64,000 bases of DNA. Origin: Bacillota bacterium. Lineage in GTDB: Bacteria; Bacillota; DSM-12270; Thermacetogeniales; Thermacetogeniaceae. Both the position numbers and the translations under genes were made by a program. This document shows, in pieces, positions 1 through 64,000 of this stretch. The notes beneath the pieces were generated by a model. The model saw only the letters and a program-made list of their open reading frames with translations, made no database searches and was not told the DNA's origin. How positions within the stretch are numbered: position 1 is the stretch's first letter; every line of letters begins with the position of its first letter. The stretch covers positions 62,001-126,000 of the forward strand of contig JABLXW010000011.1 in the NCBI GenBank assembly GCA_013177945.1, read 5' to 3'.

Positions 1-1
1 G

Positions 2-196
2 GAAGAAACCCTGCGGCGCCTCGCCCGCAGGGTTTCGGAGCGGGTGCGGCGATCGAAGAAGGACATCGCCCTGGAGCCGATGACCCCCCAGGAGCGGCGC
101 GTCATTCACATGGAGCTGCAGGAGAATCCCTGGGTTTACACCATCAGCCAGGGGGAGGAGCCGTACCGTAAGGTGGTTGTCTGCCTGCGCCGTTAA
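2..196 (+). CDS. jag: Jag/KhpB RNA-binding protein, C-terminal end (partial)
   Basis: Only the last 64 codons are inside the window; the start lies to the left. The readable part is an R3H domain: LEPMTPQERRVIHMELQ, followed by VYTISQGEEPYRKVVV, which is the usual ending of Jag (KhpB), a cytoplasmic single-strand nucleic-acid-binding protein linked to cell elongation and small-RNA binding in Firmicutes. In Firmicutes jag normally follows rpmH-rnpA-yidC and precedes mnmE, as it does here. A strong terminator follows. The identification is firm for the R3H domain; the rest of the protein cannot be seen. Confidence 0.9.
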   Translation, partial: EETLRRLARRVSERVRRSKKDIALEPMTPQERRVIHMELQENPWVYTISQGEEPYRKVVVCLRR

Positions 197-242
197 CAGC
201 TGCTTTGACCGGGCTGCCGCAGGGCGGACCTGTCTGGAAACC

Positions 243-276
243 AGGGGGCCTTAAAGGCTCCCCTTTTTCTTTTTTA
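243..276 (+). terminator. Rho-independent terminator after jag
   Basis: Stem AGGGGGCC / GGCTCCCCT (one bulged T) around a TTAAA loop, followed directly by TTTTTCTTTTTT. It separates jag from mnmE, so mnmE probably has its own promoter. A weak candidate is TTGAGT (279-284) and TATAGG (302-307), 17 bases apart. Confidence 0.85.
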
Positions 277-344
277 ATTTGAGTTTCAGGATGGTAGAAT
301 ATATAGGGAATATATTGGGGAAGCAGCAGTTGGGGAGGTCTGAC

Positions 345-1802
345 GTGAGGCTCGATCAGGGCGAGGCAGCACCGAGGGATGAACATCTACAAAAACCGGG
401 GGAGTGTTCCGTAGGCCCCGCTGCAGGCGACGACCTTATTGCAGCCCTGGGCACGCCGGTGGGAGAGGCGGCGATCGGCATCATCCGCCTGAGCGGGCGC
501 GGCGCCGTGGAGCTTGTAGAGCGGATCTTCCGCCCCCGGCGTTCCGCCCTGCGCCTGAGCGAGGCGCCGTCCCACACAATGCACCTTGGTGCAATCTGTA
601 CGCCGGAGGGGGAGGTTCTCGACGAGGTCCTGGTTGCTGTGATGCGGGCGCCCCGCACGTACACCTGCGAGGACGTGGTGGAGATCTACTGCCACGGGGG
701 GGTGATCCCTGTCAGGTCTGTTTTGGATCTGGTGCTGAAGGAGGGGGCGCGCCTCGCAGAGCCGGGAGAATTCACGAAAAGGGCTTTTCTGAACGGGAGG
801 ATCGACCTCGCCCAGGCGGAGGCGGTGCTGGATCTGATCAGGGCGCGCAGCGAAGCCGGGAGGGAAATTGCCTTGAGGCAGCTTGGAGGGGAGGTTTCCC
901 GCGCCGTCGCGGAACTCAGGGCCCAGATCAGAGGAATCCTTGCCGGGGTGGAGGCTGAACTGGACTTCCCGGAGGATGTGGAACCGCTGGCAAAAGAGGA
1001 ACGCGGGAAAAAGATTAAGGATCTTGTGGAGAGAATAGACCATCTTCTCAAAGGGGGAGAGGTTGGCCGCTTTTACCGCGAGGGGCTTGCAACAACCCTT
1101 CTGGGGAAGCCGAACGTCGGGAAGTCCACCCTCTTGAACCTGCTCGTGGAAGAGGAGAGGGCGCTGGTTACCGAGGTCCCGGGGACGACGCGCGATCTGA
1201 TCGAGGAGGTTGTGGTGATCAGGGGGATTCCCCTGCGCCTGATCGACACCGCGGGGATCAGGGAGCATGCGGATCTGGTTGAGCGCCTCGGGATCGCCCG
1301 CGCCCGTGAGGCTGTCGCTCGCGCCGACCTGGTGCTTGCGGTTTTTGACGCGGGAGCGGGGCTTTCAGAGGAGGACCGGCTCGTGCTCGACCTGCTCCGG
1401 GGGAAGCGGGGGCTGGCGGTCCTGAACAAGGTTGATCTCCCGGAGAAGCGCCTGACAAAAGAGGATCTTGTGTCTCTCGCGGAGGGGAAGCCTGTTGTTG
1501 AGGTTTCCGCCCGCTATGGCTGGGGCCGGGAGCAGCTGGAGGAGAAGATCTGGGAGGTCGTCGGGGCGGGGGCGGTTGCTGCCGAGCCTGTGCTGATCAC
1601 CAGGGCGCGCCACCAGGCTGTCTTGAGGCGTGTCGCGGCAGATCTCCGGGCAGCCCTCCAGGCCCTCGAGGAGGGCTGGCCCCTGGACTGCGTTGCCGTC
1701 GATTTGTGGAACGCATGGTTCGCCCTGGGTGAAATCACCGGGGAAGCCGTGGGCGAGGACATAATTGACGAAATTTTCAGTGAATTCTGCATCGGCAAGT
1801 AG
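345..1802 (+). CDS. mnmE: tRNA-modification GTPase MnmE
   Basis: GTPase that works with MnmG to add the (carboxymethyl)aminomethyl group to C5 of wobble uridine 34. The protein shows the N-terminal folate-binding domain (ALGTPVGEAAIGIIRLSG), a helical domain, and an inserted Ras-like G domain with GKPNVGKST (P-loop), DTAGIRE (switch II) and NKVDL (base specificity). It ends in FCIGK, carrying the catalytic C-terminal Cys of the family. I chose GTG 345 because GGGGAGG lies 6 bases before it; upstream in-frame starts (TTG 279, ATG 291) lack such a site. At 485 aa it is slightly long (usual about 455-460) owing to a 35-residue N-terminal extension. rsmG follows after 5 bases; the usual partner mnmG is not between them. 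Confidence 0.95.
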   Translation: MRLDQGEAAPRDEHLQKPGECSVGPAAGDDLIAALGTPVGEAAIGIIRLSGRGAVELVERIFRPRRSALRLSEAPSHTMHLGAICTPEGEVLDEVLVAVMRAPRTYTCEDVVEIYCHGGVIPVRSVLDLVLKEGARLAEPGEFTKRAFLNGRIDLAQAEAVLDLIRARSEAGREIALRQLGGEVSRAVAELRAQIRGILAGVEAELDFPEDVEPLAKEERGKKIKDLVERIDHLLKGGEVGRFYREGLATTLLGKPNVGKSTLLNLLVEEERALVTEVPGTTRDLIEEVVVIRGIPLRLIDTAGIREHADLVERLGIARAREAVARADLVLAVFDAGAGLSEEDRLVLDLLRGKRGLAVLNKVDLPEKRLTKEDLVSLAEGKPVVEVSARYGWGREQLEEKIWEVVGAGAVAAEPVLITRARHQAVLRRVAADLRAALQALEEGWPLDCVAVDLWNAWFALGEITGEAVGEDIIDEIFSEFCIGK

Positions 1803-1807
1803 GCCGG

Positions 1808-2599
1808 GTGAGAGCGAAGGTGGATCAGGAGCTTGAGGTCCTGGCGGCGGGAGCCCGCGAACTCGGAATAGTTCTGGGGCCGGAGCAGCAGGACCAGTTC
1901 CGCCGGTACGCGGAACTCCTGCTGGAGTGGAACAAAAAGACAAACCTGGTCAGGATTAAGTCTCTTGCTGAGTTGTTCCGGAACCACTTTCTTGATTCTC
2001 TCTGGTGCGCGGCAGGCTGCGCTTTCCGGGACGGCCACCGCCTCCTTGATCTGGGGAGCGGCGCCGGTTTCCCCGGGATTCCCCTGAAGATCTCTTTTCC
2101 CGGTGTGCGGGTTTTCCTGCTTGAGGCGCAGCGGAAGCGCTGCGCCTTTCTGCAGGAGGTGTGCCGCGCCCTGGAGCTGGATGCCTGCACCGTTCTTGCC
2201 GGGCGGGCGGAGGATCTGGGGCGTCTTCCCGGTCTGCGCGCTGCCTTCGACCGCGTTGTCGTCAGGGCGCTTGCCCGGCTTCCCGTGATCCTTGAACTCG
2301 GCCTCCCTTTTTTGCTGCCCGGCGGTTTGCTCGTGGCCCTGAAGGGCCGGGACGTTGAACGGGAGCTGGAGGAGGCGCGGGCTGCCCTGGAGGTGCTGGG
2401 GGGTGAGGTCGCACGGGTGATTCCCTACCGTTTTCCCGGCGAAGTCGGGAGGCACGTGGTGACGGTCAGGAAGGTTGCCCCAACTCCGGACGGCTACCCC
2501 AGGCGCGCCGGGATTCCGGCGCGCCGTCCCCTGTGCGGTGGGGGCAAGAAGCGGGGAGGGTTTGGGAGAGGAGGTTTGAACCGGGGTGATGCAGGATAA
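1808..2599 (+). CDS. rsmG: 16S rRNA (guanine-527-N7)-methyltransferase RsmG
   Basis: SAM-dependent enzyme (GidB) that makes m7G527 in 16S rRNA. The N-terminal helix region has YAELLLEWNKKTNLVRI and the SAM-binding motif is LLDLGSGAGFPGIPLKI, both diagnostic. The usual end (YPRRAGIPARRPL) is followed by about 20 extra Gly/Arg/Lys-rich residues that most homologues lack, giving 263 aa instead of about 240. The GTG start sits 5 bases after the mnmE stop, so the two genes are probably cotranscribed and translationally coupled. Confidence 0.95.
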   Translation: MRAKVDQELEVLAAGARELGIVLGPEQQDQFRRYAELLLEWNKKTNLVRIKSLAELFRNHFLDSLWCAAGCAFRDGHRLLDLGSGAGFPGIPLKISFPGVRVFLLEAQRKRCAFLQEVCRALELDACTVLAGRAEDLGRLPGLRAAFDRVVVRALARLPVILELGLPFLLPGGLLVALKGRDVERELEEARAALEVLGGEVARVIPYRFPGEVGRHVVTVRKVAPTPDGYPRRAGIPARRPLCGGGKKRGGFGRGGLNRGDAG

Positions 2600-2669
2600 T
2601 GTCCGGGTGTGTCGAAGGAAAAGATTGAGAAGGAAGAGATAAAGTCTAGCATGTTGGGGGGTTTTCTGG

Positions 2670-3497
2670 TTGTGGAGGATTGCTCGGGGGAGTGAGCAGC
2701 AGGGCGAGGTTTTTCAGGTAGCCCTGGACAAGATCAGATTCGGCCGCTTCCAGCCGCGCTTTCAGATCGAGGAGGCGGATCTGGCGGATCTCGTTGCCTC
2801 GATCCGCGAGGTAGGCGTCCTGCAGCCCGTCCTGGTCCGGCCGTGCGGCGCCGGCTATGAATTGATCGCCGGAGAGAGGCGCGTGCGGGCGAGCATGCTG
2901 GCCGGCCTGAAGCAGATCCCCGCGGTCGTCAGGGAGTTGAGCGATGCCCAGGCAACGGAGGTTGCCCTGATCGAGAACATCCAGCGGCGGAGCCTGCATT
3001 TTTTTGAAGAGGCGGAGGGCTATGCAAAGCTGATCAGAGAGTTCCGGCTGACTCAGGCCGAGGTTGCCAGGCGGATGGGCCTGAGCCAGAGCACGGTGGC
3101 AAACAAACTGCGCCTGCTCCGGCTTGACCCTGAGATCCGGCTCCAGATTTATCAGCAGAAACTCTCGGAGCGCCACGCCCGCGCCCTGCTTGAACTGCCG
3201 GACAAGGAGTTGCAGCAGAAGGTTCTCAGCCTGGCTGCAGCCCGGGAGTTCAGCGTCTCCGAATGGGAGAAGCTGATCCGGCTCGAAAAGGATCGGATTA
3301 TTTCCCGGGAAATAAAAAAAAGGAAGAAGTGCCGCGTAAAGCCCCTGATCAGGGACCTGCGCCTCTTTCTCAACTCCCTGGAGCGTGGCGTGGAAACACT
3401 GAGGGCTGCAGGCCTGGAGGTTCACCTCCATCACCACAAGGAAGAGCACATTCTGCGGATCATGATCGAGGTTGTGGCAAGTGGTTCCCAGGGTTGA
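2670..3497 (+). CDS. noc: Nucleoid occlusion protein Noc (ParB family)
   Basis: ParB-fold CTPase/DNA-binding protein of 275 aa. N-terminal ParB domain: FGRFQPR, then GERRVRA (CTP-binding box) and TEVALIENIQRRSL. The helix-turn-helix is LTQAEVARRMGLSQSTVANKLRLLRL. Noc differs from Spo0J in its DNA-recognition helix and in its binding site; I call this Noc rather than Spo0J from its position after rsmG, because a separate soj-spo0J pair exists at 13.1-14.7 kb, and because a perfect Noc-binding palindrome lies in the gene. The start is TTG 2670 with GGGGGG about 9 bases upstream. Noc blocks division over the nucleoid by spreading from its sites and binding membrane through an N-terminal helix; a clear amphipathic helix is not evident here. 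Confidence 0.88.
   Translation: MWRIARGSEQQGEVFQVALDKIRFGRFQPRFQIEEADLADLVASIREVGVLQPVLVRPCGAGYELIAGERRVRASMLAGLKQIPAVVRELSDAQATEVALIENIQRRSLHFFEEAEGYAKLIREFRLTQAEVARRMGLSQSTVANKLRLLRLDPEIRLQIYQQKLSERHARALLELPDKELQQKVLSLAAAREFSVSEWEKLIRLEKDRIISREIKKRKKCRVKPLIRDLRLFLNSLERGVETLRAAGLEVHLHHHKEEHILRIMIEVVASGSQG
3299..3314. promoter_or_regulatory. Noc-binding site (NBS) inside noc
   Basis: TATTTCCCGGGAAATA is a perfect 16-base palindrome identical to the published Bacillus subtilis Noc-binding consensus. It lies within the coding region near the 3' end of the gene itself. It is distinct from the parS-type site at 13048. See findings. Confidence 0.85.
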
Positions 3498-4092
3498 GGT
3501 GAAGTGGGATGAGGAGTTCAGGTGCTATGATGTCGTGGTCCGGGACCCGGGCGCGACCGTTGCCGATTACGAGGAGGGGTTTGGCAGGCTTGCTGCAGGT
3601 GAGGTGCGGAGGGCCTATGCCCCCTCCTGCCTGGGGTGCAGCCTCTGCTGCCGGGGGCGGCTTCCGCTGACCAGCCTCGACGTCGCGAGGTTTCAGGCCG
3701 GGGGTGTGGGCGCAGGGCTGAGCTGGAGAGAGTGGGTAAGGAGATATGCGACGGTCCGGCGCGCGGGAAAGTGCTTCGACATTACCCTGCGCTTGAGTTC
3801 AAAAGGGGTCTGCCTGTTTTGGGACGAGTTCCGCGGCCTCTGCGGTGTTTACTCCCTGAGGCCCCTGATCTGCCGGACGTATTTCTGCTGGCCGGTCTCC
3901 TGGCGGGCAGAGCAGCTGCGCTCCCGGATTGTGAATACAGGGGAGGACGAACTGGTGCGCCTCTCCCTTTTTACGGCAGCCGGTTCTGCCAGGCAGAGAA
4001 ACCCCTTTGCCGGAAAGCGCGATTACCGGCAGGTCCTGCTGAGAGACCTCTGCTCCCGGAGGCTGTGGCGGATCCTCACCTCTGACACCTGA
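3481..4092 (+). CDS. YkgJ-family cysteine-cluster protein
   Basis: Protein of 203 aa with the YkgJ (CxxCxxxCC-type) cysteine cluster: CLGCSLCCRG near residue 45, then a Cys in GKCFDI, CLFWDEFRGLCGVYSLRPLICRTYFC further on. These Cys residues are thought to bind zinc or an Fe-S cluster; the biochemical role of the family is unknown. The coding region overlaps the end of noc by 17 bases. I chose GTG 3481 because GAGG lies 9 bases upstream; TTG 3472 and GTG 3499 are also possible. The next gene is on the opposite strand, ending at 4156. Confidence 0.75.
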   Translation: MVPRVEVKWDEEFRCYDVVVRDPGATVADYEEGFGRLAAGEVRRAYAPSCLGCSLCCRGRLPLTSLDVARFQAGGVGAGLSWREWVRRYATVRRAGKCFDITLRLSSKGVCLFWDEFRGLCGVYSLRPLICRTYFCWPVSWRAEQLRSRIVNTGEDELVRLSLFTAAGSARQRNPFAGKRDYRQVLLRDLCSRRLWRILTSDT

Positions 4093-4155
4093 TTTTCCGG
4101 GAGCTGCTTTTTTTGGAGGACCGGCAAAAGGCTCCCTCCCCTGTTCCCTTTTCCA

Positions 4156-5385
4156 TTAGAGCCTGTTAAACAGCTTCAGGTAATTCAGGATGTTCGTGGT
4201 AATCAGAAAGTTTTTACGCACTTTTTCCCTCCCGGCCCTCCCCATTTCACCGGCCAGCGTGGGGTTCCGCAGCAGGGTGAGGACCCTCTCGGCGCACTCT
4301 TCTACTGTATTCACCAGATACCCGTTGACGCCGTCATCGATCTGGTACCTGATTCCTCCCACGTTTCCGCCGACAACGGGCGTTTCCTTCCAGAGTCCTT
4401 CGGCGACAGTCAGGCCAAAACCCTCCCTGATGGATTTCTGCAGAAGCACATCCGAGAAGGTCTGAAAGGCGTTGACCTCGAGGCTGGAGACGCCGTTCAT
4501 ATCCGTGATGATTTTAATGTCGTAGTCCTCCCCGGCCTTGCGCAGGGTGCGGTAGAGGTAATCCCACCCTTCGGGGTCGTCGGCTGCCATCGATCCCACC
4601 AGAGCCAGCTGGGCTTCGGGAAAATCCTTTTTAACAATTCTGTAGGCATCGATTACTCCCAGGGGATCTTTCCAGGGATCGAAGCGGGAGACCTGGGAGA
4701 CCAGGGGCCTGTTGATGTCCACCCCGAACCTGCTGACGATCCTCCTCACCTCTTCTTCCTCCAGGGGAACGTTCTTGGGGCTGAGGGGGTCGATCGCCGG
4801 TGTGAAGAAGGTAAGGCCGGGCAGGCTCTCGTGCTCCTTTACGAAATCGCGCGCCGTAAAAATGCAGGCATCGTACTGCTTGATGAACTGGTGCAGAAAG
4901 CTCCAGGATTCCGGGTCGGGTGTGGAGGTATCGATATGGCAGCGCCAGATCCATTTTGCCCTGCTCTCTTTTCGGAAGTTGATGAGTGCCGCCGGCTGGG
5001 GATCGTGGACCACGATAAAGTCGTAGCGCCAGTCCTGCATGGAGGCCGCGTTTATCTCATTGTACCTCAGGTAAATTTCCTTTGCTTCGGGGCTCAACCC
5101 TCCTTCCTGGCCCTGCAGGCAGTTGTGAAAGGCTTTGGTTGCGGTGTAAAACTCTCTGGCGCCTTCCATTTTCCACCAGTCTATCTGAATGCCCATGTCT
5201 CTTGAGAGCGGCACCAGAGAATGGAGAATCTCCGCGACGCCGCCGCCGAAAGATGTGGCGTTGATCATCGCGATTTTTTTGTGGGCGAGCTTTTTGACGT
5301 AGTACTCCAGCTGGAGTTTCGTGTCGATGTCGATGATCTCCTGATAGTCCCTGTATCTTTTGTCTTGAGTTTTCACAAGCTCCAT
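4156..5385 (-). CDS. treT: Trehalose synthase TreT-type glycosyltransferase (GT4)
   Basis: GT-B retaining glycosyltransferase of 409 aa resembling TreT, which reversibly joins NDP-glucose and glucose into trehalose. The N-terminal Rossmann domain has INATSFGGGVAEILHSLVPL, typical of TreT, followed by WRCHIDTSTP and VVHDPQPAAL. The C-terminal domain has SQVSRFDPWKDPLGVIDAY and the EX7E motif region SIREGFGLTVAEGLWKETPVV. ATG 5385 fits the family N-terminus (MELVKTQDKRYRDY) and has AGGGGG upstream; ATG 5427 would add 14 residues and overlap the divergent treZ. It is divergent from treZ, so the gap 5386-5476 must hold both promoters. A trehalose phosphorylase is a less likely alternative. Confidence 0.85.
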   Translation of the reverse strand: MELVKTQDKRYRDYQEIIDIDTKLQLEYYVKKLAHKKIAMINATSFGGGVAEILHSLVPLSRDMGIQIDWWKMEGAREFYTATKAFHNCLQGQEGGLSPEAKEIYLRYNEINAASMQDWRYDFIVVHDPQPAALINFRKESRAKWIWRCHIDTSTPDPESWSFLHQFIKQYDACIFTARDFVKEHESLPGLTFFTPAIDPLSPKNVPLEEEEVRRIVSRFGVDINRPLVSQVSRFDPWKDPLGVIDAYRIVKKDFPEAQLALVGSMAADDPEGWDYLYRTLRKAGEDYDIKIITDMNGVSSLEVNAFQTFSDVLLQKSIREGFGLTVAEGLWKETPVVGGNVGGIRYQIDDGVNGYLVNTVEECAERVLTLLRNPTLAGEMGRAGREKVRKNFLITTNILNYLKLFNRL

Positions 5386-5476
5386 TTTGCTATGAACCCC
5401 CTGCCTGATATAGATTTTTTTAAACATGGCAATACTTTATTCTGGGAGCCCACCTGCGGAAAGGACTATTTATACT

Positions 5477-7279
5477 ATGTTCAATATGGGTGCAAATATT
5501 ATCGACCGCGCAAAAAGCAGGGTCTCATTCAGAGTTTTTGCCTACAATAAGCGAAAAGTGAGCCTGATCGTCAAGACCGGTGAGCGCCAAACGGTGTTTC
5601 CGATGACCGAGGAAGCACCCCACATCTACAGCACGGTTGTTGAGGGGCTGGGGCTGGACCTGCTCTACAAGTTCAGGCTGGACGAAGAAGGGGAATTCCC
5701 GGATCCCTACTCCAACTTTCAGCCCTTCGGCGTGCACGGTTTTTCCCGGCTGATCGACCACGAAGCCTACCGGTGGCAGGACCTGCAGTGGAAAGGGAAA
5801 TGCCTGGAGGAACTGGTCATTATGGAAATCCACGTAGGAACGTTTACGGAGGCCGGCACCTTCCGGGCGGTGGTTGAAAAGCTCGACTACCTCCTGGAAC
5901 TGGGAGTTAACGCCATCGAACTGATGCCTGTAGTCCAGACTCCGGGAAGATGGAATTGGGGCTACGACGGGGTCAACCTGTTCAGCGTAAATCACAACTA
6001 CGGGACGCCTGATGATTTGAAGTACCTGGTGGACTGCTGCCACCAGAAGCAGATCGCCGTGGTCCTGGATGTTGTTTACAACCACTTCGGCCCGGAGGGG
6101 AACTACCTGCCCCGCTACGGGCCCTACCTCACCGACAGGTATAGAACGCCCTGGGGGCCTGCTGTTAATTTCGACGGCCGGTACAGCGAGTACACCAGGA
6201 GAATGGTTCTCGACAGTGTGCGCTACTGGCTCGAGGTTTACCGTTTTGACGGCCTGAGGCTGGATGCCGTCCACGCCATTAAGGACAGCAGCCCCACCCA
6301 TATTCTCAAGGAGATAAGCGCGGCCGTGAAGGCCGCAGCCGCCAGGCAGAACCGCAAAAAGTTTGTTGTTGCCGAAAGTGATGAGAACAACGTCCGCCTG
6401 ATTAACCCTCCGGAAAAAGGAGGTTGCGGCATTGACGCCCAGTGGATGGACGATTTTCACCACTGCATCCACACGGTGCTGACCGGAGAAAGAAAGGGGT
6501 ATTACGTGGACTACGGCCGCCTCGAGGACCTGAAAAAGGTCTATAAAAACTTCCTGTACACCGGCCAGTATTCGAAGTACTGGAGAGGGAGGCGGGGGAC
6601 CGATGCCTCCGAAAATCCCGGGAAGCAGTTCGTGGTCGCCCTCCAGAACCACGATCAGGTGGGCAACAGGGCCTGGGGCGACCGCCTCTCCACCCTCGTG
6701 GATTTCCCCTATTTGAAGGCCGCCGCCGGGCTGCTCTTTTTCTCCCCTTATGTACCCCTGATCTTCATGGGGGAGGAATACGGGGAGCGGAATCCGTTCT
6801 TGTTTTTTACGGACTACCAGGACCCGGGGCTGCAGGAGGCGGTTTCCCGCGGGAGAAAGGAAGAGTTTAAAGCCTTCGGCTGGGAAGAGGTTCCCGACCC
6901 CCAGGACCCGGAGTGCTTCTACCGTTCCAGGCTGACGCCCCGGCGCCTCTGGAGCAGGCAAAACCACCAGCTCTTCAACTTTTACCGCGACCTGATCAGG
7001 CTGCGCATGACCCACCCCGTTCTGAAAAACCTGGACAAAGAAAACCTGGAGGTAAAAGTGGATGAACTGCGAAGGATCGTCGAGATAACCCGTTGGAACC
7101 GGCAGGTGAAGCTGACAGGTGTGTTTAACCTGGGCGGCACCGAAATCGCGCTCGGCAGCTATCCGGGCAGGCAGATTTTCAACTCCTCCTGGAAGCCTTA
7201 CGGCGGGAGCCAGGAAGGAGAGAGCAGGAGGCTGGAGAGGGGGCAGATGGTTGTTTTTGAAGCACCTCTTCCCGCGTGA
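5477..7279 (+). CDS. treZ: Malto-oligosyltrehalose trehalohydrolase TreZ (GH13)
   Basis: Releases trehalose from the reducing end of malto-oligosyltrehalose made by TreY. It is a GH13 enzyme: N-terminal early-set domain (SRVSFRVFAYNKRKVSL), then the TIM barrel with ELMPV, VVLDVVYNHFGPEGNY, DGLRLDAVHAI (nucleophile Asp near residue 260), VVAESDENNVR (acid/base Glu) and QNHDQVGNR (third acid). HFGPEGNYL after the first motif is typical of TreZ. I prefer ATG 5477, with GGAAAGG upstream, giving 600 aa; ATG 5426 shares its CATG with the alternative treT start. Convergent with treY, 46 bases apart. Confidence 0.92.
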   Translation: MFNMGANIIDRAKSRVSFRVFAYNKRKVSLIVKTGERQTVFPMTEEAPHIYSTVVEGLGLDLLYKFRLDEEGEFPDPYSNFQPFGVHGFSRLIDHEAYRWQDLQWKGKCLEELVIMEIHVGTFTEAGTFRAVVEKLDYLLELGVNAIELMPVVQTPGRWNWGYDGVNLFSVNHNYGTPDDLKYLVDCCHQKQIAVVLDVVYNHFGPEGNYLPRYGPYLTDRYRTPWGPAVNFDGRYSEYTRRMVLDSVRYWLEVYRFDGLRLDAVHAIKDSSPTHILKEISAAVKAAAARQNRKKFVVAESDENNVRLINPPEKGGCGIDAQWMDDFHHCIHTVLTGERKGYYVDYGRLEDLKKVYKNFLYTGQYSKYWRGRRGTDASENPGKQFVVALQNHDQVGNRAWGDRLSTLVDFPYLKAAAGLLFFSPYVPLIFMGEEYGERNPFLFFTDYQDPGLQEAVSRGRKEEFKAFGWEEVPDPQDPECFYRSRLTPRRLWSRQNHQLFNFYRDLIRLRMTHPVLKNLDKENLEVKVDELRRIVEITRWNRQVKLTGVFNLGGTEIALGSYPGRQIFNSSWKPYGGSQEGESRRLERGQMVVFEAPLPA

Positions 7280-7280
7280 A

Positions 7281-7314
7281 GCCGGCCCGCCGCTTTTTCA
7301 GCCTCCGGGCCGGC
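7281..7314. terminator. Hairpin between convergent treZ and treY
   Basis: Perfect 9-base inverted repeat GCCGGCCCG / CGGGCCGGC with a 16-base loop containing CTTTTTC, filling the gap between two converging genes. There is no long T-run on either side, so termination is inferred from position and stem strength. Confidence 0.5.
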
Positions 7315-7325
7315 GCCCCGGATTT

Positions 7326-10184
7326 TCAGGACGGAGTTCCCTCCAGGAGGGCAACAGGGAAATCCCGGAAGAGATCGGCAACCGGGAGGAGCGCGGGAGA
7401 TGCTCCCCGGGCCTGCACCTGGGCCCCGGTGAAAATGCTGCGCCAGCGCTCTGGTGCGCCTGCGGCCAGAACCAGGGCGCTTCCCTCCGGCGCATCTGCG
7501 CCGGGAGGGAACCTTGCCGCAAGCGGCCCGGCGGGGGGTTGTCCGGCCAGGAATTTTGCCAGCAGCCGGGGGACCGCGACCAGCGCCCAGCTGTTTTCCA
7601 GGCGCCTGAGGAAGGCGCAGACGTGCGCGCCCAGGGGTCCCGTAGCGTCGAGGGGGATGTAGGCTCCTCTCGCAAACAGCTCCCTGTGGGCCCTGCGAAA
7701 GTGCAGCGCCTTGTAGGTGAGGAAGAGCTTTACCCTGCCGTCTTCCCAGCAGGCAAGAAGCTCCTGAACCAGGCCCGCAAGCCCTCCGGCCTCCTGCTTT
7801 TGAAGCGCTGCCAGGAGCGCGGCGCGCTTTTCAAAGTCCACCGGGCGCCGGTTGTCGGGATCGACAAGGCTGAAGTTCCAGAGCTCCGTTCCCTGGTAGA
7901 AGTCAGGCACCCCGGGCGCGGTGATCTTGAGCAGGGTTTGCGCCAGGGAGTTTAAAGCTCCGCAGTAGGAGACGGTCTTTTGGAACTCCAGGAAATCCCG
8001 GAGGAAGCGGTTTTCCCCTCCGGGCTCGAGGATGGATGCTGCAAAGCCGGCGAGGGCGTTTTCGTAGCCGGGAGCGGGGTCGAGCCAGCTTGTGTGGATT
8101 TTGGCCTCCCGGGCCGCCTTCACCAGGTAGGCCTGAAGCCGCTTTTTGAAGGCGGGCACCTCTTCTTCCCGGAGCGGCCAGGCCCCGGCCAGGGTCTGGT
8201 AAATAAGGAGCTCCATATTTCCGTCAGGCACAGGCCTGCCGTTGACCTCCTGCTTCTTATCCCGGTTCCAGCGCTGCCACCGCTTCAGCCTCTCCGCCCA
8301 TAAAGCGGGAATCTCCGAGAGCACGTTGATGCGCGCCCGGACGTCTTCGCTCCGCTTGGTGTCGTGCGTGGACGTGGCGTTGAGGGTGTGGGGCCAGCGC
8401 TCCTGCCTGGCCCGGCTGCGCCGGTGGAATTCCGCCACAGACACCCCCAGCGTTTCGGGGTCGCCTCCCACCTCATTGAGGGAGACCAGGCGGTTGTAGA
8501 CGTAAAGGGCGGTGTCTTCGAGTCCTTTCGCCGTGACGGGGCCGGTGAACTGCTGCCAGCGCATCACGAAGTCCAGCCACTCCTGTCGCTGCGCCGGAGA
8601 GAGGCAGCCGGGGAGCTCCAGCAGCAGCACCCGGCGCAGGAAATTGCAGGCCCGGGCGGCGGCGGGGTTGCGCGCGATGGCTGCGGCTGCGGCGCGGGCG
8701 AGGTACGGATAGTCGCGTGCCGAAACCGCAAAGCCGGAGGTGTAGGTCCTGTAGATGGGGAGGCAGGCGGTGACCTCGACCAGGGCCTGCTCCAGTTCGG
8801 CGAGGGTGAGGTCGCAGCCGTGGCGGTCCTGTTCCGCCAGGCGGCCCAGCTGCCGGGCCAGGGCGCGCACCTCGCCTGCGAACAGCTCTTGCATCACCCG
8901 CCGCTTCTGGGTGTAGAGCACCGCAGAGAAGTCTGCTTCGGTTCCGCCAAAGCCGGCGTAGATCTCGTTCAGGGCTGCCGCGCTGCTTTCGGCGACGAAA
9001 AGCCCGTTGACCGTATTCAGGAAGTCGTAGCCCGTTGTGCCGGAGACTGGCCACTCTGCCGGCAGTTCTTCGCCGCCGGCAAGGATTTTTTCCGCCACAA
9101 TGTAAAAGCCGGACCCCGCAGGGGAGAGCCGGTTCTGGAGCCTCTGGAGGTAGGCCAGAGGATCCCGCAGCCCGTCGATGTGGTCGATGCGCAGGCCGGT
9201 AACCTGCCCTGCCTCCGCCAGCTGCAGGATCAGGGCGTGCGTGGCCGCAAAGACCTGCTCGTCTTCGGTGCGCAGGGAGACAAGGTCGCTGACATCAAAG
9301 AACCGCCGGTAGTTGATCTCCTGGTTTGCCGTCCGCCAGAATGCGAGCCGGTAGGCCTGCTCTGAGAGGATGCGTTCCAGGTGGTGAAAGCTGCCAGGAT
9401 CCCCCTTTCTGCCGTTGAAGATCTGCAAGTTTCTGTTGATGAACTCCTTGACTCCCTGGCAGGTGCTGTACAGGTGCCAGAGCCTCTCCCTGACCTGCCG
9501 GAGCGCAGCATTGAACGCCTCGTCTTTCATCCGGTGGGATGCCAGTTCCTTGAGTCTTTTGAGCAAACCCTGCAGCTCCAGCACCGCAGGGTGCGCGCTC
9601 CCCAGGGCTGCAGCCAGATCCTCCAGGCGGTATGCCAGGAGTTTGCTGCATGACGCCGGGCTGAGCGGCAGGCGCAGATCGCGGTAGCGGACCCAAAAGC
9701 CGTCCTCCGCCAATACCAGGGTCAGCTCCTGCGCCTCAAGCACCTCGCCGTATGGTGCGTGCAGGATCGGGAGCAGAACCCTGTGGTTCAGCCCTGGCCT
9801 GGCGGGCTGCCAGTTGATGTCGAAGTACCGGGCATAGGGTGAGCGCGGGCCGTGCTGGAGGACATCCAGCCACCAGGGATTCTCGGTGGTGGCGGCCATG
9901 TGATTGGGTACAATGTCCAGCAGCAGCCCCATTCCGTACTGATGGAGCGTTCTGACCAGCGCAGAGAAGCCCTCTTCGCCCCCCAGTTCCGGGTTCAGTC
10001 GTGTCGGGTCAACAACGTCGTATCCATGGGTGCTCCCGCGCCTTGCTTTGAGCAGGGGGGAGGCGTAGATGTCGGAGATTCCCAGGGCGTGCAGGTACGG
10101 CACCAGCGCCCGGGCGTGGGCGAAGCGGAACCCCCGGTTGAACTGGAGCCGGTAGGTGGCGGTGGGAATCCGCAAGGCTGCCAT
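7326..10184 (-). CDS. treY: Malto-oligosyltrehalose synthase TreY (GH13)
   Basis: Intramolecular transglucosylase that turns the reducing-end alpha-1,4 linkage of malto-oligosaccharides into alpha-1,1, the substrate for TreZ. Length is 952 aa, in the upper range for the family. Starts with IPTATYRLQFNRGFRFAHA and GISDIYASPLLKARRGSTHGYDV, both diagnostic of TreY. Catalytic-site motifs: LLLDIVPNHMA, LRIDHIDGLRDP (nucleophile Asp), YIVAEKIL (acid/base Glu) and ATSTHDTKRSEDVRARI (third Asp). Its ATG overlaps the stop of the upstream GH57 gene in a TGATG arrangement, so the two are translationally coupled in one operon. Confidence 0.95.
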   Translation of the reverse strand: MAALRIPTATYRLQFNRGFRFAHARALVPYLHALGISDIYASPLLKARRGSTHGYDVVDPTRLNPELGGEEGFSALVRTLHQYGMGLLLDIVPNHMAATTENPWWLDVLQHGPRSPYARYFDINWQPARPGLNHRVLLPILHAPYGEVLEAQELTLVLAEDGFWVRYRDLRLPLSPASCSKLLAYRLEDLAAALGSAHPAVLELQGLLKRLKELASHRMKDEAFNAALRQVRERLWHLYSTCQGVKEFINRNLQIFNGRKGDPGSFHHLERILSEQAYRLAFWRTANQEINYRRFFDVSDLVSLRTEDEQVFAATHALILQLAEAGQVTGLRIDHIDGLRDPLAYLQRLQNRLSPAGSGFYIVAEKILAGGEELPAEWPVSGTTGYDFLNTVNGLFVAESSAAALNEIYAGFGGTEADFSAVLYTQKRRVMQELFAGEVRALARQLGRLAEQDRHGCDLTLAELEQALVEVTACLPIYRTYTSGFAVSARDYPYLARAAAAAIARNPAAARACNFLRRVLLLELPGCLSPAQRQEWLDFVMRWQQFTGPVTAKGLEDTALYVYNRLVSLNEVGGDPETLGVSVAEFHRRSRARQERWPHTLNATSTHDTKRSEDVRARINVLSEIPALWAERLKRWQRWNRDKKQEVNGRPVPDGNMELLIYQTLAGAWPLREEEVPAFKKRLQAYLVKAAREAKIHTSWLDPAPGYENALAGFAASILEPGGENRFLRDFLEFQKTVSYCGALNSLAQTLLKITAPGVPDFYQGTELWNFSLVDPDNRRPVDFEKRAALLAALQKQEAGGLAGLVQELLACWEDGRVKLFLTYKALHFRRAHRELFARGAYIPLDATGPLGAHVCAFLRRLENSWALVAVPRLLAKFLAGQPPAGPLAARFPPGADAPEGSALVLAAGAPERWRSIFTGAQVQARGASPALLPVADLFRDFPVALLEGTPS

Positions 10185-12616
10185 CAGGTGCCCCTCCGCA
10201 TCTTCAGCTTTTCACCGAGGACGCCAAAGCGGCTGATCCAGGCCCTCGCGCTCTCGTCTCCTGCCTCCGCCTTTTTCCTGAACTCCGGGTAAACCGTCTG
10301 CAGCAGCCCGTAGTAGATGTTCTGCGCTTTCCAGAGGTCCACCTCGAAGGGCAGGGAGGCGGCAAGATCGATTGCGGCCTCAAGATTCTCGAGCAGGGAA
10401 AGGTCCGCAGGGGCCGCGCGCAGGTTCTCTGCCATCCGCTCTATGGTTTGCTTGAGGGCGTAGCCCAGGCCGGAGCCGTCGAGCGGAACATCCAGCGTCC
10501 TCGCTTCGTGCAGGAGCGCGGTGATCTGCTCGCGGTCCAGAACTTCTTCAGCAAAGGCCCGGCGCAGACTGGAGTTCACAACGAACTCGGCGGCGGTATG
10601 GAGAACCTTTGGCAGCGGAATCCCAAGGTCCTTGAGGAAGCGCATCAGCGAAACGTGGCCGTCGTAGATGCGCCGGTAGTCTGCCTCCACCTCTGCCAGC
10701 GTGGAGTCGAGGATCATGTCCAGAATTTTGCGCTGCTGGTCCCGGAAAAGCTGCCGGAGGGAGTAGATCCTCCCTTCAAAGTGCTGGTCCAGGAGCCGGA
10801 TCACCTCGGGGAGTTCGGCCCGGTCGAAGGCGCTGGTTACATCCTGCACCATTTTCTGGTAGGCTTCTTCACCCTGGTAGACCCGGACCCCCCCGCTCAC
10901 GTTGTGGTTGCCGAAATAAACCACTCCATAGCTCAGGGTTGCCGCCTCGCGCGTGATTTCTGAGGCGACCTGCGCCCTCCCGAGCGCCAGCCTGGCCTTC
11001 CCTGCCTCCAGCCTCCGGCAGTCCTGCCGTTCGACGGTGTAGCAGTAGATGCGCGACCGGTCATCGTATGTTTCAAACAGCGAACTGATGGCGTAGTGGG
11101 CGCCGACCTTGGGAAGGTCGATCATTGCCGGCCTGACGAACTTTTCGTAAATGCGGGCGCCGTCCCGGTGCTCGGGGATGTTGCTTTTTGCCTGTTCAAG
11201 CAGCTCCAGGAAGCGGGGCTCCAGAGAGAGGCCGGAGACATCCTGCGCCAGCTGGACGACGCGTCCGGCGTACTGGAGCACCTGGACGTTCTCGATCCCC
11301 GAGATGTCGTCGAAAAACCAGCCGCAGCTTGTATACATCAGCATGGCGTGGCGCTGCATTTCCAGGAGCTTGAGGACTGTGACCTGCTCTGCCGGATCGA
11401 GCGCCCGCGCCGCATGCTTCTCCAGAAACCGCTGGATGCTTTCTGGCGAGCGGTCGAGGATCACGGAAATGTAGTCGTTGCGCGCCGCCCAGGGATCTTT
11501 CAGGTAGCGGCGCGCCTGCTCCTCGTAATGAGGAGCCAGGGTGTTCCGGAGCCAGTTCAGGGCGTTCCGCAGAGGGGCGCGCCAGGCCTGGCTCCACCCG
11601 GGGTGCATGCCGGAGTTGCAGCCGCAGTCGTTTCTCCACCGCTCCACCCCGTGGGCGCAGCTCCAGGACGTGTTTTCTACGATCTCCACCTCGTGGCTGG
11701 GCGGGTACATTTCCAGGTACTCGGCATAGTTGGTGATCCGCGCCAGCCTGTTGGATTCGATGTAGTCCAGGGCGTAGGCAAGGGCCATGTCGCCGTGCCG
11801 GTGGTGGTGGCCGTAGGTTTCGCCGTCGGTGGCGATGTTGACGATCTGCGCCCAGGCGCGGGATTCGACGAAGCCACTGAGCAGCCGGTGGGCGAAGTAC
11901 TCCCCGTTGGAGAGCAGGTCTTCAAAGGCTACGGCGCGGGAGATGGGGCCGTCGTAGAAGAAGATGTTGATCGTCCGGCCCGAGTTCTTCAGGCGGAGCT
12001 GATAGGGCATCGAGGGGTCGATGCCGCCGGGCCCTGCCTCCTGCCAGGAGCGGCTGCCGATTTTCCGGACGCGCCGGGCCTGGTGCGGAGCCAGGATGGT
12101 GAAGCGAATCCCCTGCCCTGCCATGATCTCCAGAGTCTCCAGGTCCACCGCGGTCTCCGGCAGCCACATCCCCTCCGGCTCCCGGCCGAAGCGGTGCACA
12201 AAGTCCCTGATTCCCCAGACCACCTGAGTGTACTTGTCCCGCTGGTTTGCGAGCGGCATGATCATGTGGTTGTATGCCTGGGCAAGGGCAGTCCCGTGAC
12301 CCGAAAAGTTTTTCCGGCTTTCCCGGTCGGCCTCGATTATTGCCCGGTAGACCTCCGGTTCCTTGTTTTCCAGCCAGTGGAGCAGGGTGGGGCCGAAATT
12401 GAAGCTGATCCTTGTGTAGTTGTTGACGATTTTTTTAATCTGCCCCTTGCCGTTGAGGATGCGTGAAGCGGTGTTGGGTGCGTAGCATTCTGCGGTAATC
12501 CGCTCGTTCCAGTCGTGGTAAGGGTAGGCCGAGTCCTGAAGCTCGATGTCTTCAAGCCACGGGTTTTCCCGCGGCGGCTGGTAAAAGTGGCCGTGAATGC
12601 AGATGTAGCGCTCCAT
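10184..12616 (-). CDS. GH57-type glycoside hydrolase with DUF3536
   Basis: Cytoplasmic-looking protein of 810 aa, no signal peptide. The N-terminal half is a GH57 (beta/alpha)7 barrel: HGHFYQPPRENPW (motif 1), GMWLPETAVDLETLEIM (region with the Glu nucleophile) and NIATDGETYGHHHRHGD (region with the catalytic Asp). The C-terminal half matches the DUF3536 architecture: all-helical, with YGVVYFGNHNVSGGVRVY. GH57 proteins of this type are annotated as alpha-amylase or glucanotransferase, but the exact substrate is not established. Being cotranscribed with treY, it probably processes glycogen or maltodextrins for the TreY-TreZ route; that is inference from context. Confidence 0.85.
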   Translation of the reverse strand: MERYICIHGHFYQPPRENPWLEDIELQDSAYPYHDWNERITAECYAPNTASRILNGKGQIKKIVNNYTRISFNFGPTLLHWLENKEPEVYRAIIEADRESRKNFSGHGTALAQAYNHMIMPLANQRDKYTQVVWGIRDFVHRFGREPEGMWLPETAVDLETLEIMAGQGIRFTILAPHQARRVRKIGSRSWQEAGPGGIDPSMPYQLRLKNSGRTINIFFYDGPISRAVAFEDLLSNGEYFAHRLLSGFVESRAWAQIVNIATDGETYGHHHRHGDMALAYALDYIESNRLARITNYAEYLEMYPPSHEVEIVENTSWSCAHGVERWRNDCGCNSGMHPGWSQAWRAPLRNALNWLRNTLAPHYEEQARRYLKDPWAARNDYISVILDRSPESIQRFLEKHAARALDPAEQVTVLKLLEMQRHAMLMYTSCGWFFDDISGIENVQVLQYAGRVVQLAQDVSGLSLEPRFLELLEQAKSNIPEHRDGARIYEKFVRPAMIDLPKVGAHYAISSLFETYDDRSRIYCYTVERQDCRRLEAGKARLALGRAQVASEITREAATLSYGVVYFGNHNVSGGVRVYQGEEAYQKMVQDVTSAFDRAELPEVIRLLDQHFEGRIYSLRQLFRDQQRKILDMILDSTLAEVEADYRRIYDGHVSLMRFLKDLGIPLPKVLHTAAEFVVNSSLRRAFAEEVLDREQITALLHEARTLDVPLDGSGLGYALKQTIERMAENLRAAPADLSLLENLEAAIDLAASLPFEVDLWKAQNIYYGLLQTVYPEFRKKAEAGDESARAWISRFGVLGEKLKMRRGT

Positions 12617-12957
12617 ACCATTATTACCCCCTCTTTGTTTCCAGGCTGAACGGCGTTTGACCGTGCCCGCTCCCCTGTTTCAGGGGTGATGGCCGGGCAG
12701 GTTCTTTGATGTGTTGCGCTCTGCTCATGTCTCCAGTGATTAGTTTTAAGCAAGAAACGGTTCTTCATACCGCCGGATCCCTGGAGCAGCGCAAATTCCT
12801 GCACGCACAGGCCGGGTTCGCCATGGCAGGCCGGCCGGCTGGGGAGCTGTTTTTCCGGGTTCCTGTCGAGTTTCGTTAGCGGCGTGCAGTTTTCTGGACC
12901 GACTGGAAGAAAATTTCGCGTGAGAATCTGATTTTGATGCTTTCGTGAGATTTTTCA
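12617..12957. other. Intergenic region upstream of the GH57 gene and soj
   Basis: About 340 bases between the divergent GH57 and soj genes. I see no supported coding region; possible frames lack ribosome sites and family-like sequence. Promoters for the leftward trehalose operon must lie here, but I could not pick a convincing one. Confidence 0.5.
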
Positions 12958-12966
12958 TGTTATAAT
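12958..12966 (+). promoter_or_regulatory. Extended -10 promoter for soj-spo0J
   Basis: TG-T-TATAAT is a perfect extended -10 box. TTGATG at 12934-12939 is too far (21 bases) to be an ordinary -35, which fits an extended -10 promoter. It lies about 145 bases before the preferred soj start, placing parS in the leader. Confidence 0.6.
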
Positions 12967-13047
12967 TAGTATGACCAGGGCGCGGGCCGGAGCAGGAGGC
13001 TTGAGGATTGCTGTGGAATAAGAAAAGACAGGAAAAGGTGCGGGCAG

Positions 13048-13063
13048 TGTTCCACGTGGAACA
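13048..13063. promoter_or_regulatory. parS centromere site
   Basis: TGTTCCACGTGGAACA is a perfect 16-base palindrome differing from the Bacillus parS consensus (TGTTTCACGTGAAACA) only by one symmetrical change in each half. It lies just upstream of soj, where parS sites are commonly found. ParB/Spo0J should load here. Confidence 0.88.
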
Positions 13064-13109
13064 TGCTTCCCGAAACAGCGAAGGCAGGGCAGACCAGCCG
13101 GAACAAGCC

Positions 13110-13877
13110 ATGCGAGCACGGATTATTGCCATTGCGAACCAGAAGGGCGGGGTCGCCAAAACGACCACGGCCGTGAACCTCAGCGCGTGCCTTGCGGCAG
13201 CAGGAAAAAGGGTGCTGCTGGTTGATGCCGACCCGCAGGGCAACGCCACAAGCGGGATCGGGGTGGAGCGGGAAAGCCTTTCCCGGTGCATTTACGATCT
13301 CCTGCTGGAGGAGGCGACCGCAGAGGAGGTCGTTGTGCCCACCCAGGTGCCCGGCCTGGATCTGATTCCCGCAACCATCAACCTTGCCGGAGCGGAGATA
13401 GAACTGGTGAACCTCCCGCACCGCGAAGCCAGATTGCGCCGCGCCCTTCATCCGCTGCGGGACCGCTACAATTTTATTTTTGTCGACTGCCCACCCTCCC
13501 TCGGCCTTCTCACCATCAATGCCCTGACCGCTGCCGACCGGGTGCTGATCCCCATTCAGTGCGAGTACTATGCGCTGGAGGGGTTGGGGCAGCTGCTGCG
13601 GACGATCCAGCTGGTCCAGCAGCGCCTCAACCCTCAGCTTGAACTGGAGGGGGTTCTTCTGACAATGTTTGACGCCAGGACTAATCTCTCGATTCAGGTG
13701 GTTGAAGAGGTGAAGGACTATTTCGGGGACAAGGTCTTCCGGACGATTATTCCCAGAAACGTCCGGCTGAGCGAGGCGCCCAGCCACGGGAAGCCTGTCA
13801 TCTCCTATGATGCCCGCTCCCGGGGTGCCCTCCTTTATCAGGAGCTGGCCCAGGAAGTGATCCAGAATGAAAAATAA
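13110..13877 (+). CDS. soj: Chromosome-partitioning ATPase ParA/Soj
   Basis: Deviant Walker-A ATPase of 255 aa that acts with Spo0J/ParB in origin segregation and in control of DnaA. Motifs: IIAIANQKGGVAKTTTAV (P-loop, with Ala where Gly is commoner), LLVDADPQGNATSG (Walker A'), FIFVDCPPSLGLLT (Walker B) and PRNVRLSEAPSHGKPV near the end. ATG 13110 fits the family N-terminus, although its ribosome site is weak. Upstream in-frame GTG 13038 has AGGAAAAG before it and would translate parS as VFHVEH, so a longer N-terminus is possible. It overlaps spo0J by 11 bases. Confidence 0.92.
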   Translation: MRARIIAIANQKGGVAKTTTAVNLSACLAAAGKRVLLVDADPQGNATSGIGVERESLSRCIYDLLLEEATAEEVVVPTQVPGLDLIPATINLAGAEIELVNLPHREARLRRALHPLRDRYNFIFVDCPPSLGLLTINALTAADRVLIPIQCEYYALEGLGQLLRTIQLVQQRLNPQLELEGVLLTMFDARTNLSIQVVEEVKDYFGDKVFRTIIPRNVRLSEAPSHGKPVISYDARSRGALLYQELAQEVIQNEK

Positions 13878-14736
13878 GGGTCTGGGGAGGGGCCTGCGCG
13901 CCCTGATTCCTGCGGTGCCGGAGGGTGCCGCCCCGGGAGAGGAAATCCTGGAGCTCGCAGTCGAAAAGATCAGGCCCGGTCCTTTTCAGGCGCGCCAGGA
14001 ATTCGATGCCGCTGCCCTTTCCGAACTTGCCGCCTCCATCAAGGCCCACGGAGTGATGCAGCCTGTTGTGGTCCGGCCGCTGGGCGACGACCAGTACGAA
14101 TTGATCATCGGGGAGCGGCGCTGGCGTGCCTGCCAGCAGGCAGGGATAAAAACCATCCCTGCAGTTATCCGCAGGGTGGATGATCTCACCTCCAGCGAGA
14201 TGATGCTGGTGGAAAACCTCCAGCGGGAGGATTTAAATCCCCTGGAAGAGGCGCTGGCGTACAGGCGCCTGGTGGATGAGTTCCACCTCACCCAGGAGGA
14301 GATTGCTGCCCGGGTCGGCAAGAGCAGGCCTCGCGTCGCCAACACCATGCGCCTGCTCCAGCTTCCCCAGGAGGTCCAGGATCTCCTTGCAAAGGGAGTT
14401 TTAAGTGCGGGGCACGGCAAGGCCCTGCTGGGGCTTGAAAGCCCCGAGCAGCAGCGCGCCCTCGCCCGGGAAATTGCAGACCGGGGCCTCTCGGTCCGGG
14501 AGACGGAAAAGGCGGTGCGGCGCCTGCTCCGGGCGGGAACCGGCTCCGCCCGGGCAAGGAAAGAAACGTCCTCCGGGCCGGAGCTTGCCGAAGCAGAGTC
14601 CCGGCTCCGGCAGCTGCTGGGGACGAAGGTGAAAATCAAAGCGGGCCCGCGGGGCGGGAAAATTGAAATCGAATTTTACAGCAAGGATGAACTGGATCGT
14701 TTACTGGAGTGGTTTCTAGGTGATCTATCTCGATAA
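13867..14736 (+). CDS. spo0J: Chromosome-partitioning protein ParB/Spo0J
   Basis: CTP-dependent DNA clamp of 289 aa that loads at parS. N-terminus KNKGLGRGLRALIP contains the short Arg motif that stimulates Soj. The ParB domain has GPFQARQEFD and IIGERRWRACQQAG (CTP-binding box), then MMLVENLQREDLNPLEEA. Helix-turn-helix: LTQEEIAARVGKSRPRVANTMRLLQLP. The C-terminal dimerisation domain ends in LDRLLEWFLGDL. It overlaps soj by 11 bases and the next gene by 17, indicating a tightly packed operon. Confidence 0.95.
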   Translation: MKNKGLGRGLRALIPAVPEGAAPGEEILELAVEKIRPGPFQARQEFDAAALSELAASIKAHGVMQPVVVRPLGDDQYELIIGERRWRACQQAGIKTIPAVIRRVDDLTSSEMMLVENLQREDLNPLEEALAYRRLVDEFHLTQEEIAARVGKSRPRVANTMRLLQLPQEVQDLLAKGVLSAGHGKALLGLESPEQQRALAREIADRGLSVRETEKAVRRLLRAGTGSARARKETSSGPELAEAESRLRQLLGTKVKIKAGPRGGKIEIEFYSKDELDRLLEWFLGDLSR

Positions 14737-15862
14737 TGCGGCAACTACCTGGCCGAAGCCGCCAGGTGTCGAAAAGGCGATCGTCGAGACCCTGCGTGAA
14801 AAGGGCGCGAATCCCGGCCGGGGAGGGCACCGGATGTCCCTCGCGGCGGGGCGGGTCGTCTACCAGGCGCGGGAGCTGCTTGCCCGCCTCTTTGGAGTCC
14901 GGGACCCCTCCCGGATCTGCTTCACCCTGAACTGCACCGAGGCCCTGAATCTCGCCCTCAAGGGATTGTTGAAGCCCGGGGACCACGTTCTCACCAGCAG
15001 CATGGAGCACAATTCCATGATCCGGCCGCTCAAAGCGCTCGCCAAAAGCGGGGTGGAGTATACGGTGGTTCCCTGCAGCGCGCGGGGAGAGCTGGATCCG
15101 GATGACCTGGAGAAGGGAATTCTGCCCAACACCCGCCTGATCGCCCTCACCCATGCTTCGAACGTCACCGGCACCCTGCTTCCCATCGCCGAAGCCGGAA
15201 AAATCGCGCGGGAGCACGGCCTGGTCTTTCTGGTGGATGCCGCCCAGACCGCCGGGATTTTCCCTATTGATGTGGAGGAGCTGAACATCGATCTCCTGGC
15301 TTTTCCGGGCCACAAGGGGCTCTACGGCCCTCCCGGCACCGGCGGGCTCTACATCAGGGAGGGGCTTTCCCTGGCGCCGCTCAAGCACGGGGGAACGGGG
15401 AGCTACTCCGAGTCCGAGGAGCAGCCCGAAATCATGCCCGATATGTACGAGAGCGGGACGGTGAACACCATCGGGATTGCAGGGCTGGGAGCAGGAGTCT
15501 CCTTTGTGCTTCAGGAGGGGCTGGAGCAGATCCGGAGCCGGGAGGAGCAGCTGCTGGAGAGGCTCCGGGAGGGGCTGGCGGGGGTGCCCGGGATTAAAAT
15601 TTACGGCCCCGCCGGGGGCCCCCAGGCGCCTACCCTTGCCGTAAATCTGGGCAGCGCCGACTCCGGAGAGGTCGCCTTCCTCCTTGACCGCATCTACCAG
15701 ATCGCGGTCCGGGCGGGGCTCCACTGCGCGGCCCTCGCCCACCGAACGCTGGGCACGACCAGGCAGGGGGTTGTCAGGTTCAGCCTTTCGTATTTTAATA
15801 CAGAGGAAGAAATCGAGGCAGCAGTTCGAGCAATGGAAGAGCTGGCAAAAGACCTTTCTTAA
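14720..15862 (+). CDS. Cysteine-desulfurase-family aminotransferase (class V)
   Basis: PLP enzyme of 380 aa of the class V fold, closest to the 'cysteine desulfurase family protein' group often found beside parB in Clostridia. Motifs: MIYLDNAATTWPKP at the start, TSSMEHNSMIRPL, VFLVDAAQTAGIFPID (PLP-binding Asp), AFPGHKGLYGPPGTGG (PLP Lys in GHKG) and ALAHRTLGTT near the C-terminus. The Cys in LHCAALAHRTLG could be the persulfide-forming residue. Whether it supplies sulfur for Fe-S clusters, tRNA thiolation or selenium metabolism cannot be read from the sequence. A clear terminator follows. Confidence 0.85.
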   Translation: MIYLDNAATTWPKPPGVEKAIVETLREKGANPGRGGHRMSLAAGRVVYQARELLARLFGVRDPSRICFTLNCTEALNLALKGLLKPGDHVLTSSMEHNSMIRPLKALAKSGVEYTVVPCSARGELDPDDLEKGILPNTRLIALTHASNVTGTLLPIAEAGKIAREHGLVFLVDAAQTAGIFPIDVEELNIDLLAFPGHKGLYGPPGTGGLYIREGLSLAPLKHGGTGSYSESEEQPEIMPDMYESGTVNTIGIAGLGAGVSFVLQEGLEQIRSREEQLLERLREGLAGVPGIKIYGPAGGPQAPTLAVNLGSADSGEVAFLLDRIYQIAVRAGLHCAALAHRTLGTTRQGVVRFSLSYFNTEEEIEAAVRAMEELAKDLS

Positions 15863-15893
15863 AGTGTCCGTTGCATTTCCGGAAGAGCTTTTG

Positions 15894-15915
15894 CCCGCCG
15901 ACGGGGCGGGTTTTT
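15894..15915 (+). terminator. Rho-independent terminator after the desulfurase-like gene
   Basis: Stem CCCGCC / GGCGGG, five-base loop, then TTTTT. It closes the soj-spo0J-desulfurase operon. Confidence 0.85.
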
Positions 15916-15946
15916 AGTTTAGACGAAGGCGGGAGTGGGTCGGCAG

Positions 15947-16174
15947 GTGCCGGTTGTGACGGTAAAAATGGCGAAAAGGAAAGATATTGAGACCAAAAGA
16001 AAGCTGGCAGATGAGATCACCAGGGTTATGGTTTCTGTTCTGAGTGTCAGGCCCGAGTGGGTGACTGTCCTGATAGAAGAATTCGCGCGAGAGAACCGGG
16101 CAACCGGCGGGAACCTGCATATTGACAGGTTTGGCACCGGCTACGGCAGGAATGGCTTTGACGAAGGGTCTTGA
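15947..16174 (+). CDS. 4-oxalocrotonate tautomerase family protein
   Basis: Small protein of 75 aa. Starting at GTG 15947 gives Met-PVVTVKMAKRKDIETKR, so removal of Met leaves Pro as residue 1, the catalytic base of the family; this fixes the start. Further family features: KRKLADEITRVMVSVL (helix) and VTVLIEEFARENRATGG, where the Arg/Glu region lines the active site. It probably tautomerises a small 2-oxo acid or enol; the substrate is unknown. The 3' end overlaps the convergent larC by 34 bases. Confidence 0.8.
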   Translation: MPVVTVKMAKRKDIETKRKLADEITRVMVSVLSVRPEWVTVLIEEFARENRATGGNLHIDRFGTGYGRNGFDEGS

Positions 16175-17403
16175 ATGGCCTCCCGAGCCGCACCGGCTGC
16201 TGCCTGGTAAACCTCTTTGAGGCTCGCCCCGGTTTCCTGCGCCCGGCGGGCGCATGCTTCGTATTCAGGGGCGAGGTTCAGGTATTCCGGAGTTCCGTCA
16301 GGGCGCCTGGCAAAGCCGAGCTTGACCGGGATTCTCCCGTAGGGTGTTGCCACCTCGAGGGTGGTCCGGAACAGCTTGATCCTTGAGGCCAGGCGCCAGC
16401 GCACGCCCAGGGCGGTGCTCTCCCGGAACAGGACCCGGGCGAGGGGTTCGAGCCGGTCCGGGGGGGCGAGCACGGTGACCAGGTTTCCGGGCCTCCCCTT
16501 TTTCATGAGCGCCGGGGTGAAGGTGACGTCCAGCGCCCCCTCCCCTTCCAGCCGCTCCCGCAGGTAGGGGAGAAGCTCGGGGTTCAGGTCGTCAAGCTGG
16601 GTCTCCACAACGGCCACGGCGTCTTCGTCAAAGGTTAAAGGGGAGGGGGCCGCGTCCCCTTCCCGGTTTTCTGCTTCCCGGAGGAGATTCAGGCATTCAC
16701 CCAGCCAGGCGCGCAGCACATTGGGCTGGGGGAGGTCCCTTGCCCCGGCGCCGTAGCCGATTTTTTCCCAGCGGGCGAAGGGGGGAGGGCCGAAGCCCTC
16801 CGCCAGCGCGGCGACCAGGGCGGCGCCCGTGGGGGTTACCAGTTCCGCCTCCAGGGGAACGCCGTAGGTGGGAATGCCCTGGAGCAGGTTCAGGGTTGCC
16901 GGAGCAGGGAGGGGGAGGGCGCCGTGGGCGGTCTGGATTTTTCCCACACCCAGGGGGAGAGGGGAGGCAATCACCTTCTGCACCCCCAGGCACTCGAGCC
17001 CTGCCAGCGTTCCGGCCAGGTCCACCAGGGTGTCGAGCCCGCCCAGTTCGTGAAAATGCACCTCGTGCGCCTCCTCCCCGTGCACCGCCGCCTCGGCGCG
17101 CGCCAGGCGGAGCAGGAGGTCTTCAACCCTCTCGGCGAGCGGGCGCGGGAGGCTGCTTTGCTTCAGAATCTCCTCCAGTTCCCTCAGGCTCCGGGTGGGA
17201 GGCTGAGGAGCGGAGGTGCGGACCAGGACCCGGGTTGCCCTGATTCCCCTTTTGCTCACCCTTTTCTTTTCCACGGTGACGGGGATCCCCAGCCGGGCAA
17301 TGACATCCTCCACCGCTGCCAGGGGAACGCCGAGGTCCAGCAGGGCGGCGAGGCACATGTCTCCGCTGATTCCGGAAAAACAGTCGAGGTAGAGGGTCTT
17401 CAT
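16141..17403 (-). CDS. larC: Nickel-pincer cofactor nickel insertase LarC
   Basis: Inserts Ni(II) into pyridinium-3,5-bisthiocarboxylate mononucleotide, the final step of the nickel-pincer cofactor first seen in lactate racemase. N-terminus MKTLYLDCFSGISGDMCLAALLDLG and HFHELGGLDTLVDLAGTLAGL are diagnostic of this (DUF111) family; LITPTGAALVAAL-like and DDLNPELLPYLRERL segments follow. It is one open frame of 420 aa, unlike Lactobacillus plantarum where it needs a programmed frameshift. ATG 17403 has GAAGG at good distance. It lies 8 bases after larB. No larA or larE is in the window, so the cofactor's client enzyme is elsewhere. Confidence 0.92.
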   Translation of the reverse strand: MKTLYLDCFSGISGDMCLAALLDLGVPLAAVEDVIARLGIPVTVEKKRVSKRGIRATRVLVRTSAPQPPTRSLRELEEILKQSSLPRPLAERVEDLLLRLARAEAAVHGEEAHEVHFHELGGLDTLVDLAGTLAGLECLGVQKVIASPLPLGVGKIQTAHGALPLPAPATLNLLQGIPTYGVPLEAELVTPTGAALVAALAEGFGPPPFARWEKIGYGAGARDLPQPNVLRAWLGECLNLLREAENREGDAAPSPLTFDEDAVAVVETQLDDLNPELLPYLRERLEGEGALDVTFTPALMKKGRPGNLVTVLAPPDRLEPLARVLFRESTALGVRWRLASRIKLFRTTLEVATPYGRIPVKLGFARRPDGTPEYLNLAPEYEACARRAQETGASLKEVYQAAAGAAREAIQDPSSKPFLP

Positions 17404-17411
17404 CGGCCTTC

Positions 17412-18160
17412 TCACCTGCTTCGCGTGATCAGATGGGCGAGCACTGCCGCCCCAAACCCGTTGTCGATGTTGACCACCCCCACGCCGGGGGCGCAGCTGT
17501 TCAGCATGGTCAGGAGCGGGGCAAGCCCCCTGAAATTTGCCCCGTAGCCGGTGCTGGTGGGGACGGCGATCACCGGCCTGTCCACAAGCCCCGCAACCAC
17601 GCTCGGCAAGACCCCATCCATCCCTGCGATCACGATCAGGACTTTTGCCCCGGCAAGGTCGGAAAGGCGGGGAAAGAGGCGGTGAAGCCCTGCCGCGCCC
17701 ACGTCGTAGACCCGCTCCACCTCGTTTTCGAGAAGCTCTGCGGTAAGCGCGGCCTCCTCCGCAACCGGGAGGTCGGCGGTGCCCGCCGTGATCACGCCGA
17801 TTTTTCCCCAGCGGGGGGAGGGTTCGGTTCGGGAGACGACCAGCAGGCGCGCCTCGGGGTAGTAGCGCGCTTCAGGGATTTGGGCCTGAATCAGGCGGGC
17901 GGTTTTCGGTTTGACCCGGGTGGCGAGGATGCGCGGGTGATGTGCCGCCAGCTCCTGAACGGCGGCTGCGGCCTGGGCGGGGGTCTTCCCCTGGCAGTAG
18001 ACAACCTCCGGGAAACCCCGCCGCAGAGCGCGGTGGTGATCGATTTTGGCAAAACCCAGGTCGCGGTAGGGGAGGTTTTTTAATTCGTCGAGGGCCTCGC
18101 TACAGAGACCTGGCCCGTCCGGACCTTTTCCAGCAGCGCGGTTAAATATTCCTGGTCCAT
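17412..18160 (-). pseudogene. larB: LarB (P2CMN synthase, AIR-carboxylase-like), frameshifted
   Basis: LarB carboxylates and hydrolyses nicotinic acid adenine dinucleotide as the first step of nickel-pincer cofactor synthesis. ATG 18160, with GGAGG upstream, begins MDQEYLTALLEKVRTGQVSVA, then the frame runs into TAA. The continuation (EALDELKNLPYRDLGFAKID, HHRALRRGFPEVVYCQGKTP and onward to VITAGTADLPVAEEAA and PTSTGYGANF) is intact in the -1 frame, without any ATG, GTG or TTG until 17795. One missing base near 18095-18104 explains this. Everything else looks conserved, so it may be a sequencing error or a recent mutation; no slippery heptamer is evident. Confidence 0.85.
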
Positions 18161-18294
18161 TTTGATGCCTCCGGCAAGAATTCCTGTTCGTCCAGCATTT
18201 AACACTAACAGTTTACCTGGGGTCCGCTTTCACTGTCAAGGAAAAGCATAGCCTGCCAGTTTTTACCGGCGCCTCGCAGGTAATGCGAATTGGC

Positions 18295-18326
18295 AAAACC
18301 TCCTGCTGCAATGAGCGGGAGGTTTT
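18295..18326. terminator. Symmetrical terminator-like hairpin
   Basis: Nine-base perfect stem AAAACCTCC / GGAGGTTTT with a 14-base loop. Because the stem ends in A/T runs it could terminate transcription from either side. It separates the lar genes from the island. Confidence 0.5.
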
Positions 18327-18555
18327 CTATTCCGGGCAGGATTGCCAGGCATAGAGTACAAGGGTGCCGTACTATTCGAGTTCCCGGAAGCAATACGGAA
18401 CATTATTCCACTAAGGCGGGAATTGACCCCGCAACCCCGTGATTAGAAGCCTGAGATATGGAGGGAGCCTGATTTTTGTAGTATTTTTTTTATGGCAGTG
18501 TTATGTATAGGTGGTGGTGCAAAGCTAACGTGCAGAAGCCTTTATTAAAATTTTT

Positions 18556-18583
18556 TTGACACTCAGGGATGGTAAGGTACAGA
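18556..18583 (+). promoter_or_regulatory. Candidate promoter of the surface-protein gene
   Basis: TTGACA (18556-18561) and TACAGA (18578-18583) with a 16-base spacer, preceded by an A/T-rich tract. If used, the giant gene has a leader of about 420 bases. Confidence 0.4.
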
Positions 18584-18738
18584 AAGCGGCCGGGGCGGAG
18601 AGTTCTCTTGCGTTTGGGATCTGCTTTTACGAAGCACTACATCACAAATGCTCGGGCGAAAAACCCGGTTTACAGGTAAGTGAGTAATTTTGCAAGGAGG
18701 GTCCGAATAGGCGCCGATCAAGGACTACCCCTTAGCGG

Positions 18739-19038
18739 TTGCCGGCACCAAGTAGTCGGTATACGTGGCAAGATGATCTTCAAGTCAATCCCAATACGGG
18801 TACTCTAGATGGCTATTTTTATCCCTGCTATTTCAATCTGACTAGTCAGCAGGGCGTTTTGCATTATGGAGAATCATATGGTTGCGGGGCCAGCAAAGTA
18901 AGTCTTGGTGTTAACATGTTAACGTTAGTTGACCAACGGGGGATTTGGCCCCGAGACCAGACTTCTTTAGTATTCTTATGGAAGCATAATCGTGGGGGGA
19001 GGGGTTATGCCCTATGTCGACATGGAGAACGTCTTTAA
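18739..19038 (+). CDS. Unrecognised small open reading frame upstream of the giant gene
   Basis: Open frame of 99 aa starting at TTG and ending 25 bases inside the next gene. It contains YTWQDDLQVNPNTGTLDGYF, YPCYFNLTSQQGVLHYGESYG and CGASKVSLGVNMLTL, which look more protein-like than a random frame, but I recognise no family, and no good ribosome site precedes it. It could be a small cotranscribed protein, the tail of a decayed gene, or leader RNA read by chance. Its composition matches the AT-richer island. Confidence 0.3.
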   Translation: MPAPSSRYTWQDDLQVNPNTGTLDGYFYPCYFNLTSQQGVLHYGESYGCGASKVSLGVNMLTLVDQRGIWPRDQTSLVFLWKHNRGGRGYALCRHGERL

Positions 19039-22000
19039 TTCTGCTAACCCTTGTTTGTATCCTTGCCGTTGCTGGTTTTTGCTTTTCGGTTGAGCCTTTG
19101 CAAGCAGCGATATCGGAGAGCCCGAGTGTTACTTACCCATCCAATGGTGCTTATGTAGAACCGGGCAGTGTTACCATCAGGTGGAATCCTGTGGCTGGCG
19201 CCTCCAGCTACGGGATTGGAGTGGTTGACGATACGATTGGCGTAAAGATTGTCAATGTTGATTTTGGGATTGCCGGTACAAGCTACACAATCTCGTCATC
19301 ATTGATTAAAGCAGGTCACAGCTACCGTTACTCGGTGGGGGCCATTGCGGCCGATGGGACTCAGAAGTGGGTTGAGAATCTTACTTTCCGGGTGAAAAAT
19401 CCGACACTTACGGCTCCGATAATAACTTATCCATCCAATGGTGCTTATGTAGAACCGGGCAGTGTCACGATTAGATGGACCGGTGTTAGCGGCGCAACAA
19501 CATATTTGCTTGCCTTTAAGGATTTAACTTCCGGGATGAAGTACCTTGATGACCAGGATGTTGGGAACAGAACGAGCTATACTATTTCAACGGGTCTAAT
19601 CATGCCAGGCCACAGCTATAAGATCGCACTTTGCGCCAAAAACGATGCTGAAGAAAAATGGACCGAATCCACGTTCAGCATCAAAGAAATAGCGGTAAAA
19701 AGCTTAACGCCTCCGGTGATTTACAGCCCGCGCAATGGTGAGACCCTGGAGGACCCGGGAAGCGTAACGGTAAGGTGGAGTAGCGTAGACGGTGCCACGA
19801 AGTACCTGATCGCGGTTATGGACATTACGGATGGAGATAAGTTTGTGAATGACCAGGATATCGGCACCAGCACCAGCTACACCATACCTTCCTACCGCAT
19901 TAAACCCGGACACAAGTACAAGATCGCCGTATGTGCCCGGAATGAGCGTGAGGAAAAGTGGACGGAGGCAACGTTCAGTATAAAGGCCAGTGAAGATACT
20001 ACTCCGCCCAGAATAAGCGGGTTTTCCGGACGGTTGGAGGTCGAGCAGGGCCAGAGCGTGAGCCTGCCGGGCACCATCACTTCCAGTACCAACATCACCA
20101 AGGTAACCATTGGAGTTTGGGGTTACCAGGACAACTACGCTTCCAAGTACCCGAACAGCAAGACGTTTAGCATGAGCAGCTTCGTGATCAACACATCGTC
20201 CGGACTCTTTTCGCAGCCGGGCGAGTACGTGCTCACCGTCTGGGCTAGCTCAGTGGGCTGTCCAAATCCGGAGAGGGAACTGGGTCGGATGACGCTGGTT
20301 GTGAGGGAAACACGGCCGTCGGGGCCGCAAGCCCCACCGGTAATAATCAGCCCGACAAACGGGGGCACCTACGAAAAGGGCGACATCAGTATAAGGTGGA
20401 GCGCCGTCTCCGGTGCCACACACTACGTTGTAGCCGTCCTCGACGTGACCAGTGGTCAGAAGATCGTTAACGACGAGAACGTCGGCAGCCGGACTAGTTA
20501 TACGTTGAGGGAATCACTGCTTACTGCAGGGCACCGGTACAAGATAGGTGTGGGCGCCGTCGGCAACGGAGTTGAAAAGTGGAACACTGATACTTACATC
20601 ACCGTTCGAGATGTACCTGCCGTTGATACTACTCCGCCCAGAATAAGCGGGTTTTCCGGACGGTTGGAGGTCGAGCAGGGCCAGAGCGTGAGCCTGCCGG
20701 GCACCATCACTTCCAGTACCAACATCACCAAGGTAACCATTGGAGTTTGGGGTTACCAGGACAACTACGCTTCCAAGTACCCGAACAGCAAGACGTTTAG
20801 CATGAGCAGCTTCGTGATCAACACATCGTCCGGACTCTTTTCGCAGCCGGGCGAGTACGTGCTCACCGTCTGGGCTAGCTCAGTGGGCTGTCCAAATCCG
20901 GAGAGGGAACTGGGTCGGATGACGCTGGTCGTTCGTGAGCCCAAAGTTCTTCTGGCGAAGCCTGTGATCAAATACCCGGGGAACGGCGAAACGCTTAAGA
21001 AGGATAGCCTTACAGTACGCTGGGACAGCGTACCAGGGGCAGCCAGCTATGGGATCGGTGTATGGGATATCACCACGGATGAGAAGATTGTGGATATCGG
21101 AAACGGCTGGAAGCAGACCAGCTATACAATTCCTTCGGCAAAGCTGGAAGAGGGTCATTCCTACAAGATAGCGGTAGGGGCAATTTCCGCTGACGGCAAA
21201 ACGGAAAACTGGAATGATGAAGGGATCAGGGTAACCATAGCGAAGCCGGAGGTGCCTGTGCTAACCGGTTTCCCCGCTGCTGATCAGGTAATTGCGGGCG
21301 ACAAATACACATTCAAGGGTAGAATAACCTGTAAGAGCAAGCTGACTAAAGTGACAATAAATCTCCGCGGTCAGTCCGGTGATTTATGGTCGAGGCAGAT
21401 CTCCACCGATACTTTTGACCTCAGCAGCGTCACTGTGGATACGTCACAGGGAATCCTGGCTTATCCGGGAACTTACATCATCAACGTTTGGGCCGCGACC
21501 GCGGACTGGCAGCCGACAGAGCCTTTGAAATCCATGACCTTAACCGTCAAGGCGCCTTCTCCACCGGCCCTGAAAGGCTTTCCAGCCAACCAGACACGCA
21601 CCATTACATTAGGCGACACCTACAGCCTCGAAGGGTATCTGACCGCGGATTGTCCCATAACAAGAGTAAACGCTGTCGTTATTGGAGCAAACACCCTTTC
21701 TGGAATTAAGGAGATAGCGGAAGAGCTTCAGGGCAGCATCAAGACCTATAACCTTAACAGACTTAAGATCGATACAAAACTACCCGAATTCTCTGCAGCT
21801 AAAAGATACGAAATACGCCTATGGGCGAAAACTGAGCGCTTCCAAAACCCCGAAGTTCCGTTAGCTATCATGTGGCTGGAAGTCAAGCTTGGGGATGCTC
21901 CGCAGATAGAAAATCTCCCAAACAGTGTGGATGTACTCAAGGGAGAAACATATAGGATTCGGGGAAGAGTTGTTTCTCAATCCGATCTCACAAAAGTAAC

Positions 22001-24584
22001 AGCTATTATGAAACCGAAGGATCATGCTGGCGCTCTCGGAACCTTTGCTCCCAAAATCTTCACGGAGGAAATAAAGGATAGCCAAAAGACATTTGACTTA
22101 AGCAAATTTGAAATTGATACCGGGTCATTGCTAAGCGGCGCCTATACGATAGACATCTATGCCAAGTCAATTGCCAACAATGTGGCTGAAGCGCCGCTCG
22201 GCACTATGGTGCTTAACGTAAAGAGTGTGCTTCCGCCGACGATAAAGGATTTTGAACAGTACAGAAGGATCACTGTTGGTGAAGAATATACCTTAAAGGG
22301 GATAATAACCTCTACATCCACTTTGACAAAAGTCACCGCCCAAATAGCGGGCGATGCTAGCAGCGTACAATCTCGTGACAACCTGAATACCAAGAACTAT
22401 TCCTTAAACACCTTTACTTTTAAGCCTGATAAACCTGGTATTTACCTGGTAGAGGTCTGGGCTGCAACAAAATATCTTGGCAAACCTACGGAGCCTATCG
22501 GACAGATGATTCTTGATGTCAGGCCTAAAAACGAACTCCTAGGTCCTAATAACAACGTGAACGGTTACAAGGTTTTTGGTTTCCCGTTAAACAAGAGAAT
22601 AGAGTTGTTCACGGGAGAAACTTACTGTTTCCAGGGAATGCTTTATTCCGATACGCCGTTGTATTTAGTCAACCTGAAGATTAGTGGTCCTCAAGGTAAC
22701 GGCATTGACAATGATGCCTTCAGGCAGGATGTCAAAGGTAACGTTTTTGACTTCAGGAAGTACCAGTTCGCGGCCCTTGACAGGTTTGCCGTGCCGGGAG
22801 ATTACAAAATCGATCTCTGGGCGAGTGCTGAAGGCAAGCAGCCGGAGATGCTTGGTAGCTGTACTATAACCGTTAAGTCCCCGACAAAATGGATCGACGG
22901 CCCCAGGTATCTTGATGAGCGAGACGAAGTCTATGTGTCGCTAGAGGTTGATGAAGGCATAAAGAAGAACGGTACGTACCCGATCATAGCCGTAAGGATA
23001 TTCGAATTCAACGGGGATGAAGAGATCGGCTATTACACTTTGAATCAGGTGAAGGATAACCATTTTGAAAGGTATATACCGGCAACAGAATTGAGGCGGT
23101 CTTCGAGCCAGGCCAGGACTCTCAGGTTTAACATCATGGTTGATGGGTACGATCCCTGGTATGCGAAGGTCAACCCGAATCCCAAACATGTGAAGACTCT
23201 GACAGTGCCTGAAGCAAAGTGGCGCATCCCCGTAGGGGGCCAGCAATTTAAGGCCTCAGCAACCTCGGACTACCTGGTTGTAAATGTTCCGACTAACCAC
23301 AAACTGCCCTCCAGTTACAAAGTATGCATGGGAGTAAGTGCGGACAACAAAACGTGGAAAGAGTACCCGATTCCGGCAAAAGGCAATACGTATTTCTCAC
23401 ATTCCTATCGTTTAGGCGATCTGGGTCTTCAAAGGGGAAGCAGCTATTATTTCCGTGCGACTATCTACGGCCCGAATAACGTCGTCATCGATCAAACGAA
23501 GCCTCAATCCGTACTGATTCCCACAAAACCCGTTGTTCAATCTCCGCAGCCAATGAACACAACGCCTCAAGGGCAGAAGTTGGATCCATCCCGAGTTGAA
23601 AGCTGGGTTAAGAAGGTAACCAAGGATATAGAAACCTTCAGGAGTTGGGGCATTCGCACCGAGTATCCCTCTATCAACAGGCTTTTGTCTAAGGGTAGTA
23701 ACATCACACCAGAAGAATTTGATGTCTTGATGAGAGCAAGCTCTGCATACAGCTCGATTAAGACCATGTGGTACGAAAATGCGATGAGCTTTTCGGAAGA
23801 AGTTGGACAGAGTAGTGAAGAACTGATTAAATCGCTGGTCTTCGATCTAGTGGTCGTTAAGATGCTAAAGAAGATGAATACCGCTTTACCTAAGAGCGCT
23901 CAAGAAAGGATCAATGCTGTTGAGCGGGAGCTTGAGAACACCCTAAAGGAAATAGTTGGTAAGTTAGATGGATGGGGCGTGGTTATTGAGGGTGAGCGCG
24001 TATCTAAGGCTGTAGATAAGTTTATCTTGTTTATAGAAAAGAAAGTTGCATCAGGTCTATATAATCAGGCTGAAGAGGCAATAGAGAATTATCTCGCAGA
24101 TGGGCATAGCATTATTGGTCGAGCAGTTTTTAATGCAAATGCAAGACCAACGTTTGAGGCAGTTCTTAAGGAAATTGACCAATATGTTGGCAAGTACAGC
24201 AATCCATCCTCGCATAAGGCACTGATTGACAGAGTTTCCGCTGAACAATCGCTGGATCGCTGGACCATTAAGGAAGCGAACGACTACTATGCTGCTAAGA
24301 AGGATGTCATATGGACTAGAGGCATTAAGGATATCTTTAAGACGACGAAGGATACGTTGGACCTTGGTGTTGTAGCTTCTCTTGCTGTAACCCCGGCTAC
24401 GGCTGGTGCCTCTGGTGGCTTAGCAGGTATTCTTGAAGCTCTAAGTCTTGGCTGTAAAGCTGGATCATACTTCAGTAATGCTATCTCAGGAGGAAAAGGA
24501 TTTGTTGCTCTGCGCGAAACCCTAAAAAGCCTTCGTGAGGTTCCCGGTATTGTTTTCGCTGATGAGAAAGGTATGCAGCACTAA
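19014..24584 (+). CDS. Giant secreted multi-repeat protein (1856 aa)
   Basis: A signal peptide (SLILLTLVCILAVAGFCF, cleavage probably after LQAA near residue 32) exports it. Then two kinds of beta-sandwich-like repeats alternate. Type A (about 95 aa, with SNGAYVEPGSVTIRW, AG.SY and GHSYK..VGA) occurs five times, starting near 37, 130, 231, 437 and 646, and looks like a fibronectin-III/Ig fold. Type B (about 100 aa, GF...V..G....L.G.I.S...ITKVT......YP..Y...VWA) occurs seven times from near 327 to 1289; copies at 327 and 537 are identical. A further beta-rich part (1290-1520) leads to a helical domain (1523-1856) with a Gly/Ala-rich hydrophobic stretch around TPATAGASGGLAGILEALSL. I see no LPXTG, SLH or other anchor. 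It may be an adhesin, matrix protein or effector carrier; function unknown. Confidence 0.8.
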   Translation: MSTWRTSLILLTLVCILAVAGFCFSVEPLQAAISESPSVTYPSNGAYVEPGSVTIRWNPVAGASSYGIGVVDDTIGVKIVNVDFGIAGTSYTISSSLIKAGHSYRYSVGAIAADGTQKWVENLTFRVKNPTLTAPIITYPSNGAYVEPGSVTIRWTGVSGATTYLLAFKDLTSGMKYLDDQDVGNRTSYTISTGLIMPGHSYKIALCAKNDAEEKWTESTFSIKEIAVKSLTPPVIYSPRNGETLEDPGSVTVRWSSVDGATKYLIAVMDITDGDKFVNDQDIGTSTSYTIPSYRIKPGHKYKIAVCARNEREEKWTEATFSIKASEDTTPPRISGFSGRLEVEQGQSVSLPGTITSSTNITKVTIGVWGYQDNYASKYPNSKTFSMSSFVINTSSGLFSQPGEYVLTVWASSVGCPNPERELGRMTLVVRETRPSGPQAPPVIISPTNGGTYEKGDISIRWSAVSGATHYVVAVLDVTSGQKIVNDENVGSRTSYTLRESLLTAGHRYKIGVGAVGNGVEKWNTDTYITVRDVPAVDTTPPRISGFSGRLEVEQGQSVSLPGTITSSTNITKVTIGVWGYQDNYASKYPNSKTFSMSSFVINTSSGLFSQPGEYVLTVWASSVGCPNPERELGRMTLVVREPKVLLAKPVIKYPGNGETLKKDSLTVRWDSVPGAASYGIGVWDITTDEKIVDIGNGWKQTSYTIPSAKLEEGHSYKIAVGAISADGKTENWNDEGIRVTIAKPEVPVLTGFPAADQVIAGDKYTFKGRITCKSKLTKVTINLRGQSGDLWSRQISTDTFDLSSVTVDTSQGILAYPGTYIINVWAATADWQPTEPLKSMTLTVKAPSPPALKGFPANQTRTITLGDTYSLEGYLTADCPITRVNAVVIGANTLSGIKEIAEELQGSIKTYNLNRLKIDTKLPEFSAAKRYEIRLWAKTERFQNPEVPLAIMWLEVKLGDAPQIENLPNSVDVLKGETYRIRGRVVSQSDLTKVTAIMKPKDHAGALGTFAPKIFTEEIKDSQKTFDLSKFEIDTGSLLSGAYTIDIYAKSIANNVAEAPLGTMVLNVKSVLPPTIKDFEQYRRITVGEEYTLKGIITSTSTLTKVTAQIAGDASSVQSRDNLNTKNYSLNTFTFKPDKPGIYLVEVWAATKYLGKPTEPIGQMILDVRPKNELLGPNNNVNGYKVFGFPLNKRIELFTGETYCFQGMLYSDTPLYLVNLKISGPQGNGIDNDAFRQDVKGNVFDFRKYQFAALDRFAVPGDYKIDLWASAEGKQPEMLGSCTITVKSPTKWIDGPRYLDERDEVYVSLEVDEGIKKNGTYPIIAVRIFEFNGDEEIGYYTLNQVKDNHFERYIPATELRRSSSQARTLRFNIMVDGYDPWYAKVNPNPKHVKTLTVPEAKWRIPVGGQQFKASATSDYLVVNVPTNHKLPSSYKVCMGVSADNKTWKEYPIPAKGNTYFSHSYRLGDLGLQRGSSYYFRATIYGPNNVVIDQTKPQSVLIPTKPVVQSPQPMNTTPQGQKLDPSRVESWVKKVTKDIETFRSWGIRTEYPSINRLLSKGSNITPEEFDVLMRASSAYSSIKTMWYENAMSFSEEVGQSSEELIKSLVFDLVVVKMLKKMNTALPKSAQERINAVERELENTLKEIVGKLDGWGVVIEGERVSKAVDKFILFIEKKVASGLYNQAEEAIENYLADGHSIIGRAVFNANARPTFEAVLKEIDQYVGKYSNPSSHKALIDRVSAEQSLDRWTIKEANDYYAAKKDVIWTRGIKDIFKTTKDTLDLGVVASLAVTPATAGASGGLAGILEALSLGCKAGSYFSNAISGGKGFVALRETLKSLREVPGIVFADEKGMQH
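19995..20299 (+). repeat. 305-base direct repeat, copy 1
   Basis: Identical, base for base, to 20625-20929 (offset 630). It encodes one type-B domain of the giant protein, beginning at DTTPPRISGFSG. The identity stops abruptly within the codons after TLV. Confidence 0.95.
20625..20929 (+). repeat. 305-base direct repeat, copy 2
   Basis: Second copy of the sequence at 19995-20299, in the same reading frame. Other type-B repeats in this gene are strongly diverged, so this pair reflects a recent duplication or gene conversion. Confidence 0.95.
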
Positions 24585-24725
24585 AGAAGAAAGTTCAAGA
24601 TATAAACACGGCTATCCCTGTTTGGATAAACGAGGGAAGATTACCTTAAGAATGGGACTGAAAACGGAGTAAGGAGTCCGCAAGACCCAGAGTGAGGATT
24701 CGGGAGTGTTTCCTGATTGTAATTT

Positions 24726-24760
24726 GGGAGATTCCACGGTTTCCTACAGTGGAATCTCCC
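24726..24760. terminator. Strong hairpin downstream of the giant gene
   Basis: Perfect 12-base stem GGGAGATTCCAC / GTGGAATCTCCC with an 11-base loop. It lacks a T-run, so it may be a terminator of weak type or an RNA-stability element. The stretch 24585-24878 around it holds no supported gene. Confidence 0.5.
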
Positions 24761-24878
24761 GCTTACTGCCGTTTAGCCAATTTGTCCAGAATCGTGAAAG
24801 GCCACTTATAAGGTGGGTCTTCTATGTTCCTACACTAACCCTTAGAATCACAGGTTGACAAGACTGGAGGTTGTCATT

Positions 24879-25877
24879 ATGAGGAAACTATTGGTAAAGA
24901 TATTGCTATATTGGTTATTATTGGTTATTGCACTTGTCGGTTGTTCATCGAATTCAACTCAAAGCAACCTTTTGCCAAAAAGTACACTCGACTCGGCAGA
25001 GCTAAATAGACTGCAAGACTCTCAAGATCAGCCAAGTAATAGACTCTATAACAGCGATGAGGTTGTTCGCCAGTATTACGTATGCTTGAAAAACTATGAC
25101 TACCAAAAACTAACGGAGCTGGTATGGGACGAATCAGTGAGTGTCGTTTTTGGCGAATCACCTAATGACTTTGTCGGGAGGTTACAGGCCGAACATAAGG
25201 ACCATGGTTACGAACTAATTTCGTTCGAAATAACGAAGTCACAGGACTTTAAATCTAAGACCTGCGACATTACGTCAAAACTCTATACTGTTTACTGCGA
25301 GTACTATATGGATGGGGAGCTAAAGAAAGAAACCAAAAATCAACTCGTCATCCTAACTGACCAAGGCTGGAAAATAAGTATTAATGGGTACTTAGGGTTT
25401 ACTAATCTCGATTTTCGCGAGAATAGAGTCAAACCTGATCAGTTCGGTATAAAGGTTTGCCCAGAGTGTTTATTACATTTTGTTAATAAAACTGAAATGC
25501 TGCTTTCTATAAAAAAGGATAGGAAACGTTATCCGTATCTTGAGGTTACGACTTCAATTGTAGAGGCCAAACCTACGGTTTTAATTGTGGAATCTGATGG
25601 AAATGTTTACAAAGCGACTTTACCGAAATCTATAGTGGCTTCACATTCTGGACCCAAGAACCCAAGATTTAATGTGAAATTAAGCGACAGCGAAGAGGTT
25701 GGGATACCAGCAACAATTAAACTGCAAGGCCTTACAATAGGAGCTGCAACTGAATATGAATGGGGGGAGTCATGGGATTACGTTATCTGCGAAAATGGAC
25801 AGTTCCTCAACGAGCAAAAACCGATGATGACAGGAAAGTTCTATTACGACTACGAGAAAGGGGTAATTCCTCTCTAA
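24879..25877 (+). CDS. Predicted lipoprotein, unknown function (332 aa)
   Basis: ATG 24879 has GGAGG 8 bases upstream and begins MRKLLVKILLYWLLLVIALVGC, a lipoprotein signal peptide with lipobox ALVGC; the Cys would carry the lipid on the outer face of the membrane. The region SDEVVRQYYVCLKNYDYQKL to ILTDQGWKISING (about residues 60-175) resembles NTF2-like domains of extracellular lipoproteins. The remainder, with a CPECLLHF pair of Cys, is unrecognised. Base composition is AT-rich like the rest of the island. It may belong with the giant secreted protein, but nothing in the sequence proves a link. Confidence 0.7.
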   Translation: MRKLLVKILLYWLLLVIALVGCSSNSTQSNLLPKSTLDSAELNRLQDSQDQPSNRLYNSDEVVRQYYVCLKNYDYQKLTELVWDESVSVVFGESPNDFVGRLQAEHKDHGYELISFEITKSQDFKSKTCDITSKLYTVYCEYYMDGELKKETKNQLVILTDQGWKISINGYLGFTNLDFRENRVKPDQFGIKVCPECLLHFVNKTEMLLSIKKDRKRYPYLEVTTSIVEAKPTVLIVESDGNVYKATLPKSIVASHSGPKNPRFNVKLSDSEEVGIPATIKLQGLTIGAATEYEWGESWDYVICENGQFLNEQKPMMTGKFYYDYEKGVIPL

Positions 25878-26049
25878 GGCACTCTCTCTTCAATATAAGA
25901 AATAACCCAAATCCTGAGTTCGAAATTCCTGGTATTGATTATTGCTTTTCGATCTCAGTAGGCAGAAGACAGTCGATAATTTTGGAGTTTAGGAGGTTAA
26001 TCTGTTCTGATTGGTTCAGTTTTCAACTACGGTTTAAGGAGGGGTTAGC
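25878..26049. other. Gap between two lipoprotein genes
   Basis: AT-rich sequence with no supported gene or terminator. GGAGGGG at 26039-26045 is the ribosome site of the next gene. Confidence 0.4.
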
Positions 26050-26370
26050 TTGAAAAAAAACGTTGTTAAGTTACTTACTTTAGTTGTGTTATTCGGAGTG
26101 TTGACCATGATCACGGGTTGCGATGGAGGAAACAGCAAGTTCATGGGTAATTGGGTTCAAGTGGACGACCCATCAGCATGGATGAAAATTTATAAGAACG
26201 GGGAAGCGATTATAGTGGATTGCGGTGATGGTAAGTTCCCGGCGACATTCAAGGATGGTTTGTTGCATATTAGTATGGGCTTTGGAGAGGTAACTGCATT
26301 TTATGATGAAAAGTCTGACGAAATGGTTCTTACTGGTTTTGGCAAGTCCTACCGGTTTAAACGCAAATAA
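26050..26370 (+). CDS. Small predicted lipoprotein (106 aa)
   Basis: TTG start preceded by GGAGGGG. The signal peptide KKNVVKLLTLVVLFGVLTMITGC ends in lipobox MITGC. The mature part, about 80 residues, has GNWVQVDDPSAWMKIYKNGEA and TFKDGLLHIS, a pattern common to small extracellular beta-barrel lipoproteins of the lipocalin-like or DUF-type that bind a ligand; no specific family can be named. A good terminator follows at 26427. Confidence 0.65.
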   Translation: MKKNVVKLLTLVVLFGVLTMITGCDGGNSKFMGNWVQVDDPSAWMKIYKNGEAIIVDCGDGKFPATFKDGLLHISMGFGEVTAFYDEKSDEMVLTGFGKSYRFKRK

Positions 26371-26426
26371 AATTAACAATCAACGGATGTTCCTTTCAAT
26401 TTGATTCGATGGAAAATGTTGAAGTG

Positions 26427-26458
26427 CCTCCCACATTGTATGTTGTGGGAGGTTTTTT
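26427..26458 (+). terminator. Rho-independent terminator after the small lipoprotein
   Basis: Stem CCTCCCACA / TGTGGGAGG, eight-base loop, followed by TTTTTT. It separates the lipoprotein genes from the signalling genes. Confidence 0.9.
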
Positions 26459-26663
26459 GTTATGGTTAGCCATCGGGCCACCCAACAGCATAAATATTTA
26501 TCTGATGATTTATCTGATGGCAGCAGAAAATGCCGTTAACCTTCAGGTTAGCGGATGTTCTTAACAGCCATATTTGACGCCCGTAATTACGGGATTTTGG
26601 TGTCAATACCCGGTTTTCTTGAAACAAGAAGGATTTTTTTCGGCTGTGCAGAATACTTCCGGT

Positions 26664-27530
26664 ATGCAAATTGTCAGGAAATTAGCACCATTACAAAAGA
26701 GCACCCCTCTCCTGCTCGCAGCCATCCAGTTTGTCTTGCTGTTGGCGGCGTTCCTGGTTTTTGTTTCTAACACTCCTGCAGTCAGCGAAAGCATCTTGAA
26801 GCAGAAGATCGTTTTTGGCTGCCTTGCGCTAAGCATAGTACTGAGCTTATTGGTGGGCCGGAGGCTGATAGCTGTTTCTCGTCGAGAAGCGGATCTGGCC
26901 CTCAAGGAGGCCATGGCGGAACACAAACAGAAGATTGTCCAGACGATGGACTTTCAAAACAGGGACTTCCTTGAACACGTAGAGCGGATCTCAGACTTAT
27001 TGGATAGCGGGCAGATCAGCGAACTGAGAGATTACCTGGAATGTGTTTCCAATAAAGTCACCCGTCTTAACGACATCATCCAGGTCGACAACCCCATCAT
27101 CGGCGCTCTTCTTAAAAGCAAGCTGGCCGAAGCTGATATTCGCGGAATCCGACTGGATATCGAAATCGATGTTTCCCTGGCCAGGCTGGGCCAGGATTCA
27201 CCTGCCCTGGCCAGGATCATGGGCAACCTCATCGACAACGCTTTTGACGCCGTTCTTTCCGGGGAGGAGTACCAGAAAACTGTTTCTGCCAGGCTCTTCC
27301 GGACCGGACCCTTGCTGCAGTTGGAGGTCTGCAACAGGGGGCCTGTTATCCCCGAAGAAGAATTAGGACTGATTTTTGAGGCGGGGTATACCCGAAAGGG
27401 AGAAGGGCACAGCGGTTTGGGGCTCCACATAGTTAAGACTTTGACTGAAGAATTGTCAGGCGTAGTCAGGGTCTCATCAGATGAGACGAATGGAACCAGA
27501 TTCACGGTAATGATCCCTGTAAAGCATTAA
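26664..27530 (+). CDS. Spo0B/LytS-type sensor kinase lacking the phosphoacceptor His
   Basis: Membrane protein of 288 aa with two transmembrane helices (about residues 17-35 and 49-65), a short dimerisation segment and a C-terminal HATPase domain. The ATP-binding motifs are intact: NLIDNAFDAV (N box), FEAGYTRKG and GHSGLGLHIVK (G boxes). In the dimerisation segment, the family pattern QRHDFxNH is replaced by QNRDFLEH, so Arg100 sits where the phosphorylated His belongs. The start is uncertain: ATG 26664 fits the first helix, GTG 26646 is also possible. LytTR regulator follows after 50 bases. It may have become a phosphatase or act on a partner's His in trans (see 28514). Confidence 0.75.
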   Translation: MQIVRKLAPLQKSTPLLLAAIQFVLLLAAFLVFVSNTPAVSESILKQKIVFGCLALSIVLSLLVGRRLIAVSRREADLALKEAMAEHKQKIVQTMDFQNRDFLEHVERISDLLDSGQISELRDYLECVSNKVTRLNDIIQVDNPIIGALLKSKLAEADIRGIRLDIEIDVSLARLGQDSPALARIMGNLIDNAFDAVLSGEEYQKTVSARLFRTGPLLQLEVCNRGPVIPEEELGLIFEAGYTRKGEGHSGLGLHIVKTLTEELSGVVRVSSDETNGTRFTVMIPVKH

Positions 27531-27580
27531 GGCGGCCAATCATAAAATGGGTTTCCGGGAAGTTTGGAGGGCACAACGGG

Positions 27581-28345
27581 ATGTCCACCACCTGTTTCAG
27601 AGTTGTCGTTGCCGATGACGATGAACCCGTCTGCAATCTGGTCAAAAGCTACCTGAGTTCGTTTGAGGAAGTAGAAGTAGTAGGAATTGCCTTAAATGGT
27701 GAAGAGCTTCTGACGCTCGCCAGGGAAAAGAAACCTGATGCCCTGTTCGTAGATATACAAATGCCCGGCCTGGATGGGCTGTCGGTGGTTTATGCTTTGC
27801 AGCAGGAATTTCCAAACCTGTTCGTAGTTTTTATAAGTGCCTACCCCAGGTATGCCGTTGAGGCCTTTAATCTCGATGCCACCGACTTTATCATGAAACC
27901 TGTCACCCGCGACAGGCTGGCTAAAGCGTTAGCAAAGCTGAAGCGGTTCAGCCATTTCGCCGCTGCACACCGCGGAATCAACAACTCCGTCACAAGAGAT
28001 GGCAGTCAAGAACGGCTGCTGCTTAAGCTGGGTCACGGGGCAATCCTGATAAACAAAAGCACCATCTTTTTCATTGAAAAGCAGGGCAAGAAGTCCATCA
28101 TTCACACCACGCGGGGCCGGTACGAAACACCTCATTCCCTGGCCGACCTGGAGAAATCCCTGTCGGAACCTGAATTTTTCCGCTGCCACAAAAGCTTTAT
28201 CATTAACACCCGGATGGTCGAGCGAATAACACCATACGCGGACAGGAGCTACGAGGTTAGTTTTTACAGCTACTCCGAGAAGGTCACAATGCGCCGGGAG
28301 AAGTTTGAGGAGTTCTGCAGCCTGCTGAACAAACTTGGCAAGTAA
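27581..28345 (+). CDS. LytTR-family response regulator
   Basis: Protein of 254 aa. The N-terminal receiver domain has VVVADDDEPV (acidic pocket), ALFVDIQMPGLDG (phosphoacceptor Asp) and FISAYPRYAVEAF, then KPV with the conserved Lys. The C-terminal LytTR DNA-binding domain has INKSTIFFIEKQGKKSIIHT, LADLEKSL and FFRCHKSFIINTRMVERI, all typical. Such regulators control extracellular or surface functions in many Firmicutes. GGAGG lies 10 bases before ATG 27581. Target promoters cannot be assigned from sequence alone; those of the neighbouring surface genes are reasonable candidates. Confidence 0.92.
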   Translation: MSTTCFRVVVADDDEPVCNLVKSYLSSFEEVEVVGIALNGEELLTLAREKKPDALFVDIQMPGLDGLSVVYALQQEFPNLFVVFISAYPRYAVEAFNLDATDFIMKPVTRDRLAKALAKLKRFSHFAAAHRGINNSVTRDGSQERLLLKLGHGAILINKSTIFFIEKQGKKSIIHTTRGRYETPHSLADLEKSLSEPEFFRCHKSFIINTRMVERITPYADRSYEVSFYSYSEKVTMRREKFEEFCSLLNKLGK

Positions 28346-28513
28346 TAATGGAGAGGGCCGTCCCTAATCTGGTTCTAAGCTGCGGCGCTCAAGCGATTGC
28401 TCCTGCAAAGAGGAGTCAGATCAGATGCCAATCTCTATATAGATGCACCATAGATGCACCGTTACAGTTGGCCTTGAGTAATAGAGAATCACGTAAATGC
28501 GAGAAGCGCGCAG
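28346..28513. other. Gap between response regulator and membrane His-protein
   Basis: No supported gene. It contains ATAGATGCACC twice in direct tandem (28438-28459). The second copy is followed by GTTACAGTTGG. This may be a regulator site, but the match to LytTR sites is too weak to call. Confidence 0.35.
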
Positions 28514-29392
28514 GTGGTATTTGATTTGGCGGATCCAGGTTTCATCGATGTATTGGTAAGGTTCTTTACTGTGTTATTGAGCACTGCGGTTTTGTTGCCC
28601 TTTACCCTGATGCTGGTGGGGTACGATATTTGGGGGAACAGAAGAATAACTTTTTTGCTGGTTATGCTGGAATCCGCCCTCTGGACTTTTACCTTCTATT
28701 TGCCTCAGGCGCTACGCGCCGTCTTAAACGAGTTGATTTTGTTCGCCGGTTTTAAGTGGGGGTTAGGATTCCGTACCGCCCGTTCCTTTGCGGCTCTTAT
28801 CGTTTTTCACATCGTAGTGACACTTCCGGCAGACTTAATAGCCTGGATTGTCTTTCTATATGCCTTTCACATTTCGCCGGCGGAATTCTATACCTCGCAT
28901 ACCTTACAACTCCTTTATCCCTGGACCTTTGTTCCGGTTTATGTCCTGCTGATTTATATTGGGTACCGGAGGGGCTGGTGTATTTTTCGGGAAGTCAGTC
29001 ATTTTAAACTAAAAGCCGGCTTACTGGCCATCCCCTTTGTTCAGTTATTGCTTCTTTACATAGTTGTTGCGGAAGATATGGGAAACCCGCATTTTCGGAT
29101 GGATGCTGCAAGTCCGGTAGCCATTGCCTACATCCTTGTTGCTTTAGCTGTAGCGGTAAGCCTGTATTCTCTTTGGAGAACATTTCAATATGCTGGCCGG
29201 GAAGCATTCATTCAGGCCCAAGAAAAGGCAGCCCTTGAGATGGAGGACCGCGTTAATGCGATCCGGGCGCAGCGCCACGACTTCATCAACCATATCCAGA
29301 TCCTCTTGGCCCTTCTCCAGGAAAACCGCATCCCGGAGATGAGAGATTATCTAAAAAGCTTCCGGTTCGAAACAGAGGCACCGCCCAACTGA
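28514..29392 (+). CDS. Membrane protein with kinase dimerisation/His motif but no ATPase domain
   Basis: Protein of 292 aa: five or six hydrophobic segments in residues 12-230, resembling the sensor part of AgrC/LytS-like kinases, then a Spo0B-type helix pair, NAIRAQRHDFINHIQILLALLQ, with the phosphoacceptor His255 intact. It then stops after RDYLKSFRFETEAPPN, exactly where the ATP-binding domain should begin; I see no continuation in other frames. So this is either a truncated kinase or a separate His-phosphotransfer membrane partner. The GTG start (ribosome site GAGAAG) is uncertain. Together with 26664 it makes a complementary pair around the LytTR regulator. Confidence 0.7.
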   Translation: MVFDLADPGFIDVLVRFFTVLLSTAVLLPFTLMLVGYDIWGNRRITFLLVMLESALWTFTFYLPQALRAVLNELILFAGFKWGLGFRTARSFAALIVFHIVVTLPADLIAWIVFLYAFHISPAEFYTSHTLQLLYPWTFVPVYVLLIYIGYRRGWCIFREVSHFKLKAGLLAIPFVQLLLLYIVVAEDMGNPHFRMDAASPVAIAYILVALAVAVSLYSLWRTFQYAGREAFIQAQEKAALEMEDRVNAIRAQRHDFINHIQILLALLQENRIPEMRDYLKSFRFETEAPPN

Positions 29393-29457
29393 GGTGGCCG
29401 ATCACAGCTGCTCTTTAAATATCCATGCAATTCTTTTGTCAAACCAGGAGAGTTTCT

Positions 29458-30333
29458 ATGTCGTTAAATAAGGGGAACAATAAAGGGGACAAAAATCTTC
29501 GGGCAAGGCACACAGCAAGTGCGCAAGAAGGCTTTGGCCGCCTGGACGGCAGGACGTGGCTCCGTTATTCCATCAGCATTTGGGACGATCTGGCAAAAAC
29601 CCCTCAGGAGCGGCGGCTCGGCCACCCCGCGAGCTTCCCCCTCGCCTTGACGGACCGCCTGATCCAGATCTTCTATCAAAAAGGCCGGGGCTATGTGCTG
29701 GACCCCTTTTTGGGGAGCGGGAGCACGGTCTGCTCCGCCTACCGCTTCGGAATTCCCTCAGTAGGATTTGAGCTTGCCCCCGAATTTTTGGCGATAGCAC
29801 GCCGGAGGCTGGCGGAAATCCCGGGGCCGGCGTCTGCCTACCCCAGGCTGATTCAGGCCGATGCCCGGCGCCTCCTGCAGTATCTGGAGCCTGCCAGCGC
29901 CGGCCTCTGCCTCACCTCCCCCCCTTACTGGAATATTCTGGAGCAGCGCCGCTCGGCGGACGGAAAGGCGCCCAGGAACTACGGCAGCCATCCCGGGGAT
30001 TTGGGCAGGATCGCGGACTATGGGGAATTTCTTGAGGCCCTGGGGGAGGTGTTCGGCCAGGTCCTGGAGTGCCTCCTGCCGGGGGCCTACTGCCTTGTTG
30101 TGGTCATGGACCTGAGAAAGGGAGCAAAATTTTATCCCTTCCACATGGATTTCGCCCTCCTGATGAACAGGATCGGCTTTGTGCTGGACGACCTTGTGAT
30201 CTGGGACAGGCGGCGGGAGTACAACAACCTGCGCCCTCTGGGCTACCCCCGCGTTTTTCGCATCAACAAGATCCACGAGTTCATCCTGATCTTTCAGAAG
30301 CCGGCTCCGCCGCAAGACCGGCAGCGCCCTTGA
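29458..30333 (+). CDS. Solitary DNA methyltransferase (amino-MTase fold, order X-I-IV)
   Basis: SAM-dependent DNA amino-methyltransferase of 291 aa. The sequence runs HPASFPLALTDRLIQIF (motif X-like), YVLDPFLGSGSTVCSA (motif I, SAM), VGFELAPEFLAIARRRL (motif II), then SPPYWNIL with TSPPY (motif IV catalytic) near residue 155. So the SAM-binding half precedes the catalytic half. The target-recognition part may be the segment after motif IV. TSPPY is seen in both N6-adenine and N4-cytosine enzymes, so the base is not assignable. No restriction enzyme is adjacent. AGGAGAG 6 bases before ATG 29458 decides the start. It marks the return to high GC. Confidence 0.85.
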   Translation: MSLNKGNNKGDKNLRARHTASAQEGFGRLDGRTWLRYSISIWDDLAKTPQERRLGHPASFPLALTDRLIQIFYQKGRGYVLDPFLGSGSTVCSAYRFGIPSVGFELAPEFLAIARRRLAEIPGPASAYPRLIQADARRLLQYLEPASAGLCLTSPPYWNILEQRRSADGKAPRNYGSHPGDLGRIADYGEFLEALGEVFGQVLECLLPGAYCLVVVMDLRKGAKFYPFHMDFALLMNRIGFVLDDLVIWDRRREYNNLRPLGYPRVFRINKIHEFILIFQKPAPPQDRQRP

Positions 30334-30487
30334 AAGATGTCCGGCTGGAGGTGGAAATGGAGCAGATTTTTGGAGACGAAAGAGGAAAATGGGAAGCTTT
30401 GTTGAAAAATAAATCCACGGTTTGTTTCAACTTGGGGATCACGCCAGGTTCTGCTGCGAGAATTTTTCAAGCAAAGAGGTTGCTCCT

Positions 30488-31000
30488 ATGGCACTGGTCG
30501 GAAGCTGGCTGTTTCAAGAGAAATGGTTCCTGGCAGCTGTTTTTGCCCTCCTTGGGATTCTGCCTCTGGTTTTGCTCGGGGCAAGCCTGCACCTCCTCCT
30601 GGCGGGGCGGCAGTACCGGCGCCTGATGCGGGGCGTCCGGGGCGACAACCTGGAGGAGCTTCTGCGGGAGGTATTGAAAAGGCATCAGGCTGCGGAGAAA
30701 CGCCTTGCAGAGATCGAGGCTGTCTGCCGCCGCCTTGAGGGGGTTGCCGCCTCTGCCCTCCAGAGGGTGGGTTTTGTTCGGTTCAATGCCTTTGCGGAGG
30801 CCGGAAATGAGTTAAGCTTTGCGCTGGCGCTGCTCAACCAGCCGGGGGACGGAGTGGTTTTGTGCTGCCTGGTTGGCCGCGAGGAGTGCCGCCTTTATGC
30901 AAAGCCTGTCGTTGGGGGCGCCTCTCCGTACCCCCTCAGTCAGGAGGAGCGGGAGGCGATCCGGAGGGCGCTGGGCGCGGTCCCACCTTCGACACCGTAG
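30488..31000 (+). CDS. DUF4446 family membrane protein
   Basis: Protein of 170 aa with one N-terminal transmembrane helix (FLAAVFALLGILPLVLLGASL), a coiled-coil-like stretch (LEELLREVLKRHQAAEKRL), then the DUF4446 core ALQRVGFVRFNAFAEAGNELSFALALLN. The family is of unknown function and is found near spo0J in many Clostridia. ATG 30488 is preceded by AGAGG at 8 bases. M23 peptidase follows after 18 bases, and the bactofilin soon after, so a role at the cell envelope is plausible but inferred. Confidence 0.85.
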   Translation: MALVGSWLFQEKWFLAAVFALLGILPLVLLGASLHLLLAGRQYRRLMRGVRGDNLEELLREVLKRHQAAEKRLAEIEAVCRRLEGVAASALQRVGFVRFNAFAEAGNELSFALALLNQPGDGVVLCCLVGREECRLYAKPVVGGASPYPLSQEEREAIRRALGAVPPSTP

Positions 31001-31018
31001 GATAGGGGAGGGGCAGTC

Positions 31019-31972
31019 ATGCCCGGAAACCGGTTTTTGCGCGGGAAGCTCGATTTTACCCGCCCCTTTACCCTGCTGATCGTTCCGCCGCGGGGAGCAG
31101 AAGTAAGAAGCGCCCGGATTCCTCTCTGGCTGGTGGTCCTGGGCGGCTTTGTGCTGTCCTTTCTGGCAGCATCCCTTGTTTTTGCCTGCTTCTGGTATTG
31201 CCGGGCGCAGGCCGACCGCGCCGAACTGGCCAGGCTGCGCAGGGTTAACGTTGTGCAGAGGGAAAAGCTGACCTCCCTCCAGCAGGAGGCCGTGCAGGTG
31301 CGCGCCCGGCTCCAGGAGGTGAAGGAGCTTGAGCAAAGGGTGCGGGCGAAGATGGGCCTCCAGGGCGCAAGCAGCCTCCCGGCCCGGAGCGGCTCCGGCC
31401 GGGGCGGGGCCGGCCGCGCGGCGCACCTTTCCCTTCTTGACTCCCTTTTCGGGCCGCCCGAACCCGTTCCGGACCAGATTGCGCAGGATTTCGCGGAGGC
31501 CGCCCAAGAGGCGGAGGAAGCTCTGCGCGTCCTGGAGCGCCTGGAGCGGGATCTGGACGCCCACTTTAAATACCTTGCCGCCCTCCCGGACCACTGGCCG
31601 GTGCGGGGGGAGATTACCTCGACCTTCGGGCCGCGCCGCTCTCCCTTTGGGGGGAGGCGCTCTGAATTCCACGACGGCATAGATCTGGCCGCCCCCTGGG
31701 GCGCTCCTGTTGCGGCGGCGGGGGATGGGGTGGTCGTTTTCACCGGTTACCGCCCTGGCTACGGAAGGACCGTTGTCATTTCCCACGGGTATGGGTACCG
31801 CACTTCCTATTCCCATGTGAGCAGGTATCTGGTGGAGACCGGGGCGCGGGTTAAAAAAGGGGAGGCAATTGCCCTGGTCGGGAGTTCGGGGCGGAGCACG
31901 GGCCCCCATCTCCATTTTATGGTGGAGAAGGACGGGGCCCTGATCGACCCCCTGCGCCTGCTCCGGAAATAG
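31019..31972 (+). CDS. M23 family peptidoglycan endopeptidase, membrane-anchored
   Basis: Protein of 317 aa with an uncleaved-looking N-terminal membrane helix (PLWLVVLGGFVLSFLAASLVFACFW), an extracellular coiled coil (about residues 65-105), a Gly/Arg/Ser linker and a C-terminal LytM/M23 domain. Zinc ligands: His and Asp in EFHDGIDLA, His in the YSHVSRY region and HLHF. The domain should cut peptide cross-bridges. It lies 69 bases before a bactofilin gene, the same pairing as the LmdC-bactofilin and Csd1/CcmA pairs in which a bactofilin positions the hydrolase to shape the wall. Confidence 0.92.
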   Translation: MPGNRFLRGKLDFTRPFTLLIVPPRGAEVRSARIPLWLVVLGGFVLSFLAASLVFACFWYCRAQADRAELARLRRVNVVQREKLTSLQQEAVQVRARLQEVKELEQRVRAKMGLQGASSLPARSGSGRGGAGRAAHLSLLDSLFGPPEPVPDQIAQDFAEAAQEAEEALRVLERLERDLDAHFKYLAALPDHWPVRGEITSTFGPRRSPFGGRRSEFHDGIDLAAPWGAPVAAAGDGVVVFTGYRPGYGRTVVISHGYGYRTSYSHVSRYLVETGARVKKGEAIALVGSSGRSTGPHLHFMVEKDGALIDPLRLLRK

Positions 31973-32041
31973 TCTGCAGGAGGCCGGAGGAAGGCAGGGC
32001 GCGGGAAAAATGAATTAAGCAGAAGAAGGGGGTCCGGGGTT

Positions 32042-32461
32042 GTGTTCTGGCGCAGGAGGGAAAACCTCAGCGTAAATGAAAAGGTGGATACCCTTTTGGG
32101 AAAAAACACCTCTTTTGAGGGAACTGTTGAGGCCGAAGGCACCCTCCGGGTAGACGGCCTGTTTAAGGGTACCCTGAAGGCGAGCGGAGACATTATCGTG
32201 GGAGAAGGGGCAAAGGTGGAGGCAGAGCTCAAGGCCCGCCATGTTCTGATTGCCGGGGAGGTGCGCGGCCGGGTGGAAGCCGCGGGAAAGCTGGAGCTCA
32301 CAGCGACCGGGAGGCTTTACGGGGAGCTGCAGGCAGCCAGGCTGGCGGTGGAGGAGGGGGCGGTTTTTCAGGGAACCTGTGAAACCGTTGAGGATGCCCT
32401 GGCCTCCCAGGCAGGCCCGGTTTTGAAGCAGCCAGAACTCCAGCCTCCTTCGGGAACGTGA
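32042..32461 (+). CDS. Bactofilin (polymer-forming cytoskeletal protein)
   Basis: Protein of 139 aa. The core, FEGTVEAEGTLRVDGLFKGTLK then DIIVGEGAKVEAELKARHVL and AGEVRGRVEAAGKLELTATG, shows the short repeats of the bactofilin beta-helix that polymerises without nucleotide. Short disordered tails flank it. GTG start follows a GGGGG-rich site. Context beside the M23 endopeptidase suggests it scaffolds wall remodelling, perhaps during sporulation or cell-shape control; this is inference. Confidence 0.92.
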   Translation: MFWRRRENLSVNEKVDTLLGKNTSFEGTVEAEGTLRVDGLFKGTLKASGDIIVGEGAKVEAELKARHVLIAGEVRGRVEAAGKLELTATGRLYGELQAARLAVEEGAVFQGTCETVEDALASQAGPVLKQPELQPPSGT

Positions 32462-32479
32462 TTCGGGGGCGTGGGATGC

Positions 32480-33433
32480 ATGGTCCGGCAGGATTTTTTA
32501 TGTGTGGTCAATCCTGCGGCAGGACGCGGCCGGACGGCGCGCCTGTGGCCCGAAATCGCCCGCCTCATGCGGCGCGCCGGGTTGCGCTACAGGGTGGCTT
32601 TCACCGAGGCCCCCGGGCACGGAACGGAGCTGGCGCGGGAGGCGGTCCGGCGCGCAACGAAGATGGTTGTCGCCGTCGGCGGGGACGGCACGGTTAACGA
32701 AGTCGTGAACGGGCTTGCGGCCTCGGGGGCCACACTCGCCCTGATCCCTACCGGAAGCGGAAACGATCTCTGCCGCGCCCTGGGGATCGGCGAGGATCCT
32801 TTGACCGCCGCCCTGACCCTCTGCTCCGGACGGCACCGCCTCCTGGATCTGGGGATGGTGGGGAACCGCTACTTTTTAAACATCTGCGGCATCGGCTTTG
32901 ACGCCGAGGTTGCCCACGCCGTAAACAACGGGCTGCGCTGGCTGGGCGGCGCCCCGGCTTATCTCGCCGGGATTGTCCGGGCCCTCCTCCGCTTCAAGCC
33001 GGTTCCGCTCCACCTCACCCTGGATGGAGTCGAGCTCCAGGCGAAGGGGCTGCTGGTAGCCGTGGCCAACGGGCCCTACTACGGCGCGGGGATCAAAATT
33101 GCCCCGAAGGCCTCCCTTGATGACGGATTTTTCGAAGTCTGCCTCATCGGGGAGTTGGGGAAGATCGAGCTGCTGCGAACCCTTCCCCTTGCTTTCCGGG
33201 GGGAGCACGAAAATCACCCCTGCGTGCAGTTCTTCCGCGCCCGCGAGGTGACCGTTTCCTGCCCGACGCGCAGCCTTTACATCCAGGGCGACGGGGAGCT
33301 GCTCGGCGAAACTCCTGCCTCTTTCCGCCTTTTCGAGCGGGCGCTCAAGGTGCTGGTGCCCGGCGAAAGCCGTCCGCTTGAGAATCCGCGCCGGAGCAGG
33401 AGGAGAAATAGGGCGGGCCGCCCGGGGCAATAA
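32480..33433 (+). CDS. Diacylglycerol/lipid kinase (YegS/DagK family)
   Basis: Kinase of 317 aa that phosphorylates a membrane lipid, probably diacylglycerol. N-terminal domain: CVVNPAAGRGR (glycine-rich nucleotide loop) and VVAVGGDGTVNEVVNGL with the GGDGT motif. Next is LIPTGSGNDLCRALGI and, in the C-terminal domain, GIGFDAEVAHAVN. It ends in LYIQGDGELLGETPASFRL, where GDGE is the typical catalytic acidic motif. ATG 32480 is preferred over the upstream GTG 32471, but both are possible. Confidence 0.92.
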   Translation: MVRQDFLCVVNPAAGRGRTARLWPEIARLMRRAGLRYRVAFTEAPGHGTELAREAVRRATKMVVAVGGDGTVNEVVNGLAASGATLALIPTGSGNDLCRALGIGEDPLTAALTLCSGRHRLLDLGMVGNRYFLNICGIGFDAEVAHAVNNGLRWLGGAPAYLAGIVRALLRFKPVPLHLTLDGVELQAKGLLVAVANGPYYGAGIKIAPKASLDDGFFEVCLIGELGKIELLRTLPLAFRGEHENHPCVQFFRAREVTVSCPTRSLYIQGDGELLGETPASFRLFERALKVLVPGESRPLENPRRSRRRNRAGRPGQ

Positions 33434-33486
33434 TATACTTTAACTGGAAACCGGGGTGCAAAGGCCGACTTTGGGGTGGTGTTAAA

Positions 33487-34137
33487 TTGATTTTTTCCGA
33501 CCGCAAGGACGCAGGGAGAAGGCTTGCCGAAAAGCTCCTCAAATTCAGGGGCGAGAACCTGCTGGTGCTGGGGATACCCCGGGGGGGCGTGATCGTCGCG
33601 GCTGAGGTGGCGGAGGCCCTGGACGCTCCGCTGGATGTGATTATTCCCCGCAAAATCGGGGCCCCCTTCAACCAGGAGCTTGCTGTGGGGGCCGTCGCGC
33701 CTGATGGCACGGTGCTCTATGATGAGACGATGATGCGCTACCTGGGCCTTGACGAGAGCCTGTTGAAGAGGCAGATTTCCCGGGAGCTGGAGGAAATCAG
33801 GCGGCGCCTCAAGCTTTACCGGGGGGAGCAGGAGCCTCTGGATCTGGAGGGGCGGACGGCGATCTTGGTTGATGACGGGATTGCAACCGGTTTCACCGTC
33901 CAGGCAGCCCTGCGCTCCCTCCGCCGGCAGAAGCCGGCCCGGCTCGTCCTGGCCGTGCCCGTCGCCCCCTGGGAGGCGGTTGTTCGCCTCAAGCCCGAAG
34001 TGGATGAACTCATTTTTCTTTTGAACCCGGAGGTTTTCTACGCAGTGGGCCAGTTTTACAAAGATTTCCGCCAGACGACAGATGAGGAGGTAATTGCCGC
34101 CCTTGCGCATAATCGCGCCCGGCACGAGAAAAAATAA
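33487..34137 (+). CDS. Phosphoribosyltransferase family protein
   Basis: Type-I phosphoribosyltransferase fold, 216 aa. The PRPP-binding loop is AILVDDGIATGFTVQAAL (VDDGxATGxT), and the early NLLVLGIPRGGVIVAAEVA segment is characteristic of the family often annotated as putative phosphoribosyl transferase. The flanking residues LDVIIPRKIGAPFNQELAVGAV are conserved in this subgroup, whose substrate is unknown. TTG start with GGGGTGGTG upstream. Confidence 0.85.
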   Translation: MIFSDRKDAGRRLAEKLLKFRGENLLVLGIPRGGVIVAAEVAEALDAPLDVIIPRKIGAPFNQELAVGAVAPDGTVLYDETMMRYLGLDESLLKRQISRELEEIRRRLKLYRGEQEPLDLEGRTAILVDDGIATGFTVQAALRSLRRQKPARLVLAVPVAPWEAVVRLKPEVDELIFLLNPEVFYAVGQFYKDFRQTTDEEVIAALAHNRARHEKK

Positions 34138-34176
34138 GAAAGTCATTCATTCCGGTTGAGCGAGGAGGAAAAATTG

Positions 34177-34455
34177 ATGCCTGTGGTTGCAGTTGAGGAC
34201 GGGCTGACCAACGTACGGCAGGCCCTGGCAGAGGCCGGTTTCGAGGTCACGGGAATGGGGCCCGAGGAGATCAGGCGCGCCCAGGCCGTCGTGATCAGCG
34301 GGCTGGACACCGATGTGCTGCAGCGCCAGGATCTCCAAACCGGGGCGCCGGTGATCGATGCCGGGGGGCGGAGCGCCGAAGAGATCGTGGAGGACGTCAG
34401 GCAGCGCTTATCTTTCACCTTTTCGCCGCGTTCCCAAGAATCAGGGCGCGGGTGA
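34177..34455 (+). CDS. ykuS: YkuS/UPF0180 family protein
   Basis: Protein of 92 aa matching the YkuS/UPF0180 family: VVAVEDGLTNVRQALAEAG, QAVVISGLDTDVLQRQD and PVIDAGGRSAEEIVEDV. Function is unknown. ATG 34177 is preferred because GAGGAGG lies 8 bases upstream. It overlaps the convergent yyaC gene by 41 bases, an unusual tail-to-tail arrangement. Confidence 0.8.
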   Translation: MPVVAVEDGLTNVRQALAEAGFEVTGMGPEEIRRAQAVVISGLDTDVLQRQDLQTGAPVIDAGGRSAEEIVEDVRQRLSFTFSPRSQESGRG

Positions 34456-35005
34456 TGCAGTCTGCCATCTTCATGACGAGGCCAAGGCGGGTGTTCTGAA
34501 GGACCAGGTATTCGAGAAAACCTCCGATGTTGACCACCCCCGAGATGAAGATCTCTCCCACCGGGGGGAGCTCCTTGTGGACTCCGGTTCCGGGCTGCAA
34601 GGAGCCCTTGCCGAGGGTGATCGTTCCGACGTTCTGCAGCTGGCCGAGGCAGGCGTCGACGGCGATGATCAGGGGGTGGGTAAACGTTCTTTCGATGAGC
34701 GCCAGCTTTTCGTTCAGGTTGACGGCGTGGACGGGCTCCTCAAGGGTTCCGAAGACGGGAAGGAGGCCGGGCGCCAGTTCTGTCAGCTTCGTCCCTACAA
34801 GGGGCCCCAGGCTGTCCCCCGTCGAGCGGTCGGTCCCGATGGCGAGCACAACCGGGTGGCGGGTGCGGGCCGGGTTCAGCTCCCGGAGCAGCTTTTCCAG
34901 AAAGGCGGCCAGATTTTGGGCTGCGCCCCGCTCGTGGACGTTTACCCGGATCTCCTGGCGCGGCCGGAGATTGGGCAGAGTTCTGATAGTCTCTCTGGAA
35001 AACAT
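34415..35005 (-). CDS. yyaC: Sporulation-associated YyaC family protein
   Basis: Protein of 196 aa of the YyaC family (related in fold to the germination protease). VVLAIGTDRSTGDSLGPLVG and IIAVDACLGQLQNVGTI are diagnostic. In Bacillus subtilis the gene is near spo0J and belongs to a forespore regulon; here it again lies in the same broad neighbourhood. GAGGAGG precedes the ATG. A forespore-type promoter candidate is at 35039-35066. Enzyme activity of the family is unproven. Confidence 0.9.
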   Translation of the reverse strand: MFSRETIRTLPNLRPRQEIRVNVHERGAAQNLAAFLEKLLRELNPARTRHPVVLAIGTDRSTGDSLGPLVGTKLTELAPGLLPVFGTLEEPVHAVNLNEKLALIERTFTHPLIIAVDACLGQLQNVGTITLGKGSLQPGTGVHKELPPVGEIFISGVVNIGGFLEYLVLQNTRLGLVMKMADCITRALILGNAAKR

Positions 35006-35038
35006 CTTTCTGCCTCCTCAAAACCTCGTCCTTTAAAG

Positions 35039-35066
35039 TAATATGGGAAAAAGCAAATTTTTATGC
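35039..35066 (-). promoter_or_regulatory. Candidate forespore (sigma-F/G type) promoter of yyaC
   Basis: Read on the minus strand: GCATA and CATATTA separated by 16 bases, close to sigma-G-type -35 (GNATA) and -10 (CATNNTA) elements. It lies about 35-60 bases before the yyaC start. The match is by eye and not scored against a matrix. Confidence 0.45.
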
Positions 35067-35122
35067 GCAAAAAAGCTCCCCCCTCCGCATATTTTTTTGG
35101 GGAGGAACAGGAGGGGGAGCGG

Positions 35123-36163
35123 GTGGCGCGGGGAGAGAGGCGGGTCGTCTGGGAAATTGCAGCCACCTTTATCGGAGCGGTGGTGGGAGCGGGCTTTGCC
35201 TCAGGGCAGGAGTTGAGCCAGTTTTTTCTGGGTTACGGAGCGGCAGGGCAGAAGGGGATTATGCTGGCGGGGCTTCTGTTCGCCTGCTGGGCGGCGGGGA
35301 TCCTGGAATTGAGCGCCCGCAGGGCGCTTGCCTCTTATCCTGAGTATCTCGCCTTTCTGCTGGGGCGCGCCGGAGCCCTTTGTTTTGACGGCGTGGTCAC
35401 CCTTTTTCTCTTCAGTGCCGGTTCCATCATGCTTGCAGCAGGAAATGCCCTTTTTACAGAGCATCTGGGGGCGCCTGCGGGGGCGGGGGGCCTGCTGACG
35501 GGGCTGGCCGTCCTGGCCGTGCTCTGGGGAGGGCTGGAATCCCTGATCGCCTTCAATCTTTTTCTCGTCCCCCTGAAATTCCTGATCTGTGCAGCCCTCT
35601 ACCTCTTCACTTTGAAGGCGGGGTTCTGCCCGGCGGAACAGGGGAGGATTGCCCCTCTTGTTCCGCACTGGATGGGGGCGGGGTTTCTTTATGTCGGCTT
35701 CAACATGCTGGGGGCAACGGTGGTCCTCGTTCCCCTCGGCCGGCGGGGAAAGGGAAGGCTGCGCCTGGCTGGGGCCGCCCTGGGCGGGTTCGGGCTCGCC
35801 CTTTTTGCCCTCATACTCTTCCGCATCCTCCTCACCTTCCGGGAACTGGCCCTCAGGGAAGTCCCCCTCCTCTTTGTCGCCGCCATGGTCCACCCGGGCC
35901 TGAAGTACGCCTATTTTCTGGTGCTCTGGGCCTCCCTGCTCAGCACCGCTGTCGTCAACTTTTACGGGGTGGCGACGCGCCTGGCGCGCCTCGTCCCCTG
36001 CCGGCCCTACCGGGCCTCCCTGCTCGTGGTGCTTGCCGCAGGCCTGCTTTTCGCCCGCTGCCGTTTCTCGTTTCTTGTCCGGACTGTTTACCCCCTTTTC
36101 GGGGGCCTTGGGCTGGTTCTCCTCGCCCCGCTGATTTTCCGTTTGCTCTCCAGATCCCGGTGA
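35123..36163 (+). CDS. YkvI-like membrane transporter (APC superfamily)
   Basis: Integral membrane protein of about 346 aa with roughly ten hydrophobic helices. EIAATFIGAVVGAGFASGQELSQFF at the start is the hallmark of YkvI-like proteins, resembling the sodium/amino-acid transporters of the LeuT fold (unwound helix 1, GAGFASGQE). Substrate unknown. I chose GTG 35123 with GGAGGGGG upstream; ATG 35063 would add 20 charged residues and has a poor ribosome site. Divergent from yyaC. Confidence 0.82.
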   Translation: MARGERRVVWEIAATFIGAVVGAGFASGQELSQFFLGYGAAGQKGIMLAGLLFACWAAGILELSARRALASYPEYLAFLLGRAGALCFDGVVTLFLFSAGSIMLAAGNALFTEHLGAPAGAGGLLTGLAVLAVLWGGLESLIAFNLFLVPLKFLICAALYLFTLKAGFCPAEQGRIAPLVPHWMGAGFLYVGFNMLGATVVLVPLGRRGKGRLRLAGAALGGFGLALFALILFRILLTFRELALREVPLLFVAAMVHPGLKYAYFLVLWASLLSTAVVNFYGVATRLARLVPCRPYRASLLVVLAAGLLFARCRFSFLVRTVYPLFGGLGLVLLAPLIFRLLSRSR

Positions 36164-36267
36164 AGGGCAGCTTCGGGTTAGGCTCGAATAATGACGAAAA
36201 AAGGATTTTCTGCCGGGTTGGTTGAATAAAATATTCTGGTGAGGGATCACGGTTTGGAGTGTTCGGG

Positions 36268-37263
36268 ATGGGAAATTTTCCGGCAAAAAAGCTCCTCTGG
36301 CCTCTTCTTTTTTGGGGCTTCGTCCTGGGAGGGCTCTGGCTTGCGGGCTGCCGGCCGGGAACGCCGGGCAGGGTGCGCCAGGCTTCCCTCCGGGAGCAGG
36401 AATATCTGCTCCCCTCCCCTGTCGAGCAGGTGAGCATTTATTACCTGACGCGCGATGAGCGCTATTTCGTTCCGGTTACCTTGAAGATTGGCCCGACCCG
36501 GGGGGCGCCGCGGGTGGCGGTGGAAAAGCTCCTTGCCGGAGCTCCGCAGGAGTCTCTGGCCTCGCCCTTTCCGCCTGACGTCAAACTGCTCTCCCTGAAG
36601 GTGGAGAAGGGGGCGGCAACCCTCGACCTGACAGGGGAAGTAATGAAAATTAAGAGCCGGGAGGCGGCCCGCCGCGCCTTTGAGGCCCTGGTTTTGACCC
36701 TGACCGAGTTCCGGGAAGTGAAAGCTGTAAAAGTTCTGGTCAACGGAAACCGGCTCCCGGAGCTGGCAGGGTACCGCCTGGGCGGACCCCTCACCCGCCC
36801 CGCCCTGTTGAACCCCCTCGCACCCCGGGAGGCGGGACGCCCGGCAACCATTTATTATGCAGACAGCTGGGGGCTCCACCTGATTCCCGTCACCCTGTTT
36901 CTGCCGGATTTCCTGCCGGACCGGAGCGCCTTCCTTGCCCGGGTGGTGAGGAGGCTGGTGGCGGGGCCTCCGGCCGGCTCCGGCCTCACGCCCCCCATTG
37001 CGCCGGGGACGCGGGTGCTCCGGGTGGAAGAGGAAAACGGGATCGTCACGGTGGATCTCAGCAGCGAGGCGCTTGCCTACGGAGGCGGAAGCACGGCAGA
37101 GCTGGCCTTCGTCAACGCCCTTGTCTTCACCCTGACAGAATTCCCGGGGGTGGAGGGGGTCCAGCTTCTGTTTGAGGGGGAGAAGCGGCTCTTTCTCCCA
37201 GAAGGCACGGAGGTGGCCCGCCCCCTGCGCAGGCCGCCTCAACTCAATCCGGTTGTCCTTTAG
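36268..37263 (+). CDS. Lipoprotein with two GerMN domains
   Basis: Lipoprotein of 331 aa. Signal peptide [20 protein letters not shown] with lipobox LAGC. Two copies of the GerMN (sporulation/germination) domain follow, each ending in [20 protein letters not shown] (about 115-155) and [19 protein letters not shown] (about 290-315). GerM in Bacillus is a lipoprotein with two such domains needed for engulfment and for the SpoIIIA-SpoIIQ channel. The length and architecture match GerM. ATG 36268 has GGAG at 9 bases. selA follows after about 30 bases. Confidence 0.88.
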
Positions 37264-37292
37264 CGGCAGGCTGGTTGGAAAGGGGATTTGCC

Positions 37293-38702
37293 GTGGAAAA
37301 GGAAAGGCTGCTGCGCCGGCTCCCGCCTGTCCACGAACTGGTGAGGGCATGCTCCGGGAAGGACCTCCCCCCTCGCCTTCTCGCCGGGGCGGCGCGGGAG
37401 GTGCTGGCGTCCTGGCGCCAGATCGTTCTCGAAAAAGGGGAAGCCCCGCCCGGCTTCGCGGATCTGGTGGAAGCCGTGAGGGCGCGGGCGCGGGAGAAAT
37501 TCCGTCCAAGCTTGCGCCCGGTGATCAACGCCACAGGCGTCGTCCTCCACACAAACCTGGGCCGGGCGCCCCTGAGCGCGGCGGCTCTCGCCGCGGTGAT
37601 GCGGGTTGCGCGGGGCTACTGCAACCTGGAGCTGGACCTGGATACGGGGCGCCGGGGTTCGCGCTATACCCACGCGGAGAAGCTTTTGACCGCCTTGACC
37701 GGGGCGGAGGCCGCTCTTGTTGTGAACAACAACGCCGCCGCCGTCCTCCTTGCCCTCCACACCCTGGCGCGGGGGAGGGAGGTCGTTGTGGCGCGGGGGG
37801 AACTGATCGAAATCGGCGGCTCCTTCCGGATCCCCGAGGTCCTGGCCCAGAGCGGGGCGCGCCTGAGGGAGGTTGGGACAACCAACAGGACCTACCCCCG
37901 GGATTACGAGAAGGCAATCGGGCCGGAAACCGCCCTCCTCCTCAAGGTTCACCCCAGCAATTACAGGGTTTTGGGGTTCACCCGCGAGGTGACGCGCGCC
38001 GAACTGGTGGACCTCGGCCGGAAATACCAGATCCCCGTTCTGGAGGACCTGGGGAGCGGTGTTCTGATTGACCTCCAGCAGTACGGGGTGGCGCCCGAGC
38101 CCCCCGTTCAGGCAAGCCTGGCGGCCGGCGTGGATGTTGTTACCTTCAGCGGGGACAAGCTGCTGGGCGGCCCCCAGGCGGGAATTATCGTGGGGCGCGC
38201 CCGGCTGCTCCGGGAGATGAAGGAAAATCCCCTCCTGCGCGCCCTGCGCGTTGACAAGCTCACCCTGGCGGCCCTCGAAGCCACCCTGCAGGCATACCTG
38301 AAGGGGGAGGCGGAGCGCACTCTTCCCGTGCTCCAGAGGCTCCTGATTTCCCCGGACCGGCTCGCGGCGCGGGCGGCCTCTTTGAAGGAAAGGCTGACGG
38401 CGCGCCTGGGTGAGGCGTGCGAGGTGGAGCTCCGGCCCGGCTTCTCCCGGGTGGGAGGGGGAGCCCTCCCCCTGACGGAGCTGCCCACAACCCTGGTGGT
38501 CCTGCGCCCGAAACCGGTGAGCGCCACAACCCTGGCAGCCAGGCTCCGCCGCGGCGACCCGCCGGTTCTGGCCCGCCTCCAGGAGGCGGGGGTGCTGCTG
38601 GATCCCCGCACCCTGGCCGAAGAAGAGGAGGGGCTGCTTGTGGAGGCGGTCCTGGCCGCTCTGCAGGAGCCAGCCGGCCCCGGAGCTGCAGGGGAGACCT
38701 GA
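37293..38702 (+). CDS. selA: L-seryl-tRNA(Sec) selenium transferase SelA
   Basis: PLP enzyme of 469 aa that converts seryl-tRNA(Sec) into selenocysteyl-tRNA(Sec) with selenophosphate. N-terminal helical domain ([10 protein letters not shown]), then [36 protein letters not shown], and [34 protein letters not shown] holds the PLP Lys. GTG 37293 has GAAAGGGG upstream and fits better than TTG 37275. selB begins 31 bases after its stop. selD is not in the window. Confidence 0.96.
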
Positions 38703-38733
38703 TTACCAGTTCGCCTGGAAGAAGGGGAGAAAG

Positions 38734-40641
38734 GTGAAAGCCTCAATCATCGTGGGTACGGCCGGCCACGTGGATCACGGCAAAACCCAGCTGGTGAAGG
38801 CCCTGACGGGGGTGGATACAGACCGCCTGAAGGAGGAGAAGGAGCGGGGGATCTCCATCGAGCTGGGGTTTGCCCCTCTTTTCCTTCCCAGCGGGATTAC
38901 CGCCGGCATCGTTGACGTGCCGGGGCACGAGCGGTTTGTGAAGAACATGCTGGCAGGAGCAGGGGGAATCGATCTTGTCCTCCTGGTGGTGGCAGCAGAC
39001 GAGGGGGTGATGCCCCAGACGCGGGAGCACCTGGATATTTTAGAGCTCCTGCAGGTCCAGAAGGGGGTTGTGGTCCTCACCAAGGTCGATCTGGTGGAAG
39101 ATGACTGGCTCCTGCTCGTAGAGGAAGAGGTGCGGGAGCTGCTGCGCGGCACCCGCCTGGAAGACGCCCCCATCGTTCCTGTTTCTGTAGTTACGGGGGA
39201 AGGCCTGGAGGAGCTGGTCCGGGTCCTGGACAGGATGGCCCAGGAAGCTACGCCCAAGCCCGCCGCGGGCCCCGCCCGGCTCCCCATCGACCGTGTATTT
39301 TCGGTTACCGGCTTCGGGACGGTGGTTACAGGGACCCTGTTCAGCGGGAGGATCCGCACGGGGGACGTGCTGCAGGTTTTGCCTTCGGGCCGCGAGGGGC
39401 GCGTGCGCTCCCTCCAGGTGCACGGCGCCAGGGTGGAGGAGGCCTGCGCCGGGCAGCGCACTGCCGTCAATCTCGTGGGCGTGGAAACCGGCGAGATCGC
39501 GCGGGGGGATGTGCTGGCAACCCCGGGCTCCTTTCCCGTCGTCAGGCGCTTGGCGGCCTCCCTGCACCTTCTCAAGCACGCGGCGCGCCCCTTGCAGCAC
39601 TGGCAGCGCGTCCACTTTCACCTGGCCACCCGGGAGGTCCTGGGGCGGGTCAGGCTCCTGGACCGGGAGGAGCTCCGGCCCGGGGAGAGCGCCCTCGTGC
39701 AGCTGGAGCTGGAGGCGCCTGTGGTTGCCGCCGCCCACGACCGCTTCGTGATCAGGTCCTACTCTCCCGTGACCACCATCGGCGGGGGAGAGGTAATCGA
39801 GGTCGGGGGGAACCGCTGCCGGCGCTTCCGGCCCGAGGTGTTGGCGCGTCTTGAGCGCAAGCTTTCGGGAAGCCCTGCCGCCCGTGTTGCCGAGGAGCTG
39901 CGGGCGGGAAGGGGGGCGCTGACCCCGAAGGAGCTGGCGGCCCGGGCGGGCCTGAGCGAGGCCGAGGCGCGGGAGATCGCCGCGGCCCTGGCGGAGGCCG
40001 GGGAGGCGCAGGTCTTCGACTTCGGGAACGAGGTCTTCGTTGTTTCCAGCTCTCAAATGGAGAGGTGGCAGGAGGAGGTGACCGCGGCCCTCCGGGAGTA
40101 CCACAGGCAGTTTCCCCTCCGCCCGGGCTTCCCAAAAGAAGAGCTCCGCTCCCGCCTTTTCAGCTCCCTTTCACCCCGCCTTTACCAGGCCCTGCTGGAG
40201 CGCTGGGTGGAGGGCGGGGCGCTCACCCTTGCAGGGCAGGCGCTTGCCCTGCCTGACTTCGCGGTCAGGCTGACCCCGGAGCAGGAAAGGCGGGTCAGGG
40301 CCGTTCTGGAAAAGGTCGGCTCCCAGCCCTTCTCCCCTCCTACCGGGGAGGAAATCCGGGCGCAGCTGGGAGCGGACGGAGATCTTCTCCAGTACTGCGT
40401 CCAGCAGGGCCACCTCGTGAAGGTTGGGGAAGATTTTTACTTTGCGCGGGAGGCGGTGAGGCGCGCCTGGGAGATCCTGGAGGAGCACCTGCGTTGCCAC
40501 CGCGAGATTACCGTGGCGGAGGCGCGCGACCTTTTAGGGACCTCGCGGCGCTACTGCCTGCCGCTCCTGGAGCACTTCGACCGCGAAAAGAAGACCCGCC
40601 GCGTCGGGGATAAGAGGGTGCTGTTCGGTGCCGAAAAATAA
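38734..40641 (+). CDS. selB: Selenocysteine-specific elongation factor SelB
   Basis: GTPase of 635 aa that delivers Sec-tRNA(Sec) to UGA codons marked by SECIS elements. G domain: [19 protein letters not shown] (P-loop), [13 protein letters not shown] (DVPGHE) and [10 protein letters not shown]. After two beta-barrel domains the C-terminal third contains winged helices (for example [22 protein letters not shown]) that bind the SECIS RNA. GTG 38734 follows AAGGGGAGAAAG. selA-selB make one operon; tRNA-Sec lies 5.5 kb downstream, past the liv genes. Confidence 0.96.
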
Positions 40642-40773
40642 GAGGGATTTTTGCCTTCCTGCCGAATAAAAGGTTGGAAAACAACGCGGGGGGGAGGTGG
40701 TCGGAAAAAGGGTGCAGGGTTAACAGGTGACGAAAGATCCGGAATTTAATTTTTGATGGGGAGGTTGTCTGAA

Positions 40774-41967
40774 ATGATGGTTTTGGGGAGGAGAGCCAGG
40801 ATTGCCGCCCTGGTTACCGCAGTGGTTTTTCTTTTCGGTGTTTTTGTTGCAGGATGCGCCAAACCTGCGAGCGGGCCGGCGGCGGAGAAGATCAAGATCG
40901 GGATCAACTACGAGCTCTCCGGGAATGTGGCGACTTACGGAACAAGCTGCAAAAACGGGGTAATGCTCGCCCTGGAAGAGATCAACAAAGCGGGAGGCGT
41001 GCTCGGGAAGCAGATTGAACCTGTCGTCCGGGACAACAAATCAGATGTCACGGAGTCCATGAATGTTGCCACCCAGCTTGCTTCGATGGGAGTCGTGGCC
41101 TTCATCGGCCCCGCCACCACCGGAGATGTGATGGCAGCAGAGCCGGTGGCGACCGGCAACAAGATCCCTCTTTTAACCACCTCGGCGACGGCGCCCAAGG
41201 TTACTTTCGATGAAGAGAAGAACAGGGTGCGGGACTTCATCTTCCGGATCTGCATCATCGACCCGGACCAGGCCCTTGTGATGGCCGACTACGCCTGGGA
41301 TACCCTCAAGCTGAAGAAGGGCGCCATTATGATGGACACCGGGAACGACTACAGCAAGGGGCTTGCCCAGAATTTTAAAGAGTTCTTCACGGCCCGCGGC
41401 GGCGCGATCGTGGCCGAGGAAGGCTTTACCGATGCCGATACAGTTTTCAAGCCCCAGCTGACCCGGATCGCGGCGAAAAAGCCCGATTTCATCTATGTCC
41501 CTGCCTACTACAACCAGGTCGGTTTGATTGTGAAGCAGGCGCGGGAGCTCGGGATTACCGTTCCGTTCCTGGGGGCCGACGGCTGGGACTCCCCGGAGCT
41601 TGTGAGCCTTGCCGGAGCGCCCGCCCTGAACGGCACCTACTTCACCAACCACTATTCCTCGCAGGACCCCGATCCCAAGGTCCAGGCCTTCGTGAAGGCT
41701 TACAAGGAGAAGTACGGGGTGGAGCCTGACTCCTTTGCAGCCCTGGGCTACGACGCCGGGCGCCTGATGGTGGAGGCGATCAGGCAGGCGCAGAGCGCGG
41801 ATCCGGTCAAGATCCAGCAGGCGCTGGCAGCCATCAGGGACTTTCCCGGCATCACCGGGAAGCTCTCCTTTGATGAAAGGCACAACCCCGTCAAAGAGGT
41901 TGCCATCATCAAGATGGTGGACGGGAAGCAGCAGCTTGCCGCCAAGCTGATACCCGAGAAGAAATAA
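40774..41967 (+). CDS. livJ: Branched-chain amino-acid-type ABC importer, substrate-binding lipoprotein
   Basis: Lipoprotein of 397 aa: signal VTAVVFLFGVFVAGC with lipobox VAGC. Periplasmic-binding-protein type I: IKIGINYELSGNVATYGTSCKNG, MLALEEINKAGGVLG, VVAFIGPATTGDVMAAEPVA, GADGWDSPELVSLAG. Such proteins bind leucine/isoleucine/valine or other small amides. ATG 40774 (followed by a second ATG) with GGGGAGG is chosen. A hairpin separates it from livH, allowing more binding protein than permease. Confidence 0.9.
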   Translation: MMVLGRRARIAALVTAVVFLFGVFVAGCAKPASGPAAEKIKIGINYELSGNVATYGTSCKNGVMLALEEINKAGGVLGKQIEPVVRDNKSDVTESMNVATQLASMGVVAFIGPATTGDVMAAEPVATGNKIPLLTTSATAPKVTFDEEKNRVRDFIFRICIIDPDQALVMADYAWDTLKLKKGAIMMDTGNDYSKGLAQNFKEFFTARGGAIVAEEGFTDADTVFKPQLTRIAAKKPDFIYVPAYYNQVGLIVKQARELGITVPFLGADGWDSPELVSLAGAPALNGTYFTNHYSSQDPDPKVQAFVKAYKEKYGVEPDSFAALGYDAGRLMVEAIRQAQSADPVKIQQALAAIRDFPGITGKLSFDERHNPVKEVAIIKMVDGKQQLAAKLIPEKK

Positions 41968-41974
41968 ATTGAGG

Positions 41975-42003
41975 GGGGAAGGGGCGAACTCCTTCCCCTT
42001 TTC
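41975..42003 (+). terminator. Hairpin between livJ and livH
   Basis: Stem GGGGAAGG / CCTTCCCC with an eight-base loop, followed by TTTTCC. It probably acts as a partial terminator or mRNA-stabilising element, since downstream genes clearly belong to the same transporter. Confidence 0.65.
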
Positions 42004-42044
42004 CTTCAGTGCATCCCGCGGAAAAGACAACGGAGGCGGATTTC

Positions 42045-42920
42045 ATGCAGGAACTGCTGCAGCAGCTCGTTAACGGACTGTCCCTGGGGAGCATTTACGC
42101 TTTGATTGCCGTTGGCTACACGATGGTTTACGGGGTTATCCAGCTCATCAACTTCGCCCACGGCGATGTCCTGATGGTCGGAGCATATGTGGGCCTGGCC
42201 GCGGCCCTGGCCGGCTTCGGTCTGGTTCCCAGCCTGCTCCTGGCGATGCTGGCATGCGCCCTGCTGGGGGTGGCCATTGAGCGCGTGGCTTACCGCCCCC
42301 TGCGCCACGCCAGCAGGCTTGCTGCCCTGACGAGCGCGATCGGGGTCTCTCTTTTCCTCGAGTACGGGATGATGGCTGCCCTCACTCCCCGGACGCGGTC
42401 CTATCCCCCCCTTCTGCCCGACCGGATCTACAGCTGGGGCGGGCTCCGCATCACCAGCAAGGACCTGCTGATCCTGGGGACGACCCTCGTCCTCGTGCTC
42501 GTTCTCCAGTATATCATCTACCGGACGCAGACGGGAAAGGCGATGCGGGCGGTTTCCTTTGACCGCGAGGCGGCCCAGCTCATGGGGGTAAATGTGAATT
42601 CCACGATTGGGGCGACCTTTGCGCTGGGCTCGGCCCTGGCGGCGGCTGCAGGGATGCTGGTGGGGGTTTACTTCAATGCCGTGTACCCTTTGATGGGCCT
42701 GATGCCCGGCCTGAAAGCCTTTGTGGCCGCAGTCCTGGGCGGGATCGGGAGCGTGCCCGGGGCAATGCTGGGAGGGCTCCTTTTGGGGATGACCGAGGCC
42801 CTGGTGAGCGGCTACGGAGGATCGATGTACCGGGATGCCGTTGCCTTTGGCATCTTGATCTTCATTCTGCTGGTTCGGCCGACGGGCCTGCTGGGAACCG
42901 GCCTTCAGGAGAAAGCGTAG
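42045..42920 (+). CDS. livH: Branched-chain amino-acid ABC transporter permease LivH
   Basis: Polytopic inner-membrane protein of 291 aa. LVNGLSLGSIYALIAVGYTMVYGVIQLINFAHGDVLMVGAY at the N-terminus is diagnostic of LivH, as is VLGGIGSVPGAMLGGLLLG near the C-terminus, the loop that contacts the ATPases. ATG 42045 has GGAGG at 8 bases. livM follows immediately (next base after the stop). Confidence 0.93.
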   Translation: MQELLQQLVNGLSLGSIYALIAVGYTMVYGVIQLINFAHGDVLMVGAYVGLAAALAGFGLVPSLLLAMLACALLGVAIERVAYRPLRHASRLAALTSAIGVSLFLEYGMMAALTPRTRSYPPLLPDRIYSWGGLRITSKDLLILGTTLVLVLVLQYIIYRTQTGKAMRAVSFDREAAQLMGVNVNSTIGATFALGSALAAAAGMLVGVYFNAVYPLMGLMPGLKAFVAAVLGGIGSVPGAMLGGLLLGMTEALVSGYGGSMYRDAVAFGILIFILLVRPTGLLGTGLQEKA

Positions 42921-43898
42921 GTGAGCGTGATGGAGAGGAAGTGGGTTCGGCTCGCCGCTCCCGCCGTCATTGCCCTGCTGGTTTACGGCTGCGTCGGGTG
43001 GGGGATTGCCAGGGGATTGATATCCGAGTATTACCAGGTCAATCTCTTCCTGATCGGGATCAACATCATCCTTGCTGTTACCCTGAACCTGATCAACGGC
43101 TTTACGGGGCACCTTTCCCTGGGCCATGCCGGTTTTATGGCGGTGGGCGCCTATACCGGGGTTGTGGTTACCATGAAGCTGGGGCTTCCCCTCGCCTTTG
43201 CGGTTGCGGCAGGAATGGCCGCAGCGGCCTGCGCCGGATTCCTGATCGGCCTTCCCACCCTGAGGCTGCGGGGGGACTACCTCGCCATTGCCACCCTTGG
43301 CTTTGGGGAGATCATCCGGGTGCTGCTGGAAAATTTCGAGTACCTGGGAGGCGCCCGCGGAATCTCGGGGATCCCCCGCACCGTTAACTGGACCTGGCTT
43401 TTCTGGAGCGTCGTCCTTACCCTGGTTCTCGTCCGGAACTTCATCAGCTCAACCCACGGCCGGGCGTGTCTGGCGGTCAGGGAGAACGAACTGGCGGCGG
43501 AAATGATGGGGGTCAACACCACCTGCTACAAAGTGCTGGCCTTCGTGCTGGGGGCCGCAGGAGCGGGGCTCGCCGGGGTCCTCTACGCCCACTATTTTTA
43601 CGTGATTCTGCCCGACAAGTTTTCCTTTCTCCTCTCTTTTGACGTGCTGGTGATGGTAATGGTGGGCGGCCTGGGAAGCCTGACCGGCTCCTGCCTGGGG
43701 GCGGTGCTGCTCACCCTTTTATCCACGCTGCTCCAGAGGATTCCAGAGTTCCGGATGGTGCTCTACGCCCTGATGCTGATTCTCGTTGCTATTTACCGCC
43801 CGCATGGTTTGGCGGGGAAGCGGGAGCTTTCCCTGGACCTGCTGGGACGCTGGATGCGGAGGGGAGGGGTGGCCCGTGGCGCTGCTCACGGTGGATAA
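42921..43898 (+). CDS. livM: Branched-chain amino-acid ABC transporter permease LivM
   Basis: Second permease, 325 aa, pairing with LivH. Motifs: LNLINGFTGHLSLGHAGFMAVGAYT, LPTLRLRGDYLAIATLGFGEIIRVL and VGGLGSLTGSCLGAVLL (ATPase-contact loop). GTG 42921 with AGGAG upstream; ATG 42930 is a possible alternative. Overlaps livG by 23 bases. Confidence 0.93.
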   Translation: MSVMERKWVRLAAPAVIALLVYGCVGWGIARGLISEYYQVNLFLIGINIILAVTLNLINGFTGHLSLGHAGFMAVGAYTGVVVTMKLGLPLAFAVAAGMAAAACAGFLIGLPTLRLRGDYLAIATLGFGEIIRVLLENFEYLGGARGISGIPRTVNWTWLFWSVVLTLVLVRNFISSTHGRACLAVRENELAAEMMGVNTTCYKVLAFVLGAAGAGLAGVLYAHYFYVILPDKFSFLLSFDVLVMVMVGGLGSLTGSCLGAVLLTLLSTLLQRIPEFRMVLYALMLILVAIYRPHGLAGKRELSLDLLGRWMRRGGVARGAAHGG

Positions 43899-44658
43899 GC
43901 TGGGAAAGAGCTTCGGCGGCCTGGTTGCCCTTTATAATTTCAGTCTTACCGTTGAGGCCGGCGAACTGGTGGGGCTGATCGGGCCCAACGGGGCCGGGAA
44001 GACGACGGTCTTCAACCTTCTGACCGGGCTCTACCCCCCCTCGGAGGGGACGATGATTTTTGCAGGGAAAAGCCTGCGGGGGAGGCCCCCCCACCAGATC
44101 ACGCGGCTCGGCATCGCCCGGACGTTTCAGAACATCCGGCTGTTCCCCAACTTAACGGTGCTTGACAATGTAAAGATCGCCTACCACAGCGTGATTCGTT
44201 ACGGCCTCCTGCCCGCCCTCCTCCGGCTCCCCTCCTTTTACCGGCGGGAGGCGGAAATCGAAAGGGCCGCCCTCGACCTGCTGGACGTCTTTCGTTTAAA
44301 GGAGCGGGCGGGGGAGCGGGCGGCCGGTTTGCCCTACGGGGAGCAGCGGAGGCTGGAGATCGCCCGCGCCCTTGCCACCAACCCCCGGCTTTTGCTGCTG
44401 GACGAACCCGCGGCGGGGATGAACCCCCAGGAAACCCGGGAGCTGCTGGCTTTGATCAGGTGGATCCGGGACCGGTTTGACCTGACAATTATCCTGATCG
44501 AGCACGACATGTCCCTGGTGATGGGGCTCTGCGAGCGGGTGCTGGTGCTGGACTACGGCTCCCTCATCGCGGAGGGAACCCCTGAGGAAATCCGGGAGAA
44601 CCCCCGCGTCATTGAGGCATACCTGGGAGAGGAGGGGGTGGCGGAATGGGAGGAGTAG
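43876..44658 (+). CDS. livG: Branched-chain amino-acid ABC transporter ATPase LivG
   Basis: ATPase of 260 aa. Walker A LIGPNGAGKTTVFNLLTG, signature PYGEQRRLEIARALA, Walker B LLLLDEPAAGMNP, switch His in ILIEHDMSLVMGLCERVLVLDYG. The LivG group is recognised by IARTFQNIRLFPNLTVLDNV. GTG 43876 with GGAGGGG upstream lies inside the end of livM. Overlaps livF by 13 bases. Confidence 0.94.
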   Translation: MALLTVDKLGKSFGGLVALYNFSLTVEAGELVGLIGPNGAGKTTVFNLLTGLYPPSEGTMIFAGKSLRGRPPHQITRLGIARTFQNIRLFPNLTVLDNVKIAYHSVIRYGLLPALLRLPSFYRREAEIERAALDLLDVFRLKERAGERAAGLPYGEQRRLEIARALATNPRLLLLDEPAAGMNPQETRELLALIRWIRDRFDLTIILIEHDMSLVMGLCERVLVLDYGSLIAEGTPEEIRENPRVIEAYLGEEGVAEWEE

Positions 44659-45368
44659 CCCCGCTCCTTGTCCTTGAAGACGTGCACGTTTCCTACGGCG
44701 CCATCCGGGCGGTTAAGGGGATCAACCTTGTTGTGGGTGAGGGGGAGGTTGTAACCCTGATCGGGGCCAACGGGGCCGGAAAAAGCACCACCCTCCGGGC
44801 GATCTCCGGGATTGTCCGGGCGGCCTCGGGAAGGATCCTCTTCCAGAACGAGGACCTGACCAGGGTGCCGCCCCATGAGATCGTCCGGCGGGGCATTGCC
44901 CAGGTGCCGGAGGGCCGCCGGGTGTTTGCCAACCTCACGGTGCTCGAAAACCTGGAAATGGGCGCCTTTGCCAGAAAGGATAAAAAGGGGATTAAAAGCG
45001 ACCTGGAGCGTGTTCTGGCACGCTTCCCCCGCCTGCAGGAGCGCAGGCGCCAGGTGGCGGGGACCCTGAGCGGAGGAGAGCAGCAGATGCTGGCCATCGG
45101 CCGCGCTTTAATGGCCCGGCCGCGTCTTTTGCTCCTGGACGAACCCTCGATGGGGCTTGCCCCCCTGCTGGTCAGGGAGATTTTTACGATCATTCAGGAG
45201 ATCAACAGGGAGGGGACAACCGTTCTTCTTGTGGAACAAAACGCCCGGCTCGCCCTGCAGATTGCCCACAGGGCCTATGTGCTGGAAACGGGAAGGATCG
45301 TCCTGGAGGGTCCCGCCGGCGAGCTTGCCGAGCGGGAGGAGGTTAAAAAGGCCTACCTGGGCGCCTGA
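44646..45368 (+). CDS. livF: Branched-chain amino-acid ABC transporter ATPase LivF
   Basis: Second ATPase, 240 aa. Walker A LIGANGAGKSTTLRAISG, signature LSGGEQQMLAIGRALMARP, Walker B LLLLDEPSMGLAPLLV; ARRGIAQVPEGRRVFANLTVLENL-like text (IAQVPEGRRVFANLTV) is typical of LivF. With livJ, H, M and G it completes a five-gene importer. The CBS-ACT gene follows after 48 bases. Confidence 0.94.
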   Translation: MGGVAPLLVLEDVHVSYGAIRAVKGINLVVGEGEVVTLIGANGAGKSTTLRAISGIVRAASGRILFQNEDLTRVPPHEIVRRGIAQVPEGRRVFANLTVLENLEMGAFARKDKKGIKSDLERVLARFPRLQERRRQVAGTLSGGEQQMLAIGRALMARPRLLLLDEPSMGLAPLLVREIFTIIQEINREGTTVLLVEQNARLALQIAHRAYVLETGRIVLEGPAGELAEREEVKKAYLGA

Positions 45369-45416
45369 AGCGGCGAGAGCGCGTTCTTCTGGAAAAAATT
45401 TCATAAGGGGGCGGTT

Positions 45417-46076
45417 ATGGTGCTGGTGCGGGATAAAATGACGCCGGATCCCGTGACGATTACACCCCAAACCACGATTGCCGAAGCTCTGGCCCTGATG
45501 CGGGAGCACCGCATCAGGCGTCTCCCCGTGCTCGATAAGGGGAAGCTGGTGGGCATCGTCACCGACCGGGACCTGAGCGAGGTCTCTCCTTCTCCGGCGA
45601 CTTCTCTGAGCATCTTTGAGCTGAACTACCTGCTCGCCCGGACGAAGATCGGGGCGCTGATCAAAAAGCAGAGGGTGATCACCATTTCGCCCGATGCCTA
45701 CCTTGAGGAGGCCGCCCTGATCATGCGGGACAACGAGATCGGAGCAATCCCCGTTGTCGAGGAGGGAAGGCTGGTCGGGATCATTACGGAGAGCAATATC
45801 TTCGATGCCTTTATCGAGCTGATGGGCCTCCGGGAGCCGGGGACGAGGCTTGACCTGGAGCTGGAAGACAGGCCGGGGATGCTGGCGAAGGTGGCCGGGG
45901 TGGTCTGGAAGGAGGGAGGAGACATCTCCCACCTCGCCGTTTTCCACAGCGGGCGGGGCCGGGTGACCCTGGCCGTTCAGCTGCGGAATGAAGAGGCGGG
46001 AAGAATCATCGATGCTCTTGCGGAGCAGGGGATCAGGGTTAAGTCTGTAGCCTGGAAAGGCCGGGCCGCGCTTTAG
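45417..46076 (+). CDS. CBS-pair and ACT domain protein
   Basis: Protein of 219 aa. Two CBS motifs: VRDKMTPDPVTITPQTTIAEAL with RRLPVLDKGKLVGIVTDRDL (about 1-60) and ISPDAYLEEAALIMRDNEIGAIPVVEEGRLVGIITESN (about 80-125). An ACT-like domain follows (LELEDRPGMLAKVAGVVWKEGGDISHLAVF). This arrangement is the AcuB-like one. CBS pairs bind adenine nucleotides and ACT domains bind amino acids, so it probably senses energy state and an amino acid; which target it controls is unknown. Its place after liv suggests a link to amino-acid uptake. Confidence 0.85.
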   Translation: MVLVRDKMTPDPVTITPQTTIAEALALMREHRIRRLPVLDKGKLVGIVTDRDLSEVSPSPATSLSIFELNYLLARTKIGALIKKQRVITISPDAYLEEAALIMRDNEIGAIPVVEEGRLVGIITESNIFDAFIELMGLREPGTRLDLELEDRPGMLAKVAGVVWKEGGDISHLAVFHSGRGRVTLAVQLRNEEAGRIIDALAEQGIRVKSVAWKGRAAL

Positions 46077-46112
46077 AAATGACGGGCAGAAGACCCTCTC
46101 TGGCATTTGGGC

Positions 46113-46141
46113 TGGACGCCGGGGCGAACTTGTGTTAAAAT
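46113..46141 (+). promoter_or_regulatory. Candidate promoter of the tRNA-Sec gene
   Basis: TGGACG (46113-46118) and TAAAAT (46136-46141) with a 17-base spacer, ending 18 bases before the tRNA. The -10 is good, the -35 poor. Confidence 0.4.
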
Positions 46142-46159
46142 GGGAGCGAAAAACCGGTC

Positions 46160-46256
46160 GGGAGCGGATTGTGCCTGGTGGTGCGCCTGGACTTCAAATC
46201 CAGCGGGAGGCATGACGAGTGTCTCCGGTGGGTTCGATTCCCACACGCTCCCGCCA
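46160..46256 (+). tRNA. selC: tRNA-Sec (anticodon UCA)
   Basis: Folds as selenocysteine tRNA: anticodon arm CTGGA-CTTCAAA-TCCAG with TCA anticodon, a long variable arm (GGGAGGCATGACGAGTGTCTCC), T arm GTGGG-TTCGATT-CCCAC, and encoded CCA (46254-46256). The 97-base length and long extra arm are right for Sec. The acceptor has seven Watson-Crick pairs (GGGAGCG/CGCTCCC), the eighth position being G46167 opposite A46245, instead of the usual eight pairs. It is the substrate of SelA and SelB encoded at 37.3-40.6 kb. Confidence 0.95.
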
Positions 46257-46301
46257 GCTGCTTTTAGGGCAACAGGAAAAGGCTGAAACGAGGCTTTGCA
46301 A

Positions 46302-46335
46302 GAAACCTGCTGCTCCTCCTGGTGCAGCAGGTTTC
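46302..46335 (+). terminator. Hairpin after tRNA-Sec
   Basis: Perfect 12-base stem GAAACCTGCTGC / GCAGCAGGTTTC with a 10-base loop, 45 bases after the tRNA. There is no pure T-run (GGCTT follows), so it is a probable but not ideal terminator. Confidence 0.6.
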
Positions 46336-46474
46336 GGCTTAAACGGGGAGCGGGGACGCCTTTCGATCTTTAGGTGGATAAGGTGGACTGCCCGCGAAAC
46401 GCGGCGGGCCGCGCCGGGGGATCATAACCTCTGGAAAGAGCCCGGGCGAGCCCTGGATGAAAGAAGGGGATCAC

Positions 46475-47191
46475 GTGCGCCGGCACACGGAAACGATCAT
46501 CAAAGGGAAAAACCTCTTCAAGTTCTACCAGATGGGAGAAGTCACCGTGAGGGCGCTCAACGGCGTCGATCTGGAAATTTACGAAGGGGAGCTCATCGTG
46601 ATCCTGGGCCCGAGCGGCTCCGGCAAGAGCACGCTGCTGCACATTATCGGGGGAATGGATACGCCGAGCGAGGGGGAGCTGTACTACCGCGGCGAGCCGC
46701 TGCACACCGCAGATTCCAGAAGGCTGACCCAGTACCGCCGGAGCGCGGTGGGGTTCGTTTTCCAGTTTTACAACCTCATTCCCAGCTTGACCGCTTATGA
46801 GAACGTGGACCTTTCCGTCCAGATTTCTGAGCACCCGCTCCCGGTGGACGAGGTCCTGGAAAAGGTCGGGCTGGCCGACCGGGCGCACCACTTTCCCGCG
46901 CAGCTTTCGGGGGGCGAGCAGCAGCGGGTCGCCATCGCCAGGGCGCTTGCCAAGAATCCCGACCTCCTCCTCTGTGACGAACCGACGGGGGCGCTGGACG
47001 TCGAGACGGGGATCCAGGTCCTCAGGCTCCTGCGGGATTTCTGCAGGTCTTACGGGAAAACCGTCCTCATCATTACCCACAACGCCGCCATTGCCGGGAT
47101 GGCCGACCGCGTGCTTCGCCTCAGAGACGGGAGGATCAGGGAGATCGTGTGCAACGAGAATCCGCTGCCTCCGGAGGAGGTGGCCTGGTAA
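46475..47191 (+). CDS. MacB/LolD-type ABC exporter ATPase
   Basis: ATPase of 238 aa. Walker [19 protein letters not shown], then [20 protein letters not shown], signature [16 protein letters not shown], Walker [17 protein letters not shown]. This combination is that of MacB/LolD/FtsE-type ATPases that power FtsX-like permeases. GTG 46475 with GAAGGGG upstream is preferred to ATG 46457. Stop overlaps the permease ATG (TAATG). Confidence 0.92.
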
Positions 47192-49557
47192 TGCTCTGGA
47201 AGAAGGCGGTCCGGGACCTCAAAGAGGGCAGGGCTTCTTACCTCGCGTGCACAGCCGTGATCTTCATCGGGCTTGTGGTATTCAGCTCTTTTTCCATCGT
47301 CATGGACAATCTGGATGTCTCGCAGAGGAATTTTTACAGGGCCCGGAGATTTGCGGACGGCTTTGCGGAAGTGGAGGCCATGCCCTGCGCGGAAGTGGAA
47401 AAACTGAGAGACCTTGAAGGGATCGAGGACATTCAGGGCCGCCTGGTCAGGGAAGTGCGGGTGCTGCTGCCGGGGAGGGAGGAGAGCGTGCACCTGCGCC
47501 TGATTTCGGTGGACCCGGCCGCTCAAGACCCCATCAACGGGATGGAGCTCATGCAGGGAATCCCCCTGGAAAGCGGCGAAATGAATATCTGGGTGGACAA
47601 CAAGTTCTTCGAGGCAAACCACCTCGAGCTCAACCAGGAAATTGAGGTCATCGTTGAGGGGAAAAAGAAGAATTTGCGCATCGTGGGATTCGGCAGGAGC
47701 CCGGAATTCATCTACGCCCTGCGCAGCTCCACCGACCTCTACCCCGACCCTGCCAGGTTTGGGGTTGCCTTCATTCCCTACGAAACAATGCGGGCGCTGT
47801 TCGCGGCCGGAAAGACGGTCAACGACCTCGTTTTTACCCTGCGGCCGGGCGCGGACTACCTCGCCCTGGAGCAGAGGCTGGAGCCGGAACTCAAGCCTTA
47901 CGGGCTGAAAAGAATCTACCCCCGGAAGGACCAGATCAGCCACTTCATGCTTACCCAGGAGCTGAACAGCTTGAGGTCGACCGCCCGGACGCTGCCCCTC
48001 CTGTTCCTGTCGGTTGCAGCCCTGATTTTATACCTCATGCTGAGGCGGATGGTTGAGCAGCAGCGGGAACAAATCGGGATTTTAAAGGCGCTCGGGTACA
48101 CAGACCGGGAAGTCCTGCTTCATTATCTGTCCTATCCCCTGATCGTCGGGGCGGCCGGGGGCCTGGCCGGAGGGCTCGCCGGGATTGCCCTGTCGTACCC
48201 CTTAACCACCATGTACCAGGTGTTTTTCAACATGCCAGGCCTCAAGAGCAGGTTTTCTCCAGAGCATCTCCTCTTAAGCATCCTCCTTTCCCTGGCGTTC
48301 AGCGGGTTTGCGGGGTACCAGGGGTGCAAGGGGGTTCTTGCCCTGAGGCCTGCCGAGGCGATGCGGCCCCCGGCGCCCCCCGCGGCGGCGAAAGCGCTTC
48401 TCGAAAGGTTCCCCCTCATCTGGAGCATGCTCACCGTGCAGGGCAAGATGGCGGTCCGCAGCATCAGCCGCAACAAAAGGCGCAGCCTCTTCGTGTTCGC
48501 GGGGATCACGTTCGCCTTCTCCCTCGGGGGGCTCACCTGGGCGCTGAAGGATATAAGCGAGAAGATGCTGCTGGTGCAGTACGAAAAAATCCAGGCCTAC
48601 AACGTCAAGGTCGACCTTGCCCACCCCCTGGATCGGGAAAAGGCAACGCGGGAGCTTGCCCGTTTCCCCGGCGTGAAAAGGGCGGAGCCGGTGGCGGAGC
48701 TTCCCGTTACGCTGAAAAATGCCTGGCGCGAAAAGGATGTGGTGCTGCTGGGTCTCCCGCAGGACGGCAGGCTTTACAACATCCTGGACAAAAGGGATCG
48801 CAGGGTCGCGCCTCCCCGGAACGGGGTCCTGATTTCGGAGCGCCTGGCGCGCCTGCTCGGAGCCGGCCCCGGCACTCAATTAACCGTAAAAAGCCCGATG
48901 ATGAGGGGCCCGGAAGAGGAGAAAAAAGTGGAGGTGGTGGGCGTCATCCCCCAGTACCTGGGGCTCAATGCGTACATGGAGATCGGGGCCGCAGGCCGCC
49001 TGTTGGGGCAGGAGAACCTGGCAACAGGGGTGATGCTGCTGGTGGAGGAGCAGCGCATTCCGCTGCTGCAGAGGAAGTACAACAGCAGCCCCGCAATCGC
49101 CGGGTTCGTGAACCGGGCGGAAATGTTCGCCCAGATCAAGGAGCTGATGGCTTCCTATTCCGGCACGATCCTTATCTTTGCGTTGATGGCCGTCATCACC
49201 GGCTTCGCCGTCATCTACAACTCTTCCACCATCACACTGTCGGAGCGGAGCCGCGAGCTGGCCTCCATGATGGTCCTGGGGATGACGCCAGGGGAGGCGC
49301 TCTCTGTAATTACCTTCGAGCAGTGGGTGCTCAGCATCTTTGCCATGCTCGCGGGGATACCCCTGACGAAGCTGTTCCTGGCAGGGATGGCCCGGGCGTT
49401 CAGCACCGACATCTACACCATTCCTGCCGAGATGTCCGGTCTCTCCGTGGTGGCGGCGTTTTTCATAACGGCCGCCTCGATCTGGATCGCCCAGCGGGCG
49501 GCGGCCAGAAAGGTCGCCGGGTTGAGCCTGGTAGAGGTTCTCAAGTCTCGGGAATAA
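47191..49557 (+). CDS. FtsX/MacB-like ABC transporter permease (double FtsX)
   Basis: Large permease of 788 aa. Helix near residue 20 (ACTAVIFIGLVVFSSF), an extracytoplasmic domain of about 200 aa, then three helices with GILKALGYTDREVLLHYLSYP (FtsX motif) near 290-390, a second set with helix near 445, another extracytoplasmic domain, and a final group with LILIFALMAVITGFAVIYNSSTI and LASMMVLGMTPGEALSVI near 650-770. Two FtsX halves in one chain. ATG 47191 overlaps the ATPase stop; GGAGG is 9 bases upstream. Mechanotransmission-type export of peptides, lipids or signals is likely. Confidence 0.88.
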   Translation: MLWKKAVRDLKEGRASYLACTAVIFIGLVVFSSFSIVMDNLDVSQRNFYRARRFADGFAEVEAMPCAEVEKLRDLEGIEDIQGRLVREVRVLLPGREESVHLRLISVDPAAQDPINGMELMQGIPLESGEMNIWVDNKFFEANHLELNQEIEVIVEGKKKNLRIVGFGRSPEFIYALRSSTDLYPDPARFGVAFIPYETMRALFAAGKTVNDLVFTLRPGADYLALEQRLEPELKPYGLKRIYPRKDQISHFMLTQELNSLRSTARTLPLLFLSVAALILYLMLRRMVEQQREQIGILKALGYTDREVLLHYLSYPLIVGAAGGLAGGLAGIALSYPLTTMYQVFFNMPGLKSRFSPEHLLLSILLSLAFSGFAGYQGCKGVLALRPAEAMRPPAPPAAAKALLERFPLIWSMLTVQGKMAVRSISRNKRRSLFVFAGITFAFSLGGLTWALKDISEKMLLVQYEKIQAYNVKVDLAHPLDREKATRELARFPGVKRAEPVAELPVTLKNAWREKDVVLLGLPQDGRLYNILDKRDRRVAPPRNGVLISERLARLLGAGPGTQLTVKSPMMRGPEEEKKVEVVGVIPQYLGLNAYMEIGAAGRLLGQENLATGVMLLVEEQRIPLLQRKYNSSPAIAGFVNRAEMFAQIKELMASYSGTILIFALMAVITGFAVIYNSSTITLSERSRELASMMVLGMTPGEALSVITFEQWVLSIFAMLAGIPLTKLFLAGMARAFSTDIYTIPAEMSGLSVVAAFFITAASIWIAQRAAARKVAGLSLVEVLKSRE

Positions 49558-49581
49558 GAGCGGGAGGGGAGGAGGCGTTTT

Positions 49582-50847
49582 GTGAAATTTAATCTTGTGA
49601 AATACAGGCGGAAAATCCTTTTCGGGGCGGCCGCCGTGGCCCTTGCTGCGGTTGTTTTCCTGGGCGAAGCCCTCAAGCCGCTGGAGGCAGAGCTGTTGAG
49701 AGTCGAGAAGCGCTCCATCGCCAGGACGCTTCAGGAAGAAGGGTTTGTTGTCCCTGCAGCGGAGTACCCCGTTTTTTCCGTTTATGGCGGCAGGATTGTT
49801 GACCTGCGCGTGGAGGAGGGGGATGTGGTAGAGAAGGGGGAGGTGCTCGCGGTCTTCGATGCCCGGGATCTCCATTTCCAGCTGGCGCAGCTGCAGGCGC
49901 AACTCGAAAGCGTCAAAGGGGATGAGGCCAGGATGCATCAGGAGCCCTACCGGTCGCAGCTGAGGCAGCAGGAGCTCCTGGTGGAAAAGGCAAGGCTCGA
50001 TCTCGAGGCGGCCAGAACCAGTTTCGCCAGGATCGAGGCGTTGTACAAATCCGGGGCAATCAGCACAAAGGAATATGAAGAGGCGCTGAAAGCGGTAAAA
50101 GCGGCGGAGAACGCCCTGGAGCAGCAGGAGGAAGCCCTTTCCCTGCTGGTCGAATCCCACAAGCCCGGCAGCGGGACAGGCCGGTACTATGCGGGAATGA
50201 AGGAATCCCTCCAGGCGCAGATTGAGGCGGTGAAACACAAAATAGAGGAATCCAGGATCACCGCGCCTGCCGCCGGGGTTGTTGCAGACCTGGCGGTCAG
50301 GGAAGGCATGGTCGTGCCCCCCGGTTCCCCCCTGATGACCATTTTTCAGAAGGACTCCTACCTGGTTGAGGTGTTCGTGCTCGCCGGAGATGCCGGAAGC
50401 CTGAAAGAAGGGATGAAGGTGGAGCTGGTTCAAGAGGGCGCCGGAGGGGATCTTGTTTTCGGTGGGGTTGTTGAAAGAATCGCTCCTGCAGCGGTGGAAA
50501 AGATATCACCGCTCGGATTGAAAGAGCAGCGCGTCAAGGTCACGGTGAAGCCGGAAACCCCCAAGACCCCCGGGCTGCGCCCCGGCTGCGCCCTCGATGT
50601 CCGGTTCACGCTCGAGAAACAGGAGGGCCGGCTGGTTGTGCCCAAGACGGCCCTGTTCCCCTATCGCGGCGGAGAGGCGGTTTGGGTGGTGCGGCGCGGA
50701 AGGGCAAAGATCCAGCCCGTCAAAAAAGGGTTTGAAAACGACCGGGAGGTCGTGATCGAAAAGGGGTTGCAGGAAGGGGACCGGGTCGTTCTCGACCTCC
50801 AGCTGGCCGGGCTTAAGGAGGACAAAAGGGTGGCGGATCGGTCTTGA
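49582..50847 (+). CDS. HlyD/MacA-type membrane-fusion adaptor
   Basis: Protein of 421 aa with one N-terminal membrane helix (ILFGAAAVALAAVVFLGEAL), biotinyl-lipoyl halves (GGRIVDLRVEEGDVVEKGEVLAVFD and ITAPAAGVVADLAVREGMVVPPGSPL), a long coiled-coil hairpin between them (about residues 95-215), then a beta-barrel part ending KTALFPYRGGEAVWVVRRGRAK. It lies 24 bases after the permease. Such adaptors also occur in monoderm bacteria beside FtsX-type exporters, so it is not evidence of an outer membrane by itself. GTG start. Confidence 0.9.
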   Translation: MKFNLVKYRRKILFGAAAVALAAVVFLGEALKPLEAELLRVEKRSIARTLQEEGFVVPAAEYPVFSVYGGRIVDLRVEEGDVVEKGEVLAVFDARDLHFQLAQLQAQLESVKGDEARMHQEPYRSQLRQQELLVEKARLDLEAARTSFARIEALYKSGAISTKEYEEALKAVKAAENALEQQEEALSLLVESHKPGSGTGRYYAGMKESLQAQIEAVKHKIEESRITAPAAGVVADLAVREGMVVPPGSPLMTIFQKDSYLVEVFVLAGDAGSLKEGMKVELVQEGAGGDLVFGGVVERIAPAAVEKISPLGLKEQRVKVTVKPETPKTPGLRPGCALDVRFTLEKQEGRLVVPKTALFPYRGGEAVWVVRRGRAKIQPVKKGFENDREVVIEKGLQEGDRVVLDLQLAGLKEDKRVADRS

Positions 50848-50903
50848 GGGGGCTAAACCCGGTAGCCTCGATGGTGACCTGCAGCATCCTGGTGGCAGCA
50901 GCT

Positions 50904-51215
50904 TCATAGAAATTCCTCCCGGAGGCCGGCATCAAAATCCCGGTAGAGATTCTTCAGGTCAGGCTCAAAATCACAATAGCGGCGAATGACCCACTCCTTG
51001 AAATCGGCTAAACGTATTTCGTCCCTGACGTAGAGGGGTCGCCCGGTTTCCAGGACCCGCATCTGCAGGGTTACCGGAACCTGCTGCAGATTTATCAGGT
51101 TAATATCTTCACTTTGTCCGATGTGGCACAGCTCATCCAGTAAATCTAGCTCGCGCCTGTAGCTCCAGGAAGTTTGCGGCATCGGCAAGACCGCAAAATC
51201 GACATCCGGGATTGG
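50904..51215 (-). pseudogene. Remnant of an MntA-type nucleotidyltransferase (antitoxin family)
   Basis: The readable part begins VDFAVLPMPQTSW and runs through RELDLLDELCHIGQSEDINLINL, TLQMRVLETGRPLYVRDE, and YCDFEPDLKNLYRDFD, the C-terminal two thirds of the MNT-domain protein of HEPN-MNT (type VII) toxin-antitoxin pairs. The essential GSxARG...SD segment that should precede VDF is absent; upstream bases give no relevant protein and contain the terminator of the next gene. No HEPN toxin is adjacent. I therefore read it as a decayed gene. Upstream in-frame codons to 51338 are not part of it. Confidence 0.7.
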
Positions 51216-51267
51216 GGGAGGTATCGGCAGAGACCACCGGCAAGACTGGAAGCCCGGAAGGAAGGGA

Positions 51268-51302
51268 AAAGCAAAAGGCGGGAAGGAGAGGATGTTCCCG
51301 CC
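51268..51302 (-). terminator. Terminator of the small Cys-protein gene
   Basis: On the minus strand, stem GGCGGGAA / TTCCCGCC with a 10-base loop, followed by TTTTGCTTTT. It lies directly after the 51311-51487 gene. Confidence 0.8.
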
Positions 51303-51310
51303 AGAGAGAG

Positions 51311-51487
51311 CTAAACCTGATTCAGGAGAGAGCGGCACTGCTTCACGCAGTTGTCGATCTGGGTTGCGGCCTGCTGGGCCGTATTTTTTGCCTGCGGGTT
51401 CTGGATCTGGCCGGCAACCGCGCGCAGGTCGTTCGCGCTGCTTTCACATTTGGAGATGCACTGCTGGATGGTCTGGCGGATGTCCAC
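51311..51487 (-). CDS. Small helical Cys-containing protein (58 aa), spore-type candidate
   Basis: GTG 51487 is preceded by GGGAGGTGAT, an almost perfect ribosome site, 4-6 bases away, which fixes the start downstream of an in-frame GTG at 51496. The product is helical, with DIRQTIQQCISKCESSANDL and QNPQAKNTAQQAATQIDNC, then VKQCRSLLNQV: four Cys in two CxxxC-like pairs (QCISKC, NCVKQC) at the two ends, which suggests a two-helix hairpin joined by disulfides or metal. The middle recalls DUF1657-type small spore proteins, but the match is weak. It has its own sporulation-like promoter and terminator. Confidence 0.75.
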   Translation of the reverse strand: MDIRQTIQQCISKCESSANDLRAVAGQIQNPQAKNTAQQAATQIDNCVKQCRSLLNQV

Positions 51488-51522
51488 TTTTATCACCTCC
51501 CGTAGTCAGTTTGCTGCACTCT

Positions 51523-51552
51523 TAGTATCAAAGATCTGGCAGCCTCTTATAC
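51523..51552 (-). promoter_or_regulatory. Candidate sporulation promoter of the 58-aa gene
   Basis: On the minus strand, GTATAA and GATACTA with a 17-base gap, close to forespore sigma-F/G elements (GNATA ... CATNNTA). It lies about 36 bases before the start codon. Judged by eye. Confidence 0.4.
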
Positions 51553-51671
51553 CTGTTAATTCCTCCCAAAAGTTTTGAAAAAGCGGTTCAGGTCTAGAAC
51601 AAAAAGCGGAGCAATAAAATGATAAAAAAGGGCTTCCGGCGCGGGAAATTTTCAGAAAGACAGGTGAAAAG

Positions 51672-52454
51672 ATGCTCTTTTTCCTGTCCCGCCGGCGCAT
51701 GAACCTTTATGGGTTGATTCTGGGCCTGGGGATCCTTTTCGGAGGCGCAGGTATCTGGATGCGAGGTGGGGCGGCTTGGGTTGCGACCCGGAGCCTGCAG
51801 GTGCTCGCCACCGCCCCTGCAGACGGGGCGCAGGATGTTCCTCTTTATACAGAGATCCGGGTGCGCGCCGATGCACCCATCAAGAAAGCCCGTTTCGAGG
51901 TGGCCCCCCTCACCGGAAAGGGCTTGCCGGGGAGGGTGATTGTGGAGGGAGAGGCCGCGGTTTTTATTCCACATGAGCATTTTCTGCCCGGCACCGGCTA
52001 CCAGGTCCGCTGCTGGCTCCAGTCTCGAGGCGGCGGAGAAAGGGAGGAGTGCTTCTGGTTTGCAACCCGGAGGGTGACGGGAAAGTGGATCGCGGTCAGG
52101 CTCGGGAAGATTCACACCGTGACCGTATACGAAGGCCGGATGCCGGTTCGCCTGATGCTGGCATCGGGCGGAAGACCTGGGCGGGAAACGCCGCGGGGGA
52201 TATTTGCGATCCAGGACCGCGGCCAGTCCTTCTGGTCCTCCCGCTTTCAGGAAGGAGCCCTCTGGTGGGTGCGCTTCCACCGGGAGTTTTTATTCCACTC
52301 CGTTCCCCGGGATGAGGCGTGGCTGGTCAAAGAGGAAGAACACGCAAAGCTGGGGCTGCCCGCAAGCCACGGCTGCATCAGGTTGAGCGATCAGGACGCA
52401 CGGTGGCTGTACGAAAATGTGCCCGACGGGGCGCTGGTGGTGATTTACCCCTAG
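51672..52454 (+). CDS. L,D-transpeptidase (YkuD) with N-terminal Ig-like domain
   Basis: Membrane-anchored enzyme of 260 aa. One N-terminal helix (NLYGLILGLGILFGGAGIWM), an Ig-like (Big_5-type) domain, VLATAPADGAQDVPLYTEIRVRA, then the YkuD domain: FHREFLFHSVPRDE (His) and ASHGCIRLSDQDARWLYENVPDG with the catalytic Cys in SHGCIRL. It forms 3-3 cross-links or attaches wall proteins. In spore formers such enzymes often act on cortex or coat-associated wall; it precedes spmAB by 49 bases. Confidence 0.9.
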   Translation: MLFFLSRRRMNLYGLILGLGILFGGAGIWMRGGAAWVATRSLQVLATAPADGAQDVPLYTEIRVRADAPIKKARFEVAPLTGKGLPGRVIVEGEAAVFIPHEHFLPGTGYQVRCWLQSRGGGEREECFWFATRRVTGKWIAVRLGKIHTVTVYEGRMPVRLMLASGGRPGRETPRGIFAIQDRGQSFWSSRFQEGALWWVRFHREFLFHSVPRDEAWLVKEEEHAKLGLPASHGCIRLSDQDARWLYENVPDGALVVIYP

Positions 52455-52503
52455 AAGCTGACACTCCGGCGCCGGGGCGGTCCGGGGAGGAGGCCGGGAA
52501 GCG

Positions 52504-53091
52504 GTGAATCTCGTTTTTTTATTTTTGCTCTGCAGCGGGATTGTTGCGGCTGCGCTGCAGGGCCGCCCCGAGCTTGTGACGAAAGCGGCCCTGAACGGGG
52601 CTGCCGCCGGGGTGGAAAGGATCTGGGAGATTACAGGTGCCCTCTGTTTCTGGTTGGGGATCGCGCGGGTCGCCGAGAGGGCCGGGATCATCCGGGGCTT
52701 CAGCCGCCTCCTCGCTCCCTTCATCCGCCTCCTCTTCCCGGGCGTGCCGGGGAATCACCCCGCCCTGGGGTCGATTCTCCTCAACATGACGGCCAACTTT
52801 TTAGGGCTGGGAAGCGCCGCGACCCCCTTCGGGCTCCGGGCGATGCAGCAGCTTCAGGAGCTCAACCCCAGGAAAGATACCGCCAGCGAGGCGATGTGCA
52901 CCTTCCTCGTGATCAACACCTCGGCCCTCGCCCTCCCCTTTACGATGGTGGCGATCCGGGCTGCCGCCGGAGCGGAAAACCCCGCCGATATCGTCGTTCC
53001 CAGCCTCCTGGCAAACTGCGCGGCGCTCCTGGTGGCGGTGTGCGGAGACTGGTGCTGCCGGCGGTGGGCGAAGAGGCGTGGAGGCTTTTGA
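52504..53091 (+). CDS. spmA: Spore maturation protein A
   Basis: Membrane protein of 195 aa of the nucleoside-recognition (Gate) fold. ITGALCFWLGIARVAERAGI, PNHPALGSILLNMTANFLGLGSAATPFGL-like text (NMTANFLGLGSAATPFGLRA) and EAMCTFLVINTSALALPF are diagnostic. Needed with SpmB for dehydration of the spore core in Bacillus. GTG start. spmB follows without a gap (stop at 53091, start at 53092). Confidence 0.95.
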   Translation: MNLVFLFLLCSGIVAAALQGRPELVTKAALNGAAAGVERIWEITGALCFWLGIARVAERAGIIRGFSRLLAPFIRLLFPGVPGNHPALGSILLNMTANFLGLGSAATPFGLRAMQQLQELNPRKDTASEAMCTFLVINTSALALPFTMVAIRAAAGAENPADIVVPSLLANCAALLVAVCGDWCCRRWAKRRGGF

Positions 53092-53622
53092 ATGGGCGTT
53101 TTGACGGCGCTCTCTTACTGGATGCTCTTTCTTTTTATCGGCGGGGTCCTGCTGGCTGCCTCCCTGCGGGGGGTTAAAGTCTACCGGGTCTTTTTAGAAG
53201 GGGCGGCCGAAGGGTTTGCCCTGGGCGTCCGGATCCTTCCTTACATCGTCGGGATTTTTGTGGCGGTAAACGTCTTCCGGGAGGGAGGCGCCCTGCTCTG
53301 GCTGACGCGGCTCCTTGCGCCGGTGCTCAAAATCCTTGCCCTTCCCCCTCCGGTTTTCCCCCTGCTTCTCGTCCGGCCGCTGTCGGGCCCCGCCTCCCTG
53401 GGGCTGGCCCTGGAGATCTTCGCCCGGGAGGGGGTTGACTCCCTGGCGGGGCGGACTGCAGCCGCCGTGTACGGCTGCACGGAAACGACCCTCTACGTGC
53501 TCGCCCTCTACTTTGCCTCCGTTGGGGTGAAGCACCCCCGCTACAGCGTGGTCGTGGGGCTCCTCGCCGATCTCGCCGGTTTCCTGACGGCAGTCTGGCT
53601 CTGCAGGGCGCTGTTTGGCTGA
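53092..53622 (+). CDS. spmB: Spore maturation protein B
   Basis: Membrane protein of 176 aa paired with SpmA. GVKVYRVFLEGAAEGFALGVRILPYIVGIFVAVNVF, LLLVRPLSGPASLG, and YGCTETTLYVLALYFASVGVK are typical of SpmB. It should form a channel-like partner of SpmA in the mother-cell/forespore membranes. Ends about 90 bases before the Pho regulatory region. Confidence 0.95.
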   Translation: MGVLTALSYWMLFLFIGGVLLAASLRGVKVYRVFLEGAAEGFALGVRILPYIVGIFVAVNVFREGGALLWLTRLLAPVLKILALPPPVFPLLLVRPLSGPASLGLALEIFAREGVDSLAGRTAAAVYGCTETTLYVLALYFASVGVKHPRYSVVVGLLADLAGFLTAVWLCRALFG

Positions 53623-53714
53623 AAAACCCCCCGAGAAGCCTTTCCGAAAAAGCTCCCTCGACGCCTGGCTGAAAGCGAGCAGGCCCGTCCGCGGGAAAAG
53701 GGGGTTTTACAAAT

Positions 53715-53775
53715 TTTACAAAACCTTAACAAAGTTTTATTAAAACCTTTACACGGGGACAACGAACTTTTAACA
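53715..53775 (+). promoter_or_regulatory. Pho box (PhoP binding repeats) before pstS
   Basis: Hexamers TTTACA (53715), TTAACA (53726), TTATTA (53737) and TTTACA (53748) are spaced exactly 11 bases apart, and TTAACA (53770) keeps the same phase. This is the direct-repeat pattern bound by PhoP in Firmicutes. A -10 box, TATACT, is at 53811-53816. It predicts phosphate-starvation control of pstSCA. Confidence 0.85.
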
Positions 53776-53810
53776 TTCAGCCTGTATCATCTTCTCAGGC
53801 GGGCATGCAG

Positions 53811-53816
53811 TATACT
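53811..53816 (+). promoter_or_regulatory. pstS -10 box
   Basis: TATACT 36 bases downstream of the last PhoP hexamer and 30 bases before the pstS start. No good -35 is present, as expected of an activator-dependent promoter. Confidence 0.6.
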
Positions 53817-53845
53817 CAAAGAGAGGGTTGAAGGAGGATTTCAGG

Positions 53846-54667
53846 ATGAGATCTGTGGTGCAGGTTAAGTGGGTGGCGCTGCCTCTCGCGGTTTTCTTTG
53901 TGCTTGGGGCCGCGGCGGGGTGCGCGAAGCGGACTCAAGGGTTGAGCGGCTCCATCAGCATCGCGGGTTCGACTTCGGTGCAGCCGCTCTCCGAAGAGCT
54001 GGCAAACGCCTTTATGGAGAAGAACCCGGGTGTCAGAGTCATTGTTGCCGGAGGCGGTTCCGGTGCAGGCATTAAGGCCGCCCAGGAGGGAACCGCAGAC
54101 ATCGGCTCCTCCTCCCGGGAGCTGAAACCCGAGGAAAAGGGCACTGTTAAGGAATTCATGATTGCGAAGGACGGAATTGCAGTTGTCGTCCACCCCGGGA
54201 ATCCCGTGAAAGAGCTGACCCTGGATCAGGTGCGGAAGATCTTCGCCGGGGAGATCACCAACTGGAAGGATGTCGGAGGAAAGGACGCGGCCATTAACGT
54301 TTTTACCCGGGAAGAGGGGTCGGGAACGCGTGGCGCCTTTGAAGAGATTGTGATGAAAGACAGGAAGATCAGCGGCAAGGCCGCCGTTCAGCAGTCGACC
54401 GGGGCCGTCCGGACCGCGGTTGCCGGAGATCCCAACGGGATCGGGTACATTTCCCTGGGGAGCGTCAACGAAGCGGTGAAGGTCCTCGCCGTTGATGGAG
54501 TAAAGCCCGGCAAGGAGACGGTTCTCGACGGCTCCTACAAGATTTCCCGTCCCTTCCTCTACCTGACGAAGGATGAGCCTGCCGGTCTGACCAGGGCGTT
54601 TATCGATTTCGTGCTCGGCCCCGAGGGCCAGGCAATTGTGGGGCAGGAATTCATCCCGGTCAGGTAG
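53846..54667 (+). CDS. pstS: Phosphate ABC transporter substrate-binding lipoprotein PstS
   Basis: Phosphate-binding lipoprotein of 273 aa: signal peptide WVALPLAVFFVLGAAAGC, lipobox AAGC. Phosphate-site motifs: SIAGSTSVQPLSEELANAF, GGGSGAGIKAAQEGTADIGSSS, and FTREEGSGTRGAFEEIV. ATG 53846 follows GGAGG; TTG 53828 lies before it. It is the first gene after the Pho box and is separated from pstC by a strong hairpin. Confidence 0.95.
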   Translation: MRSVVQVKWVALPLAVFFVLGAAAGCAKRTQGLSGSISIAGSTSVQPLSEELANAFMEKNPGVRVIVAGGGSGAGIKAAQEGTADIGSSSRELKPEEKGTVKEFMIAKDGIAVVVHPGNPVKELTLDQVRKIFAGEITNWKDVGGKDAAINVFTREEGSGTRGAFEEIVMKDRKISGKAAVQQSTGAVRTAVAGDPNGIGYISLGSVNEAVKVLAVDGVKPGKETVLDGSYKISRPFLYLTKDEPAGLTRAFIDFVLGPEGQAIVGQEFIPVR

Positions 54668-54709
54668 CACTTAAAGATGCGGGCTTGTAAAAAATACATT
54701 TCCCCGCCT

Positions 54710-54737
54710 GGGGGAAAGCAGCCTCCTGCTTTCCCCC
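54710..54737 (+). terminator. Hairpin between pstS and pstC
   Basis: Perfect 12-base stem GGGGGAAAGCAG / CTGCTTTCCCCC with a four-base loop and no T-run. It most likely protects the pstS mRNA 3' end and keeps PstS in excess over the permeases. Confidence 0.7.
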
Positions 54738-54796
54738 GCAAGCTCTGCTTCAGGCAGGGACGCCCGGGACTGTTGAGGAAATTCAGGAGGTTGAAA

Positions 54797-55690
54797 ATGA
54801 GGCGCCGTTTTTGCGAACAGGTTTACCCCTTCTTGCTCCTTCTCTGCGCCTTTACTTCGATCGTTGTGGTGGTGCTGGTAGGGGTTTTTGTCTTTCTTGA
54901 GGGGTATCCGGTGCTCCAGAAAACAGGTTTTTTTCCTTTTCTCTTCGGCCAGAGGTGGCTCCCCAGAGAGGAAGTATTCGGGATTCTCCCAATGGTTGTG
55001 GGCACCCTTGCGGTGACCTTCGGCGCTCTCCTGCTGGGGGTCCCTCTTGCCCTGGCGACGGCGATTTTTCTGGCCGAGTTTGCCCCTCCCCTCGCCGCCC
55101 TCTGGACGCGCCGGGCGATTGAGCTTCTGGCAGGAATTCCCTCGGTTGTTTACGGCCTTTTCGGAATGACGGTGATTGTGCCCCTGGTGCGCTGCGCTGC
55201 CGTGAACTGGTTTGGCCCCTGGCTTGCCCCGGAGATGAAGATGGGGTACGGGATTGTCGCAGCCTCCCTGGTCCTTGCCATCATGATTCTCCCGACGGTT
55301 GTAAACATTTCGGAGGATGCCCTCCGCGCCGTTCCCCGCGAGTATGCCGAAGGCTCCTTTGCCCTTGGTGCAACCCACTGGCAGACCATTGTGCACTGCC
55401 TGCTCCCGGCGGCGCGCTCCGGGATCACGGCAGGCGTTATGCTGGGGATGGGGCGGGCGATCGGCGAAACGATGGCCGTTTTAATGGTGGCCGGAAACGC
55501 CCCGGCCCTGCCGCGCTCGATCTTTTCCCCGGTGCGCACCCTGAGCGGGAACATCGGGCTTGAGATGGGGTACGCCTCGGGCTCCCACGCCCAGGCCCTC
55601 TTCGCCACAGGGGTTGTCTTGTTTCTCGTGATCATGCTCCTGAACAGCTTTGCCCTGCTGCTCACGGGAAGGAGGGCGAGAACGGCATGA
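54797..55690 (+). CDS. pstC: Phosphate ABC transporter permease PstC
   Basis: Permease of 297 aa with six predicted helices. IFLAEFAPPLAALWTRRAIELLAGIPSVVYGLFGMTVI is the diagnostic PstC/PstA segment, with EGSFALGATHWQTIVHCLLPAA (ATPase-contact loop). ATG 54797 has AGGAGG at 7 bases. Overlaps pstA by 4 bases. Confidence 0.95.
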   Translation: MRRRFCEQVYPFLLLLCAFTSIVVVVLVGVFVFLEGYPVLQKTGFFPFLFGQRWLPREEVFGILPMVVGTLAVTFGALLLGVPLALATAIFLAEFAPPLAALWTRRAIELLAGIPSVVYGLFGMTVIVPLVRCAAVNWFGPWLAPEMKMGYGIVAASLVLAIMILPTVVNISEDALRAVPREYAEGSFALGATHWQTIVHCLLPAARSGITAGVMLGMGRAIGETMAVLMVAGNAPALPRSIFSPVRTLSGNIGLEMGYASGSHAQALFATGVVLFLVIMLLNSFALLLTGRRARTA

Positions 55691-56547
55691 TCGGGGCGAG
55701 GGCCCAGGAGAGGCTGGCGAAGATCGCCGTCTGGACGGCGGCGATGCTGACGGTGCTCGTTCTGATTCTGATTCTCGGCTACATTCTGGTTCAGGGCGCG
55801 GGCCGGCTCAGCCTCTCCTTCCTCCTGGAGAACCCCCGGCGCATGGGGAGCGAGGGAGGGATCTTCTCCCCGCTGGTCGGCACCCTTTACTTTACGCTTC
55901 TCACCATCCTCCTGGCAGCCCCGGTGGGGGTGGGGGCGGCCATTTTCCTCACCGAATACACCCGCCCCGGGCCTTTCGTGAAGGCAGTTCGCTTCGCCAC
56001 CGATGCCCTTGCGGGGATTCCTTCGATCGTCATCGGCCTCTTCGGCTTTGCCTTCTTCGTCGTTCTGCTCAAGCCCTACACCGGGGGCTGGTCGATTCTC
56101 TCCGGCGCCCTCACCGCCTTCTGCATGATTCTCCCGACCATCGTCCGCACCGCCGAGGAGGCAATTCAAGCCGTACCCGACAGCTACCGGGAGGGGAGCC
56201 TTGCCCTCGGCGTGAGCAGGTGGCAGACGGTTGTCTGGGTTGTTTTGCCCAGCGCCCTGCCGGGAATCCTGACGGGGATTCTCCTGAGCGTGGGCCGGAT
56301 TGTTGGGGAAACCGCTCCTCTCCTCCTGACCCTGGGCGGCTCGCTCCTGCTTCCCCATACCATCTTCGATCCCGCAAGGACGCTTTCCATGCACCTCTAC
56401 CTTGTGGCGATGGAAACCGGCTGCTTCCCGGTGGCTTTCGGGACCGGAGCGGTTCTCATCTTCGTCATCCTCTCTTTGAACATTTTCAGCTACCTGCTCG
56501 TCCGGCATCTGGTCAGGCGGGCGGGCGGGGCCCTGCACGGAAAATGA
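55687..56547 (+). CDS. pstA: Phosphate ABC transporter permease PstA
   Basis: Permease of 286 aa. IFLTEYTRPGPFVKAVRFATDALAGIPSIVIGLFGFAFFV and LALGVSRWQTVVWVVLPSALPGILTGILL are typical of PstA. It forms the channel with PstC. The ATPase PstB and the regulator PhoU, which normally follow, are missing: the next genes are the cobalamin operon, so PstB must be encoded elsewhere if the transporter works. Confidence 0.95.
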   Translation: MIGARAQERLAKIAVWTAAMLTVLVLILILGYILVQGAGRLSLSFLLENPRRMGSEGGIFSPLVGTLYFTLLTILLAAPVGVGAAIFLTEYTRPGPFVKAVRFATDALAGIPSIVIGLFGFAFFVVLLKPYTGGWSILSGALTAFCMILPTIVRTAEEAIQAVPDSYREGSLALGVSRWQTVVWVVLPSALPGILTGILLSVGRIVGETAPLLLTLGGSLLLPHTIFDPARTLSMHLYLVAMETGCFPVAFGTGAVLIFVILSLNIFSYLLVRHLVRRAGGALHGK

Positions 56548-56629
56548 TGATTTTTTTGGTCTGGAAGCAGGAGATCGACCCTGCAGGGCGAATAGATTTC
56601 ATACGGCAAATTATATAGCAAAAAAAACA

Positions 56630-57010
56630 GGGAACAGGTGCCCTTTGCACGGGCTGAAAAGGGAAGTCCGGACCCCTGCACTCAATGAGAATGCAGCTCT
56701 TTTAATATGCTTGCAGCCCAACGCACCTGGAAGTCGATGCAGGTCCTGGTGCGCTGCGTTGAGTGCGGGGGGAAAGGCGCGGTCCCGCCACTGTGAGGGG
56801 GAGCCTCTCTACAAAAGCCACTGCCTCACACTCAATGCAGCTTGGGCAGAAGGACGGATTCTTGCCGCAGCCCAAATTCGTGCTGCAGCAAAACTGTTTT
56901 ATGTCTCGAGCACCGCTGAGTGCGGGGTGGGAAGGGGTAGAGAGGGCGAGGAACCCGAGCCAGGAGACCTGCCTGTTTCCTCACACCGAAACCCTACGCG
57001 CGATAGGGAG
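56630..57010 (+). promoter_or_regulatory. Cobalamin riboswitch with two large stem insertions
   Basis: Core parts: GGTGCCC (56637), AAAAGGGAAGTCCGG (56657-56671), GCGCGGTCCCGCCACTGT (56777-56794), GCCACTG (56817), GGGAAGG (56929), and the B12 box GCCAGGAGACCTGCCTG (56959-56975), followed by hairpin CCCTA-N7-TAGGG (56992-57008). All match the cobalamin aptamer. Two regions are far longer than usual: 56672-56776 and 56824-56928 (about 100 bases each, normally 10-30), and both carry CACTCAATG ... TGAGTGCGGGG. It lies before cbiM and should reduce the operon when cobalamin is plentiful. Confidence 0.92.
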
Positions 57011-57128
57011 GTGGGATGGATGGCGCTGTCGATCTGCCTCAGTCCGTAGGGCTGGGGCTTTCAATTTCTGCGCTGAATCAGATGCCGGGTTGAACAAGTG
57101 CTGGATCACTACAAAGGAGGCTTTAAAA

Positions 57129-57830
57129 ATGCACATTGCCGAAGGAATGCTGCCCCTCGGCTGGGCGGCTGCCTATTCAGGGGTTGCCGTGCCTTTTCTG
57201 GCCAGGGGGATTTGGGATTACGTGCGCCTCGCGGCGCGGGAGCCCTCCGTCAGGCAGATGGTGGGGGCGCTTACGGCAGCGGTTTTTATTATTTCCCTCC
57301 TGCCGGTTCCCGTCCCGATCACCGGCACCTGCTCGCACCCGGGGGGAACCCCCCTTGCCGCGATTCTGGCCGGCCCCTGGCTCGCGACGGTGATGGCCTT
57401 CATCGCCCTGCTTTTTCAGGCGCTTTTTCTTGCCCACGGCGGCCTCACCACCCTGGGGGCGAACACCCTGACGATGGGGCTCTTCGGGGGGCTGGTGGGC
57501 TACCTGGTTTTCCGGGGGCTGCGGCGGCTCGGCCTTAACCTGACCTGGGCAGCCGGCTGCGCGGGTTTCCTGGGGGATTTGAGCATTTACGTGGGAAGCT
57601 CTTTCCAGCTCGCCCTCGCCATTCACGGCACCACACCCTGGCCCCGGGTCTGGGGGGTTATCTTTGCGGCCTACCTTCCCACCCAGCTGCCCCTCGCCCT
57701 GCTGGAGGGGATCTTTACGGGGCTGGTGGTCGGCTACGTGGCGGCCCGCCGGTCGGATCTGCTGGTCCGGCTCGGCTATGCCCTGGCGCCGTTGCAGGCC
57801 CCGGTTCCGGAAGGAGGGAAGCCCTCGTGA
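57129..57830 (+). CDS. cbiM: Cobalt ECF transporter S component CbiM
   Basis: Membrane protein of 233 aa that binds Co(II). The N-terminal MHIAEGMLP, whose amino group and His2 help bind the metal, and LLPVPVPITGTCSHPGGTPLAAIL plus ALFLAHGGLTTLGANTLTMG identify CbiM. ATG 57129 has AAAGGAGG just upstream. First gene of the operon; overlaps cbiN by 4 bases. Confidence 0.96.
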   Translation: MHIAEGMLPLGWAAAYSGVAVPFLARGIWDYVRLAAREPSVRQMVGALTAAVFIISLLPVPVPITGTCSHPGGTPLAAILAGPWLATVMAFIALLFQALFLAHGGLTTLGANTLTMGLFGGLVGYLVFRGLRRLGLNLTWAAGCAGFLGDLSIYVGSSFQLALAIHGTTPWPRVWGVIFAAYLPTQLPLALLEGIFTGLVVGYVAARRSDLLVRLGYALAPLQAPVPEGGKPS

Positions 57831-58147
57831 GCAAAAACCGGATTGCCCTGGTCCTGCTGGCGGGAATCGCGGCGCTGCTGCTGGGAGCCGTTTTTTACAG
57901 CAGCCACGAGTTTCCGGGTGCAGACGAGCAGATCGGCGCGGTTGCAGAAAAGTACGCCCGGGAGGTGGGAGTTGGGGAGCATCCTCCCCTCATCAACACC
58001 GACCGGGGAGACCTGCTCCTCTTCCTTTTCGCCCTTTCGGGGCTCACGGCGGGGTTTTACCTGGGCTACCAGTGGCGGGAGCTTTTCGGCAGGGAGGGAG
58101 CGGACGGGGGCTCCTGCGGGGGCCTGTCGGCCCCGGGAAGGGAGTAG
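57827..58147 (+). CDS. cbiN: Cobalt transporter accessory protein CbiN
   Basis: Small membrane protein of 106 aa with two helices (RIALVLLAGIAALLLGAVFYS and LLLFLFALSGLTAGFYLGY) and the extracytoplasmic FPGADEQIGAVAEKY between them, the pattern of CbiN, which helps CbiM load cobalt. Overlaps cbiM by four bases. The C-terminal tail is longer than usual. Confidence 0.93.
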   Translation: MSKNRIALVLLAGIAALLLGAVFYSSHEFPGADEQIGAVAEKYAREVGVGEHPPLINTDRGDLLLFLFALSGLTAGFYLGYQWRELFGREGADGGSCGGLSAPGRE

Positions 58148-58156
58148 TGGTTTGCG

Positions 58157-58957
58157 GTGGAAGAGTTTTTTGGAGATGAGCAGAAGAGCCTTTTTTGGGA
58201 AAAGGTGGACGCCAGGGCGAAGCTTTTCCTGGTCGTGCTTTTGCTGGGGATCGTTGTGAGCGCAAGAAACTTTTGTGCTCCGGCAGCCTGCTGCCTTTTC
58301 ATGCTGCTGCTCCTCTCCTTTCAGGTGCCCCTGCCTCTTCTTCTGCGGCGGCAGCTGCCGGTTCTCTTGATGGCCTTCTTTCTCTTCGTGACCCAGGTGT
58401 TCTGGTACGGCACAACCCCCCTCTTTAACCTGGGCTGGGGCGGGGCGGCGCTGACCGGCTACCGGGAGGGGATCGAACGGGGGGTTCTCCTGGCGGCGCG
58501 CCTCCTGGGAGGCTTTTCTCTGCTTCTTTTCCTGAACACGACCACCCAGGTGAAGGATCTCCTGGCGGCAGCCCGGTGGTTCCGGGTGCCGCCTCCCTGC
58601 CTGGAAATCGCAGTTTCCGCCTACCGGGCGGTGCACCTCCTGGCGGAGGAGATCCCCCTTGTCTACCGCGCCCAGCGCCTCAGGTTAAACTACGTCGGGT
58701 GGCGCCGGGGGCTGCGCAGCATCGGGATGCTGGGGGGAATTGTTCTCACGCGCGCCCTCGACCGGGGCGAGGCGCTGGCCCGCGCCCTGGAGAGCCGGGG
58801 GTGCCGGGAGCTCTGGCCGGGAGCGCCGGGAGAAGGGAGGGGCGCGGCCGGGGCAACCCTTCTGGTTTTGGGGCTGGGGGCCTGCCTGGGCCTTGCCCTG
58901 ATCCTCCTGGGATTCTGCCAGCCCAGCCCCGGTCCCGGGCCTTGCAGGATTTTTTGA
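58157..58957 (+). CDS. cbiQ: Energy-coupling factor transmembrane protein CbiQ
   Basis: Transmembrane (T) component of 266 aa linking the ATPase CbiO to CbiM. DARAKLFLVVLLLGIVVSA and the ARG-type motifs RAQRLRLNY and ALARALESRGCRE, which insert into the ATPase grooves, are typical. GTG start at 58157, 9 bases after cbiN. The next gene starts 28 bases downstream. Confidence 0.93.
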   Translation: MEEFFGDEQKSLFWEKVDARAKLFLVVLLLGIVVSARNFCAPAACCLFMLLLLSFQVPLPLLLRRQLPVLLMAFFLFVTQVFWYGTTPLFNLGWGGAALTGYREGIERGVLLAARLLGGFSLLLFLNTTTQVKDLLAAARWFRVPPPCLEIAVSAYRAVHLLAEEIPLVYRAQRLRLNYVGWRRGLRSIGMLGGIVLTRALDRGEALARALESRGCRELWPGAPGEGRGAAGATLLVLGLGACLGLALILLGFCQPSPGPGPCRIF

Positions 58958-58985
58958 AAAAACTGAGGAATCAAGGTGAAGGATT

Positions 58986-60965
58986 TTGGAGGTTCAGGAT
59001 CGTGCTTTTTTAGAGGTGCAGGATGCCTGGTACCGTTACCCCAACGGCCGGACTGCCCTGCAGGGGATCAACCTGGAGCTTTACCGGGGGGAGCTTGTGG
59101 TCCTGCTGGGCGCCAACGGCTCGGGAAAAACAACCCTTTTGATGCTGCTTCAGGGGCTGCTTGCCCCGAGCCGGGGCCGGGTCTGCCTGGAGGGCCGGCC
59201 CCTCCTGAAAATCCCCGAGGCGGTGCGCTTCCGGAGGATCGGCCTGGTTTTTCAGGACCCCCGCGACCAGCTTTTTGCCCCCACCGTCTACGAGGATGTG
59301 GCGATGGGCCCGGCCAACCTCGGCCTCCCGCAGGAGGCGATCAGGGAGCGGGTGAGGCAGGCCCTGGAGGCGGTGGAGATCTGGGACCTCCGGCAGGCGG
59401 CACCCCACCAGCTCAGCTTCGGGGAGCAGAAGAGGGCGGCCCTTGCCGGCATCCTCGCCCTGGGCCCGGAGGTGCTCCTGCTGGACGAACCGACTGCAGG
59501 CCTCGACCCCGCTGCAGCCAGCAAGATCATGCACCTCCTGCACGGCCTGAATCAGAGGCAGGGGCTGACGATCCTGATGGCAACCCACGACGTGGATCTC
59601 ACCCCCCTCTGGGCGGACCGGGTAATTGTCCTGGAGCAGGGGCAGCTTCTCGCCGGGGGGAGCCCGGCCGCCGTCTTCCAGGATCCCGCCCTGGTCCGGG
59701 CGGCGCGCCTCCGCCTCCCCCGGGTTGCCCACCTTTTTGAGATCCTGGCCCGCGAGGACAGGGTCGCCCTCCCGCGCCTCCCCCTGACCATCGGCGAGGC
59801 GCGCCAGATGCTGACCGGGTACCGGCGCGCGGGGGGGAAGCTCCTGCGCCGGGGGTATACCACCGGCGCCTGCGCGGCTGCCGCGGCGCGCGCCGCAGTC
59901 CTCGCCCTGCGGGGAGAAGAGCCGGAGGTTGTTGCCATCACCCTGCCCGGCGGGCGGGTCGCCCGCCTTCCGGTGGGGGGCCTGGAGCGCACCCCGGACG
60001 GGGCGACCGCCTGGGTGGTTAAAGATGCCGGGGACGACCCGGATGTGACCCACGGCGCCCGGATCGAGGCCACCGCCAGGTTTCAGGCCGGGGGGATCAC
60101 GGTCCGGGGCGGCCCGGGCGTCGGCACCGTGACCAGACCGGGCCTTGCGGTTCCGCCGGGCGGGTCTGCCATCAACCCGGTGCCGCTTCAGATGATCAAG
60201 GAAAACGTGGCTGCAGTGCTCCCCCCCGGGCAGGGCGCGGAAATCGTGATCAGCGTTCCGGACGGGGAGAAGCTGGCGCGCCAGACCCTCAACCCCCAGC
60301 TGGGGATTGTCGGCGGGATCTCCATTCTGGGGACAACGGGGATCGTTGAGCCCATGTCCGAGGAGGCCTTCAGGCTCGCCCTTGTTCCCCAGATCCAGAT
60401 CGCCCGCGCCGCAGGAGTGGAGACCCTCCTCCTCACACCGGGGCGCCGGGGAAAGAGCCTTGCCCAAAAGTTTGGGGTTCCACCGGAGGCGGTGGTGCTG
60501 GTGAGCAATTTTCTGGGCTTTATGCTGGAGGAGTGCGCCCGGCACGGCCTCCGGCAGGTGGTCTTATGGGGTCATGCCGGGAAGCTGGCGAAGGTTGCCG
60601 CCGGGGCCTTTCACACCCACAACCGGACGGCCGACGGGAGGGGAGAGGTCGTGGCTGCCCTTGCGGCTGCAAGGGGAGGGGGGGCGGACCTGGTGCGCGC
60701 CCTCCTGGACTCCTCGACGGTTGAGGGGATGGCCGCCCTGCTGGCGGAGGCCGGCCTGGAGGGGGTCTGGGGGGACCTGGCAGCACGCGCCAGCCGGCGC
60801 GCCATGGCCTACACCCGGAACGCCCTGCAGGTGGGAACGGTTCTTTTCTCCTGCCGGGGGGAGGTGCTGGGCTGGGACGAAAACGCCGCCGCGCTCTTTG
60901 CCGGGGCGGGCTGGCGGCTGCCCGGCGCCTGCCCGCGTCAAGAACGGGGCGAAGTGGTGCGGTAA
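58986..60965 (+). CDS. Fusion: cobalt ECF ATPase CbiO + cobalt-precorrin-5B C1-methyltransferase CbiD
   Basis: One uninterrupted frame of 659 aa. Residues 1-250: ABC ATPase CbiO with Walker A LLGANGSGKTTLLMLLQG, Q loop VFQDPRDQLFAPTVYEDVAMGP, signature LSFGEQKRAALAGILALGP and Walker B LLLLDEPTAGLDPA. After a linker (about 250-285, GEARQMLTGYRRAGGKLL), residues 286-659 are CbiD: RRGYTTGACAAAAARAAVLAL, DAGDDPDVTHGARI, GGPGVGTVTRPGLAVPPG, and ALINPVP-like text (SAINPVPLQMI). CbiD methylates C1 of the corrin ring. TTG 58986 is the only suitable start. The two halves are usually separate neighbours. Confidence 0.9.
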   Translation: MEVQDRAFLEVQDAWYRYPNGRTALQGINLELYRGELVVLLGANGSGKTTLLMLLQGLLAPSRGRVCLEGRPLLKIPEAVRFRRIGLVFQDPRDQLFAPTVYEDVAMGPANLGLPQEAIRERVRQALEAVEIWDLRQAAPHQLSFGEQKRAALAGILALGPEVLLLDEPTAGLDPAAASKIMHLLHGLNQRQGLTILMATHDVDLTPLWADRVIVLEQGQLLAGGSPAAVFQDPALVRAARLRLPRVAHLFEILAREDRVALPRLPLTIGEARQMLTGYRRAGGKLLRRGYTTGACAAAAARAAVLALRGEEPEVVAITLPGGRVARLPVGGLERTPDGATAWVVKDAGDDPDVTHGARIEATARFQAGGITVRGGPGVGTVTRPGLAVPPGGSAINPVPLQMIKENVAAVLPPGQGAEIVISVPDGEKLARQTLNPQLGIVGGISILGTTGIVEPMSEEAFRLALVPQIQIARAAGVETLLLTPGRRGKSLAQKFGVPPEAVVLVSNFLGFMLEECARHGLRQVVLWGHAGKLAKVAAGAFHTHNRTADGRGEVVAALAAARGGGADLVRALLDSSTVEGMAALLAEAGLEGVWGDLAARASRRAMAYTRNALQVGTVLFSCRGEVLGWDENAAALFAGAGWRLPGACPRQERGEVVR

Positions 60966-61018
60966 AAGCAATGGCGGCGCATTAAGCCGGAAAGAGATGG
61001 CAGAGGAGGCTGGTTGTC

Positions 61019-62275
61019 CTGGCTTATCCGGTAACTGTGGTGGGAATCGGGCCCGGGAGCAGAGAGTATCTCACCCCTGCGGCCGAGGCCGCCGTCGCGG
61101 CAGCGGAGGTGCTGGTGGGGGGCGGGCGCGCCCTCAGCCTTTTCTCCGGTTTGGGAAAAGAGTGCTACCGCATCGGCCGCAGCCTGGATGAGGCGATTTC
61201 CTTCATCGAAGCAGCCCGGCGGGAGCGGCGGGTGGCCGTGCTTCTCTCCGGCGACCCCGGGTTTTTCAGCCTTCTTCCCCGCCTTCGGGCGCGCCTGGGG
61301 GAGGCCAGCCTGAGGGTGATTCCCGGGATCAGCTCCCTGCAGCTGGCCTGTGCCCGGCTCGGCCTGAGCTGGGAGGACTTCTGCTTTGTGAGCGTGCACG
61401 GCCGCGGCCCGGAGGGGCTGGCGGCGGCCTGCGCTTCTTCCAGGGTGGCGGTGCTCACCGACCCCTCCTTCACCCCGGCGCTTGTCTGCAGGTATTTTCT
61501 GGAGCGGGGGAGGAGGTTCCGGCAGGTCTGGGTGCTCACCGATCTGGGGCTGCCGGGCGAGATGGTGACCGCAGTGAGCCTTGAGGAGGGAGCGCAGCTT
61601 CCGGGCCGGGGGAACAGCGTCGTGATCCTGCTCGGGGAAGAGGCGCCGCAGGGTTCCGGGCAACAGGAGTGGCCCCGGATCCTGACGCCGGGGCTGCCGG
61701 ACGAGCTTTTCGTCCGGGGGGAGGCGGCGATGTCCCAGGCGGAGGTCCGCGCCCTCACTCTTTGCAAAGCCCAGCTGCGGAAGGGAATGGTCGTCTACGA
61801 GATCGGGGCAGGCACCGGGTCCTGGACGGTGGAGGTGGCGCGCCTGATCGCTCCGGGGCAGATTTTTGCGGTTGAAAAGAGCCCCGCCGCCCTCGCCCTG
61901 GTGCGCGCCAACCTGGAAAAATTTCAGATTTCCAACGCCGTGCTGGTGCCCGGGGAGGCTCCCGCGGCGTGCGCCGGCCTTCCCCCGGCGGACCTTGTCC
62001 TGGTCGGGGGGAGCGGCGGGAGGCTCCGGGAGATCCTGGCTGCCGCAAGGGGGTGGCTGCGCGGGCAGGGGCTGCTCGTGATCACGGCCGTTACCCCTGA
62101 CACCTTCGGCACCGCCTGGCAGGTCCTGCATGAAGGCGGGTGGCAGGAGCAGGAGGCGGTGCTGGTCAGCCTGGCGCGGGTTGCCCCCCGGGGGAGGGTG
62201 CAGATCTGGCAGGGGGAAAACCCCGTTTTCATCCTGCGCGCCCGGAGGCAGGAAGGAGGCTCAAGTAATGCCTGA
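61019..62275 (+). CDS. cbiET: Precorrin-6B C5,15-methyltransferase/decarboxylase CbiET
   Basis: Fusion of CbiE and CbiT, 418 aa, making two ring methylations and a decarboxylation. N-terminal half (about 1-210): PVTVVGIGPGSREYLTP, VAVLLSGDPGFFSLL, VIPGISSLQLACARLGLSWED. C-terminal half: YEIGAGTGSWTVEVARL (SAM motif) after DELFVRGEAAMSQAEVRAL. GAGGAGG (61003-61009) is placed for CTG 61019, giving MAYPVTVVGIGPG; GTG 61037 is 27 bases from it. I therefore take the rare CTG as start. It overlaps cbiL by 8 bases. Confidence 0.88.
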   Translation: MAYPVTVVGIGPGSREYLTPAAEAAVAAAEVLVGGGRALSLFSGLGKECYRIGRSLDEAISFIEAARRERRVAVLLSGDPGFFSLLPRLRARLGEASLRVIPGISSLQLACARLGLSWEDFCFVSVHGRGPEGLAAACASSRVAVLTDPSFTPALVCRYFLERGRRFRQVWVLTDLGLPGEMVTAVSLEEGAQLPGRGNSVVILLGEEAPQGSGQQEWPRILTPGLPDELFVRGEAAMSQAEVRALTLCKAQLRKGMVVYEIGAGTGSWTVEVARLIAPGQIFAVEKSPAALALVRANLEKFQISNAVLVPGEAPAACAGLPPADLVLVGGSGGRLREILAAARGWLRGQGLLVITAVTPDTFGTAWQVLHEGGWQEQEAVLVSLARVAPRGRVQIWQGENPVFILRARRQEGGSSNA

Positions 62276-62993
62276 AAGGGGGAAGCTTTACGGCATCGGG
62301 GTGGGCCCCGGGGCCCCGGAGCTGCTGACCCTCAAGGCGGCCCGGATCTTGCAGGAGGTCGCGGTGGTTTTCGTCCCCCGGGGAGATAAGGGGGAGCAGA
62401 GCCTGGCCCTGCACGTCATCAGCCCCTTGCTGCGCCCGGGCCAGGAACTGCGGGAGGTGACCTTCCCGATGACCAGGCAGCGCCGGAAACTGGAGGCGGC
62501 CTGGCGGGAGGCGGCGCGAACCGTCGCGGCGGTGCTCGACGCGGGCCGGGATGCCGCCTTCGTCACGCTGGGTGACAGCACCCTCTACAGCACCTGTTTT
62601 TACCTGGGCGAAGCCCTCCGGGCAATGAGGCCCGAACTGGAGGTGGAGGTGGTTCCCGGGGTCACCTCCTTCAGCGCGGCGGCCGCCCTCCTGAACCGCC
62701 CCCTGGCCTGCGGCCGGGAGGGCCTGGCGGTGGTCCCCGCCACGAAGGGCCGTGCCTTTCTCCGCCAGGTGCTGGCTGCCTTCGAGAATGTCGTCATCCT
62801 CAAGGCGGGGCCGGTGCTGGAGGAGTTGCGGGATCTCCTGGCAGAGGCGGGCCGCCTGGAGGAGGCCGCCTATGTCTGCCGTGCGGGGATGCCCGGGCAG
62901 GTCCTGGAGGAGAACCTGGCTGTGGCCGGGGAGCTTCCGGAGGACTACTTTTCCCTGATCCTGGTGCGGGGTTGTTCGAAAACCGATTTCTGA
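62268..62993 (+). CDS. cbiL: Cobalt-factor II C20-methyltransferase CbiL
   Basis: SAM-dependent methylase of 241 aa, the C20 step. KLYGIGVGPGAPELLTLKAARIL at the start and VTLGDSTLYSTCFYLGEAL, then VEVVPGVTSFSAAAALLN are typical of CbiL/CobI; KEGxxxPATKG-like REGLAVVPATKG follows. ATG 62268 has GGAAGGAGG. The gap to cbiF is 93 bases, with nothing recognisable in it. Confidence 0.93.
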   Translation: MPERGKLYGIGVGPGAPELLTLKAARILQEVAVVFVPRGDKGEQSLALHVISPLLRPGQELREVTFPMTRQRRKLEAAWREAARTVAAVLDAGRDAAFVTLGDSTLYSTCFYLGEALRAMRPELEVEVVPGVTSFSAAAALLNRPLACGREGLAVVPATKGRAFLRQVLAAFENVVILKAGPVLEELRDLLAEAGRLEEAAYVCRAGMPGQVLEENLAVAGELPEDYFSLILVRGCSKTDF

Positions 62994-63086
62994 GCTCCGG
63001 TGCCCGGCAGTGTGGGCTTCTCAGCGAAGGGAGTGGCCTGCCTGGAAACAGGCTGAGCGCCGGACTGTTGGCGAGGAGGATGCATT

Positions 63087-63866
63087 GTGGCCGAGCAGGG
63101 ACGAAAGGGGATTGTCTATTTTGTAGGAGCGGGGCCCGGGGACCCCGAACTGATCACGGTGAGGGGCCTGCGCCTCCTCCAGGAGGCGGATCTGGTTCTT
63201 TACGCAGGCTCCCTGGTGAACCCGGCGCTGCTCCAGCATGTGCGGGCAGGGGTTCCCTGTTACGATACGGCGGGCCTGACCCTTGAGAAGATCGTCGGGT
63301 TGATGGCAGAAGCGGCTGCTGCGGGAAAGAGGGTGGTGCGCCTCCACTCGGGGGACCCGGCTCTTTACGGCGCCCTGCAGGAGCAGCTCGATGCCCTTGC
63401 GGCGCGGGGGATTTCTTTCGAGATCGTGCCCGGCGTGAGCTCTTTCCTGGCGGCGGCAGCCCTTTTAGAGCGGGAACTGACGGTCCCCGGGGGGACCCAG
63501 ACGGTGATCCTGACCCGCCAGGGAGGGAGGACCCCCGTCCCCCCTTCCGAGTCGCTCCGGGAGCTGTCCCGCCACCGGGCCACCACCTGCCTTTTTTTGA
63601 GCGCGCACCTGCTTCCCCAGGCGGTGGAGGGCCTGAGGGCGCACTTCCCCCCCGAAACGCCGGCCGCCGTCGTGGCGCGGGCATCCTGGCCCGACGCCCG
63701 CGTCGTTCGGGCGACTCTGGGGGACCTGGAGGCAAAGGCGCGCCAGGCAGGAATTTCCAGGACGGCGCTGGTCTTCGTCGGGGACTTCCTGGCGGCGCGG
63801 GGGGAGCGCTCCCTCCTCTACGACCCGAATTTCGAGCACGGCTACCGCGCCCGGGGTAAGGGGTAG
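63087..63866 (+). CDS. cbiF: Cobalt-precorrin-4 C11-methyltransferase CbiF
   Basis: SAM-dependent methylase of 259 aa. VYFVGAGPGDPELITVRGLRLLQEADLVLYAGSLV is diagnostic of CbiF/CobM, with RLHSGDPALYGALQEQL, FEIVPGVSSFLAAAALL and TVILTRQGGRTPVP. GTG 63087 is preceded by GGAGGATGCATT; it is followed 4 bases later by cbiG. Confidence 0.94.
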   Translation: MAEQGRKGIVYFVGAGPGDPELITVRGLRLLQEADLVLYAGSLVNPALLQHVRAGVPCYDTAGLTLEKIVGLMAEAAAAGKRVVRLHSGDPALYGALQEQLDALAARGISFEIVPGVSSFLAAAALLERELTVPGGTQTVILTRQGGRTPVPPSESLRELSRHRATTCLFLSAHLLPQAVEGLRAHFPPETPAAVVARASWPDARVVRATLGDLEAKARQAGISRTALVFVGDFLAARGERSLLYDPNFEHGYRARGKG

Positions 63867-63870
63867 GGAA

Positions 63871-64000
63871 ATGGCGGGGGAGGTTCTGCGGCAGGGAGCA
63901 GGAGAGGTCGGGGATCTTGCCGTTGTCGCCCTGACCCCGGCCGGGAAGGCCCTCGCGGGGAGGCTGGCGGCGGCCTGGAACGAGGCCGGGGGAAGCGCCC
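63871..64000 (+). CDS. cbiG: Cobalt-precorrin-5A hydrolase CbiG, N-terminal end (partial)
   Basis: The window ends after 43 codons. The readable start LAVVALTPAGKALAGRLAAAW resembles the N-terminus of CbiG, which opens the lactone ring of cobalt-precorrin-5A, and the position after cbiF fits. Too short for full certainty. ATG 63871 lies 4 bases after the cbiF stop. Confidence 0.75.
   Translation, partial: MAGEVLRQGAGEVGDLAVVALTPAGKALAGRLAAAWNEAGGSA

Follow-up and report, generated by a model that had tools for sequence, protein, structure and literature searches.

A probable split histidine kinase of the AgrC/SPOB type, with phosphoacceptor and ATPase encoded by separate genes around a LytTR regulator

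Can two neighboring genes, each lacking what the other retains, together encode one histidine kinase? This question is raised by a locus in a 64,000-nucleotide stretch of DNA from a Bacillota bacterium (the whole of which is referred to here as the window; it lies on contig C11, in a genome of 2.7 Mb), where three genes, here denoted K, RR and S, lie on the plus strand with RR between K and S. A sequence-only reading had proposed that the first protein carries a complete ATP-binding domain with an arginine in place of the phosphoacceptor histidine, that the third is a membrane sensor with a QRHDFINH motif that ends before any ATPase domain, and that a LytTR regulator separates the two; our analysis bears out each of these statements. 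The features of the locus are as follows.

26427-26466, plus strand: terminator-like hairpin and T run, CCTCCCACATTGTATGTTGTGGGAGGTTTTTT, read by eye, between the upstream gene and K-RR-S
26664-27530, plus strand: K, the proposed catalytic subunit, defined by its ORF and Pfam matches; an alternative upstream TTG start at 26574 is possible
26961-26963, plus strand: codon AGG of K, encoding Arg100 at the phosphoacceptor position (QNRDFLEH)
27581-28345, plus strand: RR, with a receiver (REC) and a LytTR DNA-binding domain (Pfam Response_reg and LytTR); Asp58 is the expected phosphoacceptor
28514-29392, plus strand: S, the proposed sensor and phosphoacceptor subunit, with seven predicted transmembrane helices, a DHp hairpin and no CA domain
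29276-29278, plus strand: codon CAC of S, encoding His255 (QRHDFINH), which also fits the HDxxN/T phosphatase motif

In the K protein, a pair of hydrophobic helices at the N-terminus is followed by a DHp-like hairpin and then by a GHKL ATPase (CA) domain, which is intact; the protein matches HATPase_c with 69 bits and also HATPase_c_5, and its SPOB_a match of 17 bits lies under the cut-off of that family. The AlphaFold2 model of K (mean pLDDT 77) includes the hairpin as well as a complete CA fold, and a Foldseek comparison with solved structures returned histidine kinases, with DivL (the second hit) and AgrC among the best. The phosphoacceptor histidine is absent from all 11 K proteins, being replaced by Arg in four, Gln in four, Glu in two and Thr in one (families f1, f111, f128 and f149), and the Asn of the HDxxN motif is lost as well. 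The ATP-binding residues N188, D191, N192, G241, G251 and G253 are invariant across K, and HATPase_c was matched by 10 of the 10 K proteins scanned; substitutes that vary by lineage are what would be expected once the histidine is no longer needed. About 90 other SPOB-type kinases from the loci keep the histidine, with one exception, a Tyr in G316. In addition, K forms a single clade (SH-aLRT 100), and the family is sharply bounded, since no K protein falls below 417 bits against the K profile, the next kinase in the other class searched scores 185 and the best non-K protein in the phylum sample scores 222. The K clade, together with the control kinases, rules out a chance or scattered loss of the histidine.

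The S protein presents the opposite arrangement. Its SPOB_a match has 38.7 bits (profile positions 8-48 of 62); no ATPase family was matched in Pfam at E<=1, and no ATPase remnant was found when the sequence downstream of S was searched. In the AlphaFold2 model of S (mean pLDDT 78), seven TM-type helices are followed by a long helix (residues 201-269) carrying His255 and by a short second helix (273-288, about 16 residues), after which nothing follows; Foldseek found no usable match to this model among solved structures. The Q-R-H-D residues are kept in 13 of 13 aligned S proteins, each with a complete HDxxN motif (HDFIN, HDLIN or HDFNN), with a C-terminus 29-42 residues past the histidine and with no match to an ATPase family (Pfam, E<=1). 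The dN/dS ratios of S are 0.225 between the window and G009, 0.218 and 0.155 between orthologues in f111, and about 0.25 between tandem copies, and these values indicate that S is under purifying selection and is not a pseudogene. A simple truncation of S is ruled out by this selection together with an ending conserved in relatives. The anatomy of the two proteins implies that neither K nor S can autophosphorylate in the ordinary way.

Several observations concern the surroundings of the cassette. A gene for an N4/N6 DNA methylase (29425-30333, plus strand) starts 33 bp past S in the window and is absent beside S in G009. Upstream, 19014-24584 (plus strand) encodes a repetitive surface-type protein of 1856 aa with Fn3/Ig-like matches, in which a segment of about 100 residues is present twice, nearly unchanged; several relatives, like the window, have large surface proteins (SLH, Ig-like, Fn3) encoded close to the cassette, which gives a weak hint to its role. 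Close to the cassette, the window (26050-26370) and G409 (L203:220-651) have putative small lipoprotein genes that look alike, their products being, by appearance, short, of a "GxW" type and lipocalin-like. The window also carries a tRNA-Sec gene with anticodon TCA (46160-46256, plus strand), so the organism probably makes selenoproteins. A scan with the usual two-repeat consensus found no convincing LytTR binding site near the cassette, and no AgrB or AgrD gene was seen among the ORFs listed around it, a list in which very short peptide genes are not systematically covered. Among the other SPOB kinases of the genome to which the window belongs (G000), those at L001:1024-3165 (minus strand) and L002:447-2802 (plus strand), on C7 and C13, have a separate membrane-sensor ORF before a 2TM-DHp-CA kinase with a normal histidine, and an AgrB-like gene follows the kinase at L002.

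The division between K and S is kept in about ten other genomes. A near-identical cassette (92-93%) is present in G009 (DULK01000021), which belongs to another genus of the same family, and more distant copies are carried by a Pelotomaculum MAG (PtaB.Bin013, L063) and by a group of genomes that belong to one other class; the paired losses are seen in genomes of five families. Across K-RR-S, dS between the window and G009 is only 0.05-0.13 despite the difference in genus, and the copy in G009 has transposase-type genes on its flanks, so a recent horizontal transfer is possible. The gene order is K-RR-S in the window, RR-K-S or RR-K-S-S in f111, and S divergent from RR-K in f128, and this shuffling without loss of K or S argues for a functional link. 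RR adjoins K or S in most loci.

When 133 genomes were searched for both genes, 10 contained K and S, one contained only K, three contained only S and 119 contained neither (Fisher p about 9e-12, with genomes treated as independent and shared ancestry uncorrected). Homologues with the same losses, the co-occurrence of which the sequence-only reading had put forward as its check, were therefore found together in 10 of 11 genomes with K and in 10 of 13 with S. The same reading would have taken an Arg-type kinase standing alone elsewhere as a sign of a fortuitous pairing, and homologues of S that continue into an ATPase domain as a sign of truncation. Neither sign was seen: in the one K-only genome (G409), the 3.6 kb contig with RR and K stops 62-66 bp past RR, where relatives carry S, and none of the 13 aligned S proteins continues into an ATPase domain. 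The only S-like match in the other class that does so, from G434, is an ordinary unsplit kinase with an RR of its own next to it. In the S-only genomes, S is broken by frame breaks and has an IS3-like tail (G010), has its N-terminal part replaced by a transposase-like frame (G489) or lies at a contig edge (G467), as expected if S were useless without K. A second S in G455 is also broken.

Full-length 7TM-DHp-CA kinases that have the histidine and lie directly beside an RR (in G022 and G224), plus G316, form the sister group of K. In a tree of the short segment shared by the two proteins, K and S are each monophyletic (support 96 and 95), and their grouping together receives a support of 71 after gene fragments are removed and is rejected when the fragments are left outside the group; this lends weak support to the view that K and S may be sister paralogues. 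The simplest history would be one in which a full kinase was duplicated, after which one copy lost its histidine and its sensor and the other lost its ATPase. A tandem pair of full-length 7TM kinases with complementary defects was observed in G316 (C1, L207:4028-6789, minus strand), one with QKYDF (Tyr for His) and an intact CA domain and the other with QRHDF and a ruined CA domain. No regulator was found next to this pair in the stretch read, and a search of its class for pairs of this kind returned G316 alone; as a single case, it illustrates what a reciprocal-loss intermediate could look like.

Taking these observations together, we consider it likely that K-RR-S is an obligate split histidine kinase system of the AgrC/SPOB type. 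We propose a model whereby S would serve as both membrane sensor and phosphoacceptor and K as a membrane-anchored ATPase subunit unable to phosphorylate itself, the DHp hairpins of the two proteins combining into a hetero-oligomeric bundle. Upon sensing of a signal by S, the CA domain of K would phosphorylate His255 of S in trans, and phosphorylated S would hand its phosphoryl group on to the LytTR regulator, at Asp58; with its HDxxN motif, S may also dephosphorylate RR when it is not engaged with K. Judged by its motifs, the system would rank, under the criteria that Amin, Porter and Soyer set out (PMC3591291), as a bifunctional split kinase, and the paired division looks like a deliberate two-part switch rather than a damaged gene. 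Three points count against parts of this model: the short second DHp helix predicted for S makes the proposed geometry of a K-S bundle less certain, the weak conservation of the first helical part of K reduces certainty about the K-S contact, and ordinary SPOB kinases in these genomes might phosphorylate S.

The last point leads to the strongest alternative, in which S would be a membrane-bound phosphotransferase or phosphatase resembling Spo0B and charged by another kinase or regulator, with K as a pseudokinase that tunes S or RR allosterically. Like Spo0B, S keeps a DHp histidine without an active ATPase, the genome has other complete SPOB kinases that might charge it, and pseudokinases can act without phosphorylating themselves, as DivL and evolved ChrS do (PMC9491836). 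However, the ATP-binding boxes of K are invariant, for which a pseudokinase with a purely structural role would have no need, no third kinase is conserved in a cassette whose regulator mostly lies beside K or S, and S is a 7TM sensor, which Spo0B is not; we regard this alternative as unlikely. Less probable still is an inhibitory heteromer, in which S would repress or divert K, and the substrate of K would be some other protein or a different residue in the regulator system. Inhibitory kinase heteromers are known in RetS-GacS and RetS-PA1611 (PMC12189002), but the H-D-x-x-N motif is complete in every S copy and the DHp of K itself offers no phosphoacceptor, and we give this explanation little credence. 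The decay of a truncated sensor kinase beside an inactivated one, to which the broken copies elsewhere (G010, G489 and the second S of G455) and the small frame change between the C-terminal tails of S in the window and in G009 might point, was already disfavored and is highly improbable given the dN/dS of 0.155-0.225 between S orthologues, the identical losses across five families and the invariance of both the QRHD histidine of S and the CA boxes of K.

Returning to a split kinase formed by K and S, the tandem copies of S raise the possibility of a broader arrangement. Two genomes of f111 (G286 and G452) have two S copies per K, the membrane parts of which are 40-45% identical and the DHp tails 87-89% identical; the two S copies of G406 have DHp tails that are only 48% identical. 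The homogeneous DHp tails suggest, from the alignments, that they are held to one partner, and gene conversion could be an alternative explanation for their match. As several genomes have two S genes with different membrane parts, one K may serve several sensors. We tentatively suggest, at somewhat less than even chances, that K is a hub kinase, in which one histidine-less K powers several interchangeable S proteins that have diverged inputs and homogenized DHp tails and that all signal to one LytTR regulator, and for which the unsplit pair of G316 would represent a reciprocal-loss intermediate.

Split histidine kinases are a recognized concept: EnvZ can be split in vitro, and counts of domains, in which 3.66% of HisKA proteins are without an ATPase domain, have led to the prediction that split sensor kinases occur naturally; modeling presents them as a route to ultrasensitivity and bistability and predicts that the bifunctional type allows both (PMC3591291). 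The characterized example in that work, and the only one with a biochemical description in the literature covered, is a chemotaxis kinase, CheA3/CheA4. Thus, the statement of the sequence-only reading that no established family is known to be built in this way stands in a narrower form: our search of the open-access literature, subscription journals lying outside it, turned up no conserved split kinase of the AgrC type with a membrane sensor and reciprocal losses, but the general idea of a split kinase was already established. The "bipartite histidine kinase" of PMC4053972 is an ordinary H/ATP domain pair and not a split kinase. The present locus, in which ATPase and phosphoacceptor lie on different genes and the reciprocal losses recur in relatives, identifies a conserved membrane-sensor case with a dedicated partner and makes the idea directly testable; it also offers a clean example of complementary loss after gene duplication, and K/S modules could be ready-made AND-gate parts for synthetic signaling.

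Among known systems, AgrC/HPK10 shares the 7TM-like sensor, the SPOB_a/DHp hairpin, the GHKL ATPase and the LytTR regulator, and the nearest unsplit relatives (G022, G224 and G117) are of this type and lie beside an RR; however, AgrC holds the histidine and the CA domain on one polypeptide, whereas here S lacks the CA domain and K lacks the histidine. Spo0B resembles S in its DHp hairpin of the same Pfam family, its phosphorylatable histidine and its lack of kinase activity, but it is a soluble protein that retains a degenerate ATPase-like domain and acts in the Spo0F-Spo0A relay, whereas S, a 7TM sensor, has a dedicated ATPase subunit as its partner. The spo0B gene lies between those for L27 and ObgE (PMC6136694), and S, a membrane protein beside a LytTR regulator, is not Spo0B by location. 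DivL is similar to K in combining a DHp with an intact ATPase fold and in having the histidine replaced, by Tyr in DivL; it acts by modulating CckA, a complete kinase, and its ATPase domain is dispensable (as cited in PMC9491836), whereas the ATPase of K is conserved and its conserved partner S has no CA domain. The closest functional parallel is provided by CheA3/CheA4 of Rhodobacter sphaeroides, in which CheA4 phosphorylates CheA3 in trans (PMC3591291). In that pair, as in K and S, the histidine and the catalytic domain reside on separate proteins; neither CheA protein phosphorylates itself, the catalytic one acts in trans and the histidine protein is also a phosphatase, and the same properties are proposed for K and S. 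The CheA pair differs in being cytoplasmic, of the CheA class and divided by outright removal of a separate P1 domain, whereas K and S would constitute a membrane sensor kinase in which both subunits retain the DHp hairpin, one of them in degenerate form. The best explanation of the locus is that it functions as CheA3/CheA4 does while belonging by its sequence to the AgrC/SPOB class.

Follow-up and report, generated by a model that had tools for sequence, protein, structure and literature searches.

Two hairpin inserts in a cobalamin riboswitch share a covarying terminal stem with inserts in other functional RNAs of Bacillota

The window, by which we mean the whole 64,000-nucleotide stretch of DNA analysed, holds on its forward strand a cobalamin riboswitch with two enlarged peripheral hairpins, followed by a cobalt-transport and cobalamin gene cluster. 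The features of the locus are:

56619–56990, + strand: cobalamin riboswitch aptamer (RF00174), host of both insertion elements (Rfam, 77.8 bits against a gathering score of 31.5, E = 1.9e-17)
56674–56770, + strand: insertion element 1, CCCT-GCACTCA ... TGAGTGC-GGGG, replacing the loop of the cccGGUGcaAauCCggg hairpin (sequence, Rfam alignment, fold)
56674–56684, + strand: 5' arm of the 11-bp terminal stem of element 1, pairing with 56760–56770 with one G-U pair (consensus)
56760–56770, + strand: 3' arm of the terminal stem of element 1 (consensus and fold)
56824–56927, + strand: insertion element 2, CCTC-ACACTCA ... TGAGTGC-GGGG, placed on the hairpin tip between CCACUG and GGGAAGG (sequence, Rfam alignment, fold)
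56824–56834, + strand: 5' arm of the terminal stem of element 2, with one A-C mismatch caused by G to A at 56828 (fold)
56917–56927, + strand: 3' arm of the terminal stem of element 2 (fold)
56992–56998, + strand: putative antiterminator arm CCCTACG, complementary to CGTAGGG at 57045–57051, with the same arrangement after the orthologous switch of the congener G001
57036–57058, + strand: intrinsic-terminator-like hairpin, expression platform (hairpin search and fold)
57129–57830, + strand: cbiM-like gene, first of the cluster (ORF; name suggested by its sequence)

The cbiM-like gene lies downstream of the switch, and homologous regions in Bacillota are at most 61% identical. The window also contains a selenocysteine tRNA gene at 46160–46252 (RF01852, 77 bits).

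The covariance-model search recommended by an earlier sequence-only reading returned the switch well above the gathering score, with the B12 box GAGCCAGGAGACCUGCC present and two oversized hairpins in the alignment, where inserts of 107 and 96 positions stand against 11 and 4 in the model hairpins. The peripheral GGUGcaAauCC hairpin loop, which is not required for a family call made by score, is absent and element 1 occupies its place; the loop is kept in the other five of the six cobalamin switches that pass the gathering score in the same genome. Located 3' of the aptamer, the terminator-like hairpin and its 7-nt competitor arm form a layout that is repeated behind the G001 switch, about one such terminator-like match being expected by chance in a region of this size. 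The sequence-only reading had proposed that the core is kept and the switch probably works; the B12 box and the attenuator speak for this, the replacement of one conserved loop by insert 1 against it. On this arrangement, cbiM is probably still controlled by the riboswitch via attenuation.

Elements 1 and 2 are 97 and 104 nt long, share CACTCAATG close to the start as well as TGAGTGCGGGG at the end, and are each predicted to fold end to end both alone and inside the full riboswitch. Sequence, Rfam alignment and folds thus bear out two long inserts with matching, end-pairing termini. Their interiors, with a best local score of 18 against 21 for the best of 200 shuffles, are unrelated, which confines the likeness to the ends. 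Consequently, the notion of two copies of one element holds for the ends and fails for the interiors, and duplication of one peripheral domain, also considered earlier, is rejected because the interiors are unrelated and each site has a separate history. Unrelated interiors also lend something to the view that two unrelated riboswitch extensions resemble each other by chance, which the searches below contradict.

In the window's own genome (G000; 2.71 Mb, 55 contigs), TGAGTGCGGGG occurs 13 times, and 10 of these occurrences form five inverted pairs of 95–118 nt end to end. The pattern CACTCA-N40..100-TGAGTG has 11 matches, compared with none for a control made by reversing the pattern, which keeps both its composition and its inverted-repeat form; the shared ends are therefore not due to chance, and the stem-loop that had been proposed as a search target does have further copies in the genome. 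Six of the 11 matches lie in five cobalamin switches, the insert-2 site being occupied in four switches besides that of the window, one lies in RNase P RNA and two in c-di-AMP switches, while two (C7:70189 and C8:239509) have no Rfam host. The last of these (L079) has an orthologue in G001 (C8:72965, L088) beside a conserved flank, with differing interiors, and their host is perhaps an unknown RNA.

Among 40 relatives scanned, the pattern strongly exceeds its control solely in the window's own genus (G001, 19 versus 2) and in a second genus of the family (G004, 32 versus 1; G011, 11 versus 1; G015, 58 versus 3), and none of 28 loci of named relatives reached through cbiM contains an element. 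The hosts in G001 are cobalamin and c-di-AMP switches and RNase P RNA, as read from flanks, and an FMN riboswitch confirmed by Rfam. Within the phylum to which the scan was directed, taken to be Firmicutes (Bacillota) because the closest cbiM relatives belong to it, GCACTCA...TGAGTGC has about 146 matches outside the family against 8 for the control, summed over 249 genomes, and the strict pattern CCNGCACTCA...TGAGTGCNGG has 331 matches in 39 of 398 genomes and 20 families, with a summed control of 0. Given these counts and the same ends in many RNAs, chance similarity has practically no probability left.

Host identity rests on Rfam. Many copies lie in dispersed repeats that have no Rfam match, so that known RNAs do not account for all hosts. 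The hosts include 16S and 23S rRNA in G117 and G136, 23S rRNA in family f22, RNase P RNA in f14 and cobalamin riboswitches in f14, f38, f64 and f69; other members lie in RNase P RNA of three further families (G289, G394, G295), in 23S rRNA of G112 and in a c-di-AMP riboswitch of G317. Flanks read against Escherichia coli place the 16S sites in V1 (helix 6) and V9 (tip of helix 44), and a 23S site at helix 25, the classical site of intervening sequences (IVSs). The mobile stem-loop suggested by the sequence-only reading is in part supported by this recurrence of the terminal stem in several riboswitches, RNase P RNA and, in other families, rRNA, and by the dispersed multicopy forms.

Several arrangements of these elements are worth recording. 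In G001 and in genus g3, many copies lie inside a dispersed multi-hairpin repeat closed by TTATCCTTG...CAAGGATAA, which comprises at least three hairpins, each CACTCA-capped and with its own interior family (L086, L087, L148, L151; L078 in G000:C7); an Rfam search with this repeat gave no match, and the repeat is possibly a structured RNA that is mobile. G117 has a large dispersed family (L216-L229) that caps the hairpin ACAGATGNACACAGACCCG / CGGG...TCTGTG, and the outer inverted repeat of L227 is near-perfect. Lastly, two strict elements lie about 100 nt apart in one RNase P RNA region of G295 (C3:22475-22775; L250, L276), where the class-A RNase P match (L250 1295-1706) spans the first element wholly and reaches the start of the second.

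The stem statistics are based on 139 unique elements, whose 65 interiors belong to separate families. The class consensus is YCCN-GCACTCA-(interior)-TGAGTGC-N'GGR; the terminal stem has 11 bp and an exact border, and the elements are about 55-111 nt long. Conservation of the GCACTCA/TGAGTGC core follows from its use as the search seed, which does not apply to the covariation, the hosts, the border or the YCCN extension. Outside GCACTCA, the next four positions are paired in 58, 58, 59 and 57 of the 65 families, with G-C 32, A-T 12 and C-G 8 at position -1 (58 of 65 paired) and C-G 36 and T-A 18 at position -4 (57 of 65), and the pairing at -1, -2 and -4 was reached by 0 of 5,000 shuffles. The bases adjoining the conserved core are thus complementary and those beyond are unpaired: from -5 outward pairing is at chance level, which is why we place the border of the stem there. 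On the inner side, the first three positions covary as well, none of these features having belonged to the search pattern, and N and Y vary almost solely as compensated pairs across the 65 unrelated interiors. In 58 of 65 MFE folds, nine or more of the 11 stem pairs are present. Compensated changes are also seen directly at orthologous sites, CCCC/GGGG in L005 against TCCG/CGGA in L081 and TCCG/CGGA in L003 against TCCA/TGGA in L082.

These data bear on the possibility that the inserts are DNA-level miniature transposable elements whose ends are terminal inverted repeats bound by a transposase, and which survive mainly in the loops of non-coding RNAs, copies elsewhere having presumably been removed by selection. 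The class does have MITE-type traits, namely terminal inverted repeats and many copies, including dispersed multicopy subfamilies in G001, G004, G015 and G117, and its copies are biased towards non-coding sequence, with 8 of 144 in frames of at least 200 codons compared with 149 of 296 random windows. However, the arms covary at single positions between fixed neighbours, which fits a paired hairpin better than two separately bound ends, and the flanks by the conserved core are complementary and do not look like direct repeats. Most known hosts, moreover, are functional or essential RNAs, and no transposase is linked to the elements, so that we regard a DNA element as unlikely.

The history of individual sites was read from seven sites orthologous between G000 and G001, whose flanks are 81-96% identical. 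The stem persists at these sites, and changes in its variable pairs are compensated. Interiors are clearly conserved at c-di-AMP A, one of the seven, and, separately, at window insert 2; they are weakly alignable at three (cobalamin A, cobalamin B and RNase P), and at insert 1, c-di-AMP B and the unassigned site the alignment between the two genomes does not exceed the best shuffle. An inverted interior at the insert-1 site was considered and rejected, since aligning G000 with G001 in reverse does not beat the best shuffle either. The FMN switch of G000 (L290, G000:C13:183345-183497) reads TCCGGCACTC...GAGTGCTGGA around a very short loop. At this place G001 carries the full insert, and the G000 form looks like a deletion derivative that retained the stem.

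Insert 1 stands in place of a conserved UGCAAAU-type loop. G001 also has the site filled (L090), and so do G004 and G015 of genus g3 (L323, L324), where the ends are slightly degenerate; in the more distant G003, G016 and G018 the matching switch also lacks the UGCAAAU-type loop and has short hairpins instead. At an insert-2-type site, G003 carries an element with the compensated core variant GCGCTCA/TGAGCGC. The relatives examined thus mostly hold related extensions with the same or a variant terminal stem, not the unrelated ones that the sequence-only reading would have taken as a sign of chance. The genus of G003, g2 (L330, L331), has GCGCTCA/TGAGCGC or TTGAGCGC as its terminal stem, a compensated variant that could reflect an altered specificity of the recognising factor.

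A conserved terminal stem around variable interiors is also what retained expansion segments would present, the stem then being a protein-binding site or helix cap and nothing being excised; 5S rRNA expansions in Thermoanaerobacterium and Halococcus are indeed retained (PMC7812874). Against this, the identical stem occurs in rRNA, a ribozyme and three riboswitch classes, which have no obvious shared role for it beyond processing or mobility, and the interiors seem dispensable, as the FMN switch with its deleted interior indicates. Retention without excision therefore appears somewhat unlikely to us.

Taken as a class, the elements have one conserved, covarying terminal stem, occur in many functional RNAs and have interiors that are free to change. 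The interpretation we favour, with rather better than even confidence, is that the window inserts are members of a class of IVS-like hairpin insertions in peripheral hairpins, whose stem is recognised as RNA, probably by a processing endonuclease. RNase III excision is established for rRNA IVSs (PMC4990558). By analogy, the likeliest factor would be an endonuclease that trims or removes the interior, and the host RNA would carry a nick in a hairpin tip that tolerates it and would still function; insertions would be nearly neutral because the host RNA is left functional. Since a substrate defined by duplex length alone needs no fixed sequence, we propose an additional factor that would recognise the stem in RNA sequence-specifically. 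Elements would be copied into hairpin tips and would subsequently turn over. A bolder version, which we put forward tentatively and lean against, has phylum-wide selfish RNA hairpins entering the hairpin tips of any structured RNA, with a shared recognition stem YCCNGCACUCA/UGAGUGCN'GGR and a dedicated nuclease or mobility enzyme; if true, it would be a class of mobile elements defined at the RNA level.

In true splicing, by comparison, the insert would leave and an enzyme such as RtcB would rejoin the host RNA. Intact RtcB is present in nine of 11 element-rich and six of 14 element-poor genomes, but this association is not significant (Fisher p 0.10), G136 has elements in 16S and 23S rRNA without an RtcB match, and RtcB of G227 consists of broken fragments only. 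We accordingly rejected RtcB as a required partner and consider splicing very improbable.

We found no description of the shared terminal stem or of the insertion class in the literature searched, subscription journals being largely outside the search, and as far as this literature goes the class appears previously unnamed. How rRNA intervening sequences arose and spread is a long-standing question, which becomes testable with a diagnostic stem that ties rRNA inserts to those of RNase P RNA and riboswitches: by pattern searches for the class, cleavage-site prediction and purification of factors on the stem. The class also explains oversized riboswitches and carries a warning, since RNAs with such inserts may go unnoticed or be cut short in RNA models, 16S surveys and riboswitch annotations.

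Palindromic dispersed elements such as the Rickettsia RPE, REPIN/BIME and MITEs such as Correia and NEMIS are found mainly in intergenic regions or protein genes. They resemble the class in their size of about 100 nt, inverted ends and multiple copies, whereas the class sits in functional RNAs and its hairpin pairing is conserved. The double-hairpin elements of Allomyces mitochondria are small mobile hairpins in variable loops of rRNA and introns; being mitochondrial they differ from the class, a comparison made by description. Compared with RF00174, the window switch matches in core and B12 box but has two peripheral hairpins enlarged by unrelated interiors and one conserved loop replaced. 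The expansion segments of clostridial 5S rRNA (Stepanov and Fox 2021, PMC7812874) are, like the class, self-contained hairpins in an essential RNA, patchy in Peptococcaceae and relatives and discussed as possibly excised, with inserts of some relatives reported as retained or uncertain; unlike it, they comprise structurally unrelated groups for which no common terminal motif is named, a distinction drawn from their description.

With rRNA IVSs the class shares peripheral hairpins, complementary ends and tolerance of varied interiors, and it has members at the 23S helix-25 site and in 16S helix 6. Known IVSs lie in 23S helix 25/45 of Salmonella and in 16S rRNA of Clostridium paradoxum, and the S23 protein ORF is optional and confined to larger ones. 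The class elements, at 55-111 nt, are too short for this ORF, have one covarying 11-bp terminal stem across 20 families and include RNase P RNA and three riboswitch classes among their hosts. Whereas IVSs are excised from the precursor, usually by RNase III, leaving a fragmented RNA, the class is known here from its sequence. A further IVS is described at 23S helix 45 of Coxiella (PMC4990558). As complementary-ended insertions in peripheral rRNA hairpins, the 16S and 23S elements of G117 and G136 agree with IVSs in position and form, and we term the window members IVS-like because their host is a riboswitch and not rRNA.
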